Source: an uncultured Flavobacteriales bacterium (GTDB lineage: Bacteria; Bacteroidota; Bacteroidia; Flavobacteriales_D; Sanyastnellaceae). Taken from it: a stretch of DNA of 64,000 nt. Below the pieces are notes generated by a model that saw only the letters and a program-made list of their open reading frames with translations, searched no databases and was not told where the DNA came from. The stretch spans positions 1 through 64,000 of the forward strand of contig CALLLH010000014.1 in assembly GCA_938082505.1 (NCBI GenBank), written 5' to 3'. The position numbers and the translations under genes are program-made. Shown here piece after piece: positions 1 through 64,000 of this stretch. Every line of letters begins with the position of its first letter. The first letter of the stretch is position 1.

Positions 1-1
1 C

Positions 2-385
2 GAATTCGACCTTGACCTGGATGGAATCTGCGATGATGTCGACATCTGTGTCGGGACCATGGATGAGTGCGGAGTGTGCAATGGTCCGGGGGCCATTTTC
101 GAATGTGGATGCACGGGTGTTGACCTTGGAACCTGTGACTGTGATGGATCGATCCTCGATGCGCTGGGTATTTGCGGCGGCGGGTGCGCAGCAGACATCA
201 ATGGCAACGGTGTGTGCGACGATGTGGAAACCAGCCTGTGCAGCTCAGGCACATATTGGTCTGAACCGGACGGGGGATGTGTCTACTTCGCGGATTGTCC
301 GACCGACATCAATGGGGATGGGGTGACATCCATGGGAGACCTGCTTGACCTCTTGTCGGCATTCCAGTCCTTCTGCACGGAATAA
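2..385 (+). CDS. C-terminal part of a secreted protein with a dockerin-like end
   Basis: Open from the left edge with no start, so this is the tail of a larger gene; the stop is TAA at 383-385. The visible 127 residues are Cys- and Asp-rich. They begin with a calcium-binding-type stretch (DLDLDGICDDVD), pass through a DECGVCNGPG segment of the kind repeated in large Bacteroidota surface proteins, and end with a single dockerin-like loop (CPTDINGDGVTSMGDLLDLL) closed by SFCTE. No T9SS type A domain is visible. The end resembles the C-terminus of the choice-of-anchor-B protein at 55388-57436, so it may be a sorting or anchoring module. Extracellular location is inferred; the function of the full protein cannot be judged. 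Confidence 0.8.
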   Translation, partial: EFDLDLDGICDDVDICVGTMDECGVCNGPGAIFECGCTGVDLGTCDCDGSILDALGICGGGCAADINGNGVCDDVETSLCSSGTYWSEPDGGCVYFADCPTDINGDGVTSMGDLLDLLSAFQSFCTE

Positions 386-478
386 ACCTTGGTTCGAATT
401 GGACTCATGGTGGAATTGCCCCATCCGAGACACCGGATGGTCACGGTTTAGGATATTCCTGCCGGAGCTACCACCCTC

Positions 479-514
479 GAATCCAAGTGAACTGACCCTC
501 AGTCACTTGGATTC
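479..514. repeat. Perfect 12-bp inverted repeat, terminator-like hairpin
   Basis: GAATCCAAGTGA at 479-490 is exactly complementary to TCACTTGGATTC at 503-514. The 12-nt loop can itself pair CTGA with TCAG around CCC. It lies 94 nt after the stop of the first gene. There is no clean T-run after it, only a few scattered T, so it is either a weak or rho-assisted terminator or an mRNA 3' stabiliser. The rest of 386-567 shows nothing else recognisable except the promoter box at 555. Confidence 0.55.
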
Positions 515-554
515 TTGGTTCTCGGTGGTGTTCCAGCGAGATCGGGAGCTGCGC

Positions 555-562
555 TATTTTCG
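555..562 (+). promoter_or_regulatory. -7 promoter box (TATTTTCG) abutting the start at 568
   Basis: TATTTTCG fits the Bacteroidota -7 pattern TAnnTTTG with one change and ends 5 nt before the ATG at 568. Transcription would begin at or near the start codon. No clear -33 TTTG was found. Confidence 0.45.
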
Positions 563-567
563 GACGG

Positions 568-960
568 ATGAAAGCAGCTTGGATCATACCGCTCGTGGTC
601 GTTTCCTGCACCCCGATGGATCAGCAGATCATAGGCCGGTTTGACCGGAATGCAGAGGCCGGATGTCAGTCGTGTGCCACCCGTGGGCCCTTGTGGATGG
701 AGTTCGATGCCCCGGTCAGCGCGGGTGCTTCACCGCGGTATCGTTTCCGATTCGACGGCGAAGAGCGACACAGCGGCACCTACCAGTTCATGTCCCTCGA
801 TACCAATGTCACCTTGACGTTGTTTCCGGACAGCAGCTCCCTGCTCTATTCGGATCTGCTCGGTGAAGTCCTGTACACCCAGTATACGGTGGGGTCCGGG
901 GCGATGCGGGAGCCATGTGAGGGCTTGTTGAGGCAATGCCGCTGGGAACGCAGGCCTTGA
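568..960 (+). CDS. Small putative lipoprotein, unknown function
   Basis: 130 residues beginning MKAAWIIPLVVVSCTP. This is a short charged n-region, a hydrophobic stretch and a lipobox ending in VVSC, so the mature protein is probably lipid-anchored from Cys14. Mature residues include GCQSCATRGPLWMEF and a run of alternating beta-type segments (RYRFRFDGEERHSGTYQF), suggesting a small beta-barrel or sandwich as in META/lipocalin-like lipoproteins. No family was recognised with certainty. The start is supported by a -7 box ending 5 nt upstream. The convergent neighbour at 1024-1521 leaves a short intergenic region. Function is unknown. Confidence 0.65.
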   Translation: MKAAWIIPLVVVSCTPMDQQIIGRFDRNAEAGCQSCATRGPLWMEFDAPVSAGASPRYRFRFDGEERHSGTYQFMSLDTNVTLTLFPDSSSLLYSDLLGEVLYTQYTVGSGAMREPCEGLLRQCRWERRP

Positions 961-1023
961 GGGATGTCGAATTGGGGTCGGACTGAATTCCGATTCCGAC
1001 AGGCGCAAAGAGTGGGGCAGGAC

Positions 1024-1521
1024 TCAGGCGGGCATCGCCCCGAGGGTGCGCATGACGCTGCAGATGTTGAGCCCGATGGAAACGCGCTGGATTTCCCATT
1101 CCTCCATGGTGAGCAGGCCGTTTTCAAAGCGTTTCGTGACCCGGTAACTGGCATTTCCGAGTTTTCGGATGTCCGACTTGAGGGGTTTTGGGCACACTGG
1201 GACCAACCCCTTGAATTCAGCCTTGAATTGATTGAGGGCATCGATGCCACGCACCATCAATTCCTGTGGATCGCGTCCCGAGTTGGATCTCGGACGCACA
1301 CGCTCCCAGTCGGACCGGAAAGGCTCCATGATTTCGCGCACCCGTTCCTCGCGATTCCTCAGGTCGCGCTGCATCTGAGACTTGTACTTGGCCAGGGCAA
1401 CGAGAAGGATGACCAACGGAGACAGGATAAAGGGTGCGAGCTCGAGCACAGAAGCCGGGGCGCTCTCGAGGGTGAGGCACCATACACTGCACATGATGGA
1501 CAGTAGTTGCATGGCCCTCAT
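1024..1521 (-). CDS. Hypothetical protein with an N-terminal membrane segment
   Basis: 165 residues. The N-terminal part is hydrophobic (MQLLSIMCSVWCLTLE, then ELAPFILSPLVILLVALAKYK), consistent with a signal anchor followed by a transmembrane helix. The remainder is charged and probably helical (QMQRDLRNREERVREIMEPF) and would face the cytoplasm. A second Met at codon 4 is an equally possible start. No family was recognised. It lies convergent to the lipoprotein gene and divergent from the hydrolase at 1592. Coding confidence rests on length and lack of a better ORF on the other strand. Confidence 0.55.
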   Translation of the reverse strand: MRAMQLLSIMCSVWCLTLESAPASVLELAPFILSPLVILLVALAKYKSQMQRDLRNREERVREIMEPFRSDWERVRPRSNSGRDPQELMVRGIDALNQFKAEFKGLVPVCPKPLKSDIRKLGNASYRVTKRFENGLLTMEEWEIQRVSIGLNICSVMRTLGAMPA

Positions 1522-1591
1522 TACGTTGGAAGGCAGAGTAGGTTACATTCCGCCATCCCGAGGACTGCGGGGTTCAACCTAATTTGCAGAT

Positions 1592-2572
1592 ATGGCAATT
1601 TGGAGTTTGGTCCGATCGAAGGGCATGAAGCGAGGGGCTCTATCCATTCTGGTGGCGTGCGGGACGTTGCTGTTGGCTTCTTTTTCGGTGGCGGAAGGAC
1701 CGGCGTCATCCGGCGTGAGCCTGACCGTGCTGGGCAATGTGCAGGACGGTGGATACCCGCACATCGGCTGCGAACGGCCGGACTGCCGCAACCTGTTTCT
1801 GAGGCCGGCAGGCCAGCACCAGGTGGTGTGTCTGGGCGTGGTCGATGCAGCCGCAGGGAAGCAGTTCCTGTTCGAGGCGACACCGGATGCGGCGCGGCAA
1901 GCGTTCCAATTGGCAGGATTGCCCGGTGCGCACGACGGGATGCCCGATGGGATTTTCGTGACCCACGCCCATTGGGGCCACTACACCGGTTTGGGCTTGC
2001 TCGGCCGGGAGGCGAAGGGGGCCAAAGGGGTGGCGGTGTATGCCATGCCCAAATTGAAGGGCTTCCTCGAGCAGAATGGTCCGTGGAGCCAATTGGTTGA
2101 GCTGGGCAACATCGCCTTGCACGCCCTGTCAGCGGATAACGTGGTGCAGCCTTCGCCTCAACTCCGCGTGACACCCCTGCGGGTGCCGCACCGGGATGAG
2201 TTTTCCGAAACGGTTGGCTTTCGCCTCGAGGGACCGGAGCGCAGTGCATTGTTCATCCCGGACATCGACAAATGGTCCAGATGGGAGCGGAGCCTGGCGG
2301 ATGAAGTGGCCCGTGTGGACCTGGCCTTCCTCGATGGCACCTTCCACGATGGAGGGGAGTTGGGACACCGCGACATGGCGGAGGTACCACACCCGTTCAT
2401 CGTGGAGAGCCTTGCGTTGATGGAGGGTTGGGCCGATGCGGAGCGGGACAAGGTGCACTTCATCCACCTCAACCACACCAACCGCTTGCTGGACCCCACA
2501 TCCGAGCAAAGCCTCGCTGTGGAGGCGGCGGGATGCCACGTCGCCCGTTTCGGGGACCGGTTTCAGCTCTGA
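1592..2572 (+). CDS. Secreted PqqB-like metallo-beta-lactamase-fold hydrolase
   Basis: 326 residues. After a basic n-region and a hydrophobic h-region (ALSILVACGTLLLASFSVA) comes a PqqB-like opening VLGNVQDGGYPHIGCERPDC, whose Cys pair recalls the structural zinc site of PqqB. The metal motif is THAHWGHYTGL: the HxHxDH signature of the superfamily with Gly where Asp is usual. Later metal-site candidates are VPHRDEF, FIPDIDKW, FLDGTFH and HFIHLNHTN near the end. No other pqq genes lie nearby, so a role in PQQ synthesis is unlikely; a periplasmic phosphodiesterase or related hydrolase is possible. Start at 1592 is favoured by a TAATTTG box at 1580-1586; Met12 (1625) is an alternative. Its tail overlaps the convergent nitric oxide synthase gene by 10 nt. 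Confidence 0.8.
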   Translation: MAIWSLVRSKGMKRGALSILVACGTLLLASFSVAEGPASSGVSLTVLGNVQDGGYPHIGCERPDCRNLFLRPAGQHQVVCLGVVDAAAGKQFLFEATPDAARQAFQLAGLPGAHDGMPDGIFVTHAHWGHYTGLGLLGREAKGAKGVAVYAMPKLKGFLEQNGPWSQLVELGNIALHALSADNVVQPSPQLRVTPLRVPHRDEFSETVGFRLEGPERSALFIPDIDKWSRWERSLADEVARVDLAFLDGTFHDGGELGHRDMAEVPHPFIVESLALMEGWADAERDKVHFIHLNHTNRLLDPTSEQSLAVEAAGCHVARFGDRFQL

Positions 2573-3873
2573 TTCGCGGCTTTGCGCCAGGCTTTGGGTC
2601 GCCGGGTCAACACCTCGGACAGCCGATCGAAGCCGAAAGGACACCGTGGGGTCTCGTGGTGGGCTTCAAGGTGGAAAGGATCTGCATTCCGCCCTGTGGA
2701 GATGGACTCCCGGGTGCTCTGGCGTGCCGCGGCATCCTCGGCCGGACTGGACTGGTAGAAGAAATTCGTGTGGGCCTCTACAGTGTTGTCGAACGTGCGG
2801 TGGAACTGGGGGGTAATCGAGCCCGAAATGGGCGAAGTGAGCCAACTCCAGTCGCCGTTCACCCCCCTTCCTGCCTTGTTCTCTATTTGGCAGAAGCGCT
2901 CGAATTGAGCGCCGAGCTCATGGTGGTCTCCCATCCGGATGCCGGCGGCATCAAAACTGTGCAGGACTGCTTGGTTGATGGTGATGAGGGCTTGGTCCTT
3001 CCAGAGGTTCCGGGTGGAGGAGGTGTCCAAGCCCAAGGCTTCGCCGATGCGTTCCAACAAATCGTAGCGTTGGGGATCACAGAAATTCCGGGCCGCGATT
3101 TCTGTTCCCATGTACCAGCCGTTGAATGGTGCACAGGGATAGGTGATGCCACCGATGACCAGCGCCATTTCACTGATGACGGGTATGGCATACCACCTGA
3201 GTCCCAAGGCATCGATGGCCGGGTGATCGGGGTGGGTGATGTCGACCTCAGGGAATTGGCCGGGATGGTGGGCGAAGTGGTCGACCGGTGCCTGTTCCAC
3301 ATCATCAATCCAGATGGACCAAGGAAGCGGAGTGTGGGCTGTTCTCTGCTTCGGGTTCCACCCCATGGAGAGCATGCGCCGGGTGAAATCCACGGAATGG
3401 GGGTCGCCCAGGATGGAACCATCGGACTGCTTGAATCCCGCGTAGCGCAGCAACTGGTGGTTGGCGATGCGCACGGGATCGGGGTGGGAGACGTTGCCCC
3501 TTTTGCGGGGAGGAAAAACGGTGATGACGCTCTGGATGGCCCCATCCTGCCAGGCGTGGTCGAGGTGCTCTTTCAAGGCTTGAACAACACCGGCACGGTC
3601 CTTGGTGCCACGGCCATCCAACACTTTCAGGCTGCGCCACATGTGCCGGCCGATACAGCGGTTGCTGTTGCGCCAGGCCCATTGCACGCCAAACTCGAGC
3701 TCCTGGGCCGTGTGCTCATAGGTTCCCGTCCGCGCGATTTCCAAGGCGATCTGTTCCACGCGGGCATCCAAATTGCAGGCATCCATTTTGAAACGCGAAT
3801 CCAGGGCCATGTCCATCAGGAAGACATGGGCTTGGTTCAGCAGTGAGGCATGACTTTGAGGGAGCGAGGTCAT
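2563..3873 (-). CDS. nos: Stand-alone bacterial nitric oxide synthase oxygenase
   Basis: 436 residues from ATG at 3873; a TTG 13 codons upstream is a weaker alternative. It carries the NOS oxygenase signatures in order: TGTYEHTAQELEFG, then WRNSNRCIGRHMWRSLKVLD with the haem-ligating Cys at residue 73, the PFNGWYMGTEIAARNFCD block with the arginine-binding Glu at 258, and DWSWLTSPISGSITPQFH near the end. The family makes NO and citrulline from L-arginine using haem and a pterin or tetrahydrofolate. No flavin reductase domain is attached, so electrons must come from cellular reductases, as in Bacillus-type enzymes. About 60 residues after the usual end (FFYQ) form an extra tail of unknown role. 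No partner gene is evident: the neighbours are a PqqB-like hydrolase (convergent) and a carbonic anhydrase (divergent). Confidence 0.93.
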   Translation of the reverse strand: MTSLPQSHASLLNQAHVFLMDMALDSRFKMDACNLDARVEQIALEIARTGTYEHTAQELEFGVQWAWRNSNRCIGRHMWRSLKVLDGRGTKDRAGVVQALKEHLDHAWQDGAIQSVITVFPPRKRGNVSHPDPVRIANHQLLRYAGFKQSDGSILGDPHSVDFTRRMLSMGWNPKQRTAHTPLPWSIWIDDVEQAPVDHFAHHPGQFPEVDITHPDHPAIDALGLRWYAIPVISEMALVIGGITYPCAPFNGWYMGTEIAARNFCDPQRYDLLERIGEALGLDTSSTRNLWKDQALITINQAVLHSFDAAGIRMGDHHELGAQFERFCQIENKAGRGVNGDWSWLTSPISGSITPQFHRTFDNTVEAHTNFFYQSSPAEDAAARQSTRESISTGRNADPFHLEAHHETPRCPFGFDRLSEVLTRRPKAWRKAANQS

Positions 3874-4059
3874 CAGAACAAGTATTAAACCAAATGGCAA
3901 CAGTGGGTTCAATCAAGGTGAACAGAAAGGGGGTGGGCGGTCATGACCACTGTCAATGCGGGTCATGACTTTGGTCAGCAGATTTCGCGGCCCGCGCCCT
4001 CTTTTGAAATCTTGGGATTACCTGTGCACTTCAGCCTGTCAAATCAGGCAAAGAGACTT

Positions 4060-4067
4060 CATTTTTG
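4060..4067 (+). promoter_or_regulatory. -7-like box (CATTTTTG) before the carbonic anhydrase start
   Basis: CATTTTTG differs from TAnnTTTG at one position and ends 4 nt before ATG 4072, the same geometry as other boxes in this window. This supports 4072 over the upstream in-frame ATG at 3943. Confidence 0.35.
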
Positions 4068-4071
4068 CCGC

Positions 4072-4713
4072 ATGATTGACGACTACCTTTCTTTAGGCGG
4101 GGCCCTCGGTGCCGAACTGCAGCAATCCATGTCTCCTTCGGACGCCGTCTCCCTTCTCAAGGATGGGGTCCGCCGTTCCACTTCAGGGGATACCTTGGCA
4201 CGCAGCCGTGCGGCCTTGCTCGAGGATGCAGCTGGAGGTCAATACCCTTATGCGGCAGTTTTGTCCTGCATCGACAGCCGTGCCCCGGTGGAGCAAATCT
4301 TTGATGCAGCGTCAGGGGATCTTTTCGTCGCCAGGGTCGCTGGAAATGTGGCTTCGCCGGATTTGATCGCAAGCCTGGAATACGCCACCAAGTATGCGGG
4401 CAGCAAAGCGATTCTCGTGCTCGGGCACACCCGATGCGGCGCCGTGAAAGGCGCTTGGGCGGGGCTGGAGGACGGTCACCTGACCGGGTTGCTCGGCAGG
4501 ATCCAACCCGCCGTGACCGCCACCAAGGCCGAAGTGGGCGATGAGGACAGTGGTGTCAACCTCGACCGTTGCTCTACTGTGAATGTCCAGGCGACCATGG
4601 AAGTCCTGCGCAAGGAGAGCGCCATTCTCTCTGGACTTGAGGCCGAAGGCAAGATTGCCATCGTAGGCGGTGTCTACGACGTAGCCACCGGTGAGGTGGC
4701 CTGGGTCGACTGA
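4072..4713 (+). CDS. Beta-class carbonic anhydrase
   Basis: 213 residues from 4072. It has the beta-CA zinc motifs LSCIDSRAPVE (Cys ligand and the Asp-Arg dyad) and VLGHTRCGAVKGA (His and Cys ligands). The enzyme interconverts CO2 and bicarbonate; the cytoplasm is likely, since no signal peptide is visible with this start. The N-terminal residues (LQQSMSPSDAVSLLKDG) align with the usual family start. The open frame extends back to 3943, but that extension does not look like the family and would lie upstream of the promoter-like box. A start at 4129 is also possible. It is divergent from nos and convergent with the T9SS protein at 4727. No terminator is visible in the 13-nt gap. Confidence 0.92.
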   Translation: MIDDYLSLGGALGAELQQSMSPSDAVSLLKDGVRRSTSGDTLARSRAALLEDAAGGQYPYAAVLSCIDSRAPVEQIFDAASGDLFVARVAGNVASPDLIASLEYATKYAGSKAILVLGHTRCGAVKGAWAGLEDGHLTGLLGRIQPAVTATKAEVGDEDSGVNLDRCSTVNVQATMEVLRKESAILSGLEAEGKIAIVGGVYDVATGEVAWVD

Positions 4714-4726
4714 GCTTCTGCCCGCA

Positions 4727-6139
4727 TCAGCGGACCAACCGGTGCCGGAACTGCCCTGAGGGCGAGGAGACCTGCAGTACGTGCGCGCCTTTTGCTGAGA
4801 AAGGGACGAAGCCGTCCGTTCCGATTCCGGACTTGATCAGGCGCCCCTGCATGTCCAGGATGCGCCAAGTGAATTCGCCCTTGCAGGCCACCTGCCAGCC
4901 GTCCTTCAACGCCGCGAGCGTCATCGGAACATCCGATGCATTGGGCACGTCACTGGTCCCGGTCAGGTTTCCACGCATGTAGTGGAAGGTGCCTTCGCTG
5001 GGACGCTGGTACACGAGGTGGATGGTGCTGCCTTGGATGCGGACGACCGGCCTCCGGCTGTGACCGGAAAGGTCCTCGGTCACGTTGGTCATGGTATTCG
5101 CCCATTGACCCGGCGCCTCCGATGTTCCATCGCCCGCAGCGACGAAGATGTTGTAGCCGCCTTGGCTGCGTTCCCAAGCCACCACACTGGCCGATGCGTC
5201 GGCATGGACGGAGGGGTTGTTCTCGGTCACTTCTTCGGCGGATTGGATGCGGTCGGATCCTGTCAGCGCCCAGGCGTCGAGGTCCACCGTCGACCAGTAG
5301 ACCCGGCTGCCTCCTTCAGCGGCAGACATGTAGACGGCCGCCATGGAGCCATCCCCGAGAATGCAGGACTCCGCTTCTGATGCGGGGCAGGAATTGATCA
5401 TCCAATCGGTGGGGTCGATGTCAATGGACTCTGTCCATGCGCCATCCACGTCTGTCCGGACGACCCAGAAGTCGCGTTGGTTGTTGTCGTTGTTCCGCAC
5501 GATGTCATAATGGCGCCCTGCATGGCTGAACGGCATGGATGCGCAGCATTCACAGACCGCGGCACCGTCCATTGCAACGCCGGCATCGACCGGCGGAAGG
5601 AACGCTTCCGTCTCCGCATCCCAGAATTGGGCACCCTCGAGCACGGGCGATGCACCCCATTTGACGGTGACCCAAGGCTGCTGCGCGTCATCGAAGGCAG
5701 GAACGGGCATGAAGTGGTCCTCGGTGGCGCCAGGCGCAATCGGAATGGGAGCACCCCAGGTGATGCCACCATCTTCAGACAGCACGACCCTGCCGCCATC
5801 GGCCCATTGGCCCGAAATCTGGTAAGCCACCACCACCCGGTTGCCGGAAACTGCCATTCTGGGGCCTTCCGCGTCATTGATGAACAGCCCTGTCTCGTCC
5901 GTTACGGTCACCGGGGTGCCGAGAACGCCATCCACCCATCGGGTGCAGTACAACCCGCCTTCAGAACCGGATTTGCCATGAAGGATGATGGGGTTTCCAG
6001 CGCCATCGAGCTCCATCCGGAGATTGACGTATCCGAACTCGGCGGGCACAGAGGCCACTGGGGTTTGCCACTCGATGGAACCTTGTGACCACGCCAAGGA
6101 CATGGCCGAAAAACTGGTGAGGAGGAGGATCACACGCAT
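4727..6139 (-). CDS. T9SS cargo protein with sialidase-like (BNR) propeller
   Basis: 470 residues. A signal peptide (MRVILLLTSFSAMSLAWSQ) is followed by a beta-propeller-like region containing an Asp-box (SEDGGITWGAP) typical of sialidase or BNR repeats. The last ~80 residues (WRILDMQGRLIKSG to the terminal LVR) are a T9SS type A sorting domain, which targets the protein to the outer membrane or exterior. Sialidase catalytic residues cannot be confirmed, so glycan hydrolysis is not claimed. The start at 6139 follows the -7-like box TACCTTGG (6152-6145) with a 5-nt spacer; the longer open frame upstream does not look coding. Divergent from the T9SS protein at 6182. Confidence 0.85.
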   Translation of the reverse strand: MRVILLLTSFSAMSLAWSQGSIEWQTPVASVPAEFGYVNLRMELDGAGNPIILHGKSGSEGGLYCTRWVDGVLGTPVTVTDETGLFINDAEGPRMAVSGNRVVVAYQISGQWADGGRVVLSEDGGITWGAPIPIAPGATEDHFMPVPAFDDAQQPWVTVKWGASPVLEGAQFWDAETEAFLPPVDAGVAMDGAAVCECCASMPFSHAGRHYDIVRNNDNNQRDFWVVRTDVDGAWTESIDIDPTDWMINSCPASEAESCILGDGSMAAVYMSAAEGGSRVYWSTVDLDAWALTGSDRIQSAEEVTENNPSVHADASASVVAWERSQGGYNIFVAAGDGTSEAPGQWANTMTNVTEDLSGHSRRPVVRIQGSTIHLVYQRPSEGTFHYMRGNLTGTSDVPNASDVPMTLAALKDGWQVACKGEFTWRILDMQGRLIKSGIGTDGFVPFSAKGAHVLQVSSPSGQFRHRLVR

Positions 6140-6168
6140 GGTCCCCAAGGTAGCATGTGTCCTTAGGT

Positions 6169-6176
6169 TAGATTTG
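6169..6176 (+). promoter_or_regulatory. -7 promoter box (TAGATTTG) abutting the start at 6182
   Basis: An exact TAnnTTTG match ending 5 nt before ATG 6182. It is one of the clearest examples of the close spacing seen across the window and implies a leaderless mRNA. Confidence 0.6.
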
Positions 6177-6181
6177 GCCCG

Positions 6182-7114
6182 ATGAGCAAAATTTGTTTTC
6201 CGGTCCATGTGGCCCTGACCTTCCTGTTGACGGTCCCGCTGTGGAGCGTGGCCCAGACGCTGTCCTGTGCGGAAATCCAAGGTCAAACGGACATCAGTCC
6301 TTATGAAGGGCAGCAAGTGACCGTCGCGGGGAAGGTGACGGAATTCTTTGGAGACATGTGGTACCTGCAAGATGACTACGGGGCATGGAATGGACTCTAC
6401 TGTGTGGGGCCTGATGTCACCATCGAAGCCAATCCGCCATGGTGGAATGCACCGCGCCAACCTGAGGTGGGCGACGTGCTGGAATTGACAGGGACCATTG
6501 TGGAGGAGAACGGCAACACCCAGCTGGTCGACATCATCTCCTTTGTCTTCAACGATTTCTGGAATGCCACGGCGGCAGGCACCGGAGTAACGGTCGATCA
6601 ATTGCAGGATGAGGGCCTTGAGGGCACCCGGGTTCGACTCGATCCCGTCACGGTCGAGACAGCGCCGGATGAAGATGGAATCTGGACCATTTCCGATGCC
6701 ACGGGAACGGCGACCATCATCGGTGTGGACACGGACGACCCCGGGGACAATGAAGATGCGGATGGTCCCACCCCGGGCGATGTGTACCGTGTATATGGTG
6801 CGCTGCGTCAGATCGGAGAGGAATATGTCATCGATCTGGGCGACATCGATACGCTGTCACTGGTGGTCGGCGTATCGGAGCCGTGGGCATCGACCTTGCG
6901 GGTGTATCCGACGCCCGCCGAAGACCGCCTCTCCATCGCGGGCATCGCGGGGGAGTATGCCTGGTCCCTCATGGATGCCATGGGAAGGGTGGTGAAACAA
7001 GGACGGCACAATGGCCGCCTGAAAATCGAAGTGGGCGATATGGAGCCCGGCCGTTACATCCTGACCGTCCGAGAGGAGGGGGGGACGACGAGCAGACCCG
7101 TGCTGGTCCGATAA
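6182..7114 (+). CDS. T9SS cargo protein with OB-fold (nuclease-associated) domains
   Basis: 310 residues. A signal peptide (up to WSVAQ) precedes LSCAEIQGQTDISPYEGQQVTVAGKVTEFF, which resembles the OB-fold module found N-terminal to extracellular nucleases of the ExeM/NucH type. A second similar module follows (LEGTRVRLDPVTVE to VYGALRQIGEEYVIDL). No nuclease catalytic domain is present. The last ~80 residues (LRVYPTPAEDRLSI to VLVR) are a T9SS type A sorting domain. It is probably an extracellular binding or adhesion protein; its ligand is unknown. Divergent from the propeller protein and convergent with the M1 peptidase at 7121. Confidence 0.85.
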   Translation: MSKICFPVHVALTFLLTVPLWSVAQTLSCAEIQGQTDISPYEGQQVTVAGKVTEFFGDMWYLQDDYGAWNGLYCVGPDVTIEANPPWWNAPRQPEVGDVLELTGTIVEENGNTQLVDIISFVFNDFWNATAAGTGVTVDQLQDEGLEGTRVRLDPVTVETAPDEDGIWTISDATGTATIIGVDTDDPGDNEDADGPTPGDVYRVYGALRQIGEEYVIDLGDIDTLSLVVGVSEPWASTLRVYPTPAEDRLSIAGIAGEYAWSLMDAMGRVVKQGRHNGRLKIEVGDMEPGRYILTVREEGGTTSRPVLVR

Positions 7115-7120
7115 GGGCGG

Positions 7121-9484
7121 TCAGTCCTCGAGGGATTCGATGTAGTCCTGGTTGTCGCGAACGCGCTGCATCGGATTGCCAGACGCACGTCCATAGCTGC
7201 GCGTGGCGTCGTTGTACAGGTCAATCCGCTGGGGGCGCACATTCCGGGGCCAGGCGTTGTTCCTCAAATCGGTGTCCGCGGTTTCGAGAAAGGGGTCGAG
7301 GGTAATGGAGACTGCTTCTTGAGGGGTGACGAACACCTTCGTGACTTCCTTGCCTCCTTTCCTCCAGATCTCGGCCGGCACGCGGCGCACATCCACCGAA
7401 CCATCGGCATATTCGAATCCGACAATCACGGGCATCACGAGTCCTCCAATGTTCTCAAAGGTGAGCTGGTAGAAATGCTTGCCCGATGAGAGCAAGGCCA
7501 ATTCATCCTCGTCGAGTTGGGCCACATAATCCGCGTATTCCGACCGTTCTATGTCCATGACCGCATAGGGGTCCACGGTCGTGTAGTGGTCGTTGAGTTC
7601 AGGTCGGGCCTCGAGCCGGCTCTCGGGGATGTACTCCAAGTCCCGCAGCAGCGAGATGTCCTGCGGCTCCGCATCTTTCTCAGTCTTGGCCAGCGCTTTC
7701 TCCACATCGGGGTCCCCGGATGAGATCTGGTACCATTGGATGTCATTCAAGGAAAGGTCGACATGGTCGTTCGTGTAGAACCATCCACGCCAGAACCAAT
7801 CGAGGTCCACACTGGAGGCGTCCTCCATCGTGCGGAACAGGTCAGCGGGTGTTGGACGCTTGAATGCCCAGCGGCGGCCGTACTCCTTGAATGCGAAATC
7901 GAAGAGGTCACGGCCCATGACGGTTTCCCTCAGGATGTTCAGGGCTGTGGCCGGTTTGCCGTAGGCGTTGGGGCCAAACTGGAAGATGCTCTCCGAGTTG
8001 GTCATGATCGGCGAGATGCGCTTGGGGTCACCCCCCATGTAACCTGTGATTTTTCGCGCTGGCCCACGACGTGTGGGGTAATTGCGGTCGAATTCCTTCT
8101 CGGCCAGATACTGTACGAAGGTGTTGAGGCCCTCATCCATCCATGTCCATTGACGCTCATCCGAATTGATGATCATCGGATAGAAGTTGTGGCCCACCTC
8201 GTGGATGATCACCGAAATCATGCCGTGCTTGGTGCGCGCACTGTAGGTTCCATCTGGTTCTGGACGCCCTCCATTGAAGCAGATCATCGGATATTCCATG
8301 CCGATCCACTTGGTGTGGACACTGATGGCCACGGGGTAGGGGTATTCACAAGCGAATTCGGAATAGGTCACCAGCGTCTGGGCGACAGCTTCCGTGCTGT
8401 ATTGCTCCCAAAGAGGATTGCCTTCCTTGGGGTAGTAGCTCATCGCAAGCGGCGTGTTGTTCTCGAGGGGCACAGCCATGGCGTCCCAGATGAATTTCCG
8501 GCTGGATGCAAAAGCGAAATCCCGGACATTCTCAGCTTTGTATCGCCAGGTGGCGAGGCCTTTTTCCTTGGTCTTCTCATTTTCGATCGCCTCCTCCTGG
8601 GTCACGATCAGGACCGGGCGGTCCGCCGTCTTGGCTTGTTCAAATCGGGCGCGCTGGGCTGCGGTCAAGACCTCTTTCGGATTCTGCAGCACCCCGGTCG
8701 AGGCCACGATGTGATCGCTGGGCACCGTAATGCTGACATCGTAGTCCCCGAATTCAAGGGTGAACTCCCCACTACCGAGGAATTGCTTGTTCTGCCACCC
8801 CATCCGGTCATAGTAGGCACAGAGGCGGGGGAAGAACTGGGCGATGGTGTAGAGGTAGTTCTCGTCCTCCTCGAAGTATTCGTACCCGCTGCGGCCACCA
8901 ATGGCCAATCGGTCATTGATGTTGTACCACCAGTCGATCTGGAAGGTGAATTTCCCACCCGGTGCGAGCGGCTTGGGAAGGTCCACCCTCATCATGGTCT
9001 GATTGATGGTGTGGGCGAGGTCCTTTCCGGAGGCATCCTTGACGGCTTGAATCTTGAACCCGCCATCGAAATCAGGCTCGAGCTCCGCCACCCGGTCAAA
9101 GGTCATCCGGTCCTCCATGAAGCCTTCCTTGATCATGTGGCTGTCACTGTCGAGGTCGCGCATGTTCTGGTCGAGTTGCAACCAGAGGTAACGGAGTTCG
9201 TCCGGGCTGTTGTTGAGGTACGTGATGGTCTCCTTGCCGTCGATCCGCTGGGTGCCATCGTCGAGGCGGATGTCCATCACGTAATCGACCTGCTGCTGCC
9301 AGTATTCATGACCGGGAGCCCCACTTGCCGTGCGCACGCTGTTGGGCGTCGGCAGCACATCATACAACTGCCGGAACGGGTTGTCATTGGTGTTGCCTTC
9401 CAGTTGAGCCTGCAACCCGAAAGCGGGCAGCATCAGGGTGCACAGGATGGCAATATGTTGGAGGCAAGATTGAGATGAGGTCAT
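7121..9484 (-). CDS. Exported M1-family zinc metallopeptidase
   Basis: 787 residues from 9484. A signal peptide-like start (QSCLQHIAILCTLMLPAFGLQAQ) leads into an N-terminal beta domain typical of M1 peptidases. The catalytic gluzincin motif is IIHEVGHNFYPM, with the third zinc ligand in WMDEGLNTFVQYLAEKEF. The aminopeptidase GxMEN motif region appears as KWIGMEYPMICFNGG, close to but not canonical GAMEN. The C-terminus has no T9SS domain, so it may remain periplasmic or be lipid-independent in the outer envelope. Expected role: aminopeptidase activity on peptides from extracellular protein degradation. The open frame extends to 9688, but those residues look non-coding. Divergent from the small protein at 9562. 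Confidence 0.92.
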   Translation of the reverse strand: MTSSQSCLQHIAILCTLMLPAFGLQAQLEGNTNDNPFRQLYDVLPTPNSVRTASGAPGHEYWQQQVDYVMDIRLDDGTQRIDGKETITYLNNSPDELRYLWLQLDQNMRDLDSDSHMIKEGFMEDRMTFDRVAELEPDFDGGFKIQAVKDASGKDLAHTINQTMMRVDLPKPLAPGGKFTFQIDWWYNINDRLAIGGRSGYEYFEEDENYLYTIAQFFPRLCAYYDRMGWQNKQFLGSGEFTLEFGDYDVSITVPSDHIVASTGVLQNPKEVLTAAQRARFEQAKTADRPVLIVTQEEAIENEKTKEKGLATWRYKAENVRDFAFASSRKFIWDAMAVPLENNTPLAMSYYPKEGNPLWEQYSTEAVAQTLVTYSEFACEYPYPVAISVHTKWIGMEYPMICFNGGRPEPDGTYSARTKHGMISVIIHEVGHNFYPMIINSDERQWTWMDEGLNTFVQYLAEKEFDRNYPTRRGPARKITGYMGGDPKRISPIMTNSESIFQFGPNAYGKPATALNILRETVMGRDLFDFAFKEYGRRWAFKRPTPADLFRTMEDASSVDLDWFWRGWFYTNDHVDLSLNDIQWYQISSGDPDVEKALAKTEKDAEPQDISLLRDLEYIPESRLEARPELNDHYTTVDPYAVMDIERSEYADYVAQLDEDELALLSSGKHFYQLTFENIGGLVMPVIVGFEYADGSVDVRRVPAEIWRKGGKEVTKVFVTPQEAVSITLDPFLETADTDLRNNAWPRNVRPQRIDLYNDATRSYGRASGNPMQRVRDNQDYIESLED

Positions 9485-9549
9485 CGTTTCATCGTAGTTC
9501 GGGCCAAGGGCGACCAGCTTGAAGGGCAAGTTACGACCACCGGCTGACG

Positions 9550-9557
9550 TAGCTTCG
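9550..9557 (+). promoter_or_regulatory. -7-like box (TAGCTTCG) before the start at 9562
   Basis: TAGCTTCG fits TAnnTTYG and ends 4 nt before ATG 9562, matching the leaderless-type spacing at 568, 6182 and 49368. Confidence 0.4.
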
Positions 9558-9561
9558 CGCC

Positions 9562-10080
9562 ATGATGTCGAGTGCTTTTCAAATTTTGCTCCTGACCCTG
9601 TCCACGGTGGTTCCGAACGAAATGGCCGCATCGGAATCGCCCGTCGATGGCGTTTTCTGCGTGGCACATCCGGACCACGGGGCTTCATTTCTGGAACAGC
9701 TGACCGGACAGTGGGTCATCGAGGAAAAAAAGGGCGTGGTGCAGAAACGGTTGCGTTTTTATGAGGATGGCCGGTTCGGGTTCATGGACGCAGGCGATTG
9801 GACGGCGGGCAGTTTCGTCATCCTGCGTTCCGATGAGCGCCAAAAGGGGGTGTTGCGTCTCGAATTCTACGTGGATGGCAACCTTCATCTCCAGGAGGTG
9901 CGGGTCGAAGTCCATTTTGAGGACCATGTCCACGAAGGAGAGGATGCACAAGAGCACGGTCACGACCATGACAGCCAAGGAGCCGCAGAGAAGCAGCACC
10001 ACGAGTACCTTTTGGTGGAAGTATTGCCTGCGGTCGAGCAAAGCCTCGAGATGGGCGGAGACTACCTCCACAGGCACTGA
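9562..10080 (+). CDS. Exported His/Glu-rich hypothetical protein
   Basis: 172 residues with a plausible signal peptide (MMSSAFQILLLTLSTVVP). A central lipocalin/META-like section includes LTGQWVIEEKKG and FYEDGRFGFMDAG. A striking acidic and His-rich segment follows (VHFEDHVHEGEDAQEHGHDH, then EKQHHEYL), and the protein ends DYLHRH. The His cluster could bind divalent metals such as Zn, Ni or Cu; this is inferred from composition only. No family was recognised. It stands between the divergent M1 peptidase and the convergent flippase. The opposite-strand ORF at 9685-10203 is less convincing. Confidence 0.6.
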   Translation: MMSSAFQILLLTLSTVVPNEMAASESPVDGVFCVAHPDHGASFLEQLTGQWVIEEKKGVVQKRLRFYEDGRFGFMDAGDWTAGSFVILRSDERQKGVLRLEFYVDGNLHLQEVRVEVHFEDHVHEGEDAQEHGHDHDSQGAAEKQHHEYLLVEVLPAVEQSLEMGGDYLHRH

Positions 10081-10093
10081 CGCGCCAGGCGGG

Positions 10094-11377
10094 TCAGTTC
10101 CTCTTGCCCCTGCCTGTGGCCACGACGCCCACGGCGAGGGCCAATGCATAGAAGCCGAATTGCCATCCGGCGTATTGCCGGATGAAGGCCAATGCCTCCT
10201 CATCGGTCATGAGCGCAGGTCCAATGTTGGAATGCGTGACGGCGATCAAGGTCACGATCAGGATGAGGTGCAGGACATCGAGCTTCAGTGACCACGATTG
10301 GAGCCCGAGGTGGGGAAAGATCACCGAAAGGGAGGAGGCTGCAATCCAGGGGGCCATCCAGGGAGAAATGACCCGCATGATGTGCAGCAAGCCGGACCAG
10401 CTTGCACCCAGCCACTGCACCACCCATTCTTCCGGCATGACCCAAAGCAAGGCAATGCCGGCTGTCGCAATGATCAGGAGGGCGAGGGCCCACAGGCAGT
10501 ACTGTCGGCGCAGCTGTTCTGGGGCGATGTCGTCGAGGTGTTTGAAGAACACATCGTTCACGCTCCGGATGACCAGTCCCGCGCCCACCGTCAAATAGGC
10601 CATGCCTGCCCCGACCTTGCCGACGAAACCGGCCGGACATACCTCGAAGAGAAACAGGATGAAGAGGCCATTGGCGGCCATCGCGAGCATGTTGGCCGGA
10701 GTGATGAACCGGGCATAATCCCTGTTTTCCTTCCACACTTTTCGGCGCTGCTCTGGTGAACTCGGTCCGGTCTCCCTCCAGCTATTCCAGACCAGGCGCC
10801 CTCCTCGAAGTGCGGAAATCCACTGGCCACCAATCCTTCCCAGGATCAGGCCGGCGTTGCCAATCGGAACGGCGAGAAACCGCAGCATTTCACCGGAGAT
10901 GCCACCTGATGCCCGGATTCCGGCCAGGTTCCCAAACTGTTCCTCCCTGGACAGCCAACCGCTGAGCAGTCCATTCGCGCCAAGGGCCATGACACCCAAT
11001 GGCAACCACAACCACAACATCGGAATCTGGCCTGCATTGAAGGCGCACCATTCGAGTATCCAGGGCAGCAGTGCGGCCAAGGCGGTCATCGCAAAGAGAA
11101 ACCGCAACCCTTGATCGGCCGTGGCCCGCGCAGAGGAAAGGTCCGGCTGCTTGACCAAGGCCAGGTCCATTCTGAATGTGGCAATCGCACCAAGAATTCC
11201 AGCCACTTGCGAATAGGCCGCCATATCGGCAAAGGCCTCAGGTCCGTAACAGAATTTCTGAAGGAGTGGCAGGGACAACAGGGCCACCGCATTCGTCAGT
11301 CCTGCCGACAAGGCCAGGCCGAGGATGTCGCGCAGCCGGGTTCTCAAAACCGGGGACGGGGGAGTGGGGGCTGACAT
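10094..11377 (-). CDS. Polysaccharide flippase-type membrane protein (MOP superfamily)
   Basis: 427 residues, almost entirely hydrophobic helices (about 12 predicted by eye), starting with LRDILGLALSAGLTNAVALLSLPLLQKFCYGPEAFADMAAY. This is the usual opening of Wzx-like lipopolysaccharide or exopolysaccharide flippases. Such proteins move undecaprenyl-linked sugars across the inner membrane. No glycosyltransferase genes are adjacent, so the substrate cannot be assigned. A TACTTTG box lies about 16 nt upstream of the start. It is convergent with the small His-rich protein and lies downstream of the TSP3 protein on the same strand. Confidence 0.8.
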   Translation of the reverse strand: MSAPTPPSPVLRTRLRDILGLALSAGLTNAVALLSLPLLQKFCYGPEAFADMAAYSQVAGILGAIATFRMDLALVKQPDLSSARATADQGLRFLFAMTALAALLPWILEWCAFNAGQIPMLWLWLPLGVMALGANGLLSGWLSREEQFGNLAGIRASGGISGEMLRFLAVPIGNAGLILGRIGGQWISALRGGRLVWNSWRETGPSSPEQRRKVWKENRDYARFITPANMLAMAANGLFILFLFEVCPAGFVGKVGAGMAYLTVGAGLVIRSVNDVFFKHLDDIAPEQLRRQYCLWALALLIIATAGIALLWVMPEEWVVQWLGASWSGLLHIMRVISPWMAPWIAASSLSVIFPHLGLQSWSLKLDVLHLILIVTLIAVTHSNIGPALMTDEEALAFIRQYAGWQFGFYALALAVGVVATGRGKRN

Positions 11378-11426
11378 GGAATGCTCGCAAGCCCAAAGTA
11401 AGGGCCAACGGGCAATGGACTCGGGT

Positions 11427-13310
11427 TCAGTCGGGGATGAGGACCCGATCGTGCAACCCCAATTCAGGCAAGCTCAATACATGGACGCCGGCAGAGGCGT
11501 GCCAGTTGTTCCAGCCTTGGAGTCGTCCGGTTTGGATGACCCGGCCTGTGGCATCCGACAAGTGCCAGACTTGACCCAGACAGTGGGAGCAGGAGACTGA
11601 AAATCCATCCGGTTGCGGTACAATGGTCAAATCCTGGCCTTCGAACAATCCAATCGAGGTCACACTTTCCGCAGTGGTGGGGGAGGTTCCATTCAGGATT
11701 TCCTCCACATCACACCACCCATCTCCGTCGGTATCCGTCATGAATGGAGAGCAGGGATCTTCCGGGTCACTGTTCGTCAACAACTCCTCCATGTCGCACA
11801 GACCGTCGCCGTCAGTATCCACGGCGATCGGGACACAGGGGTCCATGTCCGACCATCCTGAGGCTGTTTCCATGCCACTGCACCATCCGTCTCCATCCAC
11901 ATCGAGGTCGTTGGGGACACAGGCATCTGCTGCGTCCCAGCCCTCCACCTCTTCCTGCATGTCGCAAAAACCATCGCCGTCCGAATCCGCACCGTAGGGA
12001 TCGCAGGGGTCGTTCAATCCGGAGCCGATGATGAGTTCAATCTGGTCGCACAGTCCGTCCCCATCGGAGTCGTCTCCGTAGGGATCGCATGTGTTGTTGG
12101 GATCGCTGCCATTGGCCATCTCTGCACTGTTGCAGACGCCATCCATGTCCGAATCGAGGACATCGGGGCTGCAAGGGTCAAGGGCATCCGAACCGAGAAT
12201 TGCTTCTTCGGAATCACAGTAGCCATCCCCGTCCGAATCAGAAGAGGCAGGAGAACAGGGGTTGAAAGGATTGGAACCCATCTGCTCCTCTTCGATATCA
12301 CAAAAACCATCGTTGTCCGTGTCCAAACCGTAGGGTTCGCAGGGATTGTCCGGGTCGGTATCCATGTAGATCTCGAGCGCATCACAGGCGCCATCTCCAT
12401 CTGAATCCTCCAAGCCTTCCGATCCGAGGTCGCATGGATTGAAAGGGTCTGTACCCAGCTCGAGTTCGGCCTGATCGCATGTGCCGTCCCCGTCTGAGTC
12501 GGGAGCGTCCTCCGAGCATGGCGCTGCGGAATTGGACACCAGGAGACAACCGGACTCAGCATTGACGGGGGCATTGAGCAAGGACTCGAGGAACATCCTG
12601 TTTGGCAACTCGGCCAAATGGAGTCCCATCCAGTCGGCCCTGTCCACTACGATGCCGTCGCAATCAATCACCACCATGCCCGCCGGACGCAGGAAGAAGT
12701 GGGAATAGATGAGGTTGTCCGGAGAATCAATCAGGAAATCGTCCCAGGGGAATTGCCACTGATTGTCGGAACCGGGGCCCATGTAGTCAAGGACCATTTG
12801 AGCCGCATCGATTCTGTCCTGAACGATGCGGTGCTGGTTGAGGTACTGACCGTCCGGTCCGGCGATGGGGAAAGCCGGACAATTGCTGGGACAATTCTCT
12901 ACGTCCAGGGCGTGTGCTTCCGCGACGTACACCGGAACCCAGTTGAAATCCTCCAGATGTGCATGGACCCACTCGATCTGTACGGGAGAAAGGGCCGGAT
13001 CCCAATCATTCTGAAACCGCACACAGGTAGCGGAGCCATTGAAGATGATGGTCGGCTTCTCAGGGTCTACTTCGTTGGAGAGCAGATACTCTTCTCCCAA
13101 CAAGGACCAAAGATGAAAATCCCCTACGGTGTCCCCGAGGGCATAACCACCTTCGAATTCATTCAACTCGCCGCTGTACGGGACAGCGTCAACACTGTCC
13201 GTAGGGAGTGGCTCCTCATCCAATCCAAGCCAGACGAAATGTTCATTCTGTCCGGCAGCGCACAAATTGTAGCCGAAAAAAAGGAAGGAGAAGAAAAGAA
13301 CTCTTTTCAT
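11427..13310 (-). CDS. Secreted deiodinase/thioredoxin-fold protein with TSP3 repeats and T9SS end
   Basis: 627 residues. A signal peptide (MKRVLFFSFLFFGYNLCAAG) is followed by a thioredoxin-fold domain, ~60-260. It has IIFNGSATC (Cys96) and WVPVYVAEAHALD (~124-136), matching the NFGSxTC and VYIxEAH hallmarks of iodothyronine deiodinase-like proteins, with Cys at the selenocysteine position. Residues ~275-545 are thrombospondin type 3 calcium-binding repeats (DSDGDGxCD), about ten in number. The final ~75 residues are a T9SS type A-like sorting domain. The TSP3 part is likely a rigid Ca-bound stalk presenting the redox domain outside the cell. Dehalogenase activity is not established. The start at 13310 was chosen over the longer frame because it opens the signal peptide. 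Confidence 0.85.
   Translation of the reverse strand: MKRVLFFSFLFFGYNLCAAGQNEHFVWLGLDEEPLPTDSVDAVPYSGELNEFEGGYALGDTVGDFHLWSLLGEEYLLSNEVDPEKPTIIFNGSATCVRFQNDWDPALSPVQIEWVHAHLEDFNWVPVYVAEAHALDVENCPSNCPAFPIAGPDGQYLNQHRIVQDRIDAAQMVLDYMGPGSDNQWQFPWDDFLIDSPDNLIYSHFFLRPAGMVVIDCDGIVVDRADWMGLHLAELPNRMFLESLLNAPVNAESGCLLVSNSAAPCSEDAPDSDGDGTCDQAELELGTDPFNPCDLGSEGLEDSDGDGACDALEIYMDTDPDNPCEPYGLDTDNDGFCDIEEEQMGSNPFNPCSPASSDSDGDGYCDSEEAILGSDALDPCSPDVLDSDMDGVCNSAEMANGSDPNNTCDPYGDDSDGDGLCDQIELIIGSGLNDPCDPYGADSDGDGFCDMQEEVEGWDAADACVPNDLDVDGDGWCSGMETASGWSDMDPCVPIAVDTDGDGLCDMEELLTNSDPEDPCSPFMTDTDGDGWCDVEEILNGTSPTTAESVTSIGLFEGQDLTIVPQPDGFSVSCSHCLGQVWHLSDATGRVIQTGRLQGWNNWHASAGVHVLSLPELGLHDRVLIPD
11689..12503 (-). 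repeat. Tandem thrombospondin type 3 coding repeats
   Basis: Imperfect repeats coding for D-D-x-D-G-D-G-x-C-D units separated by 14-18 residues. On the plus strand they read as recurring (c/t)ccgtc(g/t)gaatc-like blocks. Translation and divergence between units show these are protein repeats, not CRISPR. Confidence 0.7.
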
Positions 13311-13395
13311 ATTCAAGGTGCAAAGAAAACCGTTGTCTTGACGGATGGTTGCCTTTAAGGGAAACCTTTTGTGGCCGTTGATGTTCAAACGGCCA

Positions 13396-15927
13396 TCAAA
13401 TTGCGGCTATCGAGGTACTTGGAACCCACCCGGCATTGCCATTGACGAGTTTGATCTGCAGCCAATCCCCCTCGGACCGCAGCACCTCCACAACCGTTCC
13501 CTCATGCAGGACGAAGAGCTTGCTGGCATCTCCCTGAACAGAGGGACTGCTCATGACTTCTATACGCGGGGCCATGATGACTGCACCGTCATCCGCCTTG
13601 CTCCGGGAGTGGGTGGAACGGCTCATGAATCCGAGGATCAAGGCCGCCAAGGCGATGGTCGGCGCCAGGATGGCCAAGGTCCTGCGTGTAGCGAGATCAC
13701 TGGAGCGGATCCTGAGAAGGAAGAGCAAAGCAGCAAGGCCCCATGTAATGAGCGAGGACCATGTCCAAGCCGCGAGGCGGTGCTCAGCCGTGAGTTCCCG
13801 CCACAGCGGTCCCAGCGCAATCTCCGGCATGGACTCGATGCGGTCCACGACAGCGGCCTTTGCAAGCAGAAGGTTGGCTTGCAGGTCATCATCGCTTGGC
13901 CTGATCCGCCTGGCCCGCTCGAAATGCAGGATACTGGGGCCGATGCGCCCTGATTTGTAGTGAGCAACCCCAAGGTTGTACTCGAGTTCAAAGGAGCTCC
14001 AGTTTTCGGCTACACTCGCGTAATGGCCAATGGCACCCTCGAAATCGCCTTCCAGATAGGCCGCATTTCCCGCTTGGAATGAAGCTTGGGCAGCTTCAGT
14101 GTCCGGCGCAGCCAGTGCAGGGAACGAGACGAGCAGGCACCCGACAACGAGGGCGGAGGCCCTGCTGCTGCTCATGCGGTTGGATTTGCCCAACTGCTCC
14201 AAAGCCTTGGAAGCTTGCTCGAGCCTTGCAGCGACATCCGATGGTGCGGGTGCCCCCGGCGCGAATCGACCGCGATCCAAAATCGCGATGATATCCAGCC
14301 ATTCGGACGCGAGGGCTTCATCCTTGGCATCCAGCGCTTCTCGGTAGCGTTGCATTGAAGCTTCGCTCCGTGGAATGCCCAGTTGGGACTGGAGGAATTC
14401 CTGGGCGCACTGACCGAGTAAGTCGAGTGAGCTGCCACCGGAGCGGGCCTGTTTGAGTGTCGCCGTGAGCTTGGCCTTGGCCTCTCGCCTGCGGACGAGG
14501 TCAGCGTCCCTGGATTCCCGGTTCCGGCGTCGTTTGACCAGGGCACCGAGCATCAACAGGAAAGGGGGCAATGCCCACAATCCCATGTGCACGGGACCTC
14601 CAAAAAAGGGACGCGACCGCGGCTTGAGTTCCGTTGCAGTGCGGATGAAACGCATGTCCCGGGTCAAGATGGTGACGTCGGTCTTGCTGTTGAATCCGAA
14701 GGAAGGGCCTTCAGCGTCTCCCGCGCCTGTGACATCGAGGATGATGGAAGGTGCATCGAGGCTCACGAATCGGTCGAGAACATGATCGAAATAGGACATG
14801 GCCGGAAGGGCCACTTCATAGCGTCCTTTCAATCGGGGAATGACGAGATAAGTGAAAGTGCGTCGACCACGTTGGCCTTGAAGGTCGGTGGTGACCCTAT
14901 CCTCAATGTCCGGGTCGAACACTTCGAGGTCTTTGGGCCAGTTGATGGCCGGGGCTCCAATGAGGGGAAGATTGCCCTTTCCCTTGAATTCGAGCACGAC
15001 ATTGACGGCTTCATTCGTCTTTGGGGGAGTCTTGCTGTCGGTTTTCCAGCTCATGGTCAATTGCTGGAAGGTGCCCAATGACCCTTTCGATCCGGTCGTG
15101 GGCAGAGGGAGCACTTGGATGGTGACCGATTGGGCGCTGGAGGCAATGGGGCGCGTATTGAAAAAGGAGATCCGCGTTTGTGCCTCCACATCGAACCCTT
15201 TGATTTCCAAGGGCCCCGTTTGGGTAGGGTAGAGGATGTCGGTCCGCACCGTGGCCACCTGCACCCGCTTTCCATCCACAATCGCATTCTCCCATCGCGG
15301 GTCTTCGCCCTCCACCGTTTCTTTCCATACCCCCGCCAGTTCAGGGAAGGTGTAGTTCCGCACGTCAACCGCATCGAGCCGGTTGTAGATCCGGTACTGG
15401 ACGCGCACCGCTTCGCCCAGATGGGCTTGGCGTTTGTCCACTTCAATGACGGCTTCGAATTGTGCAGGTTGGCGATTGCCGGCACTGCCTTTCTTGGCGA
15501 CGCGAAGGTCCACCGGCTCCGTGATGAGCATTCCTTCGCGCGTTTTGAATTCAAAGCTGGGAATGCGGATCAGGCCGGGGTTGGCCGCGACCACCGTGTA
15601 GGTATATCCTCTTGTGGTCGTGACTGCGCCCGGGGTGATCTGCTGGCTCGAAGAGGTGCTGGGGCCATTCAGATAGCGGATGCCTTCTATCCCGGGAGGA
15701 TTACTGAATTGGACGTTGGCGTTCTTGAACTCGAAAGTGATCCTGAATGCCTCTCCGGCAATGACGGGGTTGCGGTCCACGGTCAGGGAGGCGCTGGCCT
15801 GGCCCAAGCCCTCGGAAATCAGGCCAAGGCTGAAAAACAGCATGAGCAGCACCCGGGAAGGAACTCCGAATGGGGTCGCCTTCCGGATCGGAATGGGTTT
15901 CAACACTGTGTTCAGGGCAGTCATCAC
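13396..15927 (-). CDS. Fused BatD-BatE protein of the aerotolerance operon
   Basis: 843 residues. Residues 1-584 are BatD: signal-like N-terminus, repeated beta domains (SLTVDRNPVIAGEAFRITFE; RTFTYLVIPRLKGRYEV), a transmembrane helix (MGLWALPPFLLMLGALVKRR) and a basic cytosolic part. Residues 585-843 correspond to BatE. They begin with what would be its own signal peptide (MSSSRASALVVGCLLVSFPALA, Met codon at 14173-14175), then TPR-like helices (FQAGNAAYLEGDFEGAIGHY), two membrane helices and an SH3-like end (GTVVEVLRSEGDWLQIKL). The two are separate genes in most Bacteroidota, so this is a fusion, or the internal ATG is also used. It overlaps batBC by 4 nt and acts in the envelope stress/aerotolerance complex. 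Confidence 0.88.
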   Translation of the reverse strand: MMTALNTVLKPIPIRKATPFGVPSRVLLMLFFSLGLISEGLGQASASLTVDRNPVIAGEAFRITFEFKNANVQFSNPPGIEGIRYLNGPSTSSSQQITPGAVTTTRGYTYTVVAANPGLIRIPSFEFKTREGMLITEPVDLRVAKKGSAGNRQPAQFEAVIEVDKRQAHLGEAVRVQYRIYNRLDAVDVRNYTFPELAGVWKETVEGEDPRWENAIVDGKRVQVATVRTDILYPTQTGPLEIKGFDVEAQTRISFFNTRPIASSAQSVTIQVLPLPTTGSKGSLGTFQQLTMSWKTDSKTPPKTNEAVNVVLEFKGKGNLPLIGAPAINWPKDLEVFDPDIEDRVTTDLQGQRGRRTFTYLVIPRLKGRYEVALPAMSYFDHVLDRFVSLDAPSIILDVTGAGDAEGPSFGFNSKTDVTILTRDMRFIRTATELKPRSRPFFGGPVHMGLWALPPFLLMLGALVKRRRNRESRDADLVRRREAKAKLTATLKQARSGGSSLDLLGQCAQEFLQSQLGIPRSEASMQRYREALDAKDEALASEWLDIIAILDRGRFAPGAPAPSDVAARLEQASKALEQLGKSNRMSSSRASALVVGCLLVSFPALAAPDTEAAQASFQAGNAAYLEGDFEGAIGHYASVAENWSSFELEYNLGVAHYKSGRIGPSILHFERARRIRPSDDDLQANLLLAKAAVVDRIESMPEIALGPLWRELTAEHRLAAWTWSSLITWGLAALLFLLRIRSSDLATRRTLAILAPTIALAALILGFMSRSTHSRSKADDGAVIMAPRIEVMSSPSVQGDASKLFVLHEGTVVEVLRSEGDWLQIKLVNGNAGWVPSTSIAAI

Positions 15928-17918
15928 CAGTCTTTCTCGATTTTGGTCGCCTTCCCCTTCTTTCGCTTGGCGTTCTCCTGAGCCTGCAATTTGGCACGAA
16001 GTGTGGCTTCGTTCCGTTCGAGCATATCGAGAATCCGCTCCGCCTCAGCTGGCTGGATCTGGCCCTCTTTCGGCGCCTCTTGGGAACTGTCCTCTGTCTG
16101 CCCTTCGTTGCTTCCTTTTTGAGCCCCCCCGTCCTCTTGCCCTTCCTCCTGCGGCTCCTTTCCCTGTTCGCCGTTCTGCTCTTCGTTCTGTTCCCCGTTT
16201 TGCTCTCCGTCCTGTTCGCCGTTTTGCTCTCCGTCCTGCTCTCCGTCCTGTTCTCCGTCCTGTTCTCCGTCCTGCTGCCCCTCTTCGCCGTCCTGTTGCT
16301 CGCTCTGGTTTTCAGACTGCTGATTGTTCTCCTGCTCCTGCTGCTGTTGGCGCAGGGCCATCGCCAAGCTCAGGTTGTATCGCGTCTCGGGATCTTGAGG
16401 GTCGAGCCGCAGCGCCTCCTTGTACGCTCCAATCGCCCCCTCCACGTCTTGGCCATCGAGAAGCAGGTTGCCCACATTGTTCCAGGCATCGGATTTGAGG
16501 GAGGGGTCTTCGGCTTGCCCGGCAGCCCGCTGAAAGGCTTTCAAGGCTTCGTCTGAATTGCCTTCACCGGCGAGGGCAAAACCCCTGTTGAGGTTCAATT
16601 GTCCCGGATTGGCGCCGTTCCATCCTTCTGCAGCGGCAAAAAGGCTGTCCGCAGCTTTGTAATCCCGCTCCATCAAGGCTTCCGTTCCGGCCACGGCTTC
16701 CTGCTTCGTCCCTTTGCGAGACGAAACCTGTTGGGCCCCCGCGCCGAACGGCGAAACCAAGAAAAACAGGGCCATCAATGCACCGGCAGCCGTGGCTTTC
16801 CGGCGGGCGGTCATCGGCCAGAGCCCTTCCAGCAGCAGCAAGATCAAAGCGATCAAGAAAAACCAGGGAAATTGGTGGACATAATCCGTGTAGGCCACGG
16901 TATTCGTGTTGCCTTGTTCCATTTCGTCGAGGCTGTTGAGGAAGGGGTCGAGGTCGACGAAGCCCTGGCGGGCCCGCACATAGGTCCCTGAGCCGGCTTC
17001 TACCATCGCCACGAGCATGCGCTCATCCAAAACCGAGACGACAGGCTGTCCGTTCTTGTCTTCTTTGAATCCGTCCTGCCTTCCATAACGGTCGAATTGA
17101 GGAATCGGCCCACCCGCCTCACTGGCCATGCCCACGGCATGCACCGAGATTCCCGCTTCCGCCGCCTCACCAGCCCTGACCAATGCGTCGTCCTCGTGGT
17201 TCTCTCCATCCGTGAGCACCAACAAGACCTTGCTGGCCTGGCTTTCCGGGTCGAATGACTGCGCGCATTGCTCGATGGCCTCACCGATGGCCGTGCCCTG
17301 CACGGGAATGGCATCCGGGTCAATGGCGTCGAGAAACAGCTTCACCGCGGCGATATCCAGCGTCAAGGGTGCCTGAACGTAGGCAGCTCCTGCGAACACC
17401 ACCAGTCCTGCCCGGTCGCCATCAAGTTGGGCGACCACCCGCTCGATCGTCCTTTTGGCCAGGTTCAACCTGGACATGCCGAGGTCTTCGGTCAACATGG
17501 ATCGGCTGACATCCAGGGCGATCATGATGTCCACCCCCTGGGCTTCGACTTCTTTCAGCCGGGTACCCATTTTGGGGGCCAGCATGCCCATGGCCATGAA
17601 GGCCAGCGCCGTTCTCCAAAGGGCGAATTTCCAGACGCTGCGTCGGGGACGGGCCAAGGGCCACAGGGTCTCCGAGAGGGCGAGGTCGACGGCCTGGGAC
17701 ATCCTGCGCTGCTTCCAGCGGTAGTGACGCGCAAAGACGAGCAGGGCAACCGGTGCGATGAGCAGGGCCGGCCAGGCTTGGGGAAGATGGAGCTCGAATT
17801 GGGGTGCAGCCGAGCGGATCAGCAGATACAGACTGCCCACCATCGCCCAGAAGATGAGCTCGAACAACACCAGGCCGGTGAGGTGGGAAAAGACCTTGTA
17901 GGCGCGATCGTCACTCAT
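15924..17918 (-). CDS. Fused BatB-BatC protein (VWA plus TPR)
   Basis: 664 residues from ATG 17918, which overlaps the batA stop by 4 nt (ATGA). Residues 1-375 are BatB: two N-terminal membrane helices, a von Willebrand A domain with MIDAS motif DVSRS at 136-140 and LTDGEN at 235-240, and a C-terminal helix at ~351-368. Residues ~371-396 look like the signal peptide of a separate BatC, followed by TPR repeats (440-525), a long Gln/Glu/Asp/Gly tract of DGEQ/NGEQ units (~549-590), and a charged helical end. BatB and BatC are usually separate genes. Sits in the inner membrane with VWA and TPR facing the periplasm or cytoplasm by topology; this side is not settled from sequence. Confidence 0.9.
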   Translation of the reverse strand: MSDDRAYKVFSHLTGLVLFELIFWAMVGSLYLLIRSAAPQFELHLPQAWPALLIAPVALLVFARHYRWKQRRMSQAVDLALSETLWPLARPRRSVWKFALWRTALAFMAMGMLAPKMGTRLKEVEAQGVDIMIALDVSRSMLTEDLGMSRLNLAKRTIERVVAQLDGDRAGLVVFAGAAYVQAPLTLDIAAVKLFLDAIDPDAIPVQGTAIGEAIEQCAQSFDPESQASKVLLVLTDGENHEDDALVRAGEAAEAGISVHAVGMASEAGGPIPQFDRYGRQDGFKEDKNGQPVVSVLDERMLVAMVEAGSGTYVRARQGFVDLDPFLNSLDEMEQGNTNTVAYTDYVHQFPWFFLIALILLLLEGLWPMTARRKATAAGALMALFFLVSPFGAGAQQVSSRKGTKQEAVAGTEALMERDYKAADSLFAAAEGWNGANPGQLNLNRGFALAGEGNSDEALKAFQRAAGQAEDPSLKSDAWNNVGNLLLDGQDVEGAIGAYKEALRLDPQDPETRYNLSLAMALRQQQQEQENNQQSENQSEQQDGEEGQQDGEQDGEQDGEQDGEQNGEQDGEQNGEQNEEQNGEQGKEPQEEGQEDGGAQKGSNEGQTEDSSQEAPKEGQIQPAEAERILDMLERNEATLRAKLQAQENAKRKKGKATKIEKDW
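16142..16285 (-). repeat. 12-nt tandem repeats coding DGEQ/NGEQ
   Basis: Within batBC. About ten near-identical 12-nt units (tgttctccgtcc-like on the plus strand) encode DGEQ or NGEQ. Such arrays expand and contract easily by slippage, so the length probably varies between strains. It is a flexible linker rather than a folded domain. Confidence 0.75.
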
Positions 17919-19006
17919 GGCAGGCTTCTGAGTATGGCGTGACGGATGAAGGCTTCGGAGCCGAGAATCAACAGCGCGAGCCAACCAATGGACGGGAATT
18001 CTTCTGTCTTCTTGTTGTACCTAAAGACGTTGAACCTCGTTTTCTCGAGGGTGTCGATCTCTTCGTAGACCTCGCGGAGTTTGGCGCCGCTCGTAGCGCG
18101 GAAATAGCGACCACCGGTGGCATCGGCAATCTTTTGCAGGGTTCCTTCGTCGATGTTCACTTCCACCCAGTCATAGATGAAGGTGCCGTTGGGGCGCTTG
18201 CGCACCGGGCTTTTTGCTTTGCCTACGGTGCCGACGCCGACGGTGTAGACGCGGATGGACTCCAGGGCAGCGAGCTGGGCAGCGTCTAGGGGCTCAATCT
18301 GGCCCGCATTGTTCTCCCCGTCCGTGATGAGGATGACCACCTTGCTCTTGGCGTAGCTCTTCCGGAGCCGGTTGACCGCCGTGGCGAGTCCCATTCCAAT
18401 GGCCGTGCCGCCTTCCACCATGCCGGTCTCGAGGTCCTTCAGGCCGTCGATGACCACCCTGTGGTCCGTGGTCAGGGGGACCCTTGTGAAGCTTTCCCCC
18501 TCATAGACGACCACGCCCACCCGGTCGTACGGCCGGTCTTCCACGAACTCACGCGCCACCTCCTTGGCCGCTTCCAGTCTGTTGGGGGAGAAGTCCTTGC
18601 TGAGCATGCTCCCGGAGACATCCATGGCCATCACGATATCAATGCCCTCCCGGGTCATGTTCTCGATGCTGGAGGAGCTTTGAGGCTGGGCGATGACCGC
18701 CACGATCAGTCCGAGTCCAGCCGTTCTGAGGCCATCGGGCAACAATGGAATCCACTGGTCCCGTCGGGGCGGGTCCAAACCGAGATGCTGCAGGTTGATT
18801 CGGAATACCGGAGATTGAACCGGCCTGAATGTGCGCCACAGGCTCCAGCCGGCCACGGGCAGGAGCAACCACAACATCTCAGGGCGGCCCCATTCATAAT
18901 GGCCTTCGATGGCGGAAATCACAGCAAGCAGGACACACCACCCTGCGAGTTGGGACAGGCCCTGCCTGCCCCTTGTCCACATTGAATGCGTCAACCCTTC
19001 ATTCAT
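17915..19006 (-). CDS. batA: BatA, von Willebrand A membrane protein
   Basis: 363 residues. N-terminal membrane segments (AGWCVLLAVISAIEG; MLWLLLPVAGWSLW; LRTAGLGLIVAVIA) precede a VWA domain with MIDAS motif DVSGS at 129-133, a GTAIGMGL segment and LITDGENNAG. A C-terminal helix (IGWLALLILGSEAFI) completes the usual BatA layout. The Bat proteins are known in Bacteroides as aerotolerance factors and are thought to form an inner-membrane complex; the molecular role is not settled. It overlaps the upstream membrane-protein gene by 8 nt and batBC by 4 nt, so all are translated as one operon. Confidence 0.93.
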   Translation of the reverse strand: MNEGLTHSMWTRGRQGLSQLAGWCVLLAVISAIEGHYEWGRPEMLWLLLPVAGWSLWRTFRPVQSPVFRINLQHLGLDPPRRDQWIPLLPDGLRTAGLGLIVAVIAQPQSSSSIENMTREGIDIVMAMDVSGSMLSKDFSPNRLEAAKEVAREFVEDRPYDRVGVVVYEGESFTRVPLTTDHRVVIDGLKDLETGMVEGGTAIGMGLATAVNRLRKSYAKSKVVILITDGENNAGQIEPLDAAQLAALESIRVYTVGVGTVGKAKSPVRKRPNGTFIYDWVEVNIDEGTLQKIADATGGRYFRATSGAKLREVYEEIDTLEKTRFNVFRYNKKTEEFPSIGWLALLILGSEAFIRHAILRSLP

Positions 19007-20015
19007 GGTGGTGGGCGTCGTCAGGATTGGAGTGCTCTTCCTCCGAGGAGGACGAACCGTTGTCGGGCACCGTGCGTTCGATCCAGGCGATGCTCTCCCG
19101 GATCACCCGGAGGTGGGCGTCGCCATCCATGGATTGCTTCGCGAATTTCACCAGGTCGGACCGTTCGAGGATGGCGATCACCCAAGTGCTGTCTCCCGGG
19201 TCCAGGCCTCGCACCGGGGCTTGCCTGATGGACTGGGCGACTTCGTCGGTCGTGCGTTCCAGCGCCTTCACGCCGAAGCTGCCGTGGAGGTGCAGACGGA
19301 TGGCGTGGGAAACAACCGCTTGGGCTTCCTTTCCGGCTCCCTGAAGCCAGGGCTTCTGGGTTTCCACCCCGCGCAACATGGCCAGGGCCGTCACATGGGC
19401 GGGTTCCTCGGGAATCGGCGTTGGGATTTCCGTGGTCAAGCCGGGTGGGCGATTCCCCCAGCGTCGAATGGCCCATCGGATGAACCAGGCAAGGGCGAGG
19501 GCGCCGATCAGGTAGGGCAGAAATTCCAGAATGCGCTCCCACCAGGTCCACTTGAATGCCCTGAATCCCTGCATGGGCTTGGGAACCGCATCGGCCGCCA
19601 GCGCCATGAACCCCACTTCCACCAGTTGGGCCGCAGTGCTGGCCGCCGCGCCGGTCGAATCCGCAAGTGCAATGGGCTCGATGACCTTCATTCCTGAATC
19701 CCACGCCATGACCACAATGCGCTGGCTTCTGCGCATGCCGGACTCGAGCATGGGTGAGGCGTTGCTGTCCAAGGGTTCGACCTGGATGACCTCCCAACCT
19801 TGAGGAAGGGAATCCCCGGGTTCGAACTGGGGCCAATCCCACCGACGTCCTCCTGACAGCGGCTCGTCCGAAGTCAACAGCAGCGTCAACGGTTCTCCCA
19901 CTCCGATGCTGTCGGCTCCAATTGCGAGCTGGAGCACTGGGGCGTCCTGTGCGGACAGATGCACCGACCAGCAGCACATGACGAGGAGGAGGCGGAGCTC
20001 AGCCACGGCGGTCAA
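18999..20015 (-). CDS. Bat-operon exported/membrane protein
   Basis: 338 residues. A signal peptide (LRLLLVMCCWSVHLSAQ) and an N-terminal extracytoplasmic beta-type domain (~20-150) are followed by one transmembrane helix (YLIGALALAWFIRWAIRRW) and a cytosolic helical domain (~200-325) ending in an acidic His-containing tail (SSSSEEEHSNPDDAHHHE). It occupies the usual slot between the DUF58 gene and batA in Bacteroidota. The layout (extracytoplasmic domain, one helix, cytosolic domain) is like BatD-type partners. It overlaps DUF58 by 17 nt and batA by 8 nt. Function is unknown beyond membership of the Bat complex. Confidence 0.85.
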   Translation of the reverse strand: MTAVAELRLLLVMCCWSVHLSAQDAPVLQLAIGADSIGVGEPLTLLLTSDEPLSGGRRWDWPQFEPGDSLPQGWEVIQVEPLDSNASPMLESGMRRSQRIVVMAWDSGMKVIEPIALADSTGAAASTAAQLVEVGFMALAADAVPKPMQGFRAFKWTWWERILEFLPYLIGALALAWFIRWAIRRWGNRPPGLTTEIPTPIPEEPAHVTALAMLRGVETQKPWLQGAGKEAQAVVSHAIRLHLHGSFGVKALERTTDEVAQSIRQAPVRGLDPGDSTWVIAILERSDLVKFAKQSMDGDAHLRVIRESIAWIERTVPDNGSSSSEEEHSNPDDAHHHE

Positions 20016-20865
20016 ACAACTGCATCAGAGGTTGGACGTAGGGCTTGCCCGTATTCAGCACGGTGTGGTCCACACCGGAGAATTTCATGAGCTGTTCCAC
20101 TTCCGACTGGTGGGCCAGGGAGGCGGACTCGAAGCGCTTCTTCCAGCGCGGGGCAGCGCTGTCGATGAACGCTGTCCCTCCGGTTTCGGGGTCCGTGGCG
20201 GCGATCCAGCCAAGACGGGCGGCCCTCAACTCGAGGTCGTCGACGAGTTGGAGCGCGACGAGATCGTGCCGGCGCGCGGTGCGCTTGAGCACATCTCCGA
20301 AGCCCCGGTCCTGCAGGTCGCTGATGAGAAAGGCGATGGTCCGCTTCTTCATGACCCTTCCGAAATGTTCCAGCGCAAGCGTCACATCCGTTCCTCGGCC
20401 CTGCGGCTCCAGGTCGATGATTTCGCGGACGATGCGAAGGATATGGCTTCGGCCTTTCTTGGGGGGGATGAAGCGTTCGATGCGGTCGCTGAACAGGACC
20501 GCGCCAATCTTGTCGTTGTTCTGACCGGCGCTGAAGGCGAGCACCGCAGCCAGCTCGGCGGCGAGTTCACGTTTGGATTTCGTTCGGCTGCCGAGGGTGC
20601 CCGAGGCACTGACATCGATCAGCAGCATGGCGGTCAGCTCTCGCTCCTCCTCGAACACTTTGACGTAGGGCGACCGCATCCGTGCGGTGACATTCCAATC
20701 GATGGTGCGGATTTCGTCTCCATGCTGATAGGCGCGGTTCTCGCTGAAGGCCATGCCCCTTCCCTTGAAGGCGCTGTGGTATTCGCCAGAGAAAATCTGG
20801 TTGCTCAGTCCTCGGGCGCGCAGTTCAACGCGCCGGACGCGCCTGATCAGCTCTGTTGCTTCCAT
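19999..20865 (-). CDS. DUF58 protein of the Bat operon
   Basis: 288 residues. The signature GRGMAFSENRAYQHGDEIRTIDWNVTARM is that of DUF58 proteins. It is followed by a VWA-like fold with LLIDVSASG in place of MIDAS and ISDLQDRGF. DUF58 proteins pair with MoxR ATPases, which are thought to act as chaperones for metal or cofactor insertion into VWA partners. The start at 20865 lies 1 nt after the moxR stop, so the two are co-translated. It is probably cytoplasmic or peripheral to the membrane, as no membrane helix is seen. Confidence 0.92.
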   Translation of the reverse strand: MEATELIRRVRRVELRARGLSNQIFSGEYHSAFKGRGMAFSENRAYQHGDEIRTIDWNVTARMRSPYVKVFEEERELTAMLLIDVSASGTLGSRTKSKRELAAELAAVLAFSAGQNNDKIGAVLFSDRIERFIPPKKGRSHILRIVREIIDLEPQGRGTDVTLALEHFGRVMKKRTIAFLISDLQDRGFGDVLKRTARRHDLVALQLVDDLELRAARLGWIAATDPETGGTAFIDSAAPRWKKRFESASLAHQSEVEQLMKFSGVDHTVLNTGKPYVQPLMQLFDRRG

Positions 20866-20866
20866 A

Positions 20867-21904
20867 TCAAGGGACCTGGACCTGATCGAGGATTTCCGTG
20901 ACGATTTGTTCCTGTTTGATTTCCTCGGCTTCGGCCTCGAACGTCAGGCCGATCCTGTGGCGCATCACCTCCATCGCCACGGCTCGGATGTCCTCCGGGA
21001 TGACGTAGCCGCGGTGGGCCATGAATGCCCGGGCCTTGCCGGCCATGGCGAGTCCGATGGTGGCGCGTGGGGAAGCTCCGAATCCGATGAGTGGGCCGAG
21101 GTGCCCCAGGCCGTGGTTTTCAGGTTTGCGTGTGGCCTGGACCAGGGTGACGATGTAGCGTTCGATTTTCTCGTCGAGGTACACCTCGCGGACAAGCTTT
21201 CTGGCCTGCACAATGTCCTCGGGGGTGACCACGGGTTGTATCTCGACCTTGGAGCCGGAGGACACCTGATTGCGCAGGATCATCTGCTCCTCGTCCGTGG
21301 TGGGGTAGTCGATGACAGCCTTGAGGAGGAAGCGGTCTACCTGCGCTTCGGGAAGGGGGTACGTGCCCTCCTGTTCCACTGGGTTCTGGGTGGCCAGGAC
21401 GAGGAATGGCTGGGGTAGGATAAACGTCTCGGAACCAATGGTGACCTGCCGCTCCTGCATCGCTTCGAGCAGGGCGCTTTGCACCTTGGCGGGGGCACGG
21501 TTGATCTCGTCGGCAAGGACGAAATGGGAAAAAATGGGCCCTTTGCTCACCGTGAATTGCTCCAGCTTCTGGTTGTAGATCATGGTGCCGACCACATCCG
21601 CTGGCAGAAGGTCCGGAGTGAACTGGATCCGGTTGAAGTCGACGGCGACTGCCTGGCTGAGGCTTTGGATGGCCAGCGTCTTCGCCAGACCGGGGACGCC
21701 TTCGAGAAGCACGTGGCCATCGGCCAGCAACCCCGTTATCAGGCTGTCCATCATGTTCTGTTGGCCGACGACCGCCTTGCCGACTTCATGACGCAGGCGG
21801 TCCACAAATCCGCTGACGGTCCGTATTCTTTCAGTGAGGGCTTGGATGTCTGAGCTGCCGTTGCTTGAGGCCGTCGCTTCCGACGTGATGGGCGTGCTTT
21901 CCAT
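20867..21904 (-). CDS. MoxR-family AAA+ ATPase
   Basis: 345 residues from 21904. It contains Walker A (LEGVPGLAKT), Walker B (FVLADEINRAPAK), sensor 1 (LVLATQNPVEQEGTYPLPEAQVDRF) and the C-terminal lid typical of MoxR. The enzyme hydrolyses ATP to remodel or mature VWA-containing partners, here DUF58, BatA and BatB. It is the first gene of the Bat operon. The frame is open to 21970, but the promoter box at 21975-21968 points to transcription starting near 21961, so the ATG at 21904 was chosen. The 5' untranslated region would then be about 57 nt. Confidence 0.93.
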   Translation of the reverse strand: MESTPITSEATASSNGSSDIQALTERIRTVSGFVDRLRHEVGKAVVGQQNMMDSLITGLLADGHVLLEGVPGLAKTLAIQSLSQAVAVDFNRIQFTPDLLPADVVGTMIYNQKLEQFTVSKGPIFSHFVLADEINRAPAKVQSALLEAMQERQVTIGSETFILPQPFLVLATQNPVEQEGTYPLPEAQVDRFLLKAVIDYPTTDEEQMILRNQVSSGSKVEIQPVVTPEDIVQARKLVREVYLDEKIERYIVTLVQATRKPENHGLGHLGPLIGFGASPRATIGLAMAGKARAFMAHRGYVIPEDIRAVAMEVMRHRIGLTFEAEAEEIKQEQIVTEILDQVQVP

Positions 21905-21967
21905 GGCGGTTGTTCGGTTTGTCCGGAACGTTCGGGTGATGTGGTCAACTGAAAATGAACAGACCTT

Positions 21968-21975
21968 CAAAAGTA
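21968..21975 (-). promoter_or_regulatory. -7 box (TACTTTTG) of the Bat operon
   Basis: Minus-strand TACTTTTG is an exact TAnnTTTG match located 64 nt upstream of the moxR ATG. The TTG on the minus strand further upstream is too far away for ideal -33 spacing, so only the -7 element is claimed. Confidence 0.45.
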
Positions 21976-22037
21976 GAAATGGGGTTGAGCGCGATGGGCA
22001 AGGTGGCGGTTAAAAGATGTTGACCCAACTTGGGGCC

Positions 22038-22466
22038 ATGACCCTGAATGAATGTCTTTCCTCTGTCGCGCTCTTCTGCAGCACCTATGGACTCCGGGTG
22101 GAGGATGCCCCCACGCCGACGTTGCCTGCAGCAGAAATCGCCTTGCGGCACAGGCTGATGGCCGAAGAAAATGATGAATACCTCGAAGCGGCTGAAGCCG
22201 GGGACCTCGTCGAAGTGGCGGATGCCCTGGGCGACATGCTCTACATCCTGTGCGGCACGATCATCAGCCACGGCATGCAGGATGTGATCGATGAGGTGTT
22301 CCGTGCGATCCAGGCCTCCAACATGTCCAAGCTGGGTCCGGATGGAAAACCCATTTTCCGCGCGGATGGCAAAGTCATGAAAGGGCCGCACTACTTCCGG
22401 CCCGATATCGCCGGGGTACTCGAAAGTGCGGGCGTGGCCATGAATGCACAACCTGAATCAGAATGA
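22038..22466 (+). CDS. MazG-like nucleotide pyrophosphohydrolase
   Basis: 142 residues from ATG 22038; an in-frame ATG at 22017 adds 7 residues. The all-alpha NTP pyrophosphatase motifs are present: LMAEENDEYLEA supplies the paired Glu ligands, and EVADALGDMLYI supplies the downstream ExxxD ligands for Mg. The family cleaves nucleoside triphosphates to monophosphates and PPi, often as house-cleaning. The C-terminal segment KPIFRADGKVMKGPHYFRPD is typical of the small phage/bacterial branch of the family. The stop overlaps the next gene start by 4 nt, suggesting co-translation with the thioesterase. Confidence 0.85.
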   Translation: MTLNECLSSVALFCSTYGLRVEDAPTPTLPAAEIALRHRLMAEENDEYLEAAEAGDLVEVADALGDMLYILCGTIISHGMQDVIDEVFRAIQASNMSKLGPDGKPIFRADGKVMKGPHYFRPDIAGVLESAGVAMNAQPESE

Positions 22467-22969
22467 ATCCCACATTGGCAAAGCGGGCCGGGAAGGCATT
22501 GGAGGCGGCGCGCGGAGGTGACCCGAGGGCCATGGACCGATTGATGCGGTTGGCCCTTCCATTCAACCGGCCCCATCGGATCCGCATCGTGGAGGTCGGA
22601 CCCGAGCATGTGGGCATCTCACTTCCCGACCGCAGATCGAACCGCAATCATTTGGGGGGCATGCACGCCGGAGCGATTGCCACGGCCCTCGAGTTTTCTT
22701 CGGGAGCTGCCGTATTGCTGGAAGTGGGGATGCGGGACTACCGCATCATCATGTCCCGCCTTGAGGTGGACTATCTCGCCAAACCCCAAGGCCACTGCCT
22801 CGCCAAGTCCAAAAGGGACACGCCGGAAGTCTCGGGACTGTCCGGCGTGCTGGAGAAGGAGGGTGTGGCCAGGGTTCAATTGGGTGCCGCCCTCTACGAC
22901 ACCCGAGGCGAACATTGCGCCCAGGCCCTGGTGCATTGGCACCTCAAGGCATGGGACCGCAGCAGGTGA
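22463..22969 (+). CDS. Hotdog-fold thioesterase-like protein (DUF4442 type)
   Basis: 168 residues. The central NRNHLGGMHAGAIATALEFSSGAAVLLE is the hotdog active-site helix region with the conserved His-Gly-Gly-like turn, and MSRLEVDYLAKPQGHCLAKS follows as the long strand pair. Such proteins hydrolyse acyl-CoA thioesters; the substrate here is unknown. A 4-nt overlap with the MazG-like gene implies translational coupling, though no pathway link is evident. The 3' end overlaps the convergent hypothetical gene by 26 nt. Confidence 0.78.
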   Translation: MNPTLAKRAGKALEAARGGDPRAMDRLMRLALPFNRPHRIRIVEVGPEHVGISLPDRRSNRNHLGGMHAGAIATALEFSSGAAVLLEVGMRDYRIIMSRLEVDYLAKPQGHCLAKSKRDTPEVSGLSGVLEKEGVARVQLGAALYDTRGEHCAQALVHWHLKAWDRSR

Positions 22970-23657
22970 CTTCCAGTTCCTTGCGCATCCGTTCGTATCC
23001 CGTCAGGGCCCAACGTGAGCCATCATAGCGGGCGGTGAGTCTGACGTCCCCGTGCGCCAGGCTGGGGCGGACGTAATCGCTGCCGATGAAGCCCTTGATC
23101 TTGCCGAGTTCGGGATGATCCAGGGTGAGAGGCGTCCATTGGATGCCGTTCCTCTCGACCACCCAGCGCCCTTCGTCCACACGGCCGGGAATGAATCCCC
23201 GGTCCAACATGACGATCACTTCTCCATCCGCTCCGGGCGAGCGTCGGAATTTCACCCGGTCCCCCAGCACTTCAAGCAAGTGCTGCTGTCCGTGCGCACG
23301 GGCGTGAAGGTTGGCCATGGTGCCGTCCGCATCGATGAGGACGAATCCATCTGCGAAGCGGGCCAGGTCCCGACCGAGGACCTTCCATCCAAAACGTTGG
23401 GCTTCCGTGCCCAGGAGGTCGAGGGTGTTGGCTTCGCCACAGCCATCTGAGGTCGCCAGCGTCGCCGCGAAGCAGTCCAGGATCCGTTCGGCCTCGCCTG
23501 AGCCGGCCTCCTGTCGGACATGGTGGATGAACCCGTCAAAGTCACGGAGGTCCTGCGGAGCCGCTGACAGGCACCAGGAAGCGCCGATACAGCAGGATGA
23601 GAGCATGGCGTTCCTCAGAACAGCCGGGAAAGAGGAGGGAAGGGAGAAACCAAACAT
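22944..23657 (-). CDS. Hypothetical exported protein
   Basis: 237 residues from ATG 23657, beginning with a hydrophobic stretch (FPAVLRNAMLSSCCIGASWCLSAAPQ) that looks like a signal peptide, possibly with a lipid-anchored Cys. The mature part alternates helices (HHVRQEAGSGEAERILDCFA) and strands (FVLIDADGTMANLH; EVIVMLDRGFIPG). No known family was recognised. The open frame extends to 23819, but that portion lacks coding character. It is divergent from thrS and convergent with the thioesterase; expression probably comes from its own weak promoter. Confidence 0.6.
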   Translation of the reverse strand: MFGFSLPSSFPAVLRNAMLSSCCIGASWCLSAAPQDLRDFDGFIHHVRQEAGSGEAERILDCFAATLATSDGCGEANTLDLLGTEAQRFGWKVLGRDLARFADGFVLIDADGTMANLHARAHGQQHLLEVLGDRVKFRRSPGADGEVIVMLDRGFIPGRVDEGRWVVERNGIQWTPLTLDHPELGKIKGFIGSDYVRPSLAHGDVRLTARYDGSRWALTGYERMRKELEVTCCGPMP

Positions 23658-23804
23658 GGGTGGGTTTTCAAGGGTGGAATCAGGCGGGGTCTTTCCCCGT
23701 CTCTGGAACAGAAAGCGAAAACGTCTCCCTTTGGTATCCGGAATCCACGATGGGGGTGGGAGTTTGACATTCATTGCATCTTCTGATGCCGGGAAGTCCG
23801 GGAT

Positions 23805-23812
23805 TATCTTTG
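23805..23812 (+). promoter_or_regulatory. -7 promoter box (TATCTTTG) of thrS
   Basis: An exact TAnnTTTG match ending 17 nt before the thrS ATG. It leaves a leader of only about 10 nt, too short for a T-box or other riboswitch; no T-box elements were seen in 23658-23829. Confidence 0.55.
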
Positions 23813-23829
23813 CCGCCAATCATTGAGGC

Positions 23830-25791
23830 ATGATCAACATCACCCTTCCCGACGGCTCGGTCAGACAGGCCGCGGATGACGCCACAGCGCTCGACGTCGC
23901 GCGCGACATCAGCGAAGGATTGGCGCGAAACGTACTGGCCGCCGAAGTGGACGGTGAGGTGCGGGATGCTCAACGTCCGTTGGGTGGGGACGTCAAACTC
24001 AACCTTCTGACGTGGGGCAGCGAAGGAGCCCAGAACACGCTGTGGCACAGTGGTGCCCACCTCATGGCTGAGGCCCTTGAAGCGCTTTACCCCGGGGTCA
24101 AGTTCTGGGTGGGCCCCGCTGTCGAAGGGGGCTTCTACTATGACGTGGACTTCGGTGACCACACGTTCAGCGACAAGGATTTCCCCGTCGTCGAGAAGAA
24201 AATGCTCGAGCTCGCGCGGGAGAAAAGTGACTATGTGCGCCGCGATGTGCCCAAATCGGAGGCCGTGGCCTTCTTCAAAGAGAAGGGCGACGAATACAAG
24301 CTGGACCTGCTGGAAAACCTGGAGGACGGCACGATTACATTCTACACACAGGGAGGGTTCACCGACCTGTGCCGGGGACCCCACATTCCCCACACGGGAT
24401 TCATCAAGGCGGTCAAGCTGCTCGCCGTGGCAGGAGCCTATTGGAAGGGCGATGAGTCCAACAAGCAGTTGACCCGGATCTACGGCATTGCATTTCCCAA
24501 GAAGGCGCAGCTGGATGAGCACATGGAGCTGCTCGAGCAGGCCCGCCTCCGGGACCACCGCAAATTGGGCAAAGAGCTGGACCTCTTCACCTTCAGTGAG
24601 AAGGTCGGACAGGGCTTGCCGCTGTGGCTTCCGAAGGGCGCCGATTTGAGGATGCGCCTGGAGACCTTCCTCAAGGACGCCCAGCGGAAAATGGGCTACC
24701 AGTCTGTCATCACGCCGCACATCGGAAACAAGGAACTCTACATCTGCAGTGGCCATTACGAGAAGTATGGCGAGGACAGTTTCCAGCCCATCAAGACCCC
24801 GGCGGATGGGGAGGAGTATCTGCTCAAGCCGATGAACTGCCCGCACCACTGCGAGGTGTTCAAGTCACGGCCGCGCAGCTACCGCGACCTGCCTGTGCGC
24901 TTCGCTGAGTTCGGTACGGTGTACCGCTACGAGCAGAGTGGAGAGCTGCACGGCCTCACCCGCGTCAGGGGGTTCACCCAGGATGACGCCCACATCTTCT
25001 GCACTGTGGACCAGGTCAAAGCGGAGGTGGGCAAGGTCATCGACCTGGTCCTGTACATCTTCAAGACCCTCGACTTCGTGGATTTCGTGGCGCAGGTCAG
25101 CCTGCGCGATCCGAACAACCCCAGCAAGTACATCGGAAAGGATGAGAATTGGGACAAGGCGGAAAAGGCCATCGCCGAGGTTGCCGAGGAGAAAGGGTTG
25201 AAGACCATCACCGAACTCGGTGAGGCGGCCTTCTATGGCCCCAAACTGGACTTCATGGTGCGGGATGCGATCGGCAGGAAGTGGCAGTTGGGCACGGTGC
25301 AGATCGACTACAACCTGCCCGAAAGGTTTGAGCTCGAATATGTCGGGGCAGACAACCAAAAACACCGCCCAGTGATGATCCATCGGGCTCCTTTTGGCTC
25401 GATGGAGCGTTTCGTGGCCATCCTGATTGAGCATTGTGCGGGGAAATTCCCGCTGTGGCTCACGCCGGAACAGGCGCGGATCCTGCCTGTCAGCGATAAG
25501 TTCAATGACTATGCGCAAGAGGTTTCAAAATCCCTTGAAAATCGCGATATTCGCGCCCTCGTTGACGACCGTAGTGAGAAGGTTGGGAAGAAGATCCGCG
25601 AAGCGGAGCTCGACAAAATCCCGTACATGCTCATCGTGGGAGGAGACGAAGCCGAGAACGGAACCGTCGCAGTGCGCAAGCAAGGCGAAGGCGATGTAGG
25701 AGGCATGACCACGGCAGCATTTGCCGACCGGATCGAAAGAGAGGTTTCGGAAATGCTCGGTGGGGACGAAATGATTGAACAACCAAACTGA
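23830..25791 (+). CDS. thrS: Threonyl-tRNA synthetase
   Basis: 653 residues, full length for the family. The N-terminal TGS domain ([20 protein letters not shown]) is followed by the second additional domain with the editing motifs [12 protein letters not shown] and [14 protein letters not shown], the class II catalytic core ([44 protein letters not shown] in pieces), and an anticodon-binding domain ending near SEMLGGDE. It charges tRNA-Thr and edits mischarged Ser. It is the first gene of the thrS-infC-rpmI-rplT cluster and overlaps infC by 17 nt. Start supported by the promoter box at 23805-23812. Confidence 0.97.
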
Positions 25792-26353
25792 TAGCACCAT
25801 CGCTATTCGACGCAGACGATCCAGGGGCCCTGCCCGTGTGATCAAAAAAAATCCGCACCGCACGAACCGGGAAATCCGCGTTCCAAACGTGCGTTTGGTC
25901 GGAGACAATGTCGGGGACGCCGACATCGTCGAAGTGGAGGAAGCCATCAAGATGGCCGAGGAGCAGGAATTGGACCTTGTGGAGATTTCCCCGAAAGCGG
26001 ACCCTCCGGTATGCAGGATTCTGAACTATCAGAAATTCTTGTACGACCAGAAGAAGAAGCAGAAGGAAATCAAGGCCAACCAGGCCAAGGTCACCCAGAA
26101 GGAAATCAGGTTCGGCCCGAATACGGACGACCACGATTTCAACTTCAAGGTGAAGCACGCCCGCAAGTTTCTCGAGGAAGGAAACAAATTGAAGGCGCAC
26201 GTCTTCTTCCGCGGAAGGAGCATCGTCTTCAAGGAGAGGGGAGAAATCCTGTTGCTGCGCTTTGCGCAGGAATTGGAAGACGTCGGCTCGGTTGAATTGA
26301 TGCCGAAGTTGGAGGGGAAGCGGATGTTCATCACGCTCAGACCAAAGAAGTAA
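25775..26353 (+). CDS. infC: Translation initiation factor IF-3
   Basis: Up to 192 residues. The N-terminal domain ([20 protein letters not shown]), linker, and C-terminal domain with [28 protein letters not shown] and MFITLRPKK are diagnostic. IF-3 binds the 30S subunit and checks start-codon fidelity. No in-frame ATG precedes the conserved domain. Possible starts are TTG at 25775, used here, or the non-standard ATC at 25799 or ATT at 25805. Rare start codons on infC are a known route for IF-3 autoregulation in E. coli. The gene overlaps thrS and is followed after 42 nt by rpmI. Confidence 0.95.
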
Positions 26354-26395
26354 AAACCAGGCGAGGGGCGACCCGAACCGACACATACGGACGAC

Positions 26396-26590
26396 ATGCC
26401 GAAGATGAAGACCAAGAGCAGCGCCAAGAAGCGTTTCACCGTGACCGGCACGGGCAAGCTGAAGCGCAAGCACGCGTTCAAGTCGCACATCCTGACCAAG
26501 AAGAGCACCAAGCAGAAGCGCAACCTGACGCAGTCTGGGCTGGTGCACAAGTCGGATACGCCGAACATCAAGACCCAATTGGGCATCTGA
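26396..26590 (+). CDS. rpmI: Ribosomal protein bL35
   Basis: 64 residues, highly basic, starting [20 protein letters not shown] and containing [14 protein letters not shown], both typical of bL35. It is part of the 50S subunit. The order infC-rpmI-rplT is conserved across bacteria, and L20 usually represses the group by binding the mRNA. The 42-nt spacer upstream and the 74-nt spacer to rplT contain no clear promoter. Confidence 0.97.
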
Positions 26591-26664
26591 GAAGAATTAC
26601 GTTGAACTGGTTGCCAGCTCCTCAAGTTCCCACCCGGGACGCTGTCCGCCGAAACTGAAATACC

Positions 26665-27009
26665 ATGCCTCGTTCCAATAACGCAGTGGCCAGTCGGGCC
26701 CGCCGCAAGAAAATCCTGAAGATGGCCAAAGGGTACTACGGTGCCCGGAAGAATGTCTGGACGGTAGCCAAGAATGCCGTCGAGAAAGGCCTCCTTTATG
26801 CCTACGTCGGCCGCAAGCTCAAGAAGCGCCAATTCCGCTCTCTGTGGATCCAGCGGATCAACGCCGGTGCACGTCTGCACGGCATGAGCTACAGCCAATT
26901 CATGGGCAAGTGCAGCAAAGCCAACATCGACCTCAACAGGAAGGTGCTGGCTGACCTGGCGCTCAATCATCCAGCCGCGTTCAAGGCGGTTGTGGACCAG
27001 GTGAAGTAA
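26665..27009 (+). CDS. rplT: Ribosomal protein bL20
   Basis: 114 residues, full length. The opening [30 protein letters not shown]-type sequence and [21 protein letters not shown] are hallmarks of bL20, which binds 23S rRNA early in 50S assembly. It ends the thrS-infC-rpmI-rplT cluster and is followed 24 nt later by a strong intrinsic terminator. Confidence 0.97.
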
Positions 27010-27033
27010 CCCTTCACCACCTTAATCGAAATG

Positions 27034-27067
27034 ACGCCGGCTCCTTTGGGAGCCGGCGTTGTTTTTT
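27034..27067 (+). terminator. Intrinsic terminator after rplT
   Basis: A perfect 11-bp stem, ACGCCGGCTCC (27034-27044) with GGAGCCGGCGT (27049-27059), a TTTG loop, and a downstream run of seven T. It ends the ribosomal-protein transcript and marks the boundary before the convergent TPR gene. Confidence 0.92.
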
Positions 27068-27105
27068 TGATGGAATTCGAGGCGAGCTTACCCCTTGCAG
27101 GGTCC

Positions 27106-28134
27106 CTATCGAAGGGCCTCCATCACCCTTCCCTTGGCGATCGCCGCAGGCGTGTATGCCGGTTGGAATGACAGGGCGGCATCGTAGGCGGCCAAGGCAC
27201 CATTCAAATCGCCCAGGCTTTCCAGGCTGAGCCCCTTGTTGAAGTGGGCCTGGTGATATTGGGGAAGGCGCGCTATGGCCGCATCGAACCAGAATGCCGC
27301 GCTGTCATATTGGGTGAGGTATTCAAGGTGGACGAACCCCTTGTTGAAGGCCGCAGAGGCATTGCCGGGGTCGAGTTCCAGGATGCGGTCGTAGAGGGCG
27401 AGCGCCTCCGAAAAACGAACGCCCTCGGCATCGCCATGCTCCTGTAGGTAGATGGCCTCGTCGTACATGGCTTCTATGCTGTTCGGAAGCAATGCTCTCG
27501 CCGTTCGGAAATATTCGATGGCGAGATCGTCGTTCGCGGCGGCATAGAGCAAACCGAGTTGGATGTACGCATCGTATCGGTCCGGAGCCACCTCCACGAC
27601 CGTTTGGAATGAACTGGCCGCTGTCACCGTATCTCCCGTTTCTAGGTACAGTCTGCCCTTCAGGAAATAAGCGTCGTCCAGTTTTTCATCGATGCGCAAG
27701 GCATCATTGATGCGTTTGAGGGCCCGATCATAAGACCGCAGGAGCAGGTCCACCTCCGCCAGGGACAGCAGCGAAGGGACGTGTTGGGCATCGGTCCGCA
27801 AAGCGCCCTCCCATTCCCGGACGGCACCTTCGAAATCCTGGATGCCGAAGCGCAGTGCCCCCAGTTGGTGCCTCACCTCCAATCGGGTGGAGTCGATGCG
27901 CACTGCGCGCGCAAAATCCTCGATGCCATCTCCCGTCCGGAGGTTCCGCAAATGGAATGCTGCACGGTCCAGATAGACCGCAGCATCACCGGGAGCCTCC
28001 GCAATCCTGTCGTTGAACCATGCCAGGGAGTCCACGACAACAGCATCTGAACCGGCTTCGGGTTCGGAAACGCCCAAGCCGCAGCCCGTGAACAACAGTC
28101 CGCAGATGAAAACGGAGGGACGGCCTGTCATCAA
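27106..28134 (-). CDS. TPR-repeat lipoprotein
   Basis: 342 residues. [19 protein letters not shown] is a lipoprotein signal with lipobox FTGC. The mature protein is built of about eight tetratricopeptide repeats ([66 protein letters not shown]), a protein-interaction scaffold. Likely anchored in the inner or outer membrane facing the periplasm. The start overlaps the recA stop by 4 nt, so it is co-transcribed with recA; a role in DNA repair is not implied by its location outside the cytoplasm. Confidence 0.88.
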
Positions 28135-29168
28135 GCCTCTTCGAGGGCCTCGACCGGAGCTGAATCGGGGGCTTCGTCGGACAATGCGGCCTTGATTCCG
28201 GTCTCAAGCTCCTCCATGAGTTCCAGGTTGTCCTCCAGCAAATTCTTGACCGCATCGCGGCCTTGCCCAAGGCGCGTTTCGCCATAGCTGAACCAGGAGC
28301 CGGACTTCTTGACGATTCCGAGGTCCACACCGAGGTCGATGACCTCTCCCACCCGGGATATGCCCTTGCCGTACATGATGTCGAATTCGGCGCGGCGGAA
28401 AGGCGGAGCGACTTTGTTCTTGACAATCTTGACCTTGGTGCGGTTGCCCATGACCACGTCGCCGTCCTTGATCTGGCTGCTCCGGCGGATGTCGATGCGG
28501 ACGGATGAATAAAACTTCAGGGCGTTTCCTCCCGTGGTCGTTTCTGGGTTGCCGAACATCACACCGATTTTTTCACGGAGTTGATTGATGAACACACAGC
28601 AACACCCCGTCTTGTGGATGGTCGAGGTCAACTTGCGCAGTGCCTTGGACATGAGGCGGGCCTGCAGCCCCACCGAGGAGTCGCCCATTTCACCTTCGAT
28701 TTCCGCACGGGGCGTCAATGCAGCCACGGAGTCGATGACGATGAGGTCGATGGCACCGGAGCGAATCAGGTTGTCTGTAATCTCGAGGGCCTGCTCACCA
28801 TTGTCCGGTTGGGAGATCAGCAGGTTCTCGGTATCCACGCCGAGGTTTTCCGCGTAGTACTTGTCGAAGGCATGCTCCGCGTCGATGAAGGCGCAGATGC
28901 CACCCGCCTTCTGGGCTTCCGCAATGGCATGGGTCGCCAGGGTCGTCTTGCCCGAGCTCTCGGGGCCGTAGATCTCTACGACACGGCCTCTGGGAAATCC
29001 GCCCACACCGAGCGCGATGTCGAGCGACAATGATCCGGACGAAATGGCGTCGACCTTTTCCACGGCCTCGTCGCCGAGTTTCATCACCGTTCCTTTTCCG
29101 TAAGTCTTGTCTAAGCGGTCGAGGGTCAGTTGGAGTGCCTTGAGCTTGTCCTTGTTGTCTACAGCCAT
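28131..29168 (-). CDS. recA: RecA recombinase
   Basis: 345 residues. It contains Walker [15 protein letters not shown], Walker [11 protein letters not shown], the L1/L2 loops ([40 protein letters not shown]) and the acidic C-terminal tail. RecA forms ATP-dependent filaments on single-stranded DNA for strand exchange and SOS signalling. It overlaps the TPR lipoprotein gene by 4 nt. A GAAC-N4-GTTC palindrome lies about 80 nt upstream of its start, and a TACTTTG box lies nearer. Confidence 0.97.
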
Positions 29169-29248
29169 GTTGCAGTTGTTTTCCTGTGAATCGAAGGCAA
29201 AGTAGCGGCGTGGGTCCGTAAGGGATTTACGTTGCCCTTCATTTTTGT

Positions 29249-29260
29249 GAACGCCCGTTC
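29249..29260. promoter_or_regulatory. GAACGCCCGTTC palindrome upstream of recA (LexA-box-like)
   Basis: GAAC-GCCC-GTTC has the spacing and half-sites of the Gram-positive-type LexA operator (GAACnnnnGTTC). It is placed 81-92 nt upstream of the recA start and 16 nt after the bcp stop. No lexA gene is in the window, so regulation by LexA is only suggested. Confidence 0.4.
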
Positions 29261-29275
29261 AACGTTCGTTTGCGG

Positions 29276-29740
29276 TCAACCCGCAAAAGCGGCGAGGACC
29301 TCGTTTGCGTGGTCCTTGACCTTGGGCTTGCGGATGATGGCCGCGATGGTGCCCTGTTCGTTGATGCAGAACGTTGTGCGGTGTGTGCCGTCGTATTCCC
29401 GGCCCATGAATTTCTTGAGTCCCCAGACCCCGTAGAGCTCCTGCAGTGCGTGGTCCTCGTCCACCAACAGGTCGAATGGGAGCTCGAACTTGTCGATGAA
29501 TTTGCGGTGGGAAACAGCGTGGTTGATGCTGACCCCGAGGACGACAATGCCTTCCTTCTTCAGTTCGCCCATGCCATCACGGAGGCTGCAGGCCTGATTG
29601 GTGCAGCCGGGTGTGTTGTCCTTGGGGTAGAAATAGAGCACGACTTTCCGGCCGGCATAATCTGCGAGGCGGTGGGCTTTGCCGTCCTGGTCCAGTGCTT
29701 CGAACGCCGGTGCGGCGTCTCCTTCATTGAGATGGTGCAT
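29276..29740 (-). CDS. bcp: Thiol peroxidase of the Bcp/PrxQ family
   Basis: 154 residues. The peroxidatic Cys lies in KDNTPGCTNQACSLRDG, with the second Cys five residues on, the atypical 2-Cys PrxQ arrangement. VVLYFYPKDNTPG and VLGVSINHAVSHRKFIDKF are typical of Bcp. It reduces hydrogen peroxide and organic hydroperoxides using thioredoxin in the cytoplasm. It lies upstream of recA on the same strand, separated by 107 nt, and divergent from priA. Confidence 0.95.
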   Translation of the reverse strand: MHHLNEGDAAPAFEALDQDGKAHRLADYAGRKVVLYFYPKDNTPGCTNQACSLRDGMGELKKEGIVVLGVSINHAVSHRKFIDKFELPFDLLVDEDHALQELYGVWGLKKFMGREYDGTHRTTFCINEQGTIAAIIRKPKVKDHANEVLAAFAG

Positions 29741-29812
29741 GTGGAGGAAACCAATTTTTGTGTGCGTGGTTCAACGCTGTGCGCAAGTTGGACATGATGT
29801 GCCCGCTTCGGG

Positions 29813-29820
29813 TACTTTCG
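29813..29820 (+). promoter_or_regulatory. -7-like box (TACTTTCG) before the priA GTG start
   Basis: TACTTTCG fits TAnnTTYG and ends 6 nt before GTG 29827. This spacing and the family alignment both favour GTG 29827 over the ATGs at 29794 and 29797. Confidence 0.45.
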
Positions 29821-29826
29821 TCCTCC

Positions 29827-32277
29827 GTGTTGTACGTGGATGTCATCCTTCCCTTGGCCCTGCCCGGCTTGCTGACTTATGCAGTCCCGATGGGGGACGA
29901 GGGGCAGGTGCGTCCGGGCTGTCGGGTCGTGGTGCCCCTGCGCGGCAAAAGACTGCATACAGCCGTGGTGAGGCGCGTCCATGCCGACCGGCCGGATCAC
30001 GCCACCGAATCCTACCTGTCCCTGCTCGATGAAACGCCTTTGCTTTCAGAACAGACAATGCGCTTCTGGGATTGGATGTCATCGCATTATTGCTGCGGTC
30101 CGGGCGAGGTGGCGTTGGCCGCATTGCCCTCGGGGATGCGGTTGGCCAGCGAGACCAAGCTCGAACTGTCGCCGGATGCGGATGAACTCGATGAGCAGAC
30201 TTTGGATGACCGCGGTTTCCAAGTGGTCGAGGCCTTGCGCCTGAGGGGGAATTTGACTTTCAAGGAAGTCGGCCTGCTCATTGACTTGTCCAATCCGGCT
30301 CCGGTGTTGCATCGGCTCGTTGAAGAGGGCTGGGTATTGTCCACAGAGGAGCTGAAGAGCGGACCGAGACGCAAGACGGTGTCCATGGTGCGTTTGTCCG
30401 AGCAGGCGGCCGGGGACGAGCGTTGGCTCTCGGATGCCCTCGATGCATTGGATGACCGCGCCCCGGCCCAATCCCGGGCCATGATGGCCTTGCTTTCGGA
30501 GGATGGAGCCAAGGTGGGGGTGCCCTTGGAGCAGCTGACCCGAATGGAAGGGGTGACTTCCGGGCTGTTCAACCGCCTGATGGAAAAAGGGCTCGTATTC
30601 CGTTTCAAGAAGGACCCCTGGCAAGTGGATTCGAAAGAGGCGGTCGAGCCGCTTGCCGAGCTGAGTCCGGCCCAGCAACAAACGCTGGCTGAAATTCGGA
30701 CGGTATTTCAGCAGCACCCCCTGGCATTGCTCGAAGGGGTTACGGGATCCGGCAAGACGGAGGTCTATACCCACCTCATCCACGATGCATTGGAATCCGG
30801 TCGGGACGCCTTGTTCCTCGTGCCGGAAATCGCCCTCACCACGCAGCTCATCGTCCGGTTGCGCCGATTCTTCGGCGATCGACTCGAGGTGTACCACAGC
30901 CGGTTCAGTCCTCGCGAAAGGACCTCGACGTATCGCAGGGTGGCCTCCAGGGAGTCCAAGGGGCGCCTGATGGTGGGCGCGAGGAGTGCCATTTTCATGC
31001 CCTTTGTCAACCTAGGGCTCATCGTGGTGGACGAGGAGCACGATGCCAGTTACAAACAGCAGGACCCCGCGCCGCGTTATCAGGCGAGGGATGCCGCCGC
31101 CCGCTTGGGACAGTTGCATGGGGCGAAGGTCGTCCTGGGCTCAGCCACACCGTCATTGGAGGCGCGCTGGGCTGTGGATACGAACAGGGCCGGTCACGTG
31201 AAATTGACGGAGCGGTTCGGAGGAACCTCCCTGCCCGAGGTCTGCCTGGTCGACTTGCGGAAGGCCCACAAACAGCGTGCCATGGAGGGGCATTTCAGCC
31301 GGGAGCTGCTGAATGCCCTCAGGCAAACTTTGGAAGAGGGCAAGCAGGCCATTCTGTTCCAGAACCGCCGAGGATTCGCTCCGGTCTATCAATGCCGCAC
31401 CTGCGGTTGGGTGCCCGATTGCGAGCGCTGTGATGTCAGCTTGACCTACCACAAATTCCTCAAGGACCTGCATTGCCACTATTGCGGCTACCGGCAGAGT
31501 GAGCCCGTGACCTGTCCGCGCTGCGGCAGTGAGGAAGTGGAAGCCAAGGGGTTGGGCACCGAGCGCATTGAGGAGGAGGTGACCCAATTGCTGCCCGGGG
31601 TGACCGTCCAGAGAATGGACCTCGATACGACGCGGAGCAGGACGGGACACGAGCGCATCATTGGCGCCTTTGAAAGGGGAGAGGTCCAGGTCTTGGTGGG
31701 CACGCAGATGGTGACCAAGGGCCTAGACTTCGAGCGGGTGGGATTGGTCGGCATCCTCCAGGCGGACCGGATGTTGCATTATCCCGACTTCCGCGCCCTC
31801 GAAAGGACCTTCCAGTTGCTCACCCAGGTGGCGGGCCGGGCGGGAAGAAGGGGCGACCGTGGAAAGGTGCTGATCCAGACTTTCGATCCCGAGCATTGGG
31901 TGTTCCAGCATGTGGTCACCCACGATGCCGTGGCGATGTCGGTGGCAGAACTACAGGAGCGGCATTCGTTCGGATATCCGCCGGTGGTCAGGCTGATCAG
32001 GCTGATCTTGCGCCATCGCAATCCCCACTTGACCAGGGATACGGCAGCGGCGCTGGCCGGTCGGCTGCGCAGCCGTTTCGGGGGAAGGGTGGTCGGGCCT
32101 GAGGAGCCCAGCATTGCGCGGATCAACGACCAATACCAGCGGCACATCCTGCTGAAGATGGAGCGCGGTATCGACCCGGCCCAGTTCAAGGAGGCCCTGT
32201 TGGAGGACATCGCCGCCATGCGCGCGGTGGATGCGTATCGTCCGGTGCGGGTCATTGTAGATGTAGACCCATATTAA
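29827..32277 (+). CDS. priA: Primosomal protein N' (replication restart helicase)
   Basis: 816 residues from GTG 29827, where VDVILPLALPGLLTYAVP matches the usual PriA start; the frame is open to 29758. The helicase core has Walker A (LLEGVTGSGKTEVY), DEEH box (LIVVDEEHDASYKQQ) and GSATPSLEA. The zinc-binding region carries paired Cys (CRTCGWVPDCERC; HCHYCGYR; CPRCGS), and the C-terminal helicase motifs include MVTKGLDFERVG and QVAGRAGRRGDRG. PriA reloads the replisome at stalled forks. The stop at 32275-32277 comes just before the AT-rich promoter of the attenuated operon. Confidence 0.96.
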   Translation: MLYVDVILPLALPGLLTYAVPMGDEGQVRPGCRVVVPLRGKRLHTAVVRRVHADRPDHATESYLSLLDETPLLSEQTMRFWDWMSSHYCCGPGEVALAALPSGMRLASETKLELSPDADELDEQTLDDRGFQVVEALRLRGNLTFKEVGLLIDLSNPAPVLHRLVEEGWVLSTEELKSGPRRKTVSMVRLSEQAAGDERWLSDALDALDDRAPAQSRAMMALLSEDGAKVGVPLEQLTRMEGVTSGLFNRLMEKGLVFRFKKDPWQVDSKEAVEPLAELSPAQQQTLAEIRTVFQQHPLALLEGVTGSGKTEVYTHLIHDALESGRDALFLVPEIALTTQLIVRLRRFFGDRLEVYHSRFSPRERTSTYRRVASRESKGRLMVGARSAIFMPFVNLGLIVVDEEHDASYKQQDPAPRYQARDAAARLGQLHGAKVVLGSATPSLEARWAVDTNRAGHVKLTERFGGTSLPEVCLVDLRKAHKQRAMEGHFSRELLNALRQTLEEGKQAILFQNRRGFAPVYQCRTCGWVPDCERCDVSLTYHKFLKDLHCHYCGYRQSEPVTCPRCGSEEVEAKGLGTERIEEEVTQLLPGVTVQRMDLDTTRSRTGHERIIGAFERGEVQVLVGTQMVTKGLDFERVGLVGILQADRMLHYPDFRALERTFQLLTQVAGRAGRRGDRGKVLIQTFDPEHWVFQHVVTHDAVAMSVAELQERHSFGYPPVVRLIRLILRHRNPHLTRDTAAALAGRLRSRFGGRVVGPEEPSIARINDQYQRHILLKMERGIDPAQFKEALLEDIAAMRAVDAYRPVRVIVDVDPY

Positions 32278-32298
32278 TGGCGCTGAAATAGTATAATA

Positions 32299-32306
32299 TA
32301 AATTTG
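32299..32306 (+). promoter_or_regulatory. -7 promoter box (TAAATTTG) of the cysteine-leader operon
   Basis: An exact TAnnTTTG match inside an AT-rich patch (32276-32326) that stands out in this GC-rich region. Transcription should begin near 32311-32313, placing the leader ORF within about 15 nt of the RNA 5' end. No good -33 TTTG is seen. Confidence 0.65.
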
Positions 32307-32327
32307 ATGACTATCTTTAAGTCATCA
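32305..32327. promoter_or_regulatory. 8-bp inverted repeat over the predicted transcription start
   Basis: TGATGACT (32305-32312) and AGTCATCA (32320-32327) are perfectly complementary around ATCTTTA. The repeat overlaps the end of the -7 box and the first base of the leader ATG. It could be an operator for a dimeric regulator or a small RNA hairpin at the leader start. Confidence 0.4.
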
Positions 32328-32407
32328 TGATGCGCATTGCACTTTGCTGTTGCTGTTGTTGTCCGGCCCCACCGGGCAGGTTGCCGTCATGCACGGGAGA
32401 AGATTGA
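32327..32407 (+). CDS. Cysteine leader peptide (six consecutive Cys codons)
   Basis: A 26-codon ORF starting ATG ATG at 32327 and ending TGA at 32405-32407. It begins MMRIALCCCCCC; codons 7-12 (32345-32362) are TGC TGT TGC TGT TGT TGT, and one more Cys is at codon 22. It starts within ~15 nt of the predicted transcription start and ends 33 nt before an intrinsic terminator. This is the layout of amino-acid-biosynthesis leader peptides (trp, his, leu types), with cysteine as the sensed amino acid. No independent protein function is proposed. The same DNA reads as Leu codons in another frame, but that frame has no ATG and no stop before the terminator. Confidence 0.72.
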   Translation: MMRIALCCCCCCPAPPGRLPSCTGED

Positions 32408-32465
32408 TTCTCCCCAATCCATTCTCCTTGACTCAACCGCCCGGCCCTACAAGCCGGGTTTTTTT
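32366..32465 (+). promoter_or_regulatory. Transcription attenuator with mutually exclusive RNA pairings
   Basis: Four segments can be seen. GCCC (32366-32369) pairs with GGGC (32374-32377) just after the Cys codons. CCGGGC (32372-32377) is complementary to GCCCGG (32439-32444), a possible antiterminator. CCCGGC (32440-32445) pairs with GCCGGG (32453-32458) to form the terminator. A ribosome stalled on the early Cys codons would block the first pairing and free the second segment to form the antiterminator. The pairings were found by eye; no folding energy was computed. Confidence 0.6.
32440..32465 (+). terminator. Leader terminator before the ATP-grasp gene
   Basis: Stem CCCGGC/GCCGGG with a 7-nt loop (CCTACAA) and a run of seven T (32459-32465). 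It lies 72 nt upstream of the ATP-grasp ATG and downstream of the promoter, so it acts on the operon itself rather than ending priA alone. Confidence 0.8.
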
Positions 32466-32537
32466 ATGCCCGCTCCCCTCGCCATCCACCCGAATCCAAG
32501 AAAAACGGAATCAATCCACCGAAAAAATACGGCCACC

Positions 32538-33572
32538 ATGAGCACTTCCATTCTCCCCGTCATTCCACCTTCACTTCAAACACCGCCGCGCTTTGAATCC
32601 GGTGGAAAAGGCACCGGCGTCGAAATCCACATCATACACGAGAATGATGCCTGGGTAGAGCCCCTGCGTGCGGAACTGCGGTCGCGGAGCCTGCCTTTCA
32701 AGGAGTGGTTCGTGGATCACCTCGCCATTGATCTCGATGCCGCACCTCCCCAGGGCGTCTTCTACAATAGAATGAGCGCCAGCTCCCACACCCGCGATCA
32801 TAGGCATGCCTGGGAGGCGACCCGGGGTCTGATGGCGTGGCTGGAGGCCCATGGCCGGCGCGTCATCAACAACCGCGTGGCCACGGGATTGGAGGTGAGC
32901 AAGGTGGAGCAGACCATCGCACTGCAGCGGCATGGACTGCTGGTGCCGCGGAGCATGGCAGCCACCGGGGTCGAGGCGCTGCGCGAAGCGGCCGCCCGAT
33001 GGGACGGGCCCTTCATCCTGAAGCCCAATCGGGGTGGCAAGGGAACCGGCGTTCGGTTGATCCGGGATGCCTCCGACCTCGGGCAGGTCATGGCCGTTTT
33101 TGATGAGTACACCCTCGATGGCACGGTTATCCTGCAGGAGTATGTGCAGCCCGCGGATGGACGCGTGCTGCGGCTCGAATTCGTCGGGGGTCGACACCTG
33201 TATACCGTCAGCATCGATGCCGGCGGCGGGTTCGAGTTGTGCCCTGCTGACGGTTGCCAGGTGGGCAATGCTTTTTGTCCGGCCGACGGCCGGGCCCAGT
33301 TCGAGGTGTTGGACCACCACCATCCCGTGGAGTTGAAACGGTGCCTCGATTTCCTGAAGGCTTCTGGCATGGAAGTGGCCGCCATGGAAGCCGCTCCTGA
33401 TGCCGATGGCCGGTTGAAGTTCTACGATGTCAACATCAATACGAACTACAATGCAGCAGCGGAGAAACGCGCTTCCACGGACCACACAGGGATGGGGGCC
33501 ATTGCTGAATTCCTCGGTCGTGAACTGGAAATCGTCCGCGCCCAGGTTCGGACAGAACACCCTGCACCATGA
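32538..33572 (+). CDS. ATP-grasp ligase (RimK/glutathione-synthase-like)
   Basis: 344 residues from ATG 32538; an upstream ATG at 32466 abuts the terminator T-run and is rejected. The N-terminal pre-ATP-grasp part includes VEIHIIHENDAWVEPLRAEL and FYNRMSASSHTRDH. The ATP-grasp core has PFILKPNRGGKGTGVRLI (nucleotide-binding Lys and Gly loop), VILQEYVQ and the metal-binding KFYDVNINTNYN. These ligases join a carboxylate to an amine or thiol via an acyl phosphate. It overlaps the oxidoreductase by 4 nt and follows a cysteine leader attenuator, so its substrate may be cysteine or a cysteine-derived compound; that is inference. The exact substrate is unknown. Confidence 0.88.
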   Translation: MSTSILPVIPPSLQTPPRFESGGKGTGVEIHIIHENDAWVEPLRAELRSRSLPFKEWFVDHLAIDLDAAPPQGVFYNRMSASSHTRDHRHAWEATRGLMAWLEAHGRRVINNRVATGLEVSKVEQTIALQRHGLLVPRSMAATGVEALREAAARWDGPFILKPNRGGKGTGVRLIRDASDLGQVMAVFDEYTLDGTVILQEYVQPADGRVLRLEFVGGRHLYTVSIDAGGGFELCPADGCQVGNAFCPADGRAQFEVLDHHHPVELKRCLDFLKASGMEVAAMEAAPDADGRLKFYDVNINTNYNAAAEKRASTDHTGMGAIAEFLGRELEIVRAQVRTEHPAP

Positions 33573-34714
33573 CAGGCGTGGCCGGTACGGCAGCCCAGCT
33601 GCACGCCATCCGTCAAGCCCATGTCGCCGTGGTGGGGGGCGGCATCATGGGGGCCATGACGGCGGCCCACTTGATCGAGCTTGGAACGGAAGTCACCCTC
33701 TATGACCCGCATCGGCTCGGGTCCGGACCGGGGGCTTCCGTCGACACAGGGCGCAGCTTCAGGGTACACTACGGCAAGGACAGGACCCTGGTGTCCCATG
33801 CGGTCCGCAGCTTCCGTCTCTGGAAGGCGTGGGAGCAGAAGCTGGGCCGGCCTTTGCTCCATGCGACGGGCAAGATGCTGCTGGAGGAACCGGGCGACCG
33901 CCATGCCTTCGAGAGTTGGCAGACCATGCGCAAGATCGGACTGCCGGCCGACCGCCTTTCCGGAGGCATGGTGGCCCAGGAGTGGCCCGGTTTCAAGGCG
34001 GGAGCCGCCACTGTGGACCGTCTGGGCGGCGTCCTCGAGCCGCACGTCATCCTCGACGCCCTTCATGTATGGCTCAAGTCGAGGGGTGTCCATTTCCGTG
34101 GCGAGGCGATGGACCTGGATGCGCGATCGGTGGAGGATGAGCAAGCGAGGCTGCATTTCGACGCGGTCGTCTTGACCGCGGGTGCCTGGACCCGGCGCTT
34201 CATCGAGGCACCCGTGGAGGTGACCCGCCAGGAATTGGTCTACTTTGATGCCGCGGCCCTGGGTGACCGCCTGAACCGCCTGCCGGTATTCAGCCACATG
34301 GAAAGCGGATTCTACGCCATTCCGACGGCGGGCGACGGGCGCATCAAGGTCGCCAACCACCACCCGGGACCGGTCGGCCACCCCGATGGCGACGACCGCA
34401 AGGTGACTCCGGCATTCGAGCAGGCTGCCCGCCAGTTCCTCGGGGCGCACCTCCCAGAACTCAGCGAGGCGGAGGTGGTGCGGCGCCATGTTTGTTTCTA
34501 TACCGGGACAGCGGACCGGGATTTCATCCTCGACCGCACCCGTGAGGGACTCGTCATCGGTGCTGGATTCAGTGGGCACGGCTTCAAATTCTCTCCCTTG
34601 GTCGGACGGCTGCTGGCCCAACTGGCCCTCGGTTTGAAGACGGAAGTGGCCATCGACCGGTTTGCCATGCACCGACAAGCCCTGCATGGCAAGTTGATCA
34701 GATTGGCGGTGTGA
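33569..34714 (+). CDS. Sarcosine-oxidase-like FAD amine oxidoreductase
   Basis: 381 residues. An N-terminal Rossmann FAD motif VAVVGGGIMGAMTAAHLIELG is followed by a DAO-family body. The segment VVRRHVCFYTGTADRDFILD aligns with the part of monomeric sarcosine oxidase and N-methyltryptophan oxidase where Cys carries covalent FAD, and VIGAGFSGHGFKFSPLVG is the C-terminal FAD-binding signature. Such enzymes oxidise secondary or N-methyl amines or cyclic amino acids, releasing hydrogen peroxide. The gene overlaps the ATP-grasp stop by 4 nt (ATGA) and shares the cysteine attenuator, so both act in one pathway. The substrate is unknown; a sulfur-containing cyclic amine such as a thiazolidine is one untested idea. 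Confidence 0.9.
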   Translation: MTGVAGTAAQLHAIRQAHVAVVGGGIMGAMTAAHLIELGTEVTLYDPHRLGSGPGASVDTGRSFRVHYGKDRTLVSHAVRSFRLWKAWEQKLGRPLLHATGKMLLEEPGDRHAFESWQTMRKIGLPADRLSGGMVAQEWPGFKAGAATVDRLGGVLEPHVILDALHVWLKSRGVHFRGEAMDLDARSVEDEQARLHFDAVVLTAGAWTRRFIEAPVEVTRQELVYFDAAALGDRLNRLPVFSHMESGFYAIPTAGDGRIKVANHHPGPVGHPDGDDRKVTPAFEQAARQFLGAHLPELSEAEVVRRHVCFYTGTADRDFILDRTREGLVIGAGFSGHGFKFSPLVGRLLAQLALGLKTEVAIDRFAMHRQALHGKLIRLAV

Positions 34715-34715
34715 T

Positions 34716-34988
34716 TCAGTCCTGAATGCGCGCCGCGGAGCGCACCCAGAGGCGGGCGATGACGGCCATCAGCAAGGTGAAGGCCACTGTGCAGGCCGCC
34801 GCGTAGCCCCACGTGCCTTCCGGCTCAGGCACATCGAGGCTGTCAGCCCGCAATTGGGCCAGCCGCATCCGCGCATTGCGGACGATGAACCAGCTGCCCC
34901 ACGCCACCAATGGCGCCAAGATCAGCCACGCCCTGAACCAGGGTTCATAAGCTTGCAATCCCGCCATGTCCTCAGCGCGTTCGGTCAT
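34716..34988 (-). CDS. Small membrane protein downstream of yggS
   Basis: 90 residues from ATG 34988, overlapping the yggS stop by 4 nt. It has two hydrophobic helices (FRAWLILAPLVAWGSWFIV; GYAAACTVAFTLLMAVIARLWV) joined by a charged loop (RNARMRLAQLRADSLDVPEPEG). No family was recognised. It is the last gene of the serC-serA-DUF1015-yggS set and its stop is 1 nt from the convergent oxidoreductase stop. Its longer open frame upstream is a yggS shadow. Confidence 0.65.
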   Translation of the reverse strand: MTERAEDMAGLQAYEPWFRAWLILAPLVAWGSWFIVRNARMRLAQLRADSLDVPEPEGTWGYAAACTVAFTLLMAVIARLWVRSAARIQD

Positions 34989-35671
34989 CGCGTGCCGAAA
35001 ATGGAGCTGCCGATGCGGACCATGGTGCTGCCCTCTTCGACGGCGATGCGCCAGTCGCCACTCATGCCCATGGACAGGGTGTCCCATCCACGACCCGGTG
35101 CGAGCCGGTCGAACAACTTTCGAAGCCCCCCAAACTCTTGGGCTACCTGCCCTTCATCCGAGGTGAAGGTCGCCATGCCCATGAGGCCCTTGACCTCCAC
35201 GTGCGGCCAGGCGCCGCCGTCCAGCTGGTCGACCAAAGCCTCCAGTTCGGCTTCGGACAGTCCGAACTTGGAGGATTCCTGGGCGATGTGCAGTTGCAGC
35301 AGTGCGGGTATCCGACGCCCACAGGTTGCTGCCCGCTTGTCGATCTCCGCCAGCAGTCCCTCCTCATCGACAGCGTGGATGAGGCCGACGAAGGGCGCGA
35401 TGTACTTGACCTTGTTCTTCTGCAGTGTCCCGATCTGGTGCCAATCCAATCCTTCGAACTCGGATGAGCGCCCTCCGGCGGGATCGGTCAGTGCCTCGTG
35501 CTTGCCCACCAGCTCCTGCACGCGGTTCTCACCGAAGCTCCTCGCCCCGGCCGCATAGGCGACTTCGACGGCTTCGATCGGCTTGGTCTTGCTTACCGCG
35601 ATGACCTCCACGGAGGAGGGCACCGCCTCTCGGACTTCCTGCCAGTTCCGTGCAATGTCTGTCGCCACCAT
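34985..35671 (-). CDS. yggS: PLP homeostasis protein (YggS/PROSC family)
   Basis: 228 residues from ATG 35671. The PLP-lysine motif is VEVIAVSKTKPIEAVEVAYAAG, followed by FGENRVQEL, DWHQIGTLQKNKVKYI, and the phosphate-binding end SMGMSGDWRIAVEEGSTMVRIG. YggS binds pyridoxal 5'-phosphate without catalysing a reaction and balances PLP and amino-acid pools. A box GACCTTTG ends 4 nt upstream of the start. It is 10 nt downstream of the DUF1015 gene, linking it to PLP-dependent SerC in the same operon. Confidence 0.93.
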   Translation of the reverse strand: MVATDIARNWQEVREAVPSSVEVIAVSKTKPIEAVEVAYAAGARSFGENRVQELVGKHEALTDPAGGRSSEFEGLDWHQIGTLQKNKVKYIAPFVGLIHAVDEEGLLAEIDKRAATCGRRIPALLQLHIAQESSKFGLSEAELEALVDQLDGGAWPHVEVKGLMGMATFTSDEGQVAQEFGGLRKLFDRLAPGRGWDTLSMGMSGDWRIAVEEGSTMVRIGSSIFGTR

Positions 35672-35681
35672 GGCGCAAAGG

Positions 35682-36893
35682 TCAGGATGCCGGCCCGAAA
35701 TCGAAGAGGGTAAGTCCACTGCGCAACTTCGGCGCGATCCACGTGCTCTTCGGCGGCAGGAAACGACCGTCATCCGCCACGGCCTTGAGGCCTTCAAAGG
35801 TCATCGGCGGCATGATGAACGCCAGTCGGTCCGCTCCCGCCGTGGCCTTGTCGAGGGCATCCAGCTCGAGGTCTCCCGCGATGTAGTCGAGCCGCCGGTC
35901 CGTCCGGGGCTCATCGATTCCGAATATTGGCCCGAGCACCTCTTCCTGAAGCCATTCAGCCGCCGTCCGGCCGCTCGCCGCCAAGGCCGAGCGGATGTCG
36001 AGCATCCCTTCGCCGACCCCCCGCAAGGCGATCTGCCCACCAGCAGGCGCCAGGGTATCCGCAACGGGCCGCCATTCGACACCCTCCAAAGTGCGCATAC
36101 GTGCCACACGCTCACCGAGGTCCGGCATGGTTGCAACCCCTTTCAATACGCGATGGAAGCCCCGGAAGATGAGTTGGTCGCCCGGCACGAGGAGGGCCAT
36201 GAAGGCATGGCCTCTGATGTGCTGCGGATGGGCTTCGGCCATGCGGATGCTGCTGGCCACCCTATGGTGTCCGTCGGCAATGTAAACGGAATCCAAGCCT
36301 TCGAACGCTGTTGCCAGCGCCTCGCGCTCCGCACCACGGACCCGCCAAAGCGTGTGGCGCACCCCATCGGCGGTGGTGAAGTCGAAATCGAAGGCGCCAT
36401 CCACCACGGCCGCCACAGCGTTGTCCACTGCAACGTCAGGCTCATGGGCCAACAGGGTCGGCTCGGCATTGAGCCCTACATCGGCGAGGTAGGAGGCGAA
36501 CAGCGTCTCCCGGTCGGACAGCGTGGACTCGTGCACCTTGACGTGTCCGGCCTGCGCCGCTGCCGTCGGCACCAACCCGACCACCCCCGTGCAAGTCCCG
36601 AGCGGTCCGGTCTGCCGCAGCACGTAGTACGCAGGCTCTTCATCCCCCACGAGCCATTCCTTGCCCAGAAAGGTCTCATACGCCGTGCGGATCGACCGCA
36701 TGCCGTCTGCCCCACGGGCATCGCCCTCAGGGTGGATCACATGCAGGAAACTGTAAGGATTGCGGGACAGCTTGTCCTGCAGTTCGTAGTCGCTGTAGGT
36801 CAAATAGCTTCTCGTGGCCACAAGGTGGGCCTTGTCCGGCGGCGGCAACACACCCGTGAAGGGCCGGAGCAGGGGAGCAGGCTTCGTTGACAT
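35682..36893 (-). CDS. DUF1015 family protein
   Basis: 403 residues. DUF1015 signatures include LLRPFTGVLPPPDKAHLVATRSYLTYS in the N-terminus, NPYSFLHVIHPEGD, and VYIADGHHRVASSIRMA in the centre, where the DGHHR motif is invariant. The biochemical activity is not established; ParB/Srx-like nucleotide-dependent kinase relatives have been proposed for related folds. The gene regularly sits beside serA and serC in Bacteroidota, as it does here, which suggests a link to serine metabolism. It lies 39 nt downstream of serA and 10 nt upstream of yggS. Confidence 0.9.
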   Translation of the reverse strand: MSTKPAPLLRPFTGVLPPPDKAHLVATRSYLTYSDYELQDKLSRNPYSFLHVIHPEGDARGADGMRSIRTAYETFLGKEWLVGDEEPAYYVLRQTGPLGTCTGVVGLVPTAAAQAGHVKVHESTLSDRETLFASYLADVGLNAEPTLLAHEPDVAVDNAVAAVVDGAFDFDFTTADGVRHTLWRVRGAEREALATAFEGLDSVYIADGHHRVASSIRMAEAHPQHIRGHAFMALLVPGDQLIFRGFHRVLKGVATMPDLGERVARMRTLEGVEWRPVADTLAPAGGQIALRGVGEGMLDIRSALAASGRTAAEWLQEEVLGPIFGIDEPRTDRRLDYIAGDLELDALDKATAGADRLAFIMPPMTFEGLKAVADDGRFLPPKSTWIAPKLRSGLTLFDFGPAS

Positions 36894-36932
36894 TGAACTG
36901 AGCGCCCCGAAAGGTATCTGAACCCGCTCGAT

Positions 36933-37898
36933 TTACCGCATTTCGAGGATGCGCTCGACGAGTTCGTCACCGATGCGGTCCTGGGCTTCGAGGGTGGCCG
37001 CGCCGATGTGCGGCGTCAAGGCGAGTCCGGCGACTTTGAGCAGGCCGGGGTCCGGCTTGGGTTCGCCGATGAAGACATCGAGCGCCGCTCCGCGCAGGTG
37101 GCCGGATTCGACGGCCTCGCGGACGGCCGCCTCATCGACGGTGCCGCCACGGGCGGTGTTGACGATCATGGCACCCTGCTTCATGGAAGCTACGCCTGCC
37201 GCATCGAGGACGGGAGAACCATCCTCTTGGGCAGGTACGTGAAAGGTGATGGCGTCCGCCACGGCGATCAGCTCCTCCAGGGGCATCAGCGGAATCTCCA
37301 CATCGACCGCCTGGGATTTGGAACCACCCAGCGGCACTTCGACGGTGACCTTGCGGGAGGTGCCGATTCGGTCGGAACCGATGACGTGCATGCCGCATCC
37401 GAGGGCGTATTGGGCGACCGAGGTGCCGATGCGGCCGAAGCCGACGATGCCGAGCGTCTTGCCGCGGAGCTCTATGCCCTTGGCGTAGGCCTTCTTGAGG
37501 ACCTTGAAGTCCTCGGCGCCCCGGGCGGGCATCTCCTGATAGCTGCGGTGCAACGAGCGGGCCATGGCGAACAGATGGGCCATGACGAGTTCGGCGACAC
37601 TCTGGCTGCTGGCAGCGGGAGTGTTGAAGACCACCTTGCCGTTGTCCCGGGCGTATTGGACGTCGATGTTGTCCATGCCAACCCCGCCGCGGCCGATGAA
37701 GCGCAACCCGGGGCAGGCGTCGATCAGGTCCTGGCGGACTTTGGTGGCACTGCGCACCAGCAGGCCTTCGTAGCCTTCCGCATTGATGACGTCGATGAGG
37801 CGGGCCTGCTCCACGTGGTCGGTGGAGACGGTGACGCCTTCGGCTTCGAGGGCGGTTTTGGCGTTATCGGAAATACCGTCGTTGGCGAGGACTTTCAT
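36933..37898 (-). CDS. serA: D-3-phosphoglycerate dehydrogenase
   Basis: 321 residues from ATG 37898, the short SerA form without the C-terminal ACT regulatory domain. It has the NAD-binding motif TLGIVGFGRIGTSVAQ, substrate-binding residues in IGRGGVGMDNID and NTARGGTVDE, and the catalytic His in LTPHIGAATLEAQ. An insertion around TVEVPLGGSKSQAVDVEIPL is typical of the Bacteroidota enzyme. It oxidises 3-phosphoglycerate to 3-phosphohydroxypyruvate, the first step of serine (and hence cysteine) synthesis. It lies 38 nt downstream of serC. Confidence 0.93.
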   Translation of the reverse strand: MKVLANDGISDNAKTALEAEGVTVSTDHVEQARLIDVINAEGYEGLLVRSATKVRQDLIDACPGLRFIGRGGVGMDNIDVQYARDNGKVVFNTPAASSQSVAELVMAHLFAMARSLHRSYQEMPARGAEDFKVLKKAYAKGIELRGKTLGIVGFGRIGTSVAQYALGCGMHVIGSDRIGTSRKVTVEVPLGGSKSQAVDVEIPLMPLEELIAVADAITFHVPAQEDGSPVLDAAGVASMKQGAMIVNTARGGTVDEAAVREAVESGHLRGAALDVFIGEPKPDPGLLKVAGLALTPHIGAATLEAQDRIGDELVERILEMR

Positions 37899-37936
37899 GA
37901 GGTCGGGTTCAAAGTGTGGCACAGGGAAAGGGGCAA

Positions 37937-39019
37937 TCAGCCGTGGGTGCGTTCGAATTCGCGCATGACCTCGACGAGGACCTCCACACTGGCAAGGGGG
38001 AGCGCGTTGTACATGGAGGCGCGGAAGCCGCCGACGGATCGGTGCCCCTTGATGCCGTTGATGCCCGCGGCTTCACATGCGGCAAGGAAGGGGGCGGTGT
38101 GCGCTTCGTCCTCTGCCGTGAAGGTGGCGTTCATGACACTGCGGGAATCCGTTTCCGCAAATCCATTGAACAAGGGGTTCCGGTCGATCTCTCCATAGAT
38201 GCACGCGGCCTTGGCGGCATTGCGCTCGCGGGCAGCGGCCACACCTCCGTTGTCCCGAAGCCAGCGCAGGGTCAGCATGCTTGTGTACACCGCGAAGACC
38301 GGCGGCGTGTTGAACATGCTGTCCTTGGCGGCGTGGACGGCGAGGTCGAGGTAGCTGGGGATGTCTCGGCCCGTGTGCCCGATGTGGTCGCGGTCATAGA
38401 TGTACAGCACGGTGCCGGCCGGGCCCATGTTCTTCTGCGCACCGGCATAGATGCAGGCGTATTTCTCGATGTCCACCGGTCGCGAGAAGATGTCCGAGCT
38501 CATGTCGGCGACCATGGGGACGTCGATTTCGGGGTCACCCTGATACTGTGTACCGAAGATGGTGTTGTTGGTCGTGATGTGCACGAAGTCGGCCTCGGAA
38601 TGGGAGGGCAAGGCCGGGATCCGATCGAATCCGGTATCCTCACTGCTGGTCAGGGCATGGGCACCACCGACCCGCTTGGCCTCCTTCAACGCATTCTTGG
38701 CCCAGGTGCCGGTCACCGCGTAATCCATGATGCCTTCCTGGGGGATGAAATTCATCGCCGTGGTCAGGAAGCCGAGGCTGGCGCCTCCTTGCAGGAAGAG
38801 CACCTCGTAGCGGTCGGGCAGGTTCAGCTCGGTTCGCACCAGTTGCCGCGCCTCCTCCATGATCGCCACGAAGGGCTTGCTGCGGTGTGACATCTCGATG
38901 AGGCTCAGTCCACTGCCGTCGAGGTCACGCACGGCATCAGCAGCCTGCTGAAGGACGGATTCCGGCAGAATGCACGGTCCTGCGGAGAAGTTGTGGATGG
39001 CGTGGGTGGTGGTATTCAT
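37937..39019 (-). CDS. serC: Phosphoserine aminotransferase
   Basis: 360 residues, full length. MNTTTHAIHNFSAGPCILP is the classic SerC start. FLQGGASLGFLTTAMNF binds PLP phosphate, and the catalytic Lys lies in YAGAQKNMGPAGTVLYIYD. SSDIFSRPVDIEKY and GGFRASMYNALP complete the family pattern. It uses PLP and glutamate to convert phosphohydroxypyruvate to phosphoserine. It heads serC-serA-DUF1015-yggS; the 93 nt upstream contain a GAAGATTCG stretch seen also before the start at 61842 but no exact -7 box. Confidence 0.96.
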   Translation of the reverse strand: MNTTTHAIHNFSAGPCILPESVLQQAADAVRDLDGSGLSLIEMSHRSKPFVAIMEEARQLVRTELNLPDRYEVLFLQGGASLGFLTTAMNFIPQEGIMDYAVTGTWAKNALKEAKRVGGAHALTSSEDTGFDRIPALPSHSEADFVHITTNNTIFGTQYQGDPEIDVPMVADMSSDIFSRPVDIEKYACIYAGAQKNMGPAGTVLYIYDRDHIGHTGRDIPSYLDLAVHAAKDSMFNTPPVFAVYTSMLTLRWLRDNGGVAAARERNAAKAACIYGEIDRNPLFNGFAETDSRSVMNATFTAEDEAHTAPFLAACEAAGINGIKGHRSVGGFRASMYNALPLASVEVLVEVMREFERTHG

Positions 39020-39112
39020 CGGGGTGCGGAATTGAGTTCAAAACAACCCGAACCTGCCGGGCGTTCATCGCGAATCTTCAAGGAGTTTCCCACAGGGTAT
39101 CAGCGGTGCTCT

Positions 39113-39799
39113 TCACGGCAGTTGTTCGGCCCATTCGAGGAATTCACCGCGGTAATAGGCCGAGGTGAACACTTTTTCGAGCCGCTTCATCTTGGAAGGG
39201 GTCGTGCACGGTGCCCGTTGGATGAGCCGCAGGCGCCGGGCCTCGTCATCGAAAACCGCGGTCAACCGCTCGATCTGGCCTGTGCTGAGGCACTGGTCCA
39301 TCATCCATCTGGACAAGGCATCCAATCGAGCGGATTCGAAGGAGATCGAGGTGACTTCAGCGAGGATGTGCTCCACGGATTGTGCGGATGTCGCTGGGAA
39401 GCACCCGTTCGTTTTGGGCGTCCACGGCGTCTGCAGGGTGTCATCGGGCCAACAGAGCAGGGTGCCGGTGGAGTCGTGCAGCAATGCGAAAGCGGTGCTG
39501 TCCACGCGGGGTGGCAGGGGAACCTCGAACTGAAGGCGACCCAACGGACTTTCTCCCCAGACCAGCAATCGGGCCGAACGGGGCAAGCGGATGTCCATGC
39601 TGTCACCGGGCTGGAGCTGCCTGCCTGCGATTTCGAGGTGCAGCGAGACTTCCGCGAGGACACTGTCCGCCGCAGGCAAGACCCTGCCTGAGACCTGCAG
39701 GCTGTCCGAGGACCGGCTGACCTGGCACCACATCACGGAGGCGCCGTTCGCCAGCAGGGCGAACAAGAGCAGGGATATTGGACGCAGGGCCTTGGTCAT
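39113..39799 (-). CDS. Exported DUF4476 protein
   Basis: 228 residues. A signal peptide (LRPISLLLFALLANGASVMWC) precedes a beta-rich section (~30-110) and a C-terminal all-alpha DUF4476 domain (SARLDALSRWMMDQCLSTGQIERLTAVFDD to FTSAYYRGEFLEWAEQLP, read in pieces). DUF4476 is common in exported Bacteroidota proteins of unknown function. A TATTTTTG box (39814-39807) ends 7 nt upstream of the start, so it has its own promoter although it lies between two same-strand genes. Confidence 0.8.
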   Translation of the reverse strand: MTKALRPISLLLFALLANGASVMWCQVSRSSDSLQVSGRVLPAADSVLAEVSLHLEIAGRQLQPGDSMDIRLPRSARLLVWGESPLGRLQFEVPLPPRVDSTAFALLHDSTGTLLCWPDDTLQTPWTPKTNGCFPATSAQSVEHILAEVTSISFESARLDALSRWMMDQCLSTGQIERLTAVFDDEARRLRLIQRAPCTTPSKMKRLEKVFTSAYYRGEFLEWAEQLP

Positions 39800-39832
39800 C
39801 GGGCCGCAAAAATAACCGCAGTCAAGAGACCG

Positions 39833-41323
39833 TCAGGGTATCCAGCGCCGCTTCACGGTCACGAGGGGGATCCGACCTGCAATCTGGGCCAGCAGGTCAT
39901 GGGGGCCTTGGCGCAAGGAAGCTGGAAACCACCACGCCCAGGCGAGCAATCCTGCAACGGCTGAGAGTACACCGACCAGGAGGCGCAGGAGCCAATGCAG
40001 TTCGGTGAGGAGGGTGGCAGGAAAAGCGGCGGCCAATGTGACCATCCCCAAAATCAGCCCGGGACGCGCCGTGGACAGGATGTCCATCGTGCCCGTGTTG
40101 AGTTTGTAGCCCGCAAGGGCAAGCATGGCCACGGCTTGGACCATCGTGGACAGGACCACACCCCAGGCCAGGGTCTCGAATCCATGGTGATAACCGAGGT
40201 ACGCGGAGAAGGAGAGCCCCGCGCAAAAGGCGGCCTTGACCACCGAAGCGGATACGATCATGTCGGTGGCCCGGACCACGGCGTCGCACACCTTGATCCA
40301 GCTTCTCAGGAAGACCGCAGTGTAGAGGATGCGGATGATGGGAACGGTGGGGAGCAATTTCTCATCGAGCAGCGCGAGCACGAATTCTTCGGTGAACATT
40401 TCGAGCAGGATGATGCCTGGAAACACCAAGCAAGCCGTGAAGTACAGCCCCCCCAGAAAAATCCCGCGCAGTTTTTCCCGGGCGTCCTGCACCTCGCTCA
40501 TGCTGCTGAACAGCACGCTGTCCGAAAGCTTGCCCAACACGGTGATCGGCAGGGTCATCATGTAGTTCGAGCGGTCGTAGATCCCCTGGTCCGCATTCCG
40601 GCTCTCCGGCAGGAACCGCCCCAGGACGAGGACGTCGAGCCGTGAGGCGGCGTAGTTGAGGAAGTTGAATACCGTGCTTGTCGCCCCGTATCGGAACAGG
40701 GAACGGGCCGGAGCGAAGGAGGGCGCCTGTATCCTCACACCGGAGCGGAACCAGTAATTCAGCCCCAATAGCGCATTCTGGGCCAGCAGTGCCCCGGCAT
40801 AGGCGTAGACCCCCCAGCCGTTCCATGCGGCCAGAATGCCGATGATGCCGTTGCCGATCGGCATGGCGATGAAGGACGACCAGAAGAGGTTGCGGAAGTC
40901 CATTCTGCGGATGAGCAGGGACCGGGGCACGAGCGCCAAGCCCGCAAGGGGAAAGCTCAGGGCGACGAAGCGGAGCAGGGGGGTCAGGTCGGGCCTGTGA
41001 TAGAACTCCGCAATCAAGGGGGCCGACACATAGGTGGTCCCGCCGAAGAGCAGGCCGAGCAGCAGCGAGACCCAGAACGCAGAGGAAATCTGGTCCTCCC
41101 GCAGATCCTTGCGCTGGATGAGGGAGGGCCCCACGCCCAATTGGGCGAAGATCTCGATGATCCCGATAATCCCGAGGGCGATGCCGATGATGCCCCATTC
41201 CGCCTCGGTGAGGAAGATGGACAGTGCCTTGATGAAGGCGAGTTGGAAGAGCACCTGGAACCCTACGTTGAGGGTCTGCCAGCTCACCGAGCGGGCAAGG
41301 CGGCCTTCCGGAGCGTCGCTCAT
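39833..41323 (-). CDS. Wzx/WzxC-type polysaccharide flippase
   Basis: 496 residues and about 14 hydrophobic helices. The N-terminus ([34 protein letters not shown]) and [31 protein letters not shown]-type region match lipopolysaccharide and colanic-acid flippases of the WzxC/AmsL group. It moves undecaprenyl-linked oligosaccharides across the inner membrane. It overlaps the rny stop by 4 nt, an unusual pairing with an RNA-decay gene. No glycosyltransferases are adjacent. Confidence 0.85.
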
Positions 41324-42861
41324 TTGGCCACGCTCACGGCCCGGGTTTCTCGGATCACAGTCACCTTCACCTGTCCCGGATAGGTCATCTCATTCATGAT
41401 GCGCTGGGAGATGTTGAAACTGATCTGTTCCGCCATCTCGTCGTTGACCTGCTCGCTCTCGACCATGACCCTCAGCTCGCGGCCGGCCTGGATGGCATAG
41501 CTCTGCGTCACACCGGGCTGTTCGAGGGCGATGTTCTCCAGGTCCTTGAGGCGCTGGATGTAGCTCTCAACGACTTCACGGCGGGCACCGGGCCGGGCAC
41601 CGGAAATCGCGTCGCACACCTGCACGATGGGGGAGATGAGGGAAGTCATCTCGATCTCGTCGTGGTGGGCGCCGATCGCGTTGAGCACATCAGGGCGCTC
41701 GCCGGCTTTCTCGGCGAGCTTCATGCCGAGAATGGCGTGCGGCAATTCGCTTTCTTCATCGCTCACCTTGCCGATGTCGTGCAGCAGTCCGGCGCGCTTG
41801 GCCGCCTTGGTGTCCAGGCCGAGCTCGGCCGCCATCGTGGCGCAGAGGTTGGCCACCTCACGGCTGTGCTGGAGCAGGTTCTGTCCGTAGCTCGATCGGT
41901 ATTTCATGCGGCCCACCATGCGGATCAACGCATTGGCCATGTTCGGAATGCCGAGGTCGATGACCGTACGCTTGCCCGTTTGCAGGATCTCCTCGTCGAT
42001 CTTCTTCGTCGTCTTGGCGACGACCTCCTCGATGCGGGCGGGGTGGATGCGGCCGTCCGATACAAGCTGGTGCAGGCTGAGCCGGGCGATCTCACGGCGC
42101 ACCGGGTCAAAGCAGCTGATGATGATGGCTTCCGGGGTATCGTCCACGATGAATTCCACGCCGGTGGCGGCTTCAAGCGCGCGGATGTTCCGTCCTTCAC
42201 GACCGATGATGCGGCCTTTGATGTCATCACTGCCGATGTTGAAGACGGAAACGCTGTTTTCGATGGCGTGCTCCGTGGCCACCCGTTGGATGGTCTGGAT
42301 CACCACCTTCTTGGCGTCCTGGTTGGCTTTGGCCCGGGCATCGTCGAGGATGTCCTGAACCTGTTGGGCGGCCATGGCCCTGGCGTCGCCCAGGATCTGC
42401 TCCTTGAGCTCCTCCACGGCTGCGTCCACCGACATGCCGGCAGCCTCGGAAAGCAGTTTGGCCGCCTGGGCCTGCGTCTTTTCGAGTTCCTTGCCTTTGG
42501 CTTCGTTCGATTTTAGGCGGGACTGCAGGGTCTCCTCATCGCGCTTCAACCGTTTGCGTCCTTCCTGAAGTTGCTGCTCTTCGCGCCTCAGGTTGCGCTC
42601 CTGGTTTTTGAGCTTGTCCTCCAGGGCCTGCACCTTGGCATTGCGGGATTTGATCTCACTTCCGTGTTCCTCTTTGAGCTTGAGGAATTTCTCCTTGGCC
42701 TGGAGAATTTTCTTCTCCTTGATGTGCTCGCCTTTCTGCTCGGCCTCCTTGATGATCTGTTCGGCCTTGCCTTGCAAGACTCGGGTGAGGAGGGCATAGG
42801 CGATGCCTCCTCCGACGATGAGGCCAGCCATTGCACCAATGACGTAGGGTATGGGGTCCAT
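41320..42861 (-). CDS. rny: Ribonuclease Y
   Basis: 513 residues from ATG 42861. An N-terminal membrane anchor ([20 protein letters not shown]), a long coiled coil (~30-190; [20 protein letters not shown]), a KH domain ([20 protein letters not shown]) and an HD phosphohydrolase domain ([24 protein letters not shown]) are all in the family order. It is a membrane-attached endoribonuclease that starts mRNA decay. It sits 4 nt after zapA and overlaps the flippase gene by 4 nt. Confidence 0.95.
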
Positions 42862-42865
42862 GGGG

Positions 42866-43195
42866 TCAGGGGGGTGTTCCCTGCCCTTCCTCCGGAGCGA
42901 TGCCGGCCTGCGCCAGCAGGGACCGGACTTCTTCCAGTCCATCGAACACCTCAGCGGGTACGCCTGGCATTGCGCTGGGCGAATCCTGGCTTGCGCCGGC
43001 TGTGTCGCTCAACAGCTGCAGGGCCGCCATGGCAAGCAGGTCCTGTCGGTCCGAGACGCCATAGTCGCGTTGGAATCGCTGCACGAGCTCATCGATCTTC
43101 CCAGCCGCATCACGAACGCTTCCGGCCTCACCGTCCGCTACGGTAAGCGGATAAGTGCGGCCTGCAATGGTGACTTGGATGGACGATTCGTTCAT
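42866..43195 (-). CDS. zapA: Cell division protein ZapA
   Basis: 109 residues. The N-terminal beta-strand motif [20 protein letters not shown] and the helix [36 protein letters not shown] (in pieces) are characteristic of ZapA, which bundles FtsZ filaments at the division ring. The C-terminal 35 residues are low-complexity. It overlaps the coiled-coil gene upstream by 4 nt, matching the zapB-like/zapA pairing, and lies 4 nt from rny. Confidence 0.85.
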
Positions 43196-43533
43196 GCGGT
43201 AAGGATCTCGGCGTTGGCCATTTCCCGGGTTCGGGGCATCAGAGCGATGCAGGCATCGATCTCTTCTACCAGAGCACGGATGCGCTCACCAACGGCAGGA
43301 TTGGAGGAGGGGGCAGTGGGGGTGATGGGAGGAGGTGTGGCGGTCGCGAAGGCATCCACCTGCTCCTCCTTGCACGATGCGAGTTGGAGTTCAAGTGATT
43401 GCACGCGGTCCGCCAAGCGGGCATTCTCTTCGGACAGCCGATTGCGCTCTGCAATCAATCCTGCCGTTCTCTTCTTGATGTCTTCGAGCACATCCCCCAG
43501 AAGGGCGATGTCAGGATGCCGATTCTCTTCCAC
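43192..43533 (-). CDS. Coiled-coil protein, ZapB-like
   Basis: 113 residues if GTG at 43533 is the start; the open frame extends further, to 43659, but that region overlaps the divergent M23 gene and its promoter. The visible protein is a strong coiled coil (LGDVLEDIKKRTAGLIAERN; LADRVQSLELQLASCKEEQ) followed by a Pro/Thr linker and a short helical end. Position directly upstream of zapA and the composition suggest a ZapB-type divisome partner. A TAAATTTG box (43546-43539) ends 5 nt before GTG. An overlap of 4 nt ties it to zapA. Confidence 0.65.
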   Translation of the reverse strand: MEENRHPDIALLGDVLEDIKKRTAGLIAERNRLSEENARLADRVQSLELQLASCKEEQVDAFATATPPPITPTAPSSNPAVGERIRALVEEIDACIALMPRTREMANAEILTA

Positions 43534-43538
43534 GAAAC

Positions 43539-43546
43539 CAAATTTA
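43539..43546 (-). promoter_or_regulatory. -7 promoter box (TAAATTTG) of the zapA-rny operon
   Basis: Minus-strand TAAATTTG, an exact TAnnTTTG match, ends 5 nt before the GTG at 43533. A plus-strand TAATTTG (43580-43586) ends 5 nt before the divergent M23 ATG at 43592, so two close-set promoters face away from each other here. Confidence 0.5.
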
Positions 43547-43591
43547 ACCGTTGGAATCCTCGGGACGACACGGCGGAGGTAATTTGCGAAC

Positions 43592-45268
43592 ATGAGGCAG
43601 GGAATGAATCCGCATCGGGTCATGGAAGCAGTGTGGATGGTGGTTTGGATGACCACCATTGGAGGCGTTCAGGGTCAGGACACCTTGCACGCTCCCTTGA
43701 CCATTCCCCTCCAGTTCAGCGGCAATTTCGGAGAGATCCGCACCGGCCATTTCCATACCGGAATGGACATCCGAACGGAAGGGCGCGAGGGCGTCCCCGT
43801 CCTAGCCGCCCAGGACGGAGCCATTGCGCGGATCAAGGTGTCGGACCGCGGTTATGGATTGGCCCTCTATCTCGACGGCGGCGGCCTGACCACCGTTTAC
43901 GGCCACCTCTCGGCCTTCCACCCGGCCATTGAATCCTGGCTCATGGACCACCAATACGCTTCGGAACAATGGGCGTACGATGGCCGTCCGGACACCACTT
44001 TCTGGTTCGCTGCCGGGGATACGATCGGCTGGAGCGGCAATTCCGGGGGCAGTTTCGGGCCCCATCTGCATTTCGAAGTGCGCGAAGCGCGCACCCAATT
44101 TCCCATCAATCCCCTGCAATGGAAGTTCATCGGGCAATCGATGTCGGAAGACCTCGTGCCCCCGGAATTCAGGGGTGTCTGGATTGTGCCGGTCGAGGGT
44201 GCTGCGGTGGAGGGGCAGGCTGACCGCTTCCGATGGACCCCGGCCTATGGCGTTGGAGTCAGGGTTGCGGGTGCCTTTACGGTCGGGGTTGAGGCATTTG
44301 ATCGACTGGATGGCGAACCCTTCACCCATGGCCCTTTCGGCATGGACGTCCGGTGGGGAGACAGCCTCGTCTACCGCCATCGGATGGACACCCTCAGTTT
44401 TTCCACCAATGGTGATGTGTCCGCCCACATCGACCTGCCCGCATGGCAGGACCGCAAGGCAAGGGTTCACCGGGTCCAGCGTCTGCCGGGCAATCGGTTG
44501 GACATCTATCAGGGCATGGAGGCCTTGGAGCCTTGGACTGTCAACCCCGGGGATTCTGTCTTGTTGGAGGTGGGTTTGTTGGACTTGGCGGGCAATGAGA
44601 CCCACACCGAAATGTGGCTTTTCGGCGACTCCCTCGTTTCCGCTGCGGTGGCGGGACTTTCTCCCACACCGCTTGATTTCCGAAAGGAGCATCACCTCAA
44701 GGTGGGCCGCATGGCGGTGGAGATTCCGGCTCGAGCCCTCTATGGCCATGCGGTCGTGAACATCGAGGAAGGGCAGGAGGACGGTCGCTTCCAAGTCTGG
44801 TCCGAGGCCCGGGTCACACGGTCGGACTACACCCTGACCATGCCCGTGCCGGAGGTGTTCATCGGCTCCGGAGATCCGCTGGTGTTGTGCGCGGTGGATT
44901 CGAACGGCGGTGTGGAGGAGACCTGGGTGGCGGATGAGCGCAATGGACAATTGCGCATCAAGTTGAGCCGCTTCGGGCATTTCGAGATCCGACCTGATTC
45001 AGTGTCTCCGAGATTGGATACGCCTGAACTGCAGGATGGCATGCTCACCCTGAAGGTGGAGGACGAACTGTCCGGCATCGCCCGATGGGAGGGCCGCTGT
45101 GGAGACCAGTGGTTGCGCTGGTCCATGGACAAAGGGGTGCTGTCCCACAGGCTGTCTGACGGCATGTTGCAGGGACACGAGCAGGATGAGGTCAAGGTCT
45201 GGGTCATCGACCGATGTGGAAACATCGGCCAGCGGACCTTCACCCTCGCTTCGCTACTCGGGCAATGA
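43592..45268 (+). CDS. M23-family peptidase (LytM-like), exported
   Basis: 558 residues. The first 29 residues (MRQGMNPHRVMEAVWMVVWM onward, to VQGQ) form a signal peptide. The M23 domain follows at ~40-175, with zinc ligands in GHFHTGMDIRTEGREGVPV (His and Asp) and GPHLHFEVREA (HxH). A long C-terminal beta-rich part (~190-555) includes repeated Ig-like strands. It would cleave peptidoglycan cross-links or activate amidases in the periplasm. The start at 43592 follows a TAATTTG box with a 5-nt spacer; ATG at 43604 is an alternative. Convergent with the DUF5916 gene. Confidence 0.9.
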   Translation: MRQGMNPHRVMEAVWMVVWMTTIGGVQGQDTLHAPLTIPLQFSGNFGEIRTGHFHTGMDIRTEGREGVPVLAAQDGAIARIKVSDRGYGLALYLDGGGLTTVYGHLSAFHPAIESWLMDHQYASEQWAYDGRPDTTFWFAAGDTIGWSGNSGGSFGPHLHFEVREARTQFPINPLQWKFIGQSMSEDLVPPEFRGVWIVPVEGAAVEGQADRFRWTPAYGVGVRVAGAFTVGVEAFDRLDGEPFTHGPFGMDVRWGDSLVYRHRMDTLSFSTNGDVSAHIDLPAWQDRKARVHRVQRLPGNRLDIYQGMEALEPWTVNPGDSVLLEVGLLDLAGNETHTEMWLFGDSLVSAAVAGLSPTPLDFRKEHHLKVGRMAVEIPARALYGHAVVNIEEGQEDGRFQVWSEARVTRSDYTLTMPVPEVFIGSGDPLVLCAVDSNGGVEETWVADERNGQLRIKLSRFGHFEIRPDSVSPRLDTPELQDGMLTLKVEDELSGIARWEGRCGDQWLRWSMDKGVLSHRLSDGMLQGHEQDEVKVWVIDRCGNIGQRTFTLASLLGQ

Positions 45269-45271
45269 GGC

Positions 45272-47656
45272 TCAGCGTCGACCGGTCAGGTCCGCATAGT
45301 CCAGGAAGTAGATGGCCTTGAAGGAGAAGCTGTTCCTGTGGGGGACGCGCAGCACGTCCTCGAGGTTGTCTGCATAGGTGTCAGGCAGCATGTCCCCCTG
45401 GCTTTCGAGCAGGTTCTTCCACACCACAGACAACTCGCTGCCCGGCGCGAAGATCCAGCGGAACACGCAGTCGATGGACCAGGCGTTGTAGCTGATGTCG
45501 TAGGGTGAGGTGCCCTCATCAGAAAGGACGACATCATCCGAGGGGTCGAGGAGGCCGTCCTCCGCCAGGAAGTAGAACCGGTCGTTTTCCACCCGACTCC
45601 AATAGTGGCGGAGACGGAAGGTGATGCCCTTGCGGTTGTCGAGCACATAGGACGCGTTGAGCACGTGGGTGCGGGAGTAGTTGTTCCGTTTGGCCCAAAG
45701 GCTCTGTGTGGTGGGCAGTGCAACGCCATTCGGGAGGCTGTCTAACAGCGCGGACCAGCCGCGCTCATTGAACTTGTCCTGGTGGCTGTATACATGGCTG
45801 ATGCGGAAGTGGTCGTTGGGCCGCCATATGGGTTCGACCCTGAAATTCCGCTCCTTCCAATCCGGATAGAGCTGCCCCCCCGCATTCCATGTGCCGATGT
45901 CAATGGCGAATTCCCTGCGGTAGTCGGTGCTCATGAAGGCGTCCCAGGACCACCATTTGGGAACCTGCCAGAACCGGCCGTCCAATCGGGGGGCGAAATA
46001 ATCCCTGCCGTCATAGGGCATGGTGGAGGCCCCAAGTTTGATGAAGTCGAAACTGGCCAGGAACAGACGCCACTCGATATCATACGTGTGGCTCACGAAC
46101 GCCCTGGGGGTGTGCAGCATCTCCCGTTCACTGTTCAACTCCCAGGACATGCTGTTGAACCCCATGCCCAGCACCTTGAAGGGCCTCGGTATGCGGTACT
46201 CGATGCGGGCGTAATCCACTGCGGCATTGGGCGCAGCAAGGAATCCGATGGCATTCGGGTCGTACTCGGGTGTCTCGGTGTAGTGACCGGCCGTCCATTG
46301 CAGGCGCCCCTTGATGCGGCTGAATTCAAGGCCCCACCCATGTCCTTCGCCGTCCCCATCGAGGTCCGAACGCCGGTTGGCGCCGGCCTGCCCCCGCAGG
46401 GACCAACGTTGCAGAGAGTCTCGCACCTCGAACGCGGTACTCCCGACCCAGTCGTCCTTTCGGTCGCCTTCCCGGATGACCTGTCCGCTCTGTACGGCCA
46501 CGAAGCCATTGTTGGGCAGGTTCTGGTCCACGACCGCCACGGAGAAGTCGGTGAGGGAACCGCTTCCGTCCTGCGAGATGGCATTCAGCAGGCCCAATCC
46601 CGTACCCGACGATGTGCGCCCCGTCACCTTCGAGGCATTGAGCAGCTGTTCACCGTCGCCGACCCGGCGGCTGTAGAAGTTGCCCGTCTTGTTGAACAGC
46701 TCTGTGCCCTCCGTGAAGAACTGGCGATTCTCGTTGAAGCGCACTTCATAAGGACTGAGGTTCAGGACGAGGTTGTCCGCCACGACCTGACCGAAGTCGG
46801 GGACCAGCGTCATGTCCAGGGTGAAGGCCTCGCCCATGCCGACCTTGAGGTCGAGGCCGCCGTTGAGCGCGACGTCGGTCAGGCCTTCGTCGGTGTTGAT
46901 GTAGGCGCTGGCGTAGGGATACAGGCTGAGGCGGGGGGGAGGCGTGATGCCGCGGATGCCGGTGAGCAGTCCGCCCTGGTTCATGAGGCCCTCCTGGTTG
47001 GGATCCATGGCGCGCCAGACATAGTCGGACCGGTAGCGCCGGATGTACCGATAGAAATTCATGCCCCACCGTTGCTCGGCTTCCCCGCTGTCCGCAAACC
47101 GGAACACGGACCAGGGCAACGCGAATTCGGCGGTCCAGCCATCCTCATCGATGCGGCATTCCGACTGCCAGACGGCGTTCCAACTGCCATCCGAACCATC
47201 GGTGCCGAGCAGCTCATCGGATTGCACGCCATCCGGTGTGACCGAGAACCGGACGCCATTCACGCCATCATCGAAGCAGTTGAACCAGATGCCGAATACA
47301 TCGGTGTTGCCACCGCCATCGCGTTGGATCAACTGGTGCAGGATGCTGTCGGGGGCGGTGTCCCACATGCGCGCCGCGATGTAGAGCGCCCGGTCATCAA
47401 AGGCAAACTTGACCTCGGTGCGCTGCCGGGGTTCGGCAAAGGGGTTCGGCTTGAATTCCCGCAATGCCGTTTCCGGCAGGATGTTCTGCCAAGCGGCATC
47501 GCCAAGGTCGCCATCCACCGTGATGGACTGCTCAGCAACACGGATGGCTTCGGCTTCAGGCTTGCGGGGGAGTTCGTTCGGCCATTCCTGCCCAACGGCC
47601 GCAGGCACTGTGCCGAAGCAGCCCAGAGCCAACCAAGTCAGCGCCTTGCAATCCAT
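45272..47656 (-). CDS. DUF5916 outer-membrane protein with CBM9-like domain
   Basis: 794 residues. A signal peptide (ALTWLALGCFGTVPAAVGQ) precedes an N-terminal CBM9-like sugar-binding domain (SITVDGDLGDAAWQNILPET; VKFAFDDRALYIAARMWD). The rest (~250-794) is DUF5916, rich in alternating aromatic beta strands (YRIPRPFKVLGMGFNSMSWEL), which looks like a large beta-barrel. The family occurs in Bacteroidota outer membranes; carbohydrate capture or uptake is inferred from the CBM9 part. The start at 47656 was chosen, with ATG 47674 possible; a TAGTTTTG box (47690-47683) precedes both. It lies downstream of mltG on the same strand. Confidence 0.88.
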   Translation of the reverse strand: MDCKALTWLALGCFGTVPAAVGQEWPNELPRKPEAEAIRVAEQSITVDGDLGDAAWQNILPETALREFKPNPFAEPRQRTEVKFAFDDRALYIAARMWDTAPDSILHQLIQRDGGGNTDVFGIWFNCFDDGVNGVRFSVTPDGVQSDELLGTDGSDGSWNAVWQSECRIDEDGWTAEFALPWSVFRFADSGEAEQRWGMNFYRYIRRYRSDYVWRAMDPNQEGLMNQGGLLTGIRGITPPPRLSLYPYASAYINTDEGLTDVALNGGLDLKVGMGEAFTLDMTLVPDFGQVVADNLVLNLSPYEVRFNENRQFFTEGTELFNKTGNFYSRRVGDGEQLLNASKVTGRTSSGTGLGLLNAISQDGSGSLTDFSVAVVDQNLPNNGFVAVQSGQVIREGDRKDDWVGSTAFEVRDSLQRWSLRGQAGANRRSDLDGDGEGHGWGLEFSRIKGRLQWTAGHYTETPEYDPNAIGFLAAPNAAVDYARIEYRIPRPFKVLGMGFNSMSWELNSEREMLHTPRAFVSHTYDIEWRLFLASFDFIKLGASTMPYDGRDYFAPRLDGRFWQVPKWWSWDAFMSTDYRREFAIDIGTWNAGGQLYPDWKERNFRVEPIWRPNDHFRISHVYSHQDKFNERGWSALLDSLPNGVALPTTQSLWAKRNNYSRTHVLNASYVLDNRKGITFRLRHYWSRVENDRFYFLAEDGLLDPSDDVVLSDEGTSPYDISYNAWSIDCVFRWIFAPGSELSVVWKNLLESQGDMLPDTYADNLEDVLRVPHRNSFSFKAIYFLDYADLTGRR

Positions 47657-47720
47657 TGCGATTCCCCCGAACATTCCGGGTGCAAAACTACGGCGGCAGA
47701 TGGGGGTTGCACGACGAAGG

Positions 47721-48758
47721 TCATTTATAGACCCCTTGCGCATCGAGGGCCTTTCGGTACCTCCGCGCATTCCGCTCGTGTTCCCTGTTGGTGGTGGCAA
47801 AAGCGTGGTAGCCACTGAAATCCTCCTTTGCGCACATGAACAGGTAGTCGTGTTCCGCGGCGTTGAGCACGGCTTCGAGGTAGTTCGGCTCGGGATAATT
47901 GATGGGCCCCGGTGGCAGCCCCGGGTACATGTAGGTGTTGTAGGGGCTGTCCGTTTCGCGGTGTACGTTCAGCACCCTGCGGATGGAGAAGTCCCCCAGG
48001 GCATAGATCAGGGTGGGGTCGGCCTGCAGCCGCATCCCCTTGCGCAGACGGTTCAGGTAGAGTCCGGCCACGATGGGCGCTTCGTCCATGCGCGAGGTTT
48101 CGGACTTGACGATGGAGGCCAGGATGCCCACCTGTTCGGGGTCGAGCCCGAGGGCTTCCGCTTTGGCTCGCCGCTCCAGGGACCACCACTTCTTCCATTC
48201 CAACGCCATGCGGTCCACGAACTCCCGCGCCGAAAGGTCATACCAGACTTCGTAGGTGTTGGGTATGAACCGCGTCCTGAACCCTTCGACATCGGTCCCG
48301 TTCCGGGCAGCGGTCAAGGGGTCCCGCATGACAGCCAGCAGTTCCTCCTCCGCAAAGGTCATCCGGTCGCAGACAGCTTCCGCCACATCTTCCGGCAACC
48401 GGGCGGAATTGAACCTGACCCGGATCGCTTCGCGGGCGCCCGACCTGAGCAGCCGGGCGAGGCCGCGGTTGTCCAGCCCGCCAGGCACGAGGTACCGTCC
48501 GGGACGAAGTCCGGTGGGGTGGTCCCATCCCCGCCATCCCAGGTAGCGCCGGAAACTTCCCGGACTGCGGAGACGGCCCTGCTCAGTCAATTGCTGGATG
48601 GCGCTGTCCACGGGTGTGCCCACCTTCAGGACGAAGCGCCCCTCGGCTTCAAGGGTGTTGGGTCGGAAAGCGGTGCCCCAACCCCAAAACGCGCCACACA
48701 GCAGGGGCATGGCGATCACGGCCAGCCAGCGCAAGGATGTTCGGCGCTTCCGGTTCAT
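47721..48758 (-). CDS. mltG: Endolytic murein transglycosylase MltG
   Basis: 345 residues. An N-terminal membrane anchor (LRWLAVIAMPLLCGAFWG) is followed by a LysM-like part and the YceG domain: GLRPGRYLVPGGLDNRGLARLLRSG, then ILASIVKSETSRMDEAPIVAGLYLNRLRKGMRLQADPTL in pieces, where the Glu of the SET motif is the conserved catalytic acid. PYNTYMYPGLPPGPINYPE closes the fold. MltG cleaves nascent glycan strands and sets their length. It overlaps the GNAT gene stop by 4 nt. Confidence 0.95.
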   Translation of the reverse strand: MNRKRRTSLRWLAVIAMPLLCGAFWGWGTAFRPNTLEAEGRFVLKVGTPVDSAIQQLTEQGRLRSPGSFRRYLGWRGWDHPTGLRPGRYLVPGGLDNRGLARLLRSGAREAIRVRFNSARLPEDVAEAVCDRMTFAEEELLAVMRDPLTAARNGTDVEGFRTRFIPNTYEVWYDLSAREFVDRMALEWKKWWSLERRAKAEALGLDPEQVGILASIVKSETSRMDEAPIVAGLYLNRLRKGMRLQADPTLIYALGDFSIRRVLNVHRETDSPYNTYMYPGLPPGPINYPEPNYLEAVLNAAEHDYLFMCAKEDFSGYHAFATTNREHERNARRYRKALDAQGVYK

Positions 48759-49294
48759 GCTTCTTCCGATTCAAAGACGCGCTGGAAAAGGGCGACGTCC
48801 CGCCATCCATGCTGGGTTCGGGTCCAATCCGCATAACGTCCGATCGCATTGAATCCCCCTGAGGTGAAGAGGTGGACACTGGCTTCGTGATCGGCGTGAA
48901 CCTCGGCGTGCAGGCTGTGCAGGAGCAACACCTCGTGCGCATGCCGCACCGCGATGGAGAGGGCGCGGCCCGCGGTGCCCTTGCCGCGGTGGGCAGGGTC
49001 GACGAGAAGGCCGATGCCACTCCGCTGGTGCAGCGCTGAGAAATCATACAGGTCCACTGCTCCGACGGGCTTGGAGCGTTCCTCGATGATCCACCGCAGC
49101 TGTCCAGCGGTATAGATGTCTTGATGGCCGTGGCACAGGGCTTCGAGCGCCGCTTTCGAATAAGGGGCCGTGGTTCCGCTGACTTCCCAATGTTCGGGGG
49201 CGTTTTCCCAGCGCATCAGCCAGTCGACATCGGATGGTTCGAGTGTGCGCAAGCGGGTCGGACCATTGCGGAGCAGATCGTGGGGCAGTGCCAT
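48755..49294 (-). CDS. GNAT-family N-acetyltransferase
   Basis: 179 residues from ATG 49294. The RimJ/RimL-like GNAT pattern includes LRTLEPSDVDWLMRWEN, the acetyl-CoA loop GIGLLVDPAHRGKGTAGRAL, and the C-terminal HADHEASVHLFTSGGFNAIG. The substrate could be a protein N-terminus, a ribosomal protein or a small amine. A TATTTTCA box (49308-49301) ends 6 nt upstream of the start. It overlaps mltG by 4 nt and is divergent from the export lipoprotein at 49368. Confidence 0.85.
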   Translation of the reverse strand: MALPHDLLRNGPTRLRTLEPSDVDWLMRWENAPEHWEVSGTTAPYSKAALEALCHGHQDIYTAGQLRWIIEERSKPVGAVDLYDFSALHQRSGIGLLVDPAHRGKGTAGRALSIAVRHAHEVLLLHSLHAEVHADHEASVHLFTSGGFNAIGRYADWTRTQHGWRDVALFQRVFESEEA

Positions 49295-49355
49295 GAATGG
49301 TGAAAATACTTGGACAATCCGAATCGTCCCCATGCACAGCGCCGCATGTGCGGTG

Positions 49356-49363
49356 TATTTTCG
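49356..49363 (+). promoter_or_regulatory. -7-like box (TATTTTCG) before the start at 49368
   Basis: TATTTTCG, identical to the box at 555-562, ends 4 nt before ATG 49368. It supports this start over the upstream in-frame codons. Confidence 0.5.
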
Positions 49364-49367
49364 CCCC

Positions 49368-50186
49368 ATGCGTCTTTCCGGGCTTTCAGTGCGTTTGATT
49401 CTGGTCGCCATGGTTGCGGCCCTTGCGGGGGGTTGTACCATCAATCGGAACATCATGTTCCGCACCCCCACCGACTTTGCTTTCGATCCGTTCAACCCGA
49501 TCGAGGATGTGAATTACCGCATTGCGCCCAACGACCTGATCAGTTTCCAGCTGTTCTCCAACAAAGGAGAGCGGCTGCTGTCCATGACGGCGGGCGCCAC
49601 AGGCGGTGGCGCGAACGGTGCGGGCGGCGGCATGAACCAGCAATTCATGAACCAGAACCAGGGGGGGGGATTCGCATACGAGGTGAGGCCGGATGGCACC
49701 GTTGATCTGCCGGAACTGGGCAGGGTCAAGATGGTGGGGCTGAACATTGATGAGGCCGAGACCTTTCTCGAGGAGGCGTACAGCGAGAACTATGTGGACC
49801 CCTTGGCGCTCATCGAGGTGACCAACCAGCGGGTGTTGGTCTTTCCCGGGGAGGCCGGTGTGGCCTCCGTGGTGCCCCTGGTCAACCCGAACACCAGTTT
49901 GCTGGAGGTGCTGGCACTGAGTGGAGGCATCCGTGCGCGGGGCGACGCGCGGAATGTCAAACTCATCCGCAGGGGAGACAATGGCAGGACCATCCATCAA
50001 TTGGACCTTTCCACCATCGAGGGGCTCAAATTGGCGAACACCACGGTGCAGGCAGGGGACATCGTCTATGTCGAGCCACTGCCCCAGTATGCCCGGGAAA
50101 TCTTGGCGGACATCAGCCCGGTGCTGAGTTTGATCACGACCATCAGCAGTTTCATCGCGCTCATCAGCATTGTAGGGGGCAATTGA
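49368..50186 (+). CDS. Polysaccharide export lipoprotein (Wza-like)
   Basis: 272 residues. MRLSGLSVRLILVAMVAALAGGC is a lipoprotein signal with lipobox LAGGC. The polysaccharide export domain (YRIAPNDLISFQLFSNKGE; YEVRPDGTVDLPELGRVKMVGL) and a SLBB-like segment (VFPGEAGVASVVPLVNPNTSLLEVLALSGG, read in pieces) follow, and the C-terminal helix (LITTISSFIALISIVGGN) would cross or insert into the outer membrane. A Gly/Asn/Gln-rich insertion (GANGAGGGMNQQFMNQNQ) is unusual. It likely exports capsule or exopolysaccharide. Next comes rmlC. Confidence 0.92.
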   Translation: MRLSGLSVRLILVAMVAALAGGCTINRNIMFRTPTDFAFDPFNPIEDVNYRIAPNDLISFQLFSNKGERLLSMTAGATGGGANGAGGGMNQQFMNQNQGGGFAYEVRPDGTVDLPELGRVKMVGLNIDEAETFLEEAYSENYVDPLALIEVTNQRVLVFPGEAGVASVVPLVNPNTSLLEVLALSGGIRARGDARNVKLIRRGDNGRTIHQLDLSTIEGLKLANTTVQAGDIVYVEPLPQYAREILADISPVLSLITTISSFIALISIVGGN

Positions 50187-50194
50187 AGGTGGAA

Positions 50195-50755
50195 ATGGGA
50201 CACCCCCTGGAAATACGGACGGGCACCATCGAGGGGCCGATGATGGTGCGCCCCCGTCAGTTCGGGGATGACCGCGGACATTTTGCCGAGACGTGGCGCC
50301 AAGCGCATTTCGAGGCGGCCATCGGGCGGGCCGTGGATTTCGTTCAGGACAATGAATCCGTTTCGGGCCAGGGCGTGCTCAGGGGACTTCACTTCCAAGT
50401 TCCGGATCGGCCGCAGGGAAAACTGGTCCGTGTGGTGCGCGGTGCGGCCCTTGATGTGGCCGTGGACCTCCGCCGCAGTTCGAAGACCTATGGCCACTAC
50501 CAGTCGGCCATGCTGACGGAAGAGAACCGCTGGCAGTTCTGGATTCCGGAAGGGTTTGCCCATGGTTTTCTGACCCTTGAGCCCGATACCGTGTTCTGCT
50601 ACAAATGCACCGAGGTCTACAGCCCGGAACATGAGCGGGCCTTGCGCTGGAATGACCCGGATTTGAAGATCGACTGGGGTACGTCGGCACCGCTCCTCTC
50701 GGAAAAGGATGCTGCTGCTCCGGCTTTTGCCGGTTTTGACTCTCCTTTCGGATGA
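50195..50755 (+). CDS. rmlC: dTDP-4-dehydrorhamnose 3,5-epimerase
   Basis: 186 residues from ATG 50195; a TTG at 50183 overlapping the previous stop is also possible. RmlC signatures are RGHFAETWRQAHF, FVQDNESVSGQGVLRGLHFQ with the catalytic His in the LHFQ stretch, and RGAALDVAVDLRRSS. FWIPEGFAHGFLTLEPDTVFCYKCTEVYSPEHERAL completes the cupin. It makes dTDP-L-rhamnose precursor for surface glycans, consistent with the adjacent export gene. No other rml genes are in the window. Confidence 0.95.
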   Translation: MGHPLEIRTGTIEGPMMVRPRQFGDDRGHFAETWRQAHFEAAIGRAVDFVQDNESVSGQGVLRGLHFQVPDRPQGKLVRVVRGAALDVAVDLRRSSKTYGHYQSAMLTEENRWQFWIPEGFAHGFLTLEPDTVFCYKCTEVYSPEHERALRWNDPDLKIDWGTSAPLLSEKDAAAPAFAGFDSPFG

Positions 50756-51672
50756 TGGTGACGGGCTGGATGAAGTGGGGCGGCATGGCGGCCTTGGCAG
50801 CGCTGGGTTGGATCGCCTCAGGACTGGGGACGGAGCATTCCTTGGGCGCGGGCCAAACGGCTGCCGTCACGACTCAAGAGGCCCAGCAGGTTCGGCCACC
50901 CCGCATACAACCCGGCCTTGATTTTGCCGGCACCGCATTGCCGATGGAAAGGGTGGGGGTTCGGGAACGCATGGAACGCGAGTTGCTGATCGGCACCTTC
51001 CGTCACAGCAGCACCTTGTTGACCCTCAAGCGCTCAGGTCGGTGGTTTCCGATCATCGAGCCCATCCTGGTCGATTCCGGGATACCGTTGGACTTCAAAT
51101 ACCTCAGCGTCATAGAGTCGGGGTTGGCCAATGCGGTCTCACCGTCGGATGCCCGGGGGTTCTGGCAGTTCATGGCGCCGGCAGCAGAGGAGTTCGGCTT
51201 GCGCGTGGACCGCGATGTGGATGAGCGCTATGATGTGGAAAAGGCGACCCGGGCCGCATGTGCCTATCTCAATGAGGCGCATGACCGCTACGGAGATTGG
51301 ATCTTGGCTGCGGCGAGCTACAACATGGGCATGGCCGGGCTTTCGAGACGAATGGAACAGCAGGGGGGGGCGGCCTACTGGGACCTTCACCTCAACGAGG
51401 AGACGGCACGCTACGTGTACCGGTTGTTTGCGACCAAGCAGGTGATGGAGCAGCCCGAGCTTCACGGGTTCCGTCTGGAGGCTGAAGATTGGTGGTCGCC
51501 TTTGCAGACGCGGGATACCGTCGTCGTGGATGCCATAGACGATTTGGCGGCCCTGGCCACCAGCAAGGGGGTCAGCTACAATGCGCTCAAAACGCTGAAT
51601 CCGTGGTTGAGGTCCGACCGGCTCACGGTCGGGGATGACCAATACTACGTGTTGAAGTTTCCGTTGCGCTGA
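50752..51672 (+). CDS. Lytic transglycosylase with SLT and LysM domains
   Basis: 306 residues. An N-terminal hydrophobic segment (GGMAALAALGWIASGLG) may be a signal anchor. The SLT domain at ~85-225 has the catalytic Glu in FKYLSVIESGLANAVSPSDARGFWQFM and AASYNMGMAGLSRRM. A C-terminal LysM-like module (~260-306; DDLAALATSKGVSYNALKTLNPWL) binds peptidoglycan. It is MltD-like in layout. It overlaps rmlC by 4 nt and its tail overlaps the convergent CoA-transferase gene by 28 nt. Confidence 0.92.
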   Translation: MMVTGWMKWGGMAALAALGWIASGLGTEHSLGAGQTAAVTTQEAQQVRPPRIQPGLDFAGTALPMERVGVRERMERELLIGTFRHSSTLLTLKRSGRWFPIIEPILVDSGIPLDFKYLSVIESGLANAVSPSDARGFWQFMAPAAEEFGLRVDRDVDERYDVEKATRAACAYLNEAHDRYGDWILAAASYNMGMAGLSRRMEQQGGAAYWDLHLNEETARYVYRLFATKQVMEQPELHGFRLEAEDWWSPLQTRDTVVVDAIDDLAALATSKGVSYNALKTLNPWLRSDRLTVGDDQYYVLKFPLR

Positions 51673-52763
51673 ATACGGAAGGCCACCTGGCGCACATGCC
51701 GGACCGTCCTTCCCTCAAGGCTGAACGTGTTGGTCATGGCACGTCCCGTGGTCCCTTCAAGCGCGGTGCCCACCCCCTGTAGACGCCCCAGGGGGACACC
51801 GGATTGCCCTGCATCCCGAACGAGCTGGTCCGCAGAAAGACGCTCAAACGCCGGGGCGAGCAATTCCGCCAAGGCGCTGCGGTTCCTCACCCTTGAGGGG
51901 TTGCCCTGGAAGCGCACGTCCTCCTTCAGTTCAGGGATGTCGAGCAGGACGCAGAGCGCCTCGAACTGGCGGTCATTCCCTACAGAGAGTACCAGGCGTT
52001 GGCCGCATGCACAACGAAAGGATTCACCATAGGGCGCAATTTGTGGGTGCAAGGCGCCCAGTGGAGCAGGTTCTTGGCCATTCACCAGGTATTCGGTCGC
52101 GCGGTTGGCGAGTGCACTCAGGCCAGAGGCGTCAAGCCAGACCTGCAGATGGCTGCCCATTCCGTCGCGTTCCCGCTCCCACAAGGCGAGGAGGGCCGCG
52201 GAACGCATCTGTTGTGCTGCAAGCACATCCATCAGCGCCACCGGCATTCTGAACGGGGCCCGGTCGGGTTCACCATTCATGGCCATGAACCCCGTTTCCG
52301 CCTGCACGACCATGTCGTATCCCGCGCGTTCCGGGTCGTCGAAGAATCCGAGGAGGTGGACATGAACGAGACGCGGGTAACGCGCGGCCAGCGCTGCCGG
52401 CTCCAACCCGAGCTTGGTCAGACTCCCCGGTCTGAAATTCTGAAGGAGGATGTCCGCCCCCTCGAGCAGGCCCTCGAGCTGGGCGCGGTCTTCATCGTCC
52501 GTCAGGTCGAGCAGGCGCACCTCCTTTCGACCATTGGCAGCCACGTAATAGGCGCTCGGCCCCTCGGGGGACTCACCCTCGGTCCGCCATTGGCGCGTCA
52601 CATCGCCCCCTGTTCCGGCATGCTCCACCTTGATGACCTCCGCGCCGAGCTCTGCGAAAAAACTGCCCGCGAGCGGCCCCGCGAGAACGGAAGCCAATTC
52701 GACGACACGCAACCCGCGCATCGGACGGCTTGCGCCCAGCGGACCTTCAGCGACTTGCTCCAT
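51645..52763 (-). CDS. CaiB/BaiF-family CoA-transferase
   Basis: 372 residues. The family III CoA-transferase start (MRGLRVVELASVLAGPLAGSFFAELGAEVIKVEH) is followed by VQAETGFMAMNGEPDRAPFRMPVALMDVLA, where the Asp is in the position of the catalytic carboxylate, and by AEYLVNG-like helices at the C-terminus. It moves CoA between carboxylic acids; the substrate is not apparent. The start at 52763 follows a TAAATTGG box (52775-52768) with a 4-nt spacer; the Met at residue 15 is an alternative. It lies 9 nt downstream of the photolyase stop. Confidence 0.93.
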   Translation of the reverse strand: MEQVAEGPLGASRPMRGLRVVELASVLAGPLAGSFFAELGAEVIKVEHAGTGGDVTRQWRTEGESPEGPSAYYVAANGRKEVRLLDLTDDEDRAQLEGLLEGADILLQNFRPGSLTKLGLEPAALAARYPRLVHVHLLGFFDDPERAGYDMVVQAETGFMAMNGEPDRAPFRMPVALMDVLAAQQMRSAALLALWERERDGMGSHLQVWLDASGLSALANRATEYLVNGQEPAPLGALHPQIAPYGESFRCACGQRLVLSVGNDRQFEALCVLLDIPELKEDVRFQGNPSRVRNRSALAELLAPAFERLSADQLVRDAGQSGVPLGRLQGVGTALEGTTGRAMTNTFSLEGRTVRHVRQVAFRIQRNGNFNT

Positions 52764-52772
52764 GCCGCCAAT

Positions 52773-54113
52773 TTACACCTCCGTCAATGCCGCTTTGTAC
52801 GTGTCGATGGCCCGCTGGCGTGCAAACTTGTGCTCCACGATGGGCGCGACATAATCCGGTGTTCCCCATTCCGGGACCCACCGTTTCACATAATGGCCTT
52901 GGGGATCGAATTTCTTCATCTGGCTTTCGGGGTTGAACACCCTGAAATAAGGTGCGGCGTCACATCCACTCCCTGACGCCCATTGCCACCCACCGACATT
53001 GGACGCGAGTTCGAAGTCGAGCAGCTTCTCGGCGAAATACCGCTCGCCCCAGCGCCAATCCACCAAAAGGTGTTTGCACAGAAAGCTGGCGACCACCATG
53101 CGGACCCGGTTGTGCATGAACCCGGTCTCATTGAGCTCCCGCATTCCGGCATCCACCAGGGGATAGCCCGTGCGGCCGGCACACCAAGCGGCAAATCCGT
53201 CTTCATCCTGGCGCCAGGGAATCCGATCGTACTTGGCCCGGAAGGCATCCTGGGCACTGTGGGGAAAATGATGGAGGATCGCCTGATAGAATTCACGCCA
53301 AATGAGTTCCGTCAACCATTTGTCGCTGTGCTCGAATCCGAAACGGACCAACGAGCGCGTGGAAACGGTCCCGAACCGCAGGTGCAGGCTCATGCGCGTA
53401 GTGCCGATTTGGGAGGGGATGTCCCTTCGTTCCGCATAGGCGGAGACTGTATCTGCATCCAAGGGCCGATCGAAGGCCGCCCAACCCGAAGGTGTACCGC
53501 TCTCGGCATCGAACCCCATGGATTCCAAGGCGGGCAAGGGAACCGCCTCCACTGATGCCCAGCTCCCTTCTGACAAGGGGTCGGAAGGGGCCAAGGGGTC
53601 CTGGTGCGCAGCTTCGAGCACCTTGTGCCACTTCCGGCTGTACGGCGTGAACACCGTGTAGGGCGCGCCATCATCCTTCAGCACCGCTTCAGGGGGAAGG
53701 ATGACATGGTCTTCGTGCAGGTGGAATCCCATGCCAGAGTCCGCACACCACTGCGCGACGCCGGAGTCCCGGCTGACCGAATAAGGCGAATAGTCCCGGT
53801 TGGTATGGATTTCCTTGACCTTGAATCCCTGCCGTTCCAGATCCTTCACCGTGCGTTGTATGACCTCAAGGGGATGCCCGTGATGGGCGAGCATGTGTCC
53901 GCCGGACTCGCGGTAAGCTTGTTGAAGCAACCCTACGTGATGGTGGATGTAACCCACCCGACGGTCCAAAGACTGAAGCCGTTCCAGGATATGGCGGTCA
54001 AAACAGAACAGACCCACCACAGGATGACCGGATGACCGGGCTGCAAAAAGGCCTTTGTTGTCCGCGATGCGGAGGTCTCGGCGGTGCCAGAACAGGGAGA
54101 TGTCAGTCATCAT
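52773..54113 (-). CDS. phr: Cryptochrome/DNA photolyase family protein
   Basis: 446 residues from ATG 54113; ATG 54110 is equally possible. The N-terminal antenna-binding domain opens SLFWHRRDLRIADNKGLFAA. The FAD-binding domain has TRMSLHLRFGTVSTRSLV, LIWREFYQAILHHFP, and NRVRMVVASFLCKHLLVDWRWGERYF in pieces, then GGWQWASGSGCDAAPYFRVFNP. This matches class I CPD photolyases, which repair UV-induced cyclobutane pyrimidine dimers with blue light. Two TGATCAT copies lie upstream. It lies just upstream of the CoA-transferase. Confidence 0.93.
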   Translation of the reverse strand: MMTDISLFWHRRDLRIADNKGLFAARSSGHPVVGLFCFDRHILERLQSLDRRVGYIHHHVGLLQQAYRESGGHMLAHHGHPLEVIQRTVKDLERQGFKVKEIHTNRDYSPYSVSRDSGVAQWCADSGMGFHLHEDHVILPPEAVLKDDGAPYTVFTPYSRKWHKVLEAAHQDPLAPSDPLSEGSWASVEAVPLPALESMGFDAESGTPSGWAAFDRPLDADTVSAYAERRDIPSQIGTTRMSLHLRFGTVSTRSLVRFGFEHSDKWLTELIWREFYQAILHHFPHSAQDAFRAKYDRIPWRQDEDGFAAWCAGRTGYPLVDAGMRELNETGFMHNRVRMVVASFLCKHLLVDWRWGERYFAEKLLDFELASNVGGWQWASGSGCDAAPYFRVFNPESQMKKFDPQGHYVKRWVPEWGTPDYVAPIVEHKFARQRAIDTYKAALTEV

Positions 54114-54173
54114 GGAGGGGCTGCAAAATGAGGCAGCCCGAGGGAACGCCCCGGGCCGCCAGCAAATCAAACG

Positions 54174-54198
54174 TGATCATAAACACCTTACTGATCAT
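54174..54198. repeat. Paired TGATCAT sites upstream of the photolyase gene
   Basis: TGATCAT occurs at 54174-54180 and at 54192-54198, an 18-bp period, 61 nt or more upstream of the photolyase start. The core TGATCA is itself palindromic. The spacing fits two adjacent binding sites on nearly the same DNA face. A role in light-dependent control is only a suggestion. The remainder of 54114-54319 shows no gene. Confidence 0.3.
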
Positions 54199-54319
54199 GA
54201 GTCCCGCGTTTGGGACAAAATGAAGAACACGCCAGAATCAGAAAGGTTCAACCTGGGCATGGGTTGCCTTGAATCCGTCATGTGGATGGCGCTTTACTCG
54301 GGGTGGGCGCTCCCAGTCC

Positions 54320-55243
54320 TCAGTGCAAGGCGGCCTGCAAGGCCTCTTCCAGGGTGGGGTGGGTGAAGGTGAACCCTTCAGCCTCCAACCGCTTGGGAAG
54401 CACGCGATGGGAGGCCAGGAGGGCTTCCGCTGCATGGCCGAAGCGCAACCTGAGTGCCCAGGCCGGAACCGGCGGAAGGAAATGGGGCCTGGACATGACC
54501 GCTGCCAGCGTGCGGCTGAATTCGCGTTGGCTGACAGGGTGTGGCGAAACCGCGTTGTAGGTCCCATTCCAGTTCGCATGCTCAGTGGAATCGGCGATCA
54601 TCGCGATGAGGTCATCCAATTGGATCCAGCTCTGCCATTGGCTTCCAGGGGAAAGGGGAGCGCCCAACCCCATCCTGTAAATGGGCAACAACCGTTCCAG
54701 TACCCCGCCGTGTCGAGAAAGGACGAGCCCAATCCTGAACAGGATATGGCCTCCACCCAACGCCCCGAATTCCCGTGCGGCATCCTCCCAATCCCGGACC
54801 ACTTCCGCGAGGAATCCCGTGCCGCAGCCATCCCCTTCGGTTCTGAGGGCATCGCCCGGAGGATAGCAGCCAATGGCACTGGCTGAAATCACCTTGGGAG
54901 CATGGGCCAGGCGCTTGGCTGCGTCGGTCAACATCTCCAATGCCCGGATTCTGCTGGACCGAATGCGCGCGCGCGATGCTTCGGTCCAACGCTGAGCCAC
55001 GGGCTCTCCGGCAAGGTGCACCACATGGGAAACGCCCACCAGGCACTGTACATCCAGCTGACCGCCCTGGGGATCCCACCGATGTGCCTGCACCCCGATT
55101 CCCGCAACGGATTGGATGCCCTCCGGCCGTCTTGTGAGGATGCGAATCGGACGGTCGGGATGCCTTCTGTACAGCTCGGGAATGAGGGACTTTCCTACAA
55201 GTCCTGTGGCCCCCGTAATCAGAATGGGTTTGGTTTCAGACAA
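54320..55243 (-). CDS. TIGR01777-family NAD(P)-dependent epimerase
   Basis: 307 residues. An N-terminal Rossmann motif (ILITGATGLVGKSLIPELY), the extended-SDR signature YNAVSPHPVSQREFSRTL, and a C-terminal DUF1731 part (LPKRLEAEGFTFTHPTLEEAL) define the TIGR01777/YfcH group. The catalytic substrate is unknown. The start is TTG at 55243, since there is no closer ATG in the right place. It lies divergent from the choice-of-anchor-B gene. Confidence 0.9.
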   Translation of the reverse strand: MSETKPILITGATGLVGKSLIPELYRRHPDRPIRILTRRPEGIQSVAGIGVQAHRWDPQGGQLDVQCLVGVSHVVHLAGEPVAQRWTEASRARIRSSRIRALEMLTDAAKRLAHAPKVISASAIGCYPPGDALRTEGDGCGTGFLAEVVRDWEDAAREFGALGGGHILFRIGLVLSRHGGVLERLLPIYRMGLGAPLSPGSQWQSWIQLDDLIAMIADSTEHANWNGTYNAVSPHPVSQREFSRTLAAVMSRPHFLPPVPAWALRLRFGHAAEALLASHRVLPKRLEAEGFTFTHPTLEEALQAALH

Positions 55244-55387
55244 TGTGTGGTGCTTCGATGGTACAACCGCCTATCTGGTTTGCGGTTCAATTCACTCCTC
55301 CAAAATGAGGACATATGGCTAAATTATATCCTTTAAAGCTATTTTTTAAGCGACGAATGCGTATTTTTATAATACTAGACCAGAACC

Positions 55388-57436
55388 GTGAACCGCAGCG
55401 GATTGCACTTCAACCCCAGGGGGATTTTTACCCTGCTCTGTCTCAACTTGCTCATCGCTCAGGGCTTGATGGGGCAGGGGCATTGCTTGGGTGGTCTTGT
55501 CAATGAGACATGGCCATGCCACAAGGTGGAGCTTTTGTCGCATGTTCCGAATGTCATGACCGGAGAACTGACGGCCAATGACCTGTGGGGTTGGACCGAT
55601 CCTCTCGACGAAAGGGAATATGTGCTGCTCGGAAAGCGCAATGGGACCTGGTTCATCGAGGTGACCAATCCGCATTCACCCCGGGTGGTGGGCAAGCTGC
55701 CCTCCATCGGATTGGCCAACAGCCTCTGGCGCGACATCAAGGTGGTGTCGGATAGAATGGTGGTCGTCAGCGAGGTGGTCAATTCCCGCTTGCAGGTCTT
55801 CGACCTGACCCGCTTGCGCAACCATACGGCGTTGGGACCACCGATTACGTTCTCCACGGATACCGTGATGCAGGGCTTTTCCAAGGCACACAACCTTGCC
55901 GTGGCGCCCGACGAACCCATGGCCTATGTCTGTGGGACGAATGGCAGCGGAGGATTGTTGGCCTTCGATTTCTCGGAGCCTGACACGCCATTCGTGGCCG
56001 GGGCATGGAATGAGGCCTATGTGCACGACGCCCACGTGGTGCGCTATTCAGGACCGGACAGCACATACAGCGACAGGCTCGTTGCAGGGGTGTGTTGCGC
56101 AGCCGACTTCCGATTTCTCGATGTGACGGATATCGATGACATCCAAGAGCTGTCATCCGCGGCGCATCAACCCCATGGTTACATCCACCAGGGGTGGTTC
56201 TCCGAGGATCACCGATTCTTCTTCGTCGGAGATGAAACCGACGAGACGGGAAATCTCGTGGAAGGGACGCACACCTATGTGTGGAATGTGGAGGACCTGG
56301 ACAATCCGGTGCTGCTTGACGGCGTGGACCTCGGGACGGAGGGTACGGATCACAACCTCTACCTGCGGGGCGACATGGTGTTCCAGAGCAACTACTCCGA
56401 TGGGTTCCGCACCCAGCAATTCAATCCCGCCGATTCATCCATCCTGCAGGAGCGGGCCTTTTTCGATACCCAACCGGATCTGGAAGGGCCGGGATTCGCA
56501 GGCAGCTGGAGCAATTATCCCTTTTTCGAATCCGGGACCATCGCGGTCTCGGACCAAAGCAAGGGGCTCTTCCTGTTGAGGACCAACTTCATGTCGGTAT
56601 GGCCGGAATTCCTCGCGGTTTGCCCGACCGATACCATGAGGGTCTTCATTCATGTGGACTCCTGCGTGACGGGGCCATTGGCCGTTCACCTTCCGGAAAA
56701 TGTGGAATGGGCATCACTGGACAGCCTTCCCGGTCCCGGAATCTGGCCATTGGAGTTTGCGGGGTTCGGATGGTCCGACATGCGGGGCATGACCGTTCGC
56801 ATGTCAGGGCAGGGCCTCGTCCATGCGTACCGGATTTTCGTGGATGTGACCGACGAGGCCATGCACTTCCCGGACGCGGATGGGGATGGTTACGGAACCT
56901 TCGCGGGAAGTGTGTCCGGTTGCAGTCCCGGACCGGGTTTCGCTCACGTCGGGGGGGATTGCAATGATGCGGATTCGAACATCCATCCGGGGCTTGTTGA
57001 TCCCTGCGACGGATTGGACAACGATTGCGACCAGAGCTTCGACGAGGATGGCATCTCCATTCCTTTCTACCTCGACCTTGACGGTGATGGCAATCCGGGG
57101 CCGACTGAATATTCATCCTGCATTCCCCCGCCCTATGCCTCGCTGGATCCGGGGACGGATTGCAACGACCTCGATGCGACCATGTATCCCGGGGCGCCGC
57201 CTACCCTCGCTGGAGTGGACAATGACTGCAACGGATACGTCCTGGGACTCGAACAGGTCGGAGGAGGATGTCCCGGTGATCTGAACGGCGACGATCTGGT
57301 CACCATACAGGACCTGCTGGAATTCCTGAACCACTTCGGGGATTTCGGATTTCTGGAGGCCGATCTGAATTTCGACCAGCACGTGGGCGTGGCCGACCTG
57401 CTCCTCATTCTGGGACTCCTCGGCAATTCCTGCTGA
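55388..57436 (+). CDS. Choice-of-anchor-B secreted protein with dockerin-like end
   Basis: 682 residues from GTG 55388. A signal peptide (GIFTLLCLNLLIAQGLMGQG) precedes a beta-propeller-like body with LVIVD-type repeats (WFIEVTNPHSPRVVGKLPS; LLAFDFSEPDTPFVAGAW; AYVHDAHVV) typical of choice-of-anchor-B proteins. Residues ~495-610 contain two MopE-like metal-binding motifs (GGDCNDADSNIHPG; PCDGLDNDCDQSFDEDG). The C-terminus (CPGDLNGDDLVTIQDLLEFL to LLGNSC) is dockerin-like, ending in Cys, and no T9SS type A domain is seen. The 55244-55387 upstream stretch is AT-rich. Likely a surface-displayed protein. Confidence 0.88.
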   Translation: MNRSGLHFNPRGIFTLLCLNLLIAQGLMGQGHCLGGLVNETWPCHKVELLSHVPNVMTGELTANDLWGWTDPLDEREYVLLGKRNGTWFIEVTNPHSPRVVGKLPSIGLANSLWRDIKVVSDRMVVVSEVVNSRLQVFDLTRLRNHTALGPPITFSTDTVMQGFSKAHNLAVAPDEPMAYVCGTNGSGGLLAFDFSEPDTPFVAGAWNEAYVHDAHVVRYSGPDSTYSDRLVAGVCCAADFRFLDVTDIDDIQELSSAAHQPHGYIHQGWFSEDHRFFFVGDETDETGNLVEGTHTYVWNVEDLDNPVLLDGVDLGTEGTDHNLYLRGDMVFQSNYSDGFRTQQFNPADSSILQERAFFDTQPDLEGPGFAGSWSNYPFFESGTIAVSDQSKGLFLLRTNFMSVWPEFLAVCPTDTMRVFIHVDSCVTGPLAVHLPENVEWASLDSLPGPGIWPLEFAGFGWSDMRGMTVRMSGQGLVHAYRIFVDVTDEAMHFPDADGDGYGTFAGSVSGCSPGPGFAHVGGDCNDADSNIHPGLVDPCDGLDNDCDQSFDEDGISIPFYLDLDGDGNPGPTEYSSCIPPPYASLDPGTDCNDLDATMYPGAPPTLAGVDNDCNGYVLGLEQVGGGCPGDLNGDDLVTIQDLLEFLNHFGDFGFLEADLNFDQHVGVADLLLILGLLGNSC

Positions 57437-57448
57437 GGATCGACAGGC

Positions 57449-59344
57449 TCATGCCGCCTCTTCCGAGGGCGGCTGTTGCGTTCGGTTCAGTTCCGCATAC
57501 AACCCCGCTGCTTCCATGAGCGTGGCGTGCGTGCCACGTTCTACGACCCGGCCTTCATCCAGCACGAGAATGAGGTCGGCATCCCTGACGGTGGTGACCC
57601 TGTGGGACACGATGATCGCCGTTCGCCCCTTCATGATGCGCTTGAGGTTGCCCAGGATGACGGCCTCAGTCTCGGTATCCACGGCACTCAGACAATCGTC
57701 GAAAATGAGGATGCGGGGTTTGCGCAGGATGGCCCGGGCGATGGAAACCCGTTGTTTTTGTCCGCCGCTGAGGTTGACGCCCCGCTCTCCGAGCAGGGTC
57801 TCGTAACCCTTCGGGAAATCAGCGATGTTGTCGTGTACGTCGGCATCCCGGGCCGCCTGCTCGATGGCTTCCCTGGATGCGGTATCCACCCCGAATGCGA
57901 TGTTCTCGGCTATGGTGTCGGAAAAAAGGAACACATCCTGGGGCACATAGCCGATGGCCTCCCTGAGGCTCGAAAGGTGCACATCCTGAATGGGGATGCC
58001 ATCGATTTCAATGCTGCCTTCGGAAACGTCGTAGAGCCGTGCCACAAGCTGCGCCAGGGTGCTCTTGCCGCTGCCGGTCCTGCCGATGACCGCCAAGGTC
58101 TGGCCGGGTTGCAGGTCAAAGTCCACCCCGCTCAAGGCCCGGATGCCGGAATCCGGGTAATCAAGCCCTACACCTTTGAAGGTGATGCGCCCCTGGATGG
58201 GGTGCGGAGCGGATGCCCGATTGGCGATTTCCGGTTCCACATCGAGAAATGCGTTGATGCGGGCTTGGCTGGCCGCTGCCTTCTGGACCAATGAGGTCAC
58301 CCATCCGACGGAGGCGAAGGGCCAGGTGAGGAGGTTCACGTAGAACACGAATTGGAAGATGTGGCCCAATTGCAGTGCACCGGAGAACACCCGCAAGCCG
58401 CCGACATAGATGGTCAGGATGGTACTGAGTCCAACCAGCATCACGATGATGGGCATGAACATCGCGTCCACCTTGACCAGGTCCAGGGTCCGGAATTTGT
58501 ATTCGTCGGCAGCCATCCTGAACCGTTCGAAAGCGCGCTGCTCACGGCGGTGGGCCGCAAGAACGCGGATGCCGGCGAAATCCTGCTGGACCTTGGCGCT
58601 CAACAAGCTCTGCTGGGATTGCACCGCGTCACTCTTGCGGTGGATGCGGGAGCTCACCTTGTACACCCCATAGCTCATGAAGGGAAGCGGCGCCAAAGAC
58701 CACAGGGTCAGGATCGGATCGATGCGGAGCATCACCCCGACCGTCAGGAGCATCATGGTCACCAGGGTCAGGCCGTACATGACGGCGGGCCCCAGGTACA
58801 TGCGCACCTTGGAGACGTCTTCCGAAATCCGGTTCATGAGATCACCGGTCGCGTTCTGCTTGTAGAAGGAGACGGGCAGGCGCTGGTATTGGTCGTAGAT
58901 CGACTGCTTGAGGTCATACTCGATGAAGCGGCTCATCACGATGATCGTCTGCCGGGTCATGAAGGAAAACACCCCCTTGAGCAGATAGGTCAACATGTAC
59001 AGCAGGGCCTGCAGGCCGGCGATGAACGCCACGAACCGGATCAGCGCCTCCCGCGAATCCGGCGCGGGGGTATCGCCCAGGTGAAAACCGGTCATGCGCC
59101 CGATGAAGGCCAGGGAGGGAGGAGTCTCCAGGGCCGAGCCATCGAAAACTTCGGCCGGATCGGCACCCTCATCCAACGGGGAAAGAAAGCGGGTGTAGGC
59201 CTCTTGGAGGACATTGATGCCCTCGCCGATGACGACCGGAGCAAATACCGAGAAGGCATTGGTCAGAAAGACAAACAGAATCCCCAAGGCGAGCCTCCCG
59301 CGGTACTTCCAGAAAAACGGATTCAGTGCCGCAAGTGCTCCCAT
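57449..59344 (-). CDS. ABC-type multidrug/lipid exporter, fused permease-ATPase
   Basis: 631 residues. The transmembrane domain (~1-350; six helices, e.g. RLALGILFVFLTNAFSVFAPVVIGEG) is followed by an ABC domain with Walker A (VIGRTGSGKSTLAQL), Q-loop (GYVPQDVFLF), signature LSGGQKQRVSIARAIL and Walker B ILIFDDCLSAVD, where the usual catalytic Glu is Asp. This belongs to the MsbA/MdlB-like half-exporters. The Asp suggests slow or partner-dependent hydrolysis. A TAACTTCG box (59356-59349) ends 4 nt upstream and overlaps the TonB receptor stop. The substrate is unknown. Confidence 0.92.
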   Translation of the reverse strand: MGALAALNPFFWKYRGRLALGILFVFLTNAFSVFAPVVIGEGINVLQEAYTRFLSPLDEGADPAEVFDGSALETPPSLAFIGRMTGFHLGDTPAPDSREALIRFVAFIAGLQALLYMLTYLLKGVFSFMTRQTIIVMSRFIEYDLKQSIYDQYQRLPVSFYKQNATGDLMNRISEDVSKVRMYLGPAVMYGLTLVTMMLLTVGVMLRIDPILTLWSLAPLPFMSYGVYKVSSRIHRKSDAVQSQQSLLSAKVQQDFAGIRVLAAHRREQRAFERFRMAADEYKFRTLDLVKVDAMFMPIIVMLVGLSTILTIYVGGLRVFSGALQLGHIFQFVFYVNLLTWPFASVGWVTSLVQKAAASQARINAFLDVEPEIANRASAPHPIQGRITFKGVGLDYPDSGIRALSGVDFDLQPGQTLAVIGRTGSGKSTLAQLVARLYDVSEGSIEIDGIPIQDVHLSSLREAIGYVPQDVFLFSDTIAENIAFGVDTASREAIEQAARDADVHDNIADFPKGYETLLGERGVNLSGGQKQRVSIARAILRKPRILIFDDCLSAVDTETEAVILGNLKRIMKGRTAIIVSHRVTTVRDADLILVLDEGRVVERGTHATLMEAAGLYAELNRTQQPPSEEAA

Positions 59345-59348
59345 GCAG

Positions 59349-59356
59349 CGAAGTTA
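59349..59356 (-). promoter_or_regulatory. -7-like box (TAACTTCG) of the ABC exporter gene
   Basis: Minus-strand TAACTTCG (TAnnTTYG) ends 4 nt before ATG 59344, inside the last codon region of the TonB receptor. Confidence 0.45.
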
Positions 59357-61768
59357 GAACTCGAAGTTCCAGGTCACGGAAGGCAAGATGGGAAATAGGC
59401 TGATCTGGTAAGCCTGTATGTCCAGCGTGCCCTCCTCAATGGCGCCTTCATTGCCGAAATAGATGAAGTAGGGATTGAGCCTGTTGTAGATGTTGTACAC
59501 GGAGAACACCCATTGCCCGTGCCTTTCCTTGCCTTTCTTGGGTCTCGGCGTGTGGGTCGCGCCGATGTCGGCCCGATGGTAGGACGGCATTCGGAATCCG
59601 TTGCGGGGACCGTAGACATCCAGCAGATTTCCATCGAGGAAGTAACGCTGTGCCGGAACCGTGATGGCATTGCCCGTGCCGTAGATGAAGGTGCCGCCCA
59701 GTTTCCAGCGGTCGTCGATCGTCCACTCGAGGATGGCGCTGAGGTCGTGCCGACGGTCATATCGTGCTGGAAACGGAGCGCCGTTATTGAGGTCGTCGAA
59801 TTGTCGGTCGGTCTTGCTCCACGTGTAGCCGAGCCATCCTGTCCAGACCCCACGCCGTCGTTTGAGGAAGAATTCCGCCCCGTAACTGGTCCCCTCGCCG
59901 AAGACGAGGTTGTTGTCGACGTTGTTGCGGATGTTGTCGTCCGGTTGGCTGCCCTCGGCATAGGCGACCAGGTTCTGAAGCCATTTGTGGTACACTTCCA
60001 CCGAAGCCTCCACATTGCGGTCTGCGCCGAAATCCCGGAACCAACCCGCCGAGACCTGCGTGCCGATCTGGGGCTGGACCACGTCGGAACTGGGCAGCCA
60101 GATGTCTCCGGGCAGAGAGGTGGGGGACAGGGAAGCCAAATGGATGTACTGCAGGTTGCGGCCGACACCGGCCTTGATCGACGAACGGGGCCCGGACTTG
60201 AGGCGCACGGCCAGGCGCGGCTCCATTCCTCCGTGTTGGGCCACGACGTCTCCCTTCACATAGCGAATCTCACCGGGTTCCTGAGCGGCGGCGAGGGGGT
60301 CTTCCTCGGATGGAGGCACGTAGCGGGTAAAGGGGCCCGTCTGGATGAACCCGCTGTACCGGAGCCCGGCAGTCACCCTCAACGCATCCGTCACATCGAA
60401 TTCATCTTCGAGATAGGTGGCCACCTCATGGCTCCGGGTCCGGACCGCCTCACCCAAATCGAAATCAACGCCGTTCGAGGTGGCATAGAATTCGGTGGGG
60501 AGAAAGGTGTGGTAGGTGTATTCGATGCCGGCCCGCAATGTGTGGCGGGGATTGGGATACAGGGTCAGCCGCGACTTCAGGCCCCGGTCGTCTATCCCGC
60601 TCCGGAATCCGAAGGTGAAGCTGTCCTGCTGCGCCTCGAATGCGAATTCGTAATCGCTGTACGTGGCGGTAGTCGTGATGAAGGCCCGGTCGTTGATGAG
60701 GTGATTCCATCGGCCTGTCACCGTGGTGTTGCCCCATGGAATGCGGCTGCCGAAGTCCGCGGACTGTGAGCGGAAATTGAACACGTCGCGACCGAAATAT
60801 CCGCTGAGATAGAACTGGTCCTTGCGCGAGGCGCGCCAATTCACCTTGGCGTTCAGGTCGTAGAAATAATACCCGGAGCCGGCAAAAGCACTTTCCGGAT
60901 TCACGAAAGGACGGGTGAGCACATCGATGTAGGTCCGTCGACCGCTGATGATATAACTGACCGTATCCTCCACAATCGGACCTTCCAGCGTCAACCTCGA
61001 ACTGATGAGGCCAAGCCCGCCACTGAGCCGGGTGTCGCGGGCATTGCCCTCCTTGAGTCCGATGTCGAGTACCGATGAGACCCGTCCGCCAAAACGGGCG
61101 GGCATGGTGCCCTTGGTCACCTCGATGTCCTTTACGGCATCCGGATTGAATACGCTGAAGAAGCCGAAGAGGTGGGAGGCGTTGTAGACGATGGCATCAT
61201 CCACCAGAACCAGGTTCTGGTCCGGTCCTCCTCCCCGGACATAGAAGCCGCTGTTGCCCTCTCCCGCGCTTTGGATGCCGGGCAGGAATTGGATGACCTT
61301 CAGAACATCGACTTCGCCGAGGAGGGCCGGCAGGCTCTTGATGGTTTCCACCCCGATCGAGGCCTTGCCCATGTCGGTGCTTTCCGTGTGGGCGGAGCGC
61401 TCTGCCTCGACTTCAGCAGCGGCCACCGCGATGACCGACGGCATCAGTTCCACATCCAGGGCAACGTCTTCCACGAGCTCCACGCGTTGTTTGAACGGGA
61501 GATAACCGATGAACGACCATGTCAGGTCATAACTGCCCGAGGGGAGGGACATGCTGTAGAATCCGTAGACATTGGAAGCCGTTCCGACGGTGGTGCCCTC
61601 CACGATCACCGTGGCGCCAAGGATATATTCACCGGTTTCTTCGTCCAGGACCCGGCCGCTGATCGTGGCCTTCTGGGCCGAAAGGAGGGACAGGCCCAAG
61701 AAGGGGAGCAGCAGGGCCAACAATGGGCCGCGCATGGCTGGGAAGGGCCTGGTTTTGGAGTGGTGCAT
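59354..61768 (-). CDS. TonB-dependent receptor with CarboxypepD_reg-like domain
   Basis: 804 residues from ATG 61768; ATG 61735 is an alternative. After a signal peptide (LLALLLPFLGLSLLSAQ) comes a carboxypeptidase regulatory-like domain (ATISGRVLDEETGEYILGATVIVEG) and a plug domain (GNSGFYVRGGGPDQNLVLVDDAIVYNASHLFG in pieces). The rest is a 22-stranded barrel. The substrate cannot be assigned; no SusD partner is adjacent, so it is not a SusCD pair. A TACCTTCG box (61786-61779) lies 10 nt upstream. It is followed by the ABC exporter on the same strand and divergent from the peptide-binding lipoprotein. Confidence 0.94.
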   Translation of the reverse strand: MHHSKTRPFPAMRGPLLALLLPFLGLSLLSAQKATISGRVLDEETGEYILGATVIVEGTTVGTASNVYGFYSMSLPSGSYDLTWSFIGYLPFKQRVELVEDVALDVELMPSVIAVAAAEVEAERSAHTESTDMGKASIGVETIKSLPALLGEVDVLKVIQFLPGIQSAGEGNSGFYVRGGGPDQNLVLVDDAIVYNASHLFGFFSVFNPDAVKDIEVTKGTMPARFGGRVSSVLDIGLKEGNARDTRLSGGLGLISSRLTLEGPIVEDTVSYIISGRRTYIDVLTRPFVNPESAFAGSGYYFYDLNAKVNWRASRKDQFYLSGYFGRDVFNFRSQSADFGSRIPWGNTTVTGRWNHLINDRAFITTTATYSDYEFAFEAQQDSFTFGFRSGIDDRGLKSRLTLYPNPRHTLRAGIEYTYHTFLPTEFYATSNGVDFDLGEAVRTRSHEVATYLEDEFDVTDALRVTAGLRYSGFIQTGPFTRYVPPSEEDPLAAAQEPGEIRYVKGDVVAQHGGMEPRLAVRLKSGPRSSIKAGVGRNLQYIHLASLSPTSLPGDIWLPSSDVVQPQIGTQVSAGWFRDFGADRNVEASVEVYHKWLQNLVAYAEGSQPDDNIRNNVDNNLVFGEGTSYGAEFFLKRRRGVWTGWLGYTWSKTDRQFDDLNNGAPFPARYDRRHDLSAILEWTIDDRWKLGGTFIYGTGNAITVPAQRYFLDGNLLDVYGPRNGFRMPSYHRADIGATHTPRPKKGKERHGQWVFSVYNIYNRLNPYFIYFGNEGAIEEGTLDIQAYQISLFPILPSVTWNFEF

Positions 61769-61778
61769 ATCGGAGGAA

Positions 61779-61786
61779 CGAAGGTA
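61779..61786 (-). promoter_or_regulatory. -7-like box (TACCTTCG) of the TonB receptor gene
   Basis: Minus-strand TACCTTCG fits TAnnTTYG with a 10-nt spacer to ATG 61768. The short leader leaves no room for a riboswitch. Confidence 0.4.
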
Positions 61787-61841
61787 GAACCGCAGTCGGG
61801 CGCTGAGGTTTAACTTTTCCCCCGTCCGGCGAAGATTCGCG

Positions 61842-63500
61842 ATGAAAAACGCTACCCAGTCCCCTGAACTGAAGTCCAAGGCATTGCGCCGATTCCTGAT
61901 CTGTTGGGCTTGCGGCGCTGCGGTGTTGTGGTCGGGTTGCGGGCCCCGAAACGGCCTGGACCCGCAGCAGCGGCTGTTCACGTATAACGCTTCGGATGGG
62001 GTCCGGTCAATCGACCCCGGCAAGGCGACCGACCTCGAGACGATGTGGGTGGTGGACCAGCTGTATGAGGGGCTGCTGGAATTGGATGAGACGTTGCAGG
62101 TCAAACCTGCCTTGGCCGAGTCCTGGAGCGTTTCGGATGATGGGCTGACGTTTGGCTTTCGATTGCGCCGGGGGGCAGTCTTCCATGACGGCACTCCGGT
62201 GACGGCCATGGATGTGGCCCTCAGCTTCAAACGCTTGCTGGACCCGGAGGAAGCACTTCCGGGAAGGTGGGTGCTCTCCGACCTGGCCGAGCAAGGCGTC
62301 CACATCGTTTCGGACGACAGCCTCGTGCTCCGCCTCCGGCGCGCGCAGCCCGTTTTTCCCGGGTTGTTGGCGACCCCGCAAGCCGCCATTCTCCGAGGGG
62401 GCGGGGCAGAGGGCAATCCCGACATTGAGGATTTCGGCAGCGGGCCTTTCACGCTGGAAGGGTGGCTCCCTGAGACGGCCATGGTGCTCCACCGGTTCGG
62501 CCAATATTGGATGAAGGATTCCGCGGGGGTGCATCTCCCCTATCTCGAGGGTGTCCGCATTGAATTCAACCGGGAGCCCGGTGCCGAGTTCCTCGGATTC
62601 AGACAAGGCCGATATGACTTTGTCTCGGCACTCGATCCTGAATGGGTCCAAGCCCTCAGGAATGACCAGGGCGAGTGGAAGCCGGAATGGGAAGGGCGGA
62701 TTTCAGTCCATGAGGTGCCCTATCTGAAGACGGATTACATCGGTTTCCTCGTGGACACGGTGGCCCTCGACCAAGGGGGATTCCCGAGGTTGGACGCAAG
62801 CGTGCGTCGGGCGATGAGCATGGCGCTGGACCGCGAAGGGCTCGTGCGTGAATTGCGGGCGGACGAGGCCGTACCCGCTGTGGGCTTCGTGCCACCGGGC
62901 ATGCCGGGATTCTCTTCAGCCGTTCGACCTGAACGGTTGGATCTCAGCTGGCAACCGGATTCCGCACGGCGCATTTTGACCGCGCTCGGCATTGGTCCGA
63001 AACCGCCATTGAAAAGGCTGCAGGGCCTCACCTTGGGGACCAAGCCCGGTGCAGCCGACCTCGCCGCTGCGGTGCAGCACGCCTGGGCGGAATTCGGCAT
63101 TGACGTGGCCATCGACATCGCACCGAGTGCCATCGATGCAGAACGCGTGGCCCGAAGCCAGGTTCCCCTCTTCCGGAAGTCGTGGCTTGCGGATTACCCT
63201 GATGCGGAGAATTTTCTCGGGTTGTTCAGCCCGGATCGCTGGTGCCCTGAGGGCCCCAATTACACCCATTACGCCAATGCTGCCGTGACCGACCTGCTCG
63301 CCGGGGCGGGACGCATGGTGCGCGGAAACGAGCGGGACAGCCTGTTGCGTTCAGCCGAGCAGCAGGTCCTGGATGACATGCCGTTGATCCCCTTGTGGCA
63401 CGACCAGGTGGTCCATCTGGTCTCCTCGGATTGGACCGGATGGAGCGTCAGTCCGACCAACCGATTGGATCTGCGCCATGTGCGCTCCAAGGCACATTAA
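61842..63500 (+). CDS. Oligopeptide/solute-binding lipoprotein (SBP family 5)
   Basis: 552 residues. A lipoprotein signal (FLICWACGAAVLWSGCG) precedes an SBP_bac_5 fold: RSIDPGKATDLETMWVVDQLYEGLLELDE, KPALAESWSVSDDGLTFGFRLRRGAVFHDGTPVTAMDVALSFKRLLDP, and SVRRAMSMALDREGLV, all read in pieces. It would bind oligopeptides or a related ligand outside the inner membrane for an ABC importer. No permease or ATPase of an importer lies in the window. An AAGATTCG stretch is directly upstream of the ATG, similar to one before serC. Confidence 0.9.
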   Translation: MKNATQSPELKSKALRRFLICWACGAAVLWSGCGPRNGLDPQQRLFTYNASDGVRSIDPGKATDLETMWVVDQLYEGLLELDETLQVKPALAESWSVSDDGLTFGFRLRRGAVFHDGTPVTAMDVALSFKRLLDPEEALPGRWVLSDLAEQGVHIVSDDSLVLRLRRAQPVFPGLLATPQAAILRGGGAEGNPDIEDFGSGPFTLEGWLPETAMVLHRFGQYWMKDSAGVHLPYLEGVRIEFNREPGAEFLGFRQGRYDFVSALDPEWVQALRNDQGEWKPEWEGRISVHEVPYLKTDYIGFLVDTVALDQGGFPRLDASVRRAMSMALDREGLVRELRADEAVPAVGFVPPGMPGFSSAVRPERLDLSWQPDSARRILTALGIGPKPPLKRLQGLTLGTKPGAADLAAAVQHAWAEFGIDVAIDIAPSAIDAERVARSQVPLFRKSWLADYPDAENFLGLFSPDRWCPEGPNYTHYANAAVTDLLAGAGRMVRGNERDSLLRSAEQQVLDDMPLIPLWHDQVVHLVSSDWTGWSVSPTNRLDLRHVRSKAH

Positions 63501-63511
63501 CTTAAGCTCCG

Positions 63512-64000
63512 ATGCTGAAGATCGATACCCACACCCACATCATGCCCAAGCAGCTTCCTGACTGGAGCACAAAGTTGGGGTACGGGTCCTTCATCCACCT
63601 CGAGCACCACCGGGAAGGTGCGGCGCGCATGATGCAGGGAGACCGGTTTTTCAGGGAGGTGATGGCCAATTGCTGGGACCCCGTGGTGCGCATGGAGGAA
63701 TACGCGGCTTCCGGGGTGCAGGTGCAGGTGGTCTGCACGATTCCCGTCCTGTTTGCCTATTGGGCCAAACCCAAGGATACCCTGGACATAGCCCGGTTCC
63801 TCAATGATGACATTGCCCGCACTGTGCAGGACCATCCGCGGCACTATGTCGGATTGGCCACCCTGCCGATGCAGGATGTCGATTTGAGCATCCAGGAGTT
63901 GGAACGCTGCGCGTCCATCGGGTTCAAGGGCATCCAGATTGGCTCCAACATCAACGGCTACAACCTTTCCGAGTCGCGTTTCGAACCGCTGTGGGAGGCC
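63512..64000 (+). CDS. acmsd: 2-amino-3-carboxymuconate-6-semialdehyde decarboxylase (partial)
   Basis: First 163 residues, running off the right edge. The metal-binding HxH is in MLKIDTHTHIMP, and the diagnostic stretches CTIPVLFAYWAKPKDTLDIARFLND and VGLATLPMQDVDLSIQELERC and GFKGIQIGSNINGYNL match ACMSD closely. The enzyme decarboxylates ACMS in tryptophan catabolism by the kynurenine pathway, diverting it from NAD synthesis. It begins 11 nt after the solute-binding lipoprotein stop, so the two may be co-transcribed. No other kynurenine gene is in the window. Confidence 0.9.
   Translation, partial: MLKIDTHTHIMPKQLPDWSTKLGYGSFIHLEHHREGAARMMQGDRFFREVMANCWDPVVRMEEYAASGVQVQVVCTIPVLFAYWAKPKDTLDIARFLNDDIARTVQDHPRHYVGLATLPMQDVDLSIQELERCASIGFKGIQIGSNINGYNLSESRFEPLWEA

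Follow-up and report, generated by a model that had tools for sequence, protein, structure and literature searches.

The window is a stretch of 64,000 nucleotides from an uncultured Flavobacteriales bacterium. It carries a gene for a putative ATP-grasp ligase, followed by a gene for a sarcosine oxidase-like flavoenzyme. The pair is preceded by a short cysteine-rich open reading frame (ORF) and by RNA segments able to form three alternative hairpins. No tRNA gene was found in the window. The genes, the ORF and the promoter boxes are located as follows.

32299-32306, forward strand: TAAATTTG box, originally taken as the promoter
32312-32319, forward strand: conserved -7 promoter box TATCTTTA, of the TA-N2-TT type, with predicted transcription start at ~32324
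32327-32407, forward strand: leader peptide ORF MMRIALCCCCCCPAPPGRLPSCTGED, ATG start, 26 amino acids, stop codon at 32405-32407, predicted to be nearly leaderless
32345-32362, forward strand: six consecutive Cys control codons, TGC TGT TGC TGT TGT TGT
32538-33572, forward strand: ATP-grasp ligase, LysX/ArgX/RimK fold
33569-34714, forward strand: monomeric sarcosine oxidase-like FAD enzyme (DAO family)

The leader ORF and its promoter

Orthologues of the ATP-grasp protein, 62–79% identical in sequence, occur in 14 relatives represented by Flavobacteriales metagenome assemblies, 13 from the same genus and one, L031, from another genus of the family. The sarcosine oxidase-like gene follows the ATP-grasp gene in all 14. 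The sequence of one relative, L033, begins just before the terminator and was therefore left out of the upstream count, although the part of the terminator that it covers is likewise conserved. The element was thus compared at 14 loci, the window and 13 relatives with upstream DNA, which represent two genera of one Flavobacteriales family.

Each of the 13 relatives has an ORF of 23–26 codons led by ATG or GTG, in which a Cys-rich run occupies the same position; the hairpins and a T-run come next. The 26-codon ORF with six Cys codons described in the original prediction is present in the window, and its run lies mid-ORF, with 14 codons after it. At all 14 loci the run of codons for a single amino acid is kept in frame, and the start and length of the Cys frame are maintained. 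The spacing from its stop codon to the T-run is 47–58 nt in 13 of the loci, the exception being L028, where an earlier T-run was taken by the script. As had been anticipated for a genuine attenuator, alignment of the homologues reveals conservation of the Cys run, the frame, the spacing and three pairings, the latter with compensatory changes, and among homologues with upstream DNA there are no cases in which the operon is kept and the element lost.

The promoter had originally been assigned to an exact TAnnTTTG match. This box is indeed present, but its position is not conserved and it is probably not the main promoter; the conserved box is TATCTTTA, located closer to the ORF. In 13 of the 14 leaders a TA-N2-TT box has its 3' end 4–7 nt ahead of the start codon (L031 lacks a well-placed one). 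A box so placed is found for just 0.9% of all ATGs in the same sequences, or for 8% if the comparison is limited to ATGs preceded by AT-rich DNA. The sigma-A box of Flavobacterium psychrophilum extends from -12 to -5 (PMC9723704), and the position of the -7 box would accordingly place the transcription start 0–3 nt before the leader start codon. Judged by this box position, the ORF is predicted to be nearly leaderless, with a 5' UTR of 0–3 nt in 13 of the 14 leaders. Leaderless mRNAs are rare in Bacteroides, where ~3.7% of 5' UTRs are under 10 nt (PMC7366714).

A stretch resembling TTGTATAAT lies ~20 nt ahead of the -7 box, at 32290–32300 of the window, and occurs at the same place in L023–L028 and L036, that is, in one part of the genus only. 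It may be a -33 element or a regulator site.

Alternative pairings of the leader RNA

The RNA from the last Cys codon onward contains four segments, which can pair in three ways.

32360-32378, forward strand: pre-emptor hairpin 1:2, 7 bp (32360-32366 with 32372-32378), with the last Cys codon in the 5' arm
32372-32389, forward strand: antiterminator 5' arm (segment 2)
32429-32444, forward strand: antiterminator 3' arm (segment 3), paired with segment 2 as 32372-32377 with 32439-32444, 32379-32383 with 32434-32438, and 32386-32389 with 32429-32432
32439-32465, forward strand: intrinsic terminator 3:4 (32439-32445 with 32453-32459), with a T-run of seven T at 32459-32465

The pre-emptor, antiterminator and terminator are mutually exclusive, and each of them is retained by the relatives. 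The hairpin and the seven T residues noted earlier before the structural gene are present. The pre-emptor proposed at the same time exists as well, but its suggested 4-bp helix is not the conserved one, the actual helix having 7 bp. The antiterminator was correctly recognized in its core, the first of the three pairings listed; it is longer than had been suggested, with two further helices outside the core.

In the alignment, 99% of the cells of the terminator stem are paired. The antiterminator core, CCGGGC/GCCCGG, is paired in 93% of the cells and is nearly invariant because its two strands are also needed for the pre-emptor and the terminator. The segment cores hardly vary and therefore contribute no covariation themselves. 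In the pre-emptor, a G-C pair is replaced by A-U in L023, L025 and L036, with both sides changed; the outer antiterminator pairing is weak in these three loci. The outer antiterminator arms, which in the window are GGUUG/CAACC and GUCA/UGAC, have other complementary letters in L029 and L030 (CGGUAC/GUAUUG) and in L031 (GGGUG/CACCC).

The outer arms alone have a mean energy of -6.4 kcal/mol in their native combinations as compared with -4.0 kcal/mol when swapped between species, and none of 20,000 permutations was as good, although such permutation of swapped arms removes shared descent only partly. For the whole antiterminator duplex the corresponding values are -22.7 and -18.5 kcal/mol. A covariance model, R1, built from 12 leaders with L034 and L035 left out, recovers both held-out copies, with rough E-values of 6e-7 and 3e-7, respectively. 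The element is confirmed to be real and far above chance.

The covariance models of Rfam, including T-box, riboswitch and leader families, gave no match above the gathering score. At 66 loci outside Flavobacteriales that encode ATP-grasp proteins of the same family, the element detector yielded just two matches, both weak and misplaced.

Poly-Cys leaders and genes of sulfur metabolism

Elsewhere in the family R1 produced weak matches, with E-values, again rough, of 0.0006–0.07, and many of these are poly-Cys leaders preceding genes of sulfur metabolism. Behind them lies a gene for a CysM-type cysteine synthase, with or without a 1-Cys peroxiredoxin gene ahead of it, or else a gene for a nitrite/sulfite reductase; in some loci a gene for a JAMM-type peptidase lies 3' of the cysteine synthase gene. 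The matches L164–L168, near a tRNA-adjacent hairpin, and L179, L181 and L182, at the ends of other proteins, have no Cys ORF and were discarded as false positives.

A Cys leader is found upstream of all 16 CysM homologues in the set of relatives, which represent 13 genera, with 15 homologues from the same family and one from another. All but one of these leaders are followed by a clear hairpin and T-run. Segment 2 of the CysM leaders pairs better with its own terminator arm than with swapped ones (p = 5e-5). In a class-wide sample, 3 of 8 further cysteine synthase homologues have a Cys leader.

The genome from which the window derives contains seven short ORFs with in-frame CCCC, as counted by a TGY x4 pattern that would miss interrupted runs. 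Only two have a T-run terminator behind them: the ATP-grasp operon leader and the leader MMRFNCCCCCCTLLGALGFRRGRRC of a cysM-like cysteine synthase gene on contig C1. The latter, a second poly-Cys attenuator candidate in the same genome, adds context that was absent from the original prediction. That the cysM-like gene and the ATP-grasp operon are the only genes in the genome with such a leader and a terminator is the strongest argument for cysteine as the signal. Cysteine is thus the likely signal, with the Leu frame rejected. Since the same type of leader precedes cysteine synthase, the ATP-grasp/oxidase pair can be placed in a putative cysteine regulon, and it would belong to a gene set for which control by cysteine is itself deduced from the leaders.

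Several further arrangements were encountered. Two tandem poly-Cys leader-terminator units precede cysteine synthase or peroxiredoxin-cysteine synthase genes in L171, L175, L176, L177, L204 and L129; such a tandem arrangement is unusual for amino-acid attenuators and might make the response sharper. In L173 (G120:C71:4000-9000) a leader at ~949-1035, consisting of poly-Cys MVLIPNACFVACCCCCPTPPSGRQSAVS and a terminator, precedes a gene for a nitrite/sulfite reductase-like protein. L190 (G000:C43:11500-12300, minus strand) has a short ORF with five Cys codons (MVHGITCCCCCWPASGAALSSL) and is without a terminator; it may be due to chance.

Proposed attenuation and the genes under its control

The anatomy, conservation and covariation of the element, together with the similar leader ahead of the cysteine synthase gene of this genome, make it very probable that this is a transcription attenuator which responds to cysteine through the translating ribosome. 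The logic of the trp, his and leu attenuators with a Cys signal, as first suggested for this DNA, is supported by the conserved run, frame, spacing and pairings. Transcription would begin just a few nucleotides ahead of the leader ATG, which would let the ribosome load on the nearly leaderless Cys-rich ORF while the RNA emerges. With ample Cys-tRNA the ribosome would reach the stop codon at 32405 and segments 1 and 2 would pair behind it as the pre-emptor, leaving segment 3 free for segment 4, and RNA polymerase would halt at the T-run. When Cys-tRNA is scarce, the ribosome would stall on the Cys codons, the last of which lies within segment 1. The pre-emptor would then not form, segment 2 would pair with segment 3 over ~15 bp, and in place of the terminator the antiterminator would allow read-through into the ATP-grasp and oxidase genes.

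It is also conceivable that the main effect of the Cys leader is on translation of the ATP-grasp gene or is exerted through Rho, a mechanism suggested for cys operons of mycobacteria, with a minor role for the hairpin. The poly-Cys leaders of mycobacteria function with no intrinsic terminator (PMC1262725; PMC9031893), and in several of the present relatives only ~10 nt separate the end of the T-run from the likely start codon of the ATP-grasp gene. However, the strong terminator with its T-run is invariant and the exactly competing antiterminator co-varies, which renders this explanation unlikely. A functional small protein, metal- or thiol-binding, with no part in control is more improbable still: peptide ends such as PAPPGRLPSC do recur in the genus, since that part of the ORF doubles as pairing segments 1 and 2, but in L034, L035 and the CysM leaders the peptide end changes completely while the Cys run, the spacing and the pairing stay.

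Sensing of leucine through six Leu codons in the -1 frame, a caveat raised at the outset, derives from the fact that any TGY run reads as YTG (Leu) one base over. In contrast to the Cys frame, the Leu frame has no start codon in 3 of the 14 loci and starts of differing position and type in the rest, and its stop is scattered between 111 nt upstream and 150 nt downstream of the T-run. The Leu reading, which would also have to account for the same leaders before cysteine synthase and a sulfite reductase-like gene, is hardly credible and was ruled out by these inconsistent starts and stops; the Val/Ala frame likewise fails to keep the start, the length and the stop-to-T-run spacing. That the hairpin is a mere priA terminator and the Cys-rich ORF incidental is just as implausible: in most relatives the element does have priA on one side and the ATP-grasp gene on the other, but the Cys run, the alternative pairings and the distance from leader stop to T-run are conserved, and in L031, where the upstream gene is not priA, the whole element is intact before the ATP-grasp gene and therefore belongs to the ATP-grasp operon and travels with it.

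The proposed attenuator shares with the trp, his and leu attenuators of Proteobacteria the control codons in a short ORF, the 1:2, 2:3 and 3:4 alternatives and the intrinsic terminator. It differs from them in its Cys codons, its predicted 5' UTR of 0–3 nt, its occurrence in Bacteroidota and in preceding genes not known for cysteine synthesis.

The poly-Cys leaders of mycobacteria were predicted, without terminators (PMC1262725), and were later demonstrated by Canestrari et al. 2020, as cited in passages of PMC9031893 and PMC13236596. They similarly have a run of Cys codons in a leaderless or nearly leaderless short ORF before sulfur genes, leaderlessness being a prediction in the present case. 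The mycobacterial leaders are cysteine-responsive, whereas for the window element we infer such a response. They belong to an unrelated phylum and have no conserved terminator hairpin and a Cys run near the stop codon, as opposed to a full terminator/antiterminator and a Cys run mid-ORF in the window.

The uORFC-8-2 motif before cysS in Rhodobacterales, for which attenuation was predicted (PMC8632094), also combines Cys codons in an upstream ORF with a subsequent intrinsic terminator. Its two Cys codons, at positions 14-15, lie inside the first stem and its gene encodes cysteinyl-tRNA synthetase; the window element is not located before cysS, is not from Rhodobacterales, and differs in structure and lineage. 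Leader-peptide attenuation has been proposed for amino-acid operons of F. psychrophilum, also a flavobacterium, with cysteine not named in the relevant main-text passage (PMC9723704). A literature search, with most subscription journals outside its coverage, found no cysteine attenuator in Bacteroidota. As far as the searched literature shows, this would be a new phylum for cysteine leader-peptide attenuation, and the combination of a full terminator switch with a predicted leaderless leader was not found described there.

The ATP-grasp protein shows remote sequence likeness to RimK and LysX. A sequence search of the PDB gave just remote matches to Ddl and biotin carboxylase, while the AlphaFold model (mean pLDDT 82) has ArgX, LysX, PsnB and RimK as its nearest PDB structures; as modeled, the protein has the fold of an amide- or ester-forming ligase. 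The motifs HENxxW, FYNRMSASSHTR, FELCPAD and YDVNxNTNYN are highly conserved.

Alignment of the oxidase with monomeric sarcosine oxidase (E 4e-35) shows that it retains R49, R52, Y55, Y254, K265, H269, C315, Y317 and K348. Of these, C315 is presumably the covalent flavin site and K265 the oxygen-activating residue. The substrate is likely to be a secondary amino acid. Bacillus sarcosine oxidase has weak activity on L-thioproline (PMC12582975), and thioproline, formed of cysteine plus formaldehyde, is a guess for the substrate here; it remains a guess because the kept catalytic residues fit any secondary amino acid.

The original statement that the regulated genes are not recognized cysteine genes stands, neither having a known role in cysteine metabolism. 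Putative membership of a cysteine-controlled set beside cysM makes the function of the two enzymes directly testable, and they may serve cysteine or thiol metabolism. A broader and rather tentative proposal is that Bacteroidota possess a cysteine regulon operated by near-leaderless poly-Cys attenuators that arose independently of those of mycobacteria, in which the ATP-grasp/oxidase pair would be an unrecognized supply route for cysteine or thiols, activated when cysteine runs short, for example through cysteine release from a cyclic or N-substituted adduct.

Outside Flavobacteriales the ATP-grasp homologues have neither conserved neighbours nor a Cys leader, and a sulfur theme was absent from the ten neighbours sampled. 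Homologues sharing 42–50% identity are found singly in Proteobacteria, Acidobacteria and Firmicutes, and since this widespread family is without an assigned function, a clue from one lineage carries far. Across L037–L102, with no stable gene neighbourhood, the family keeps the succession HENxxW, NRMSASSHTR, FELCPAD and YDVNxNTNYN very conserved.
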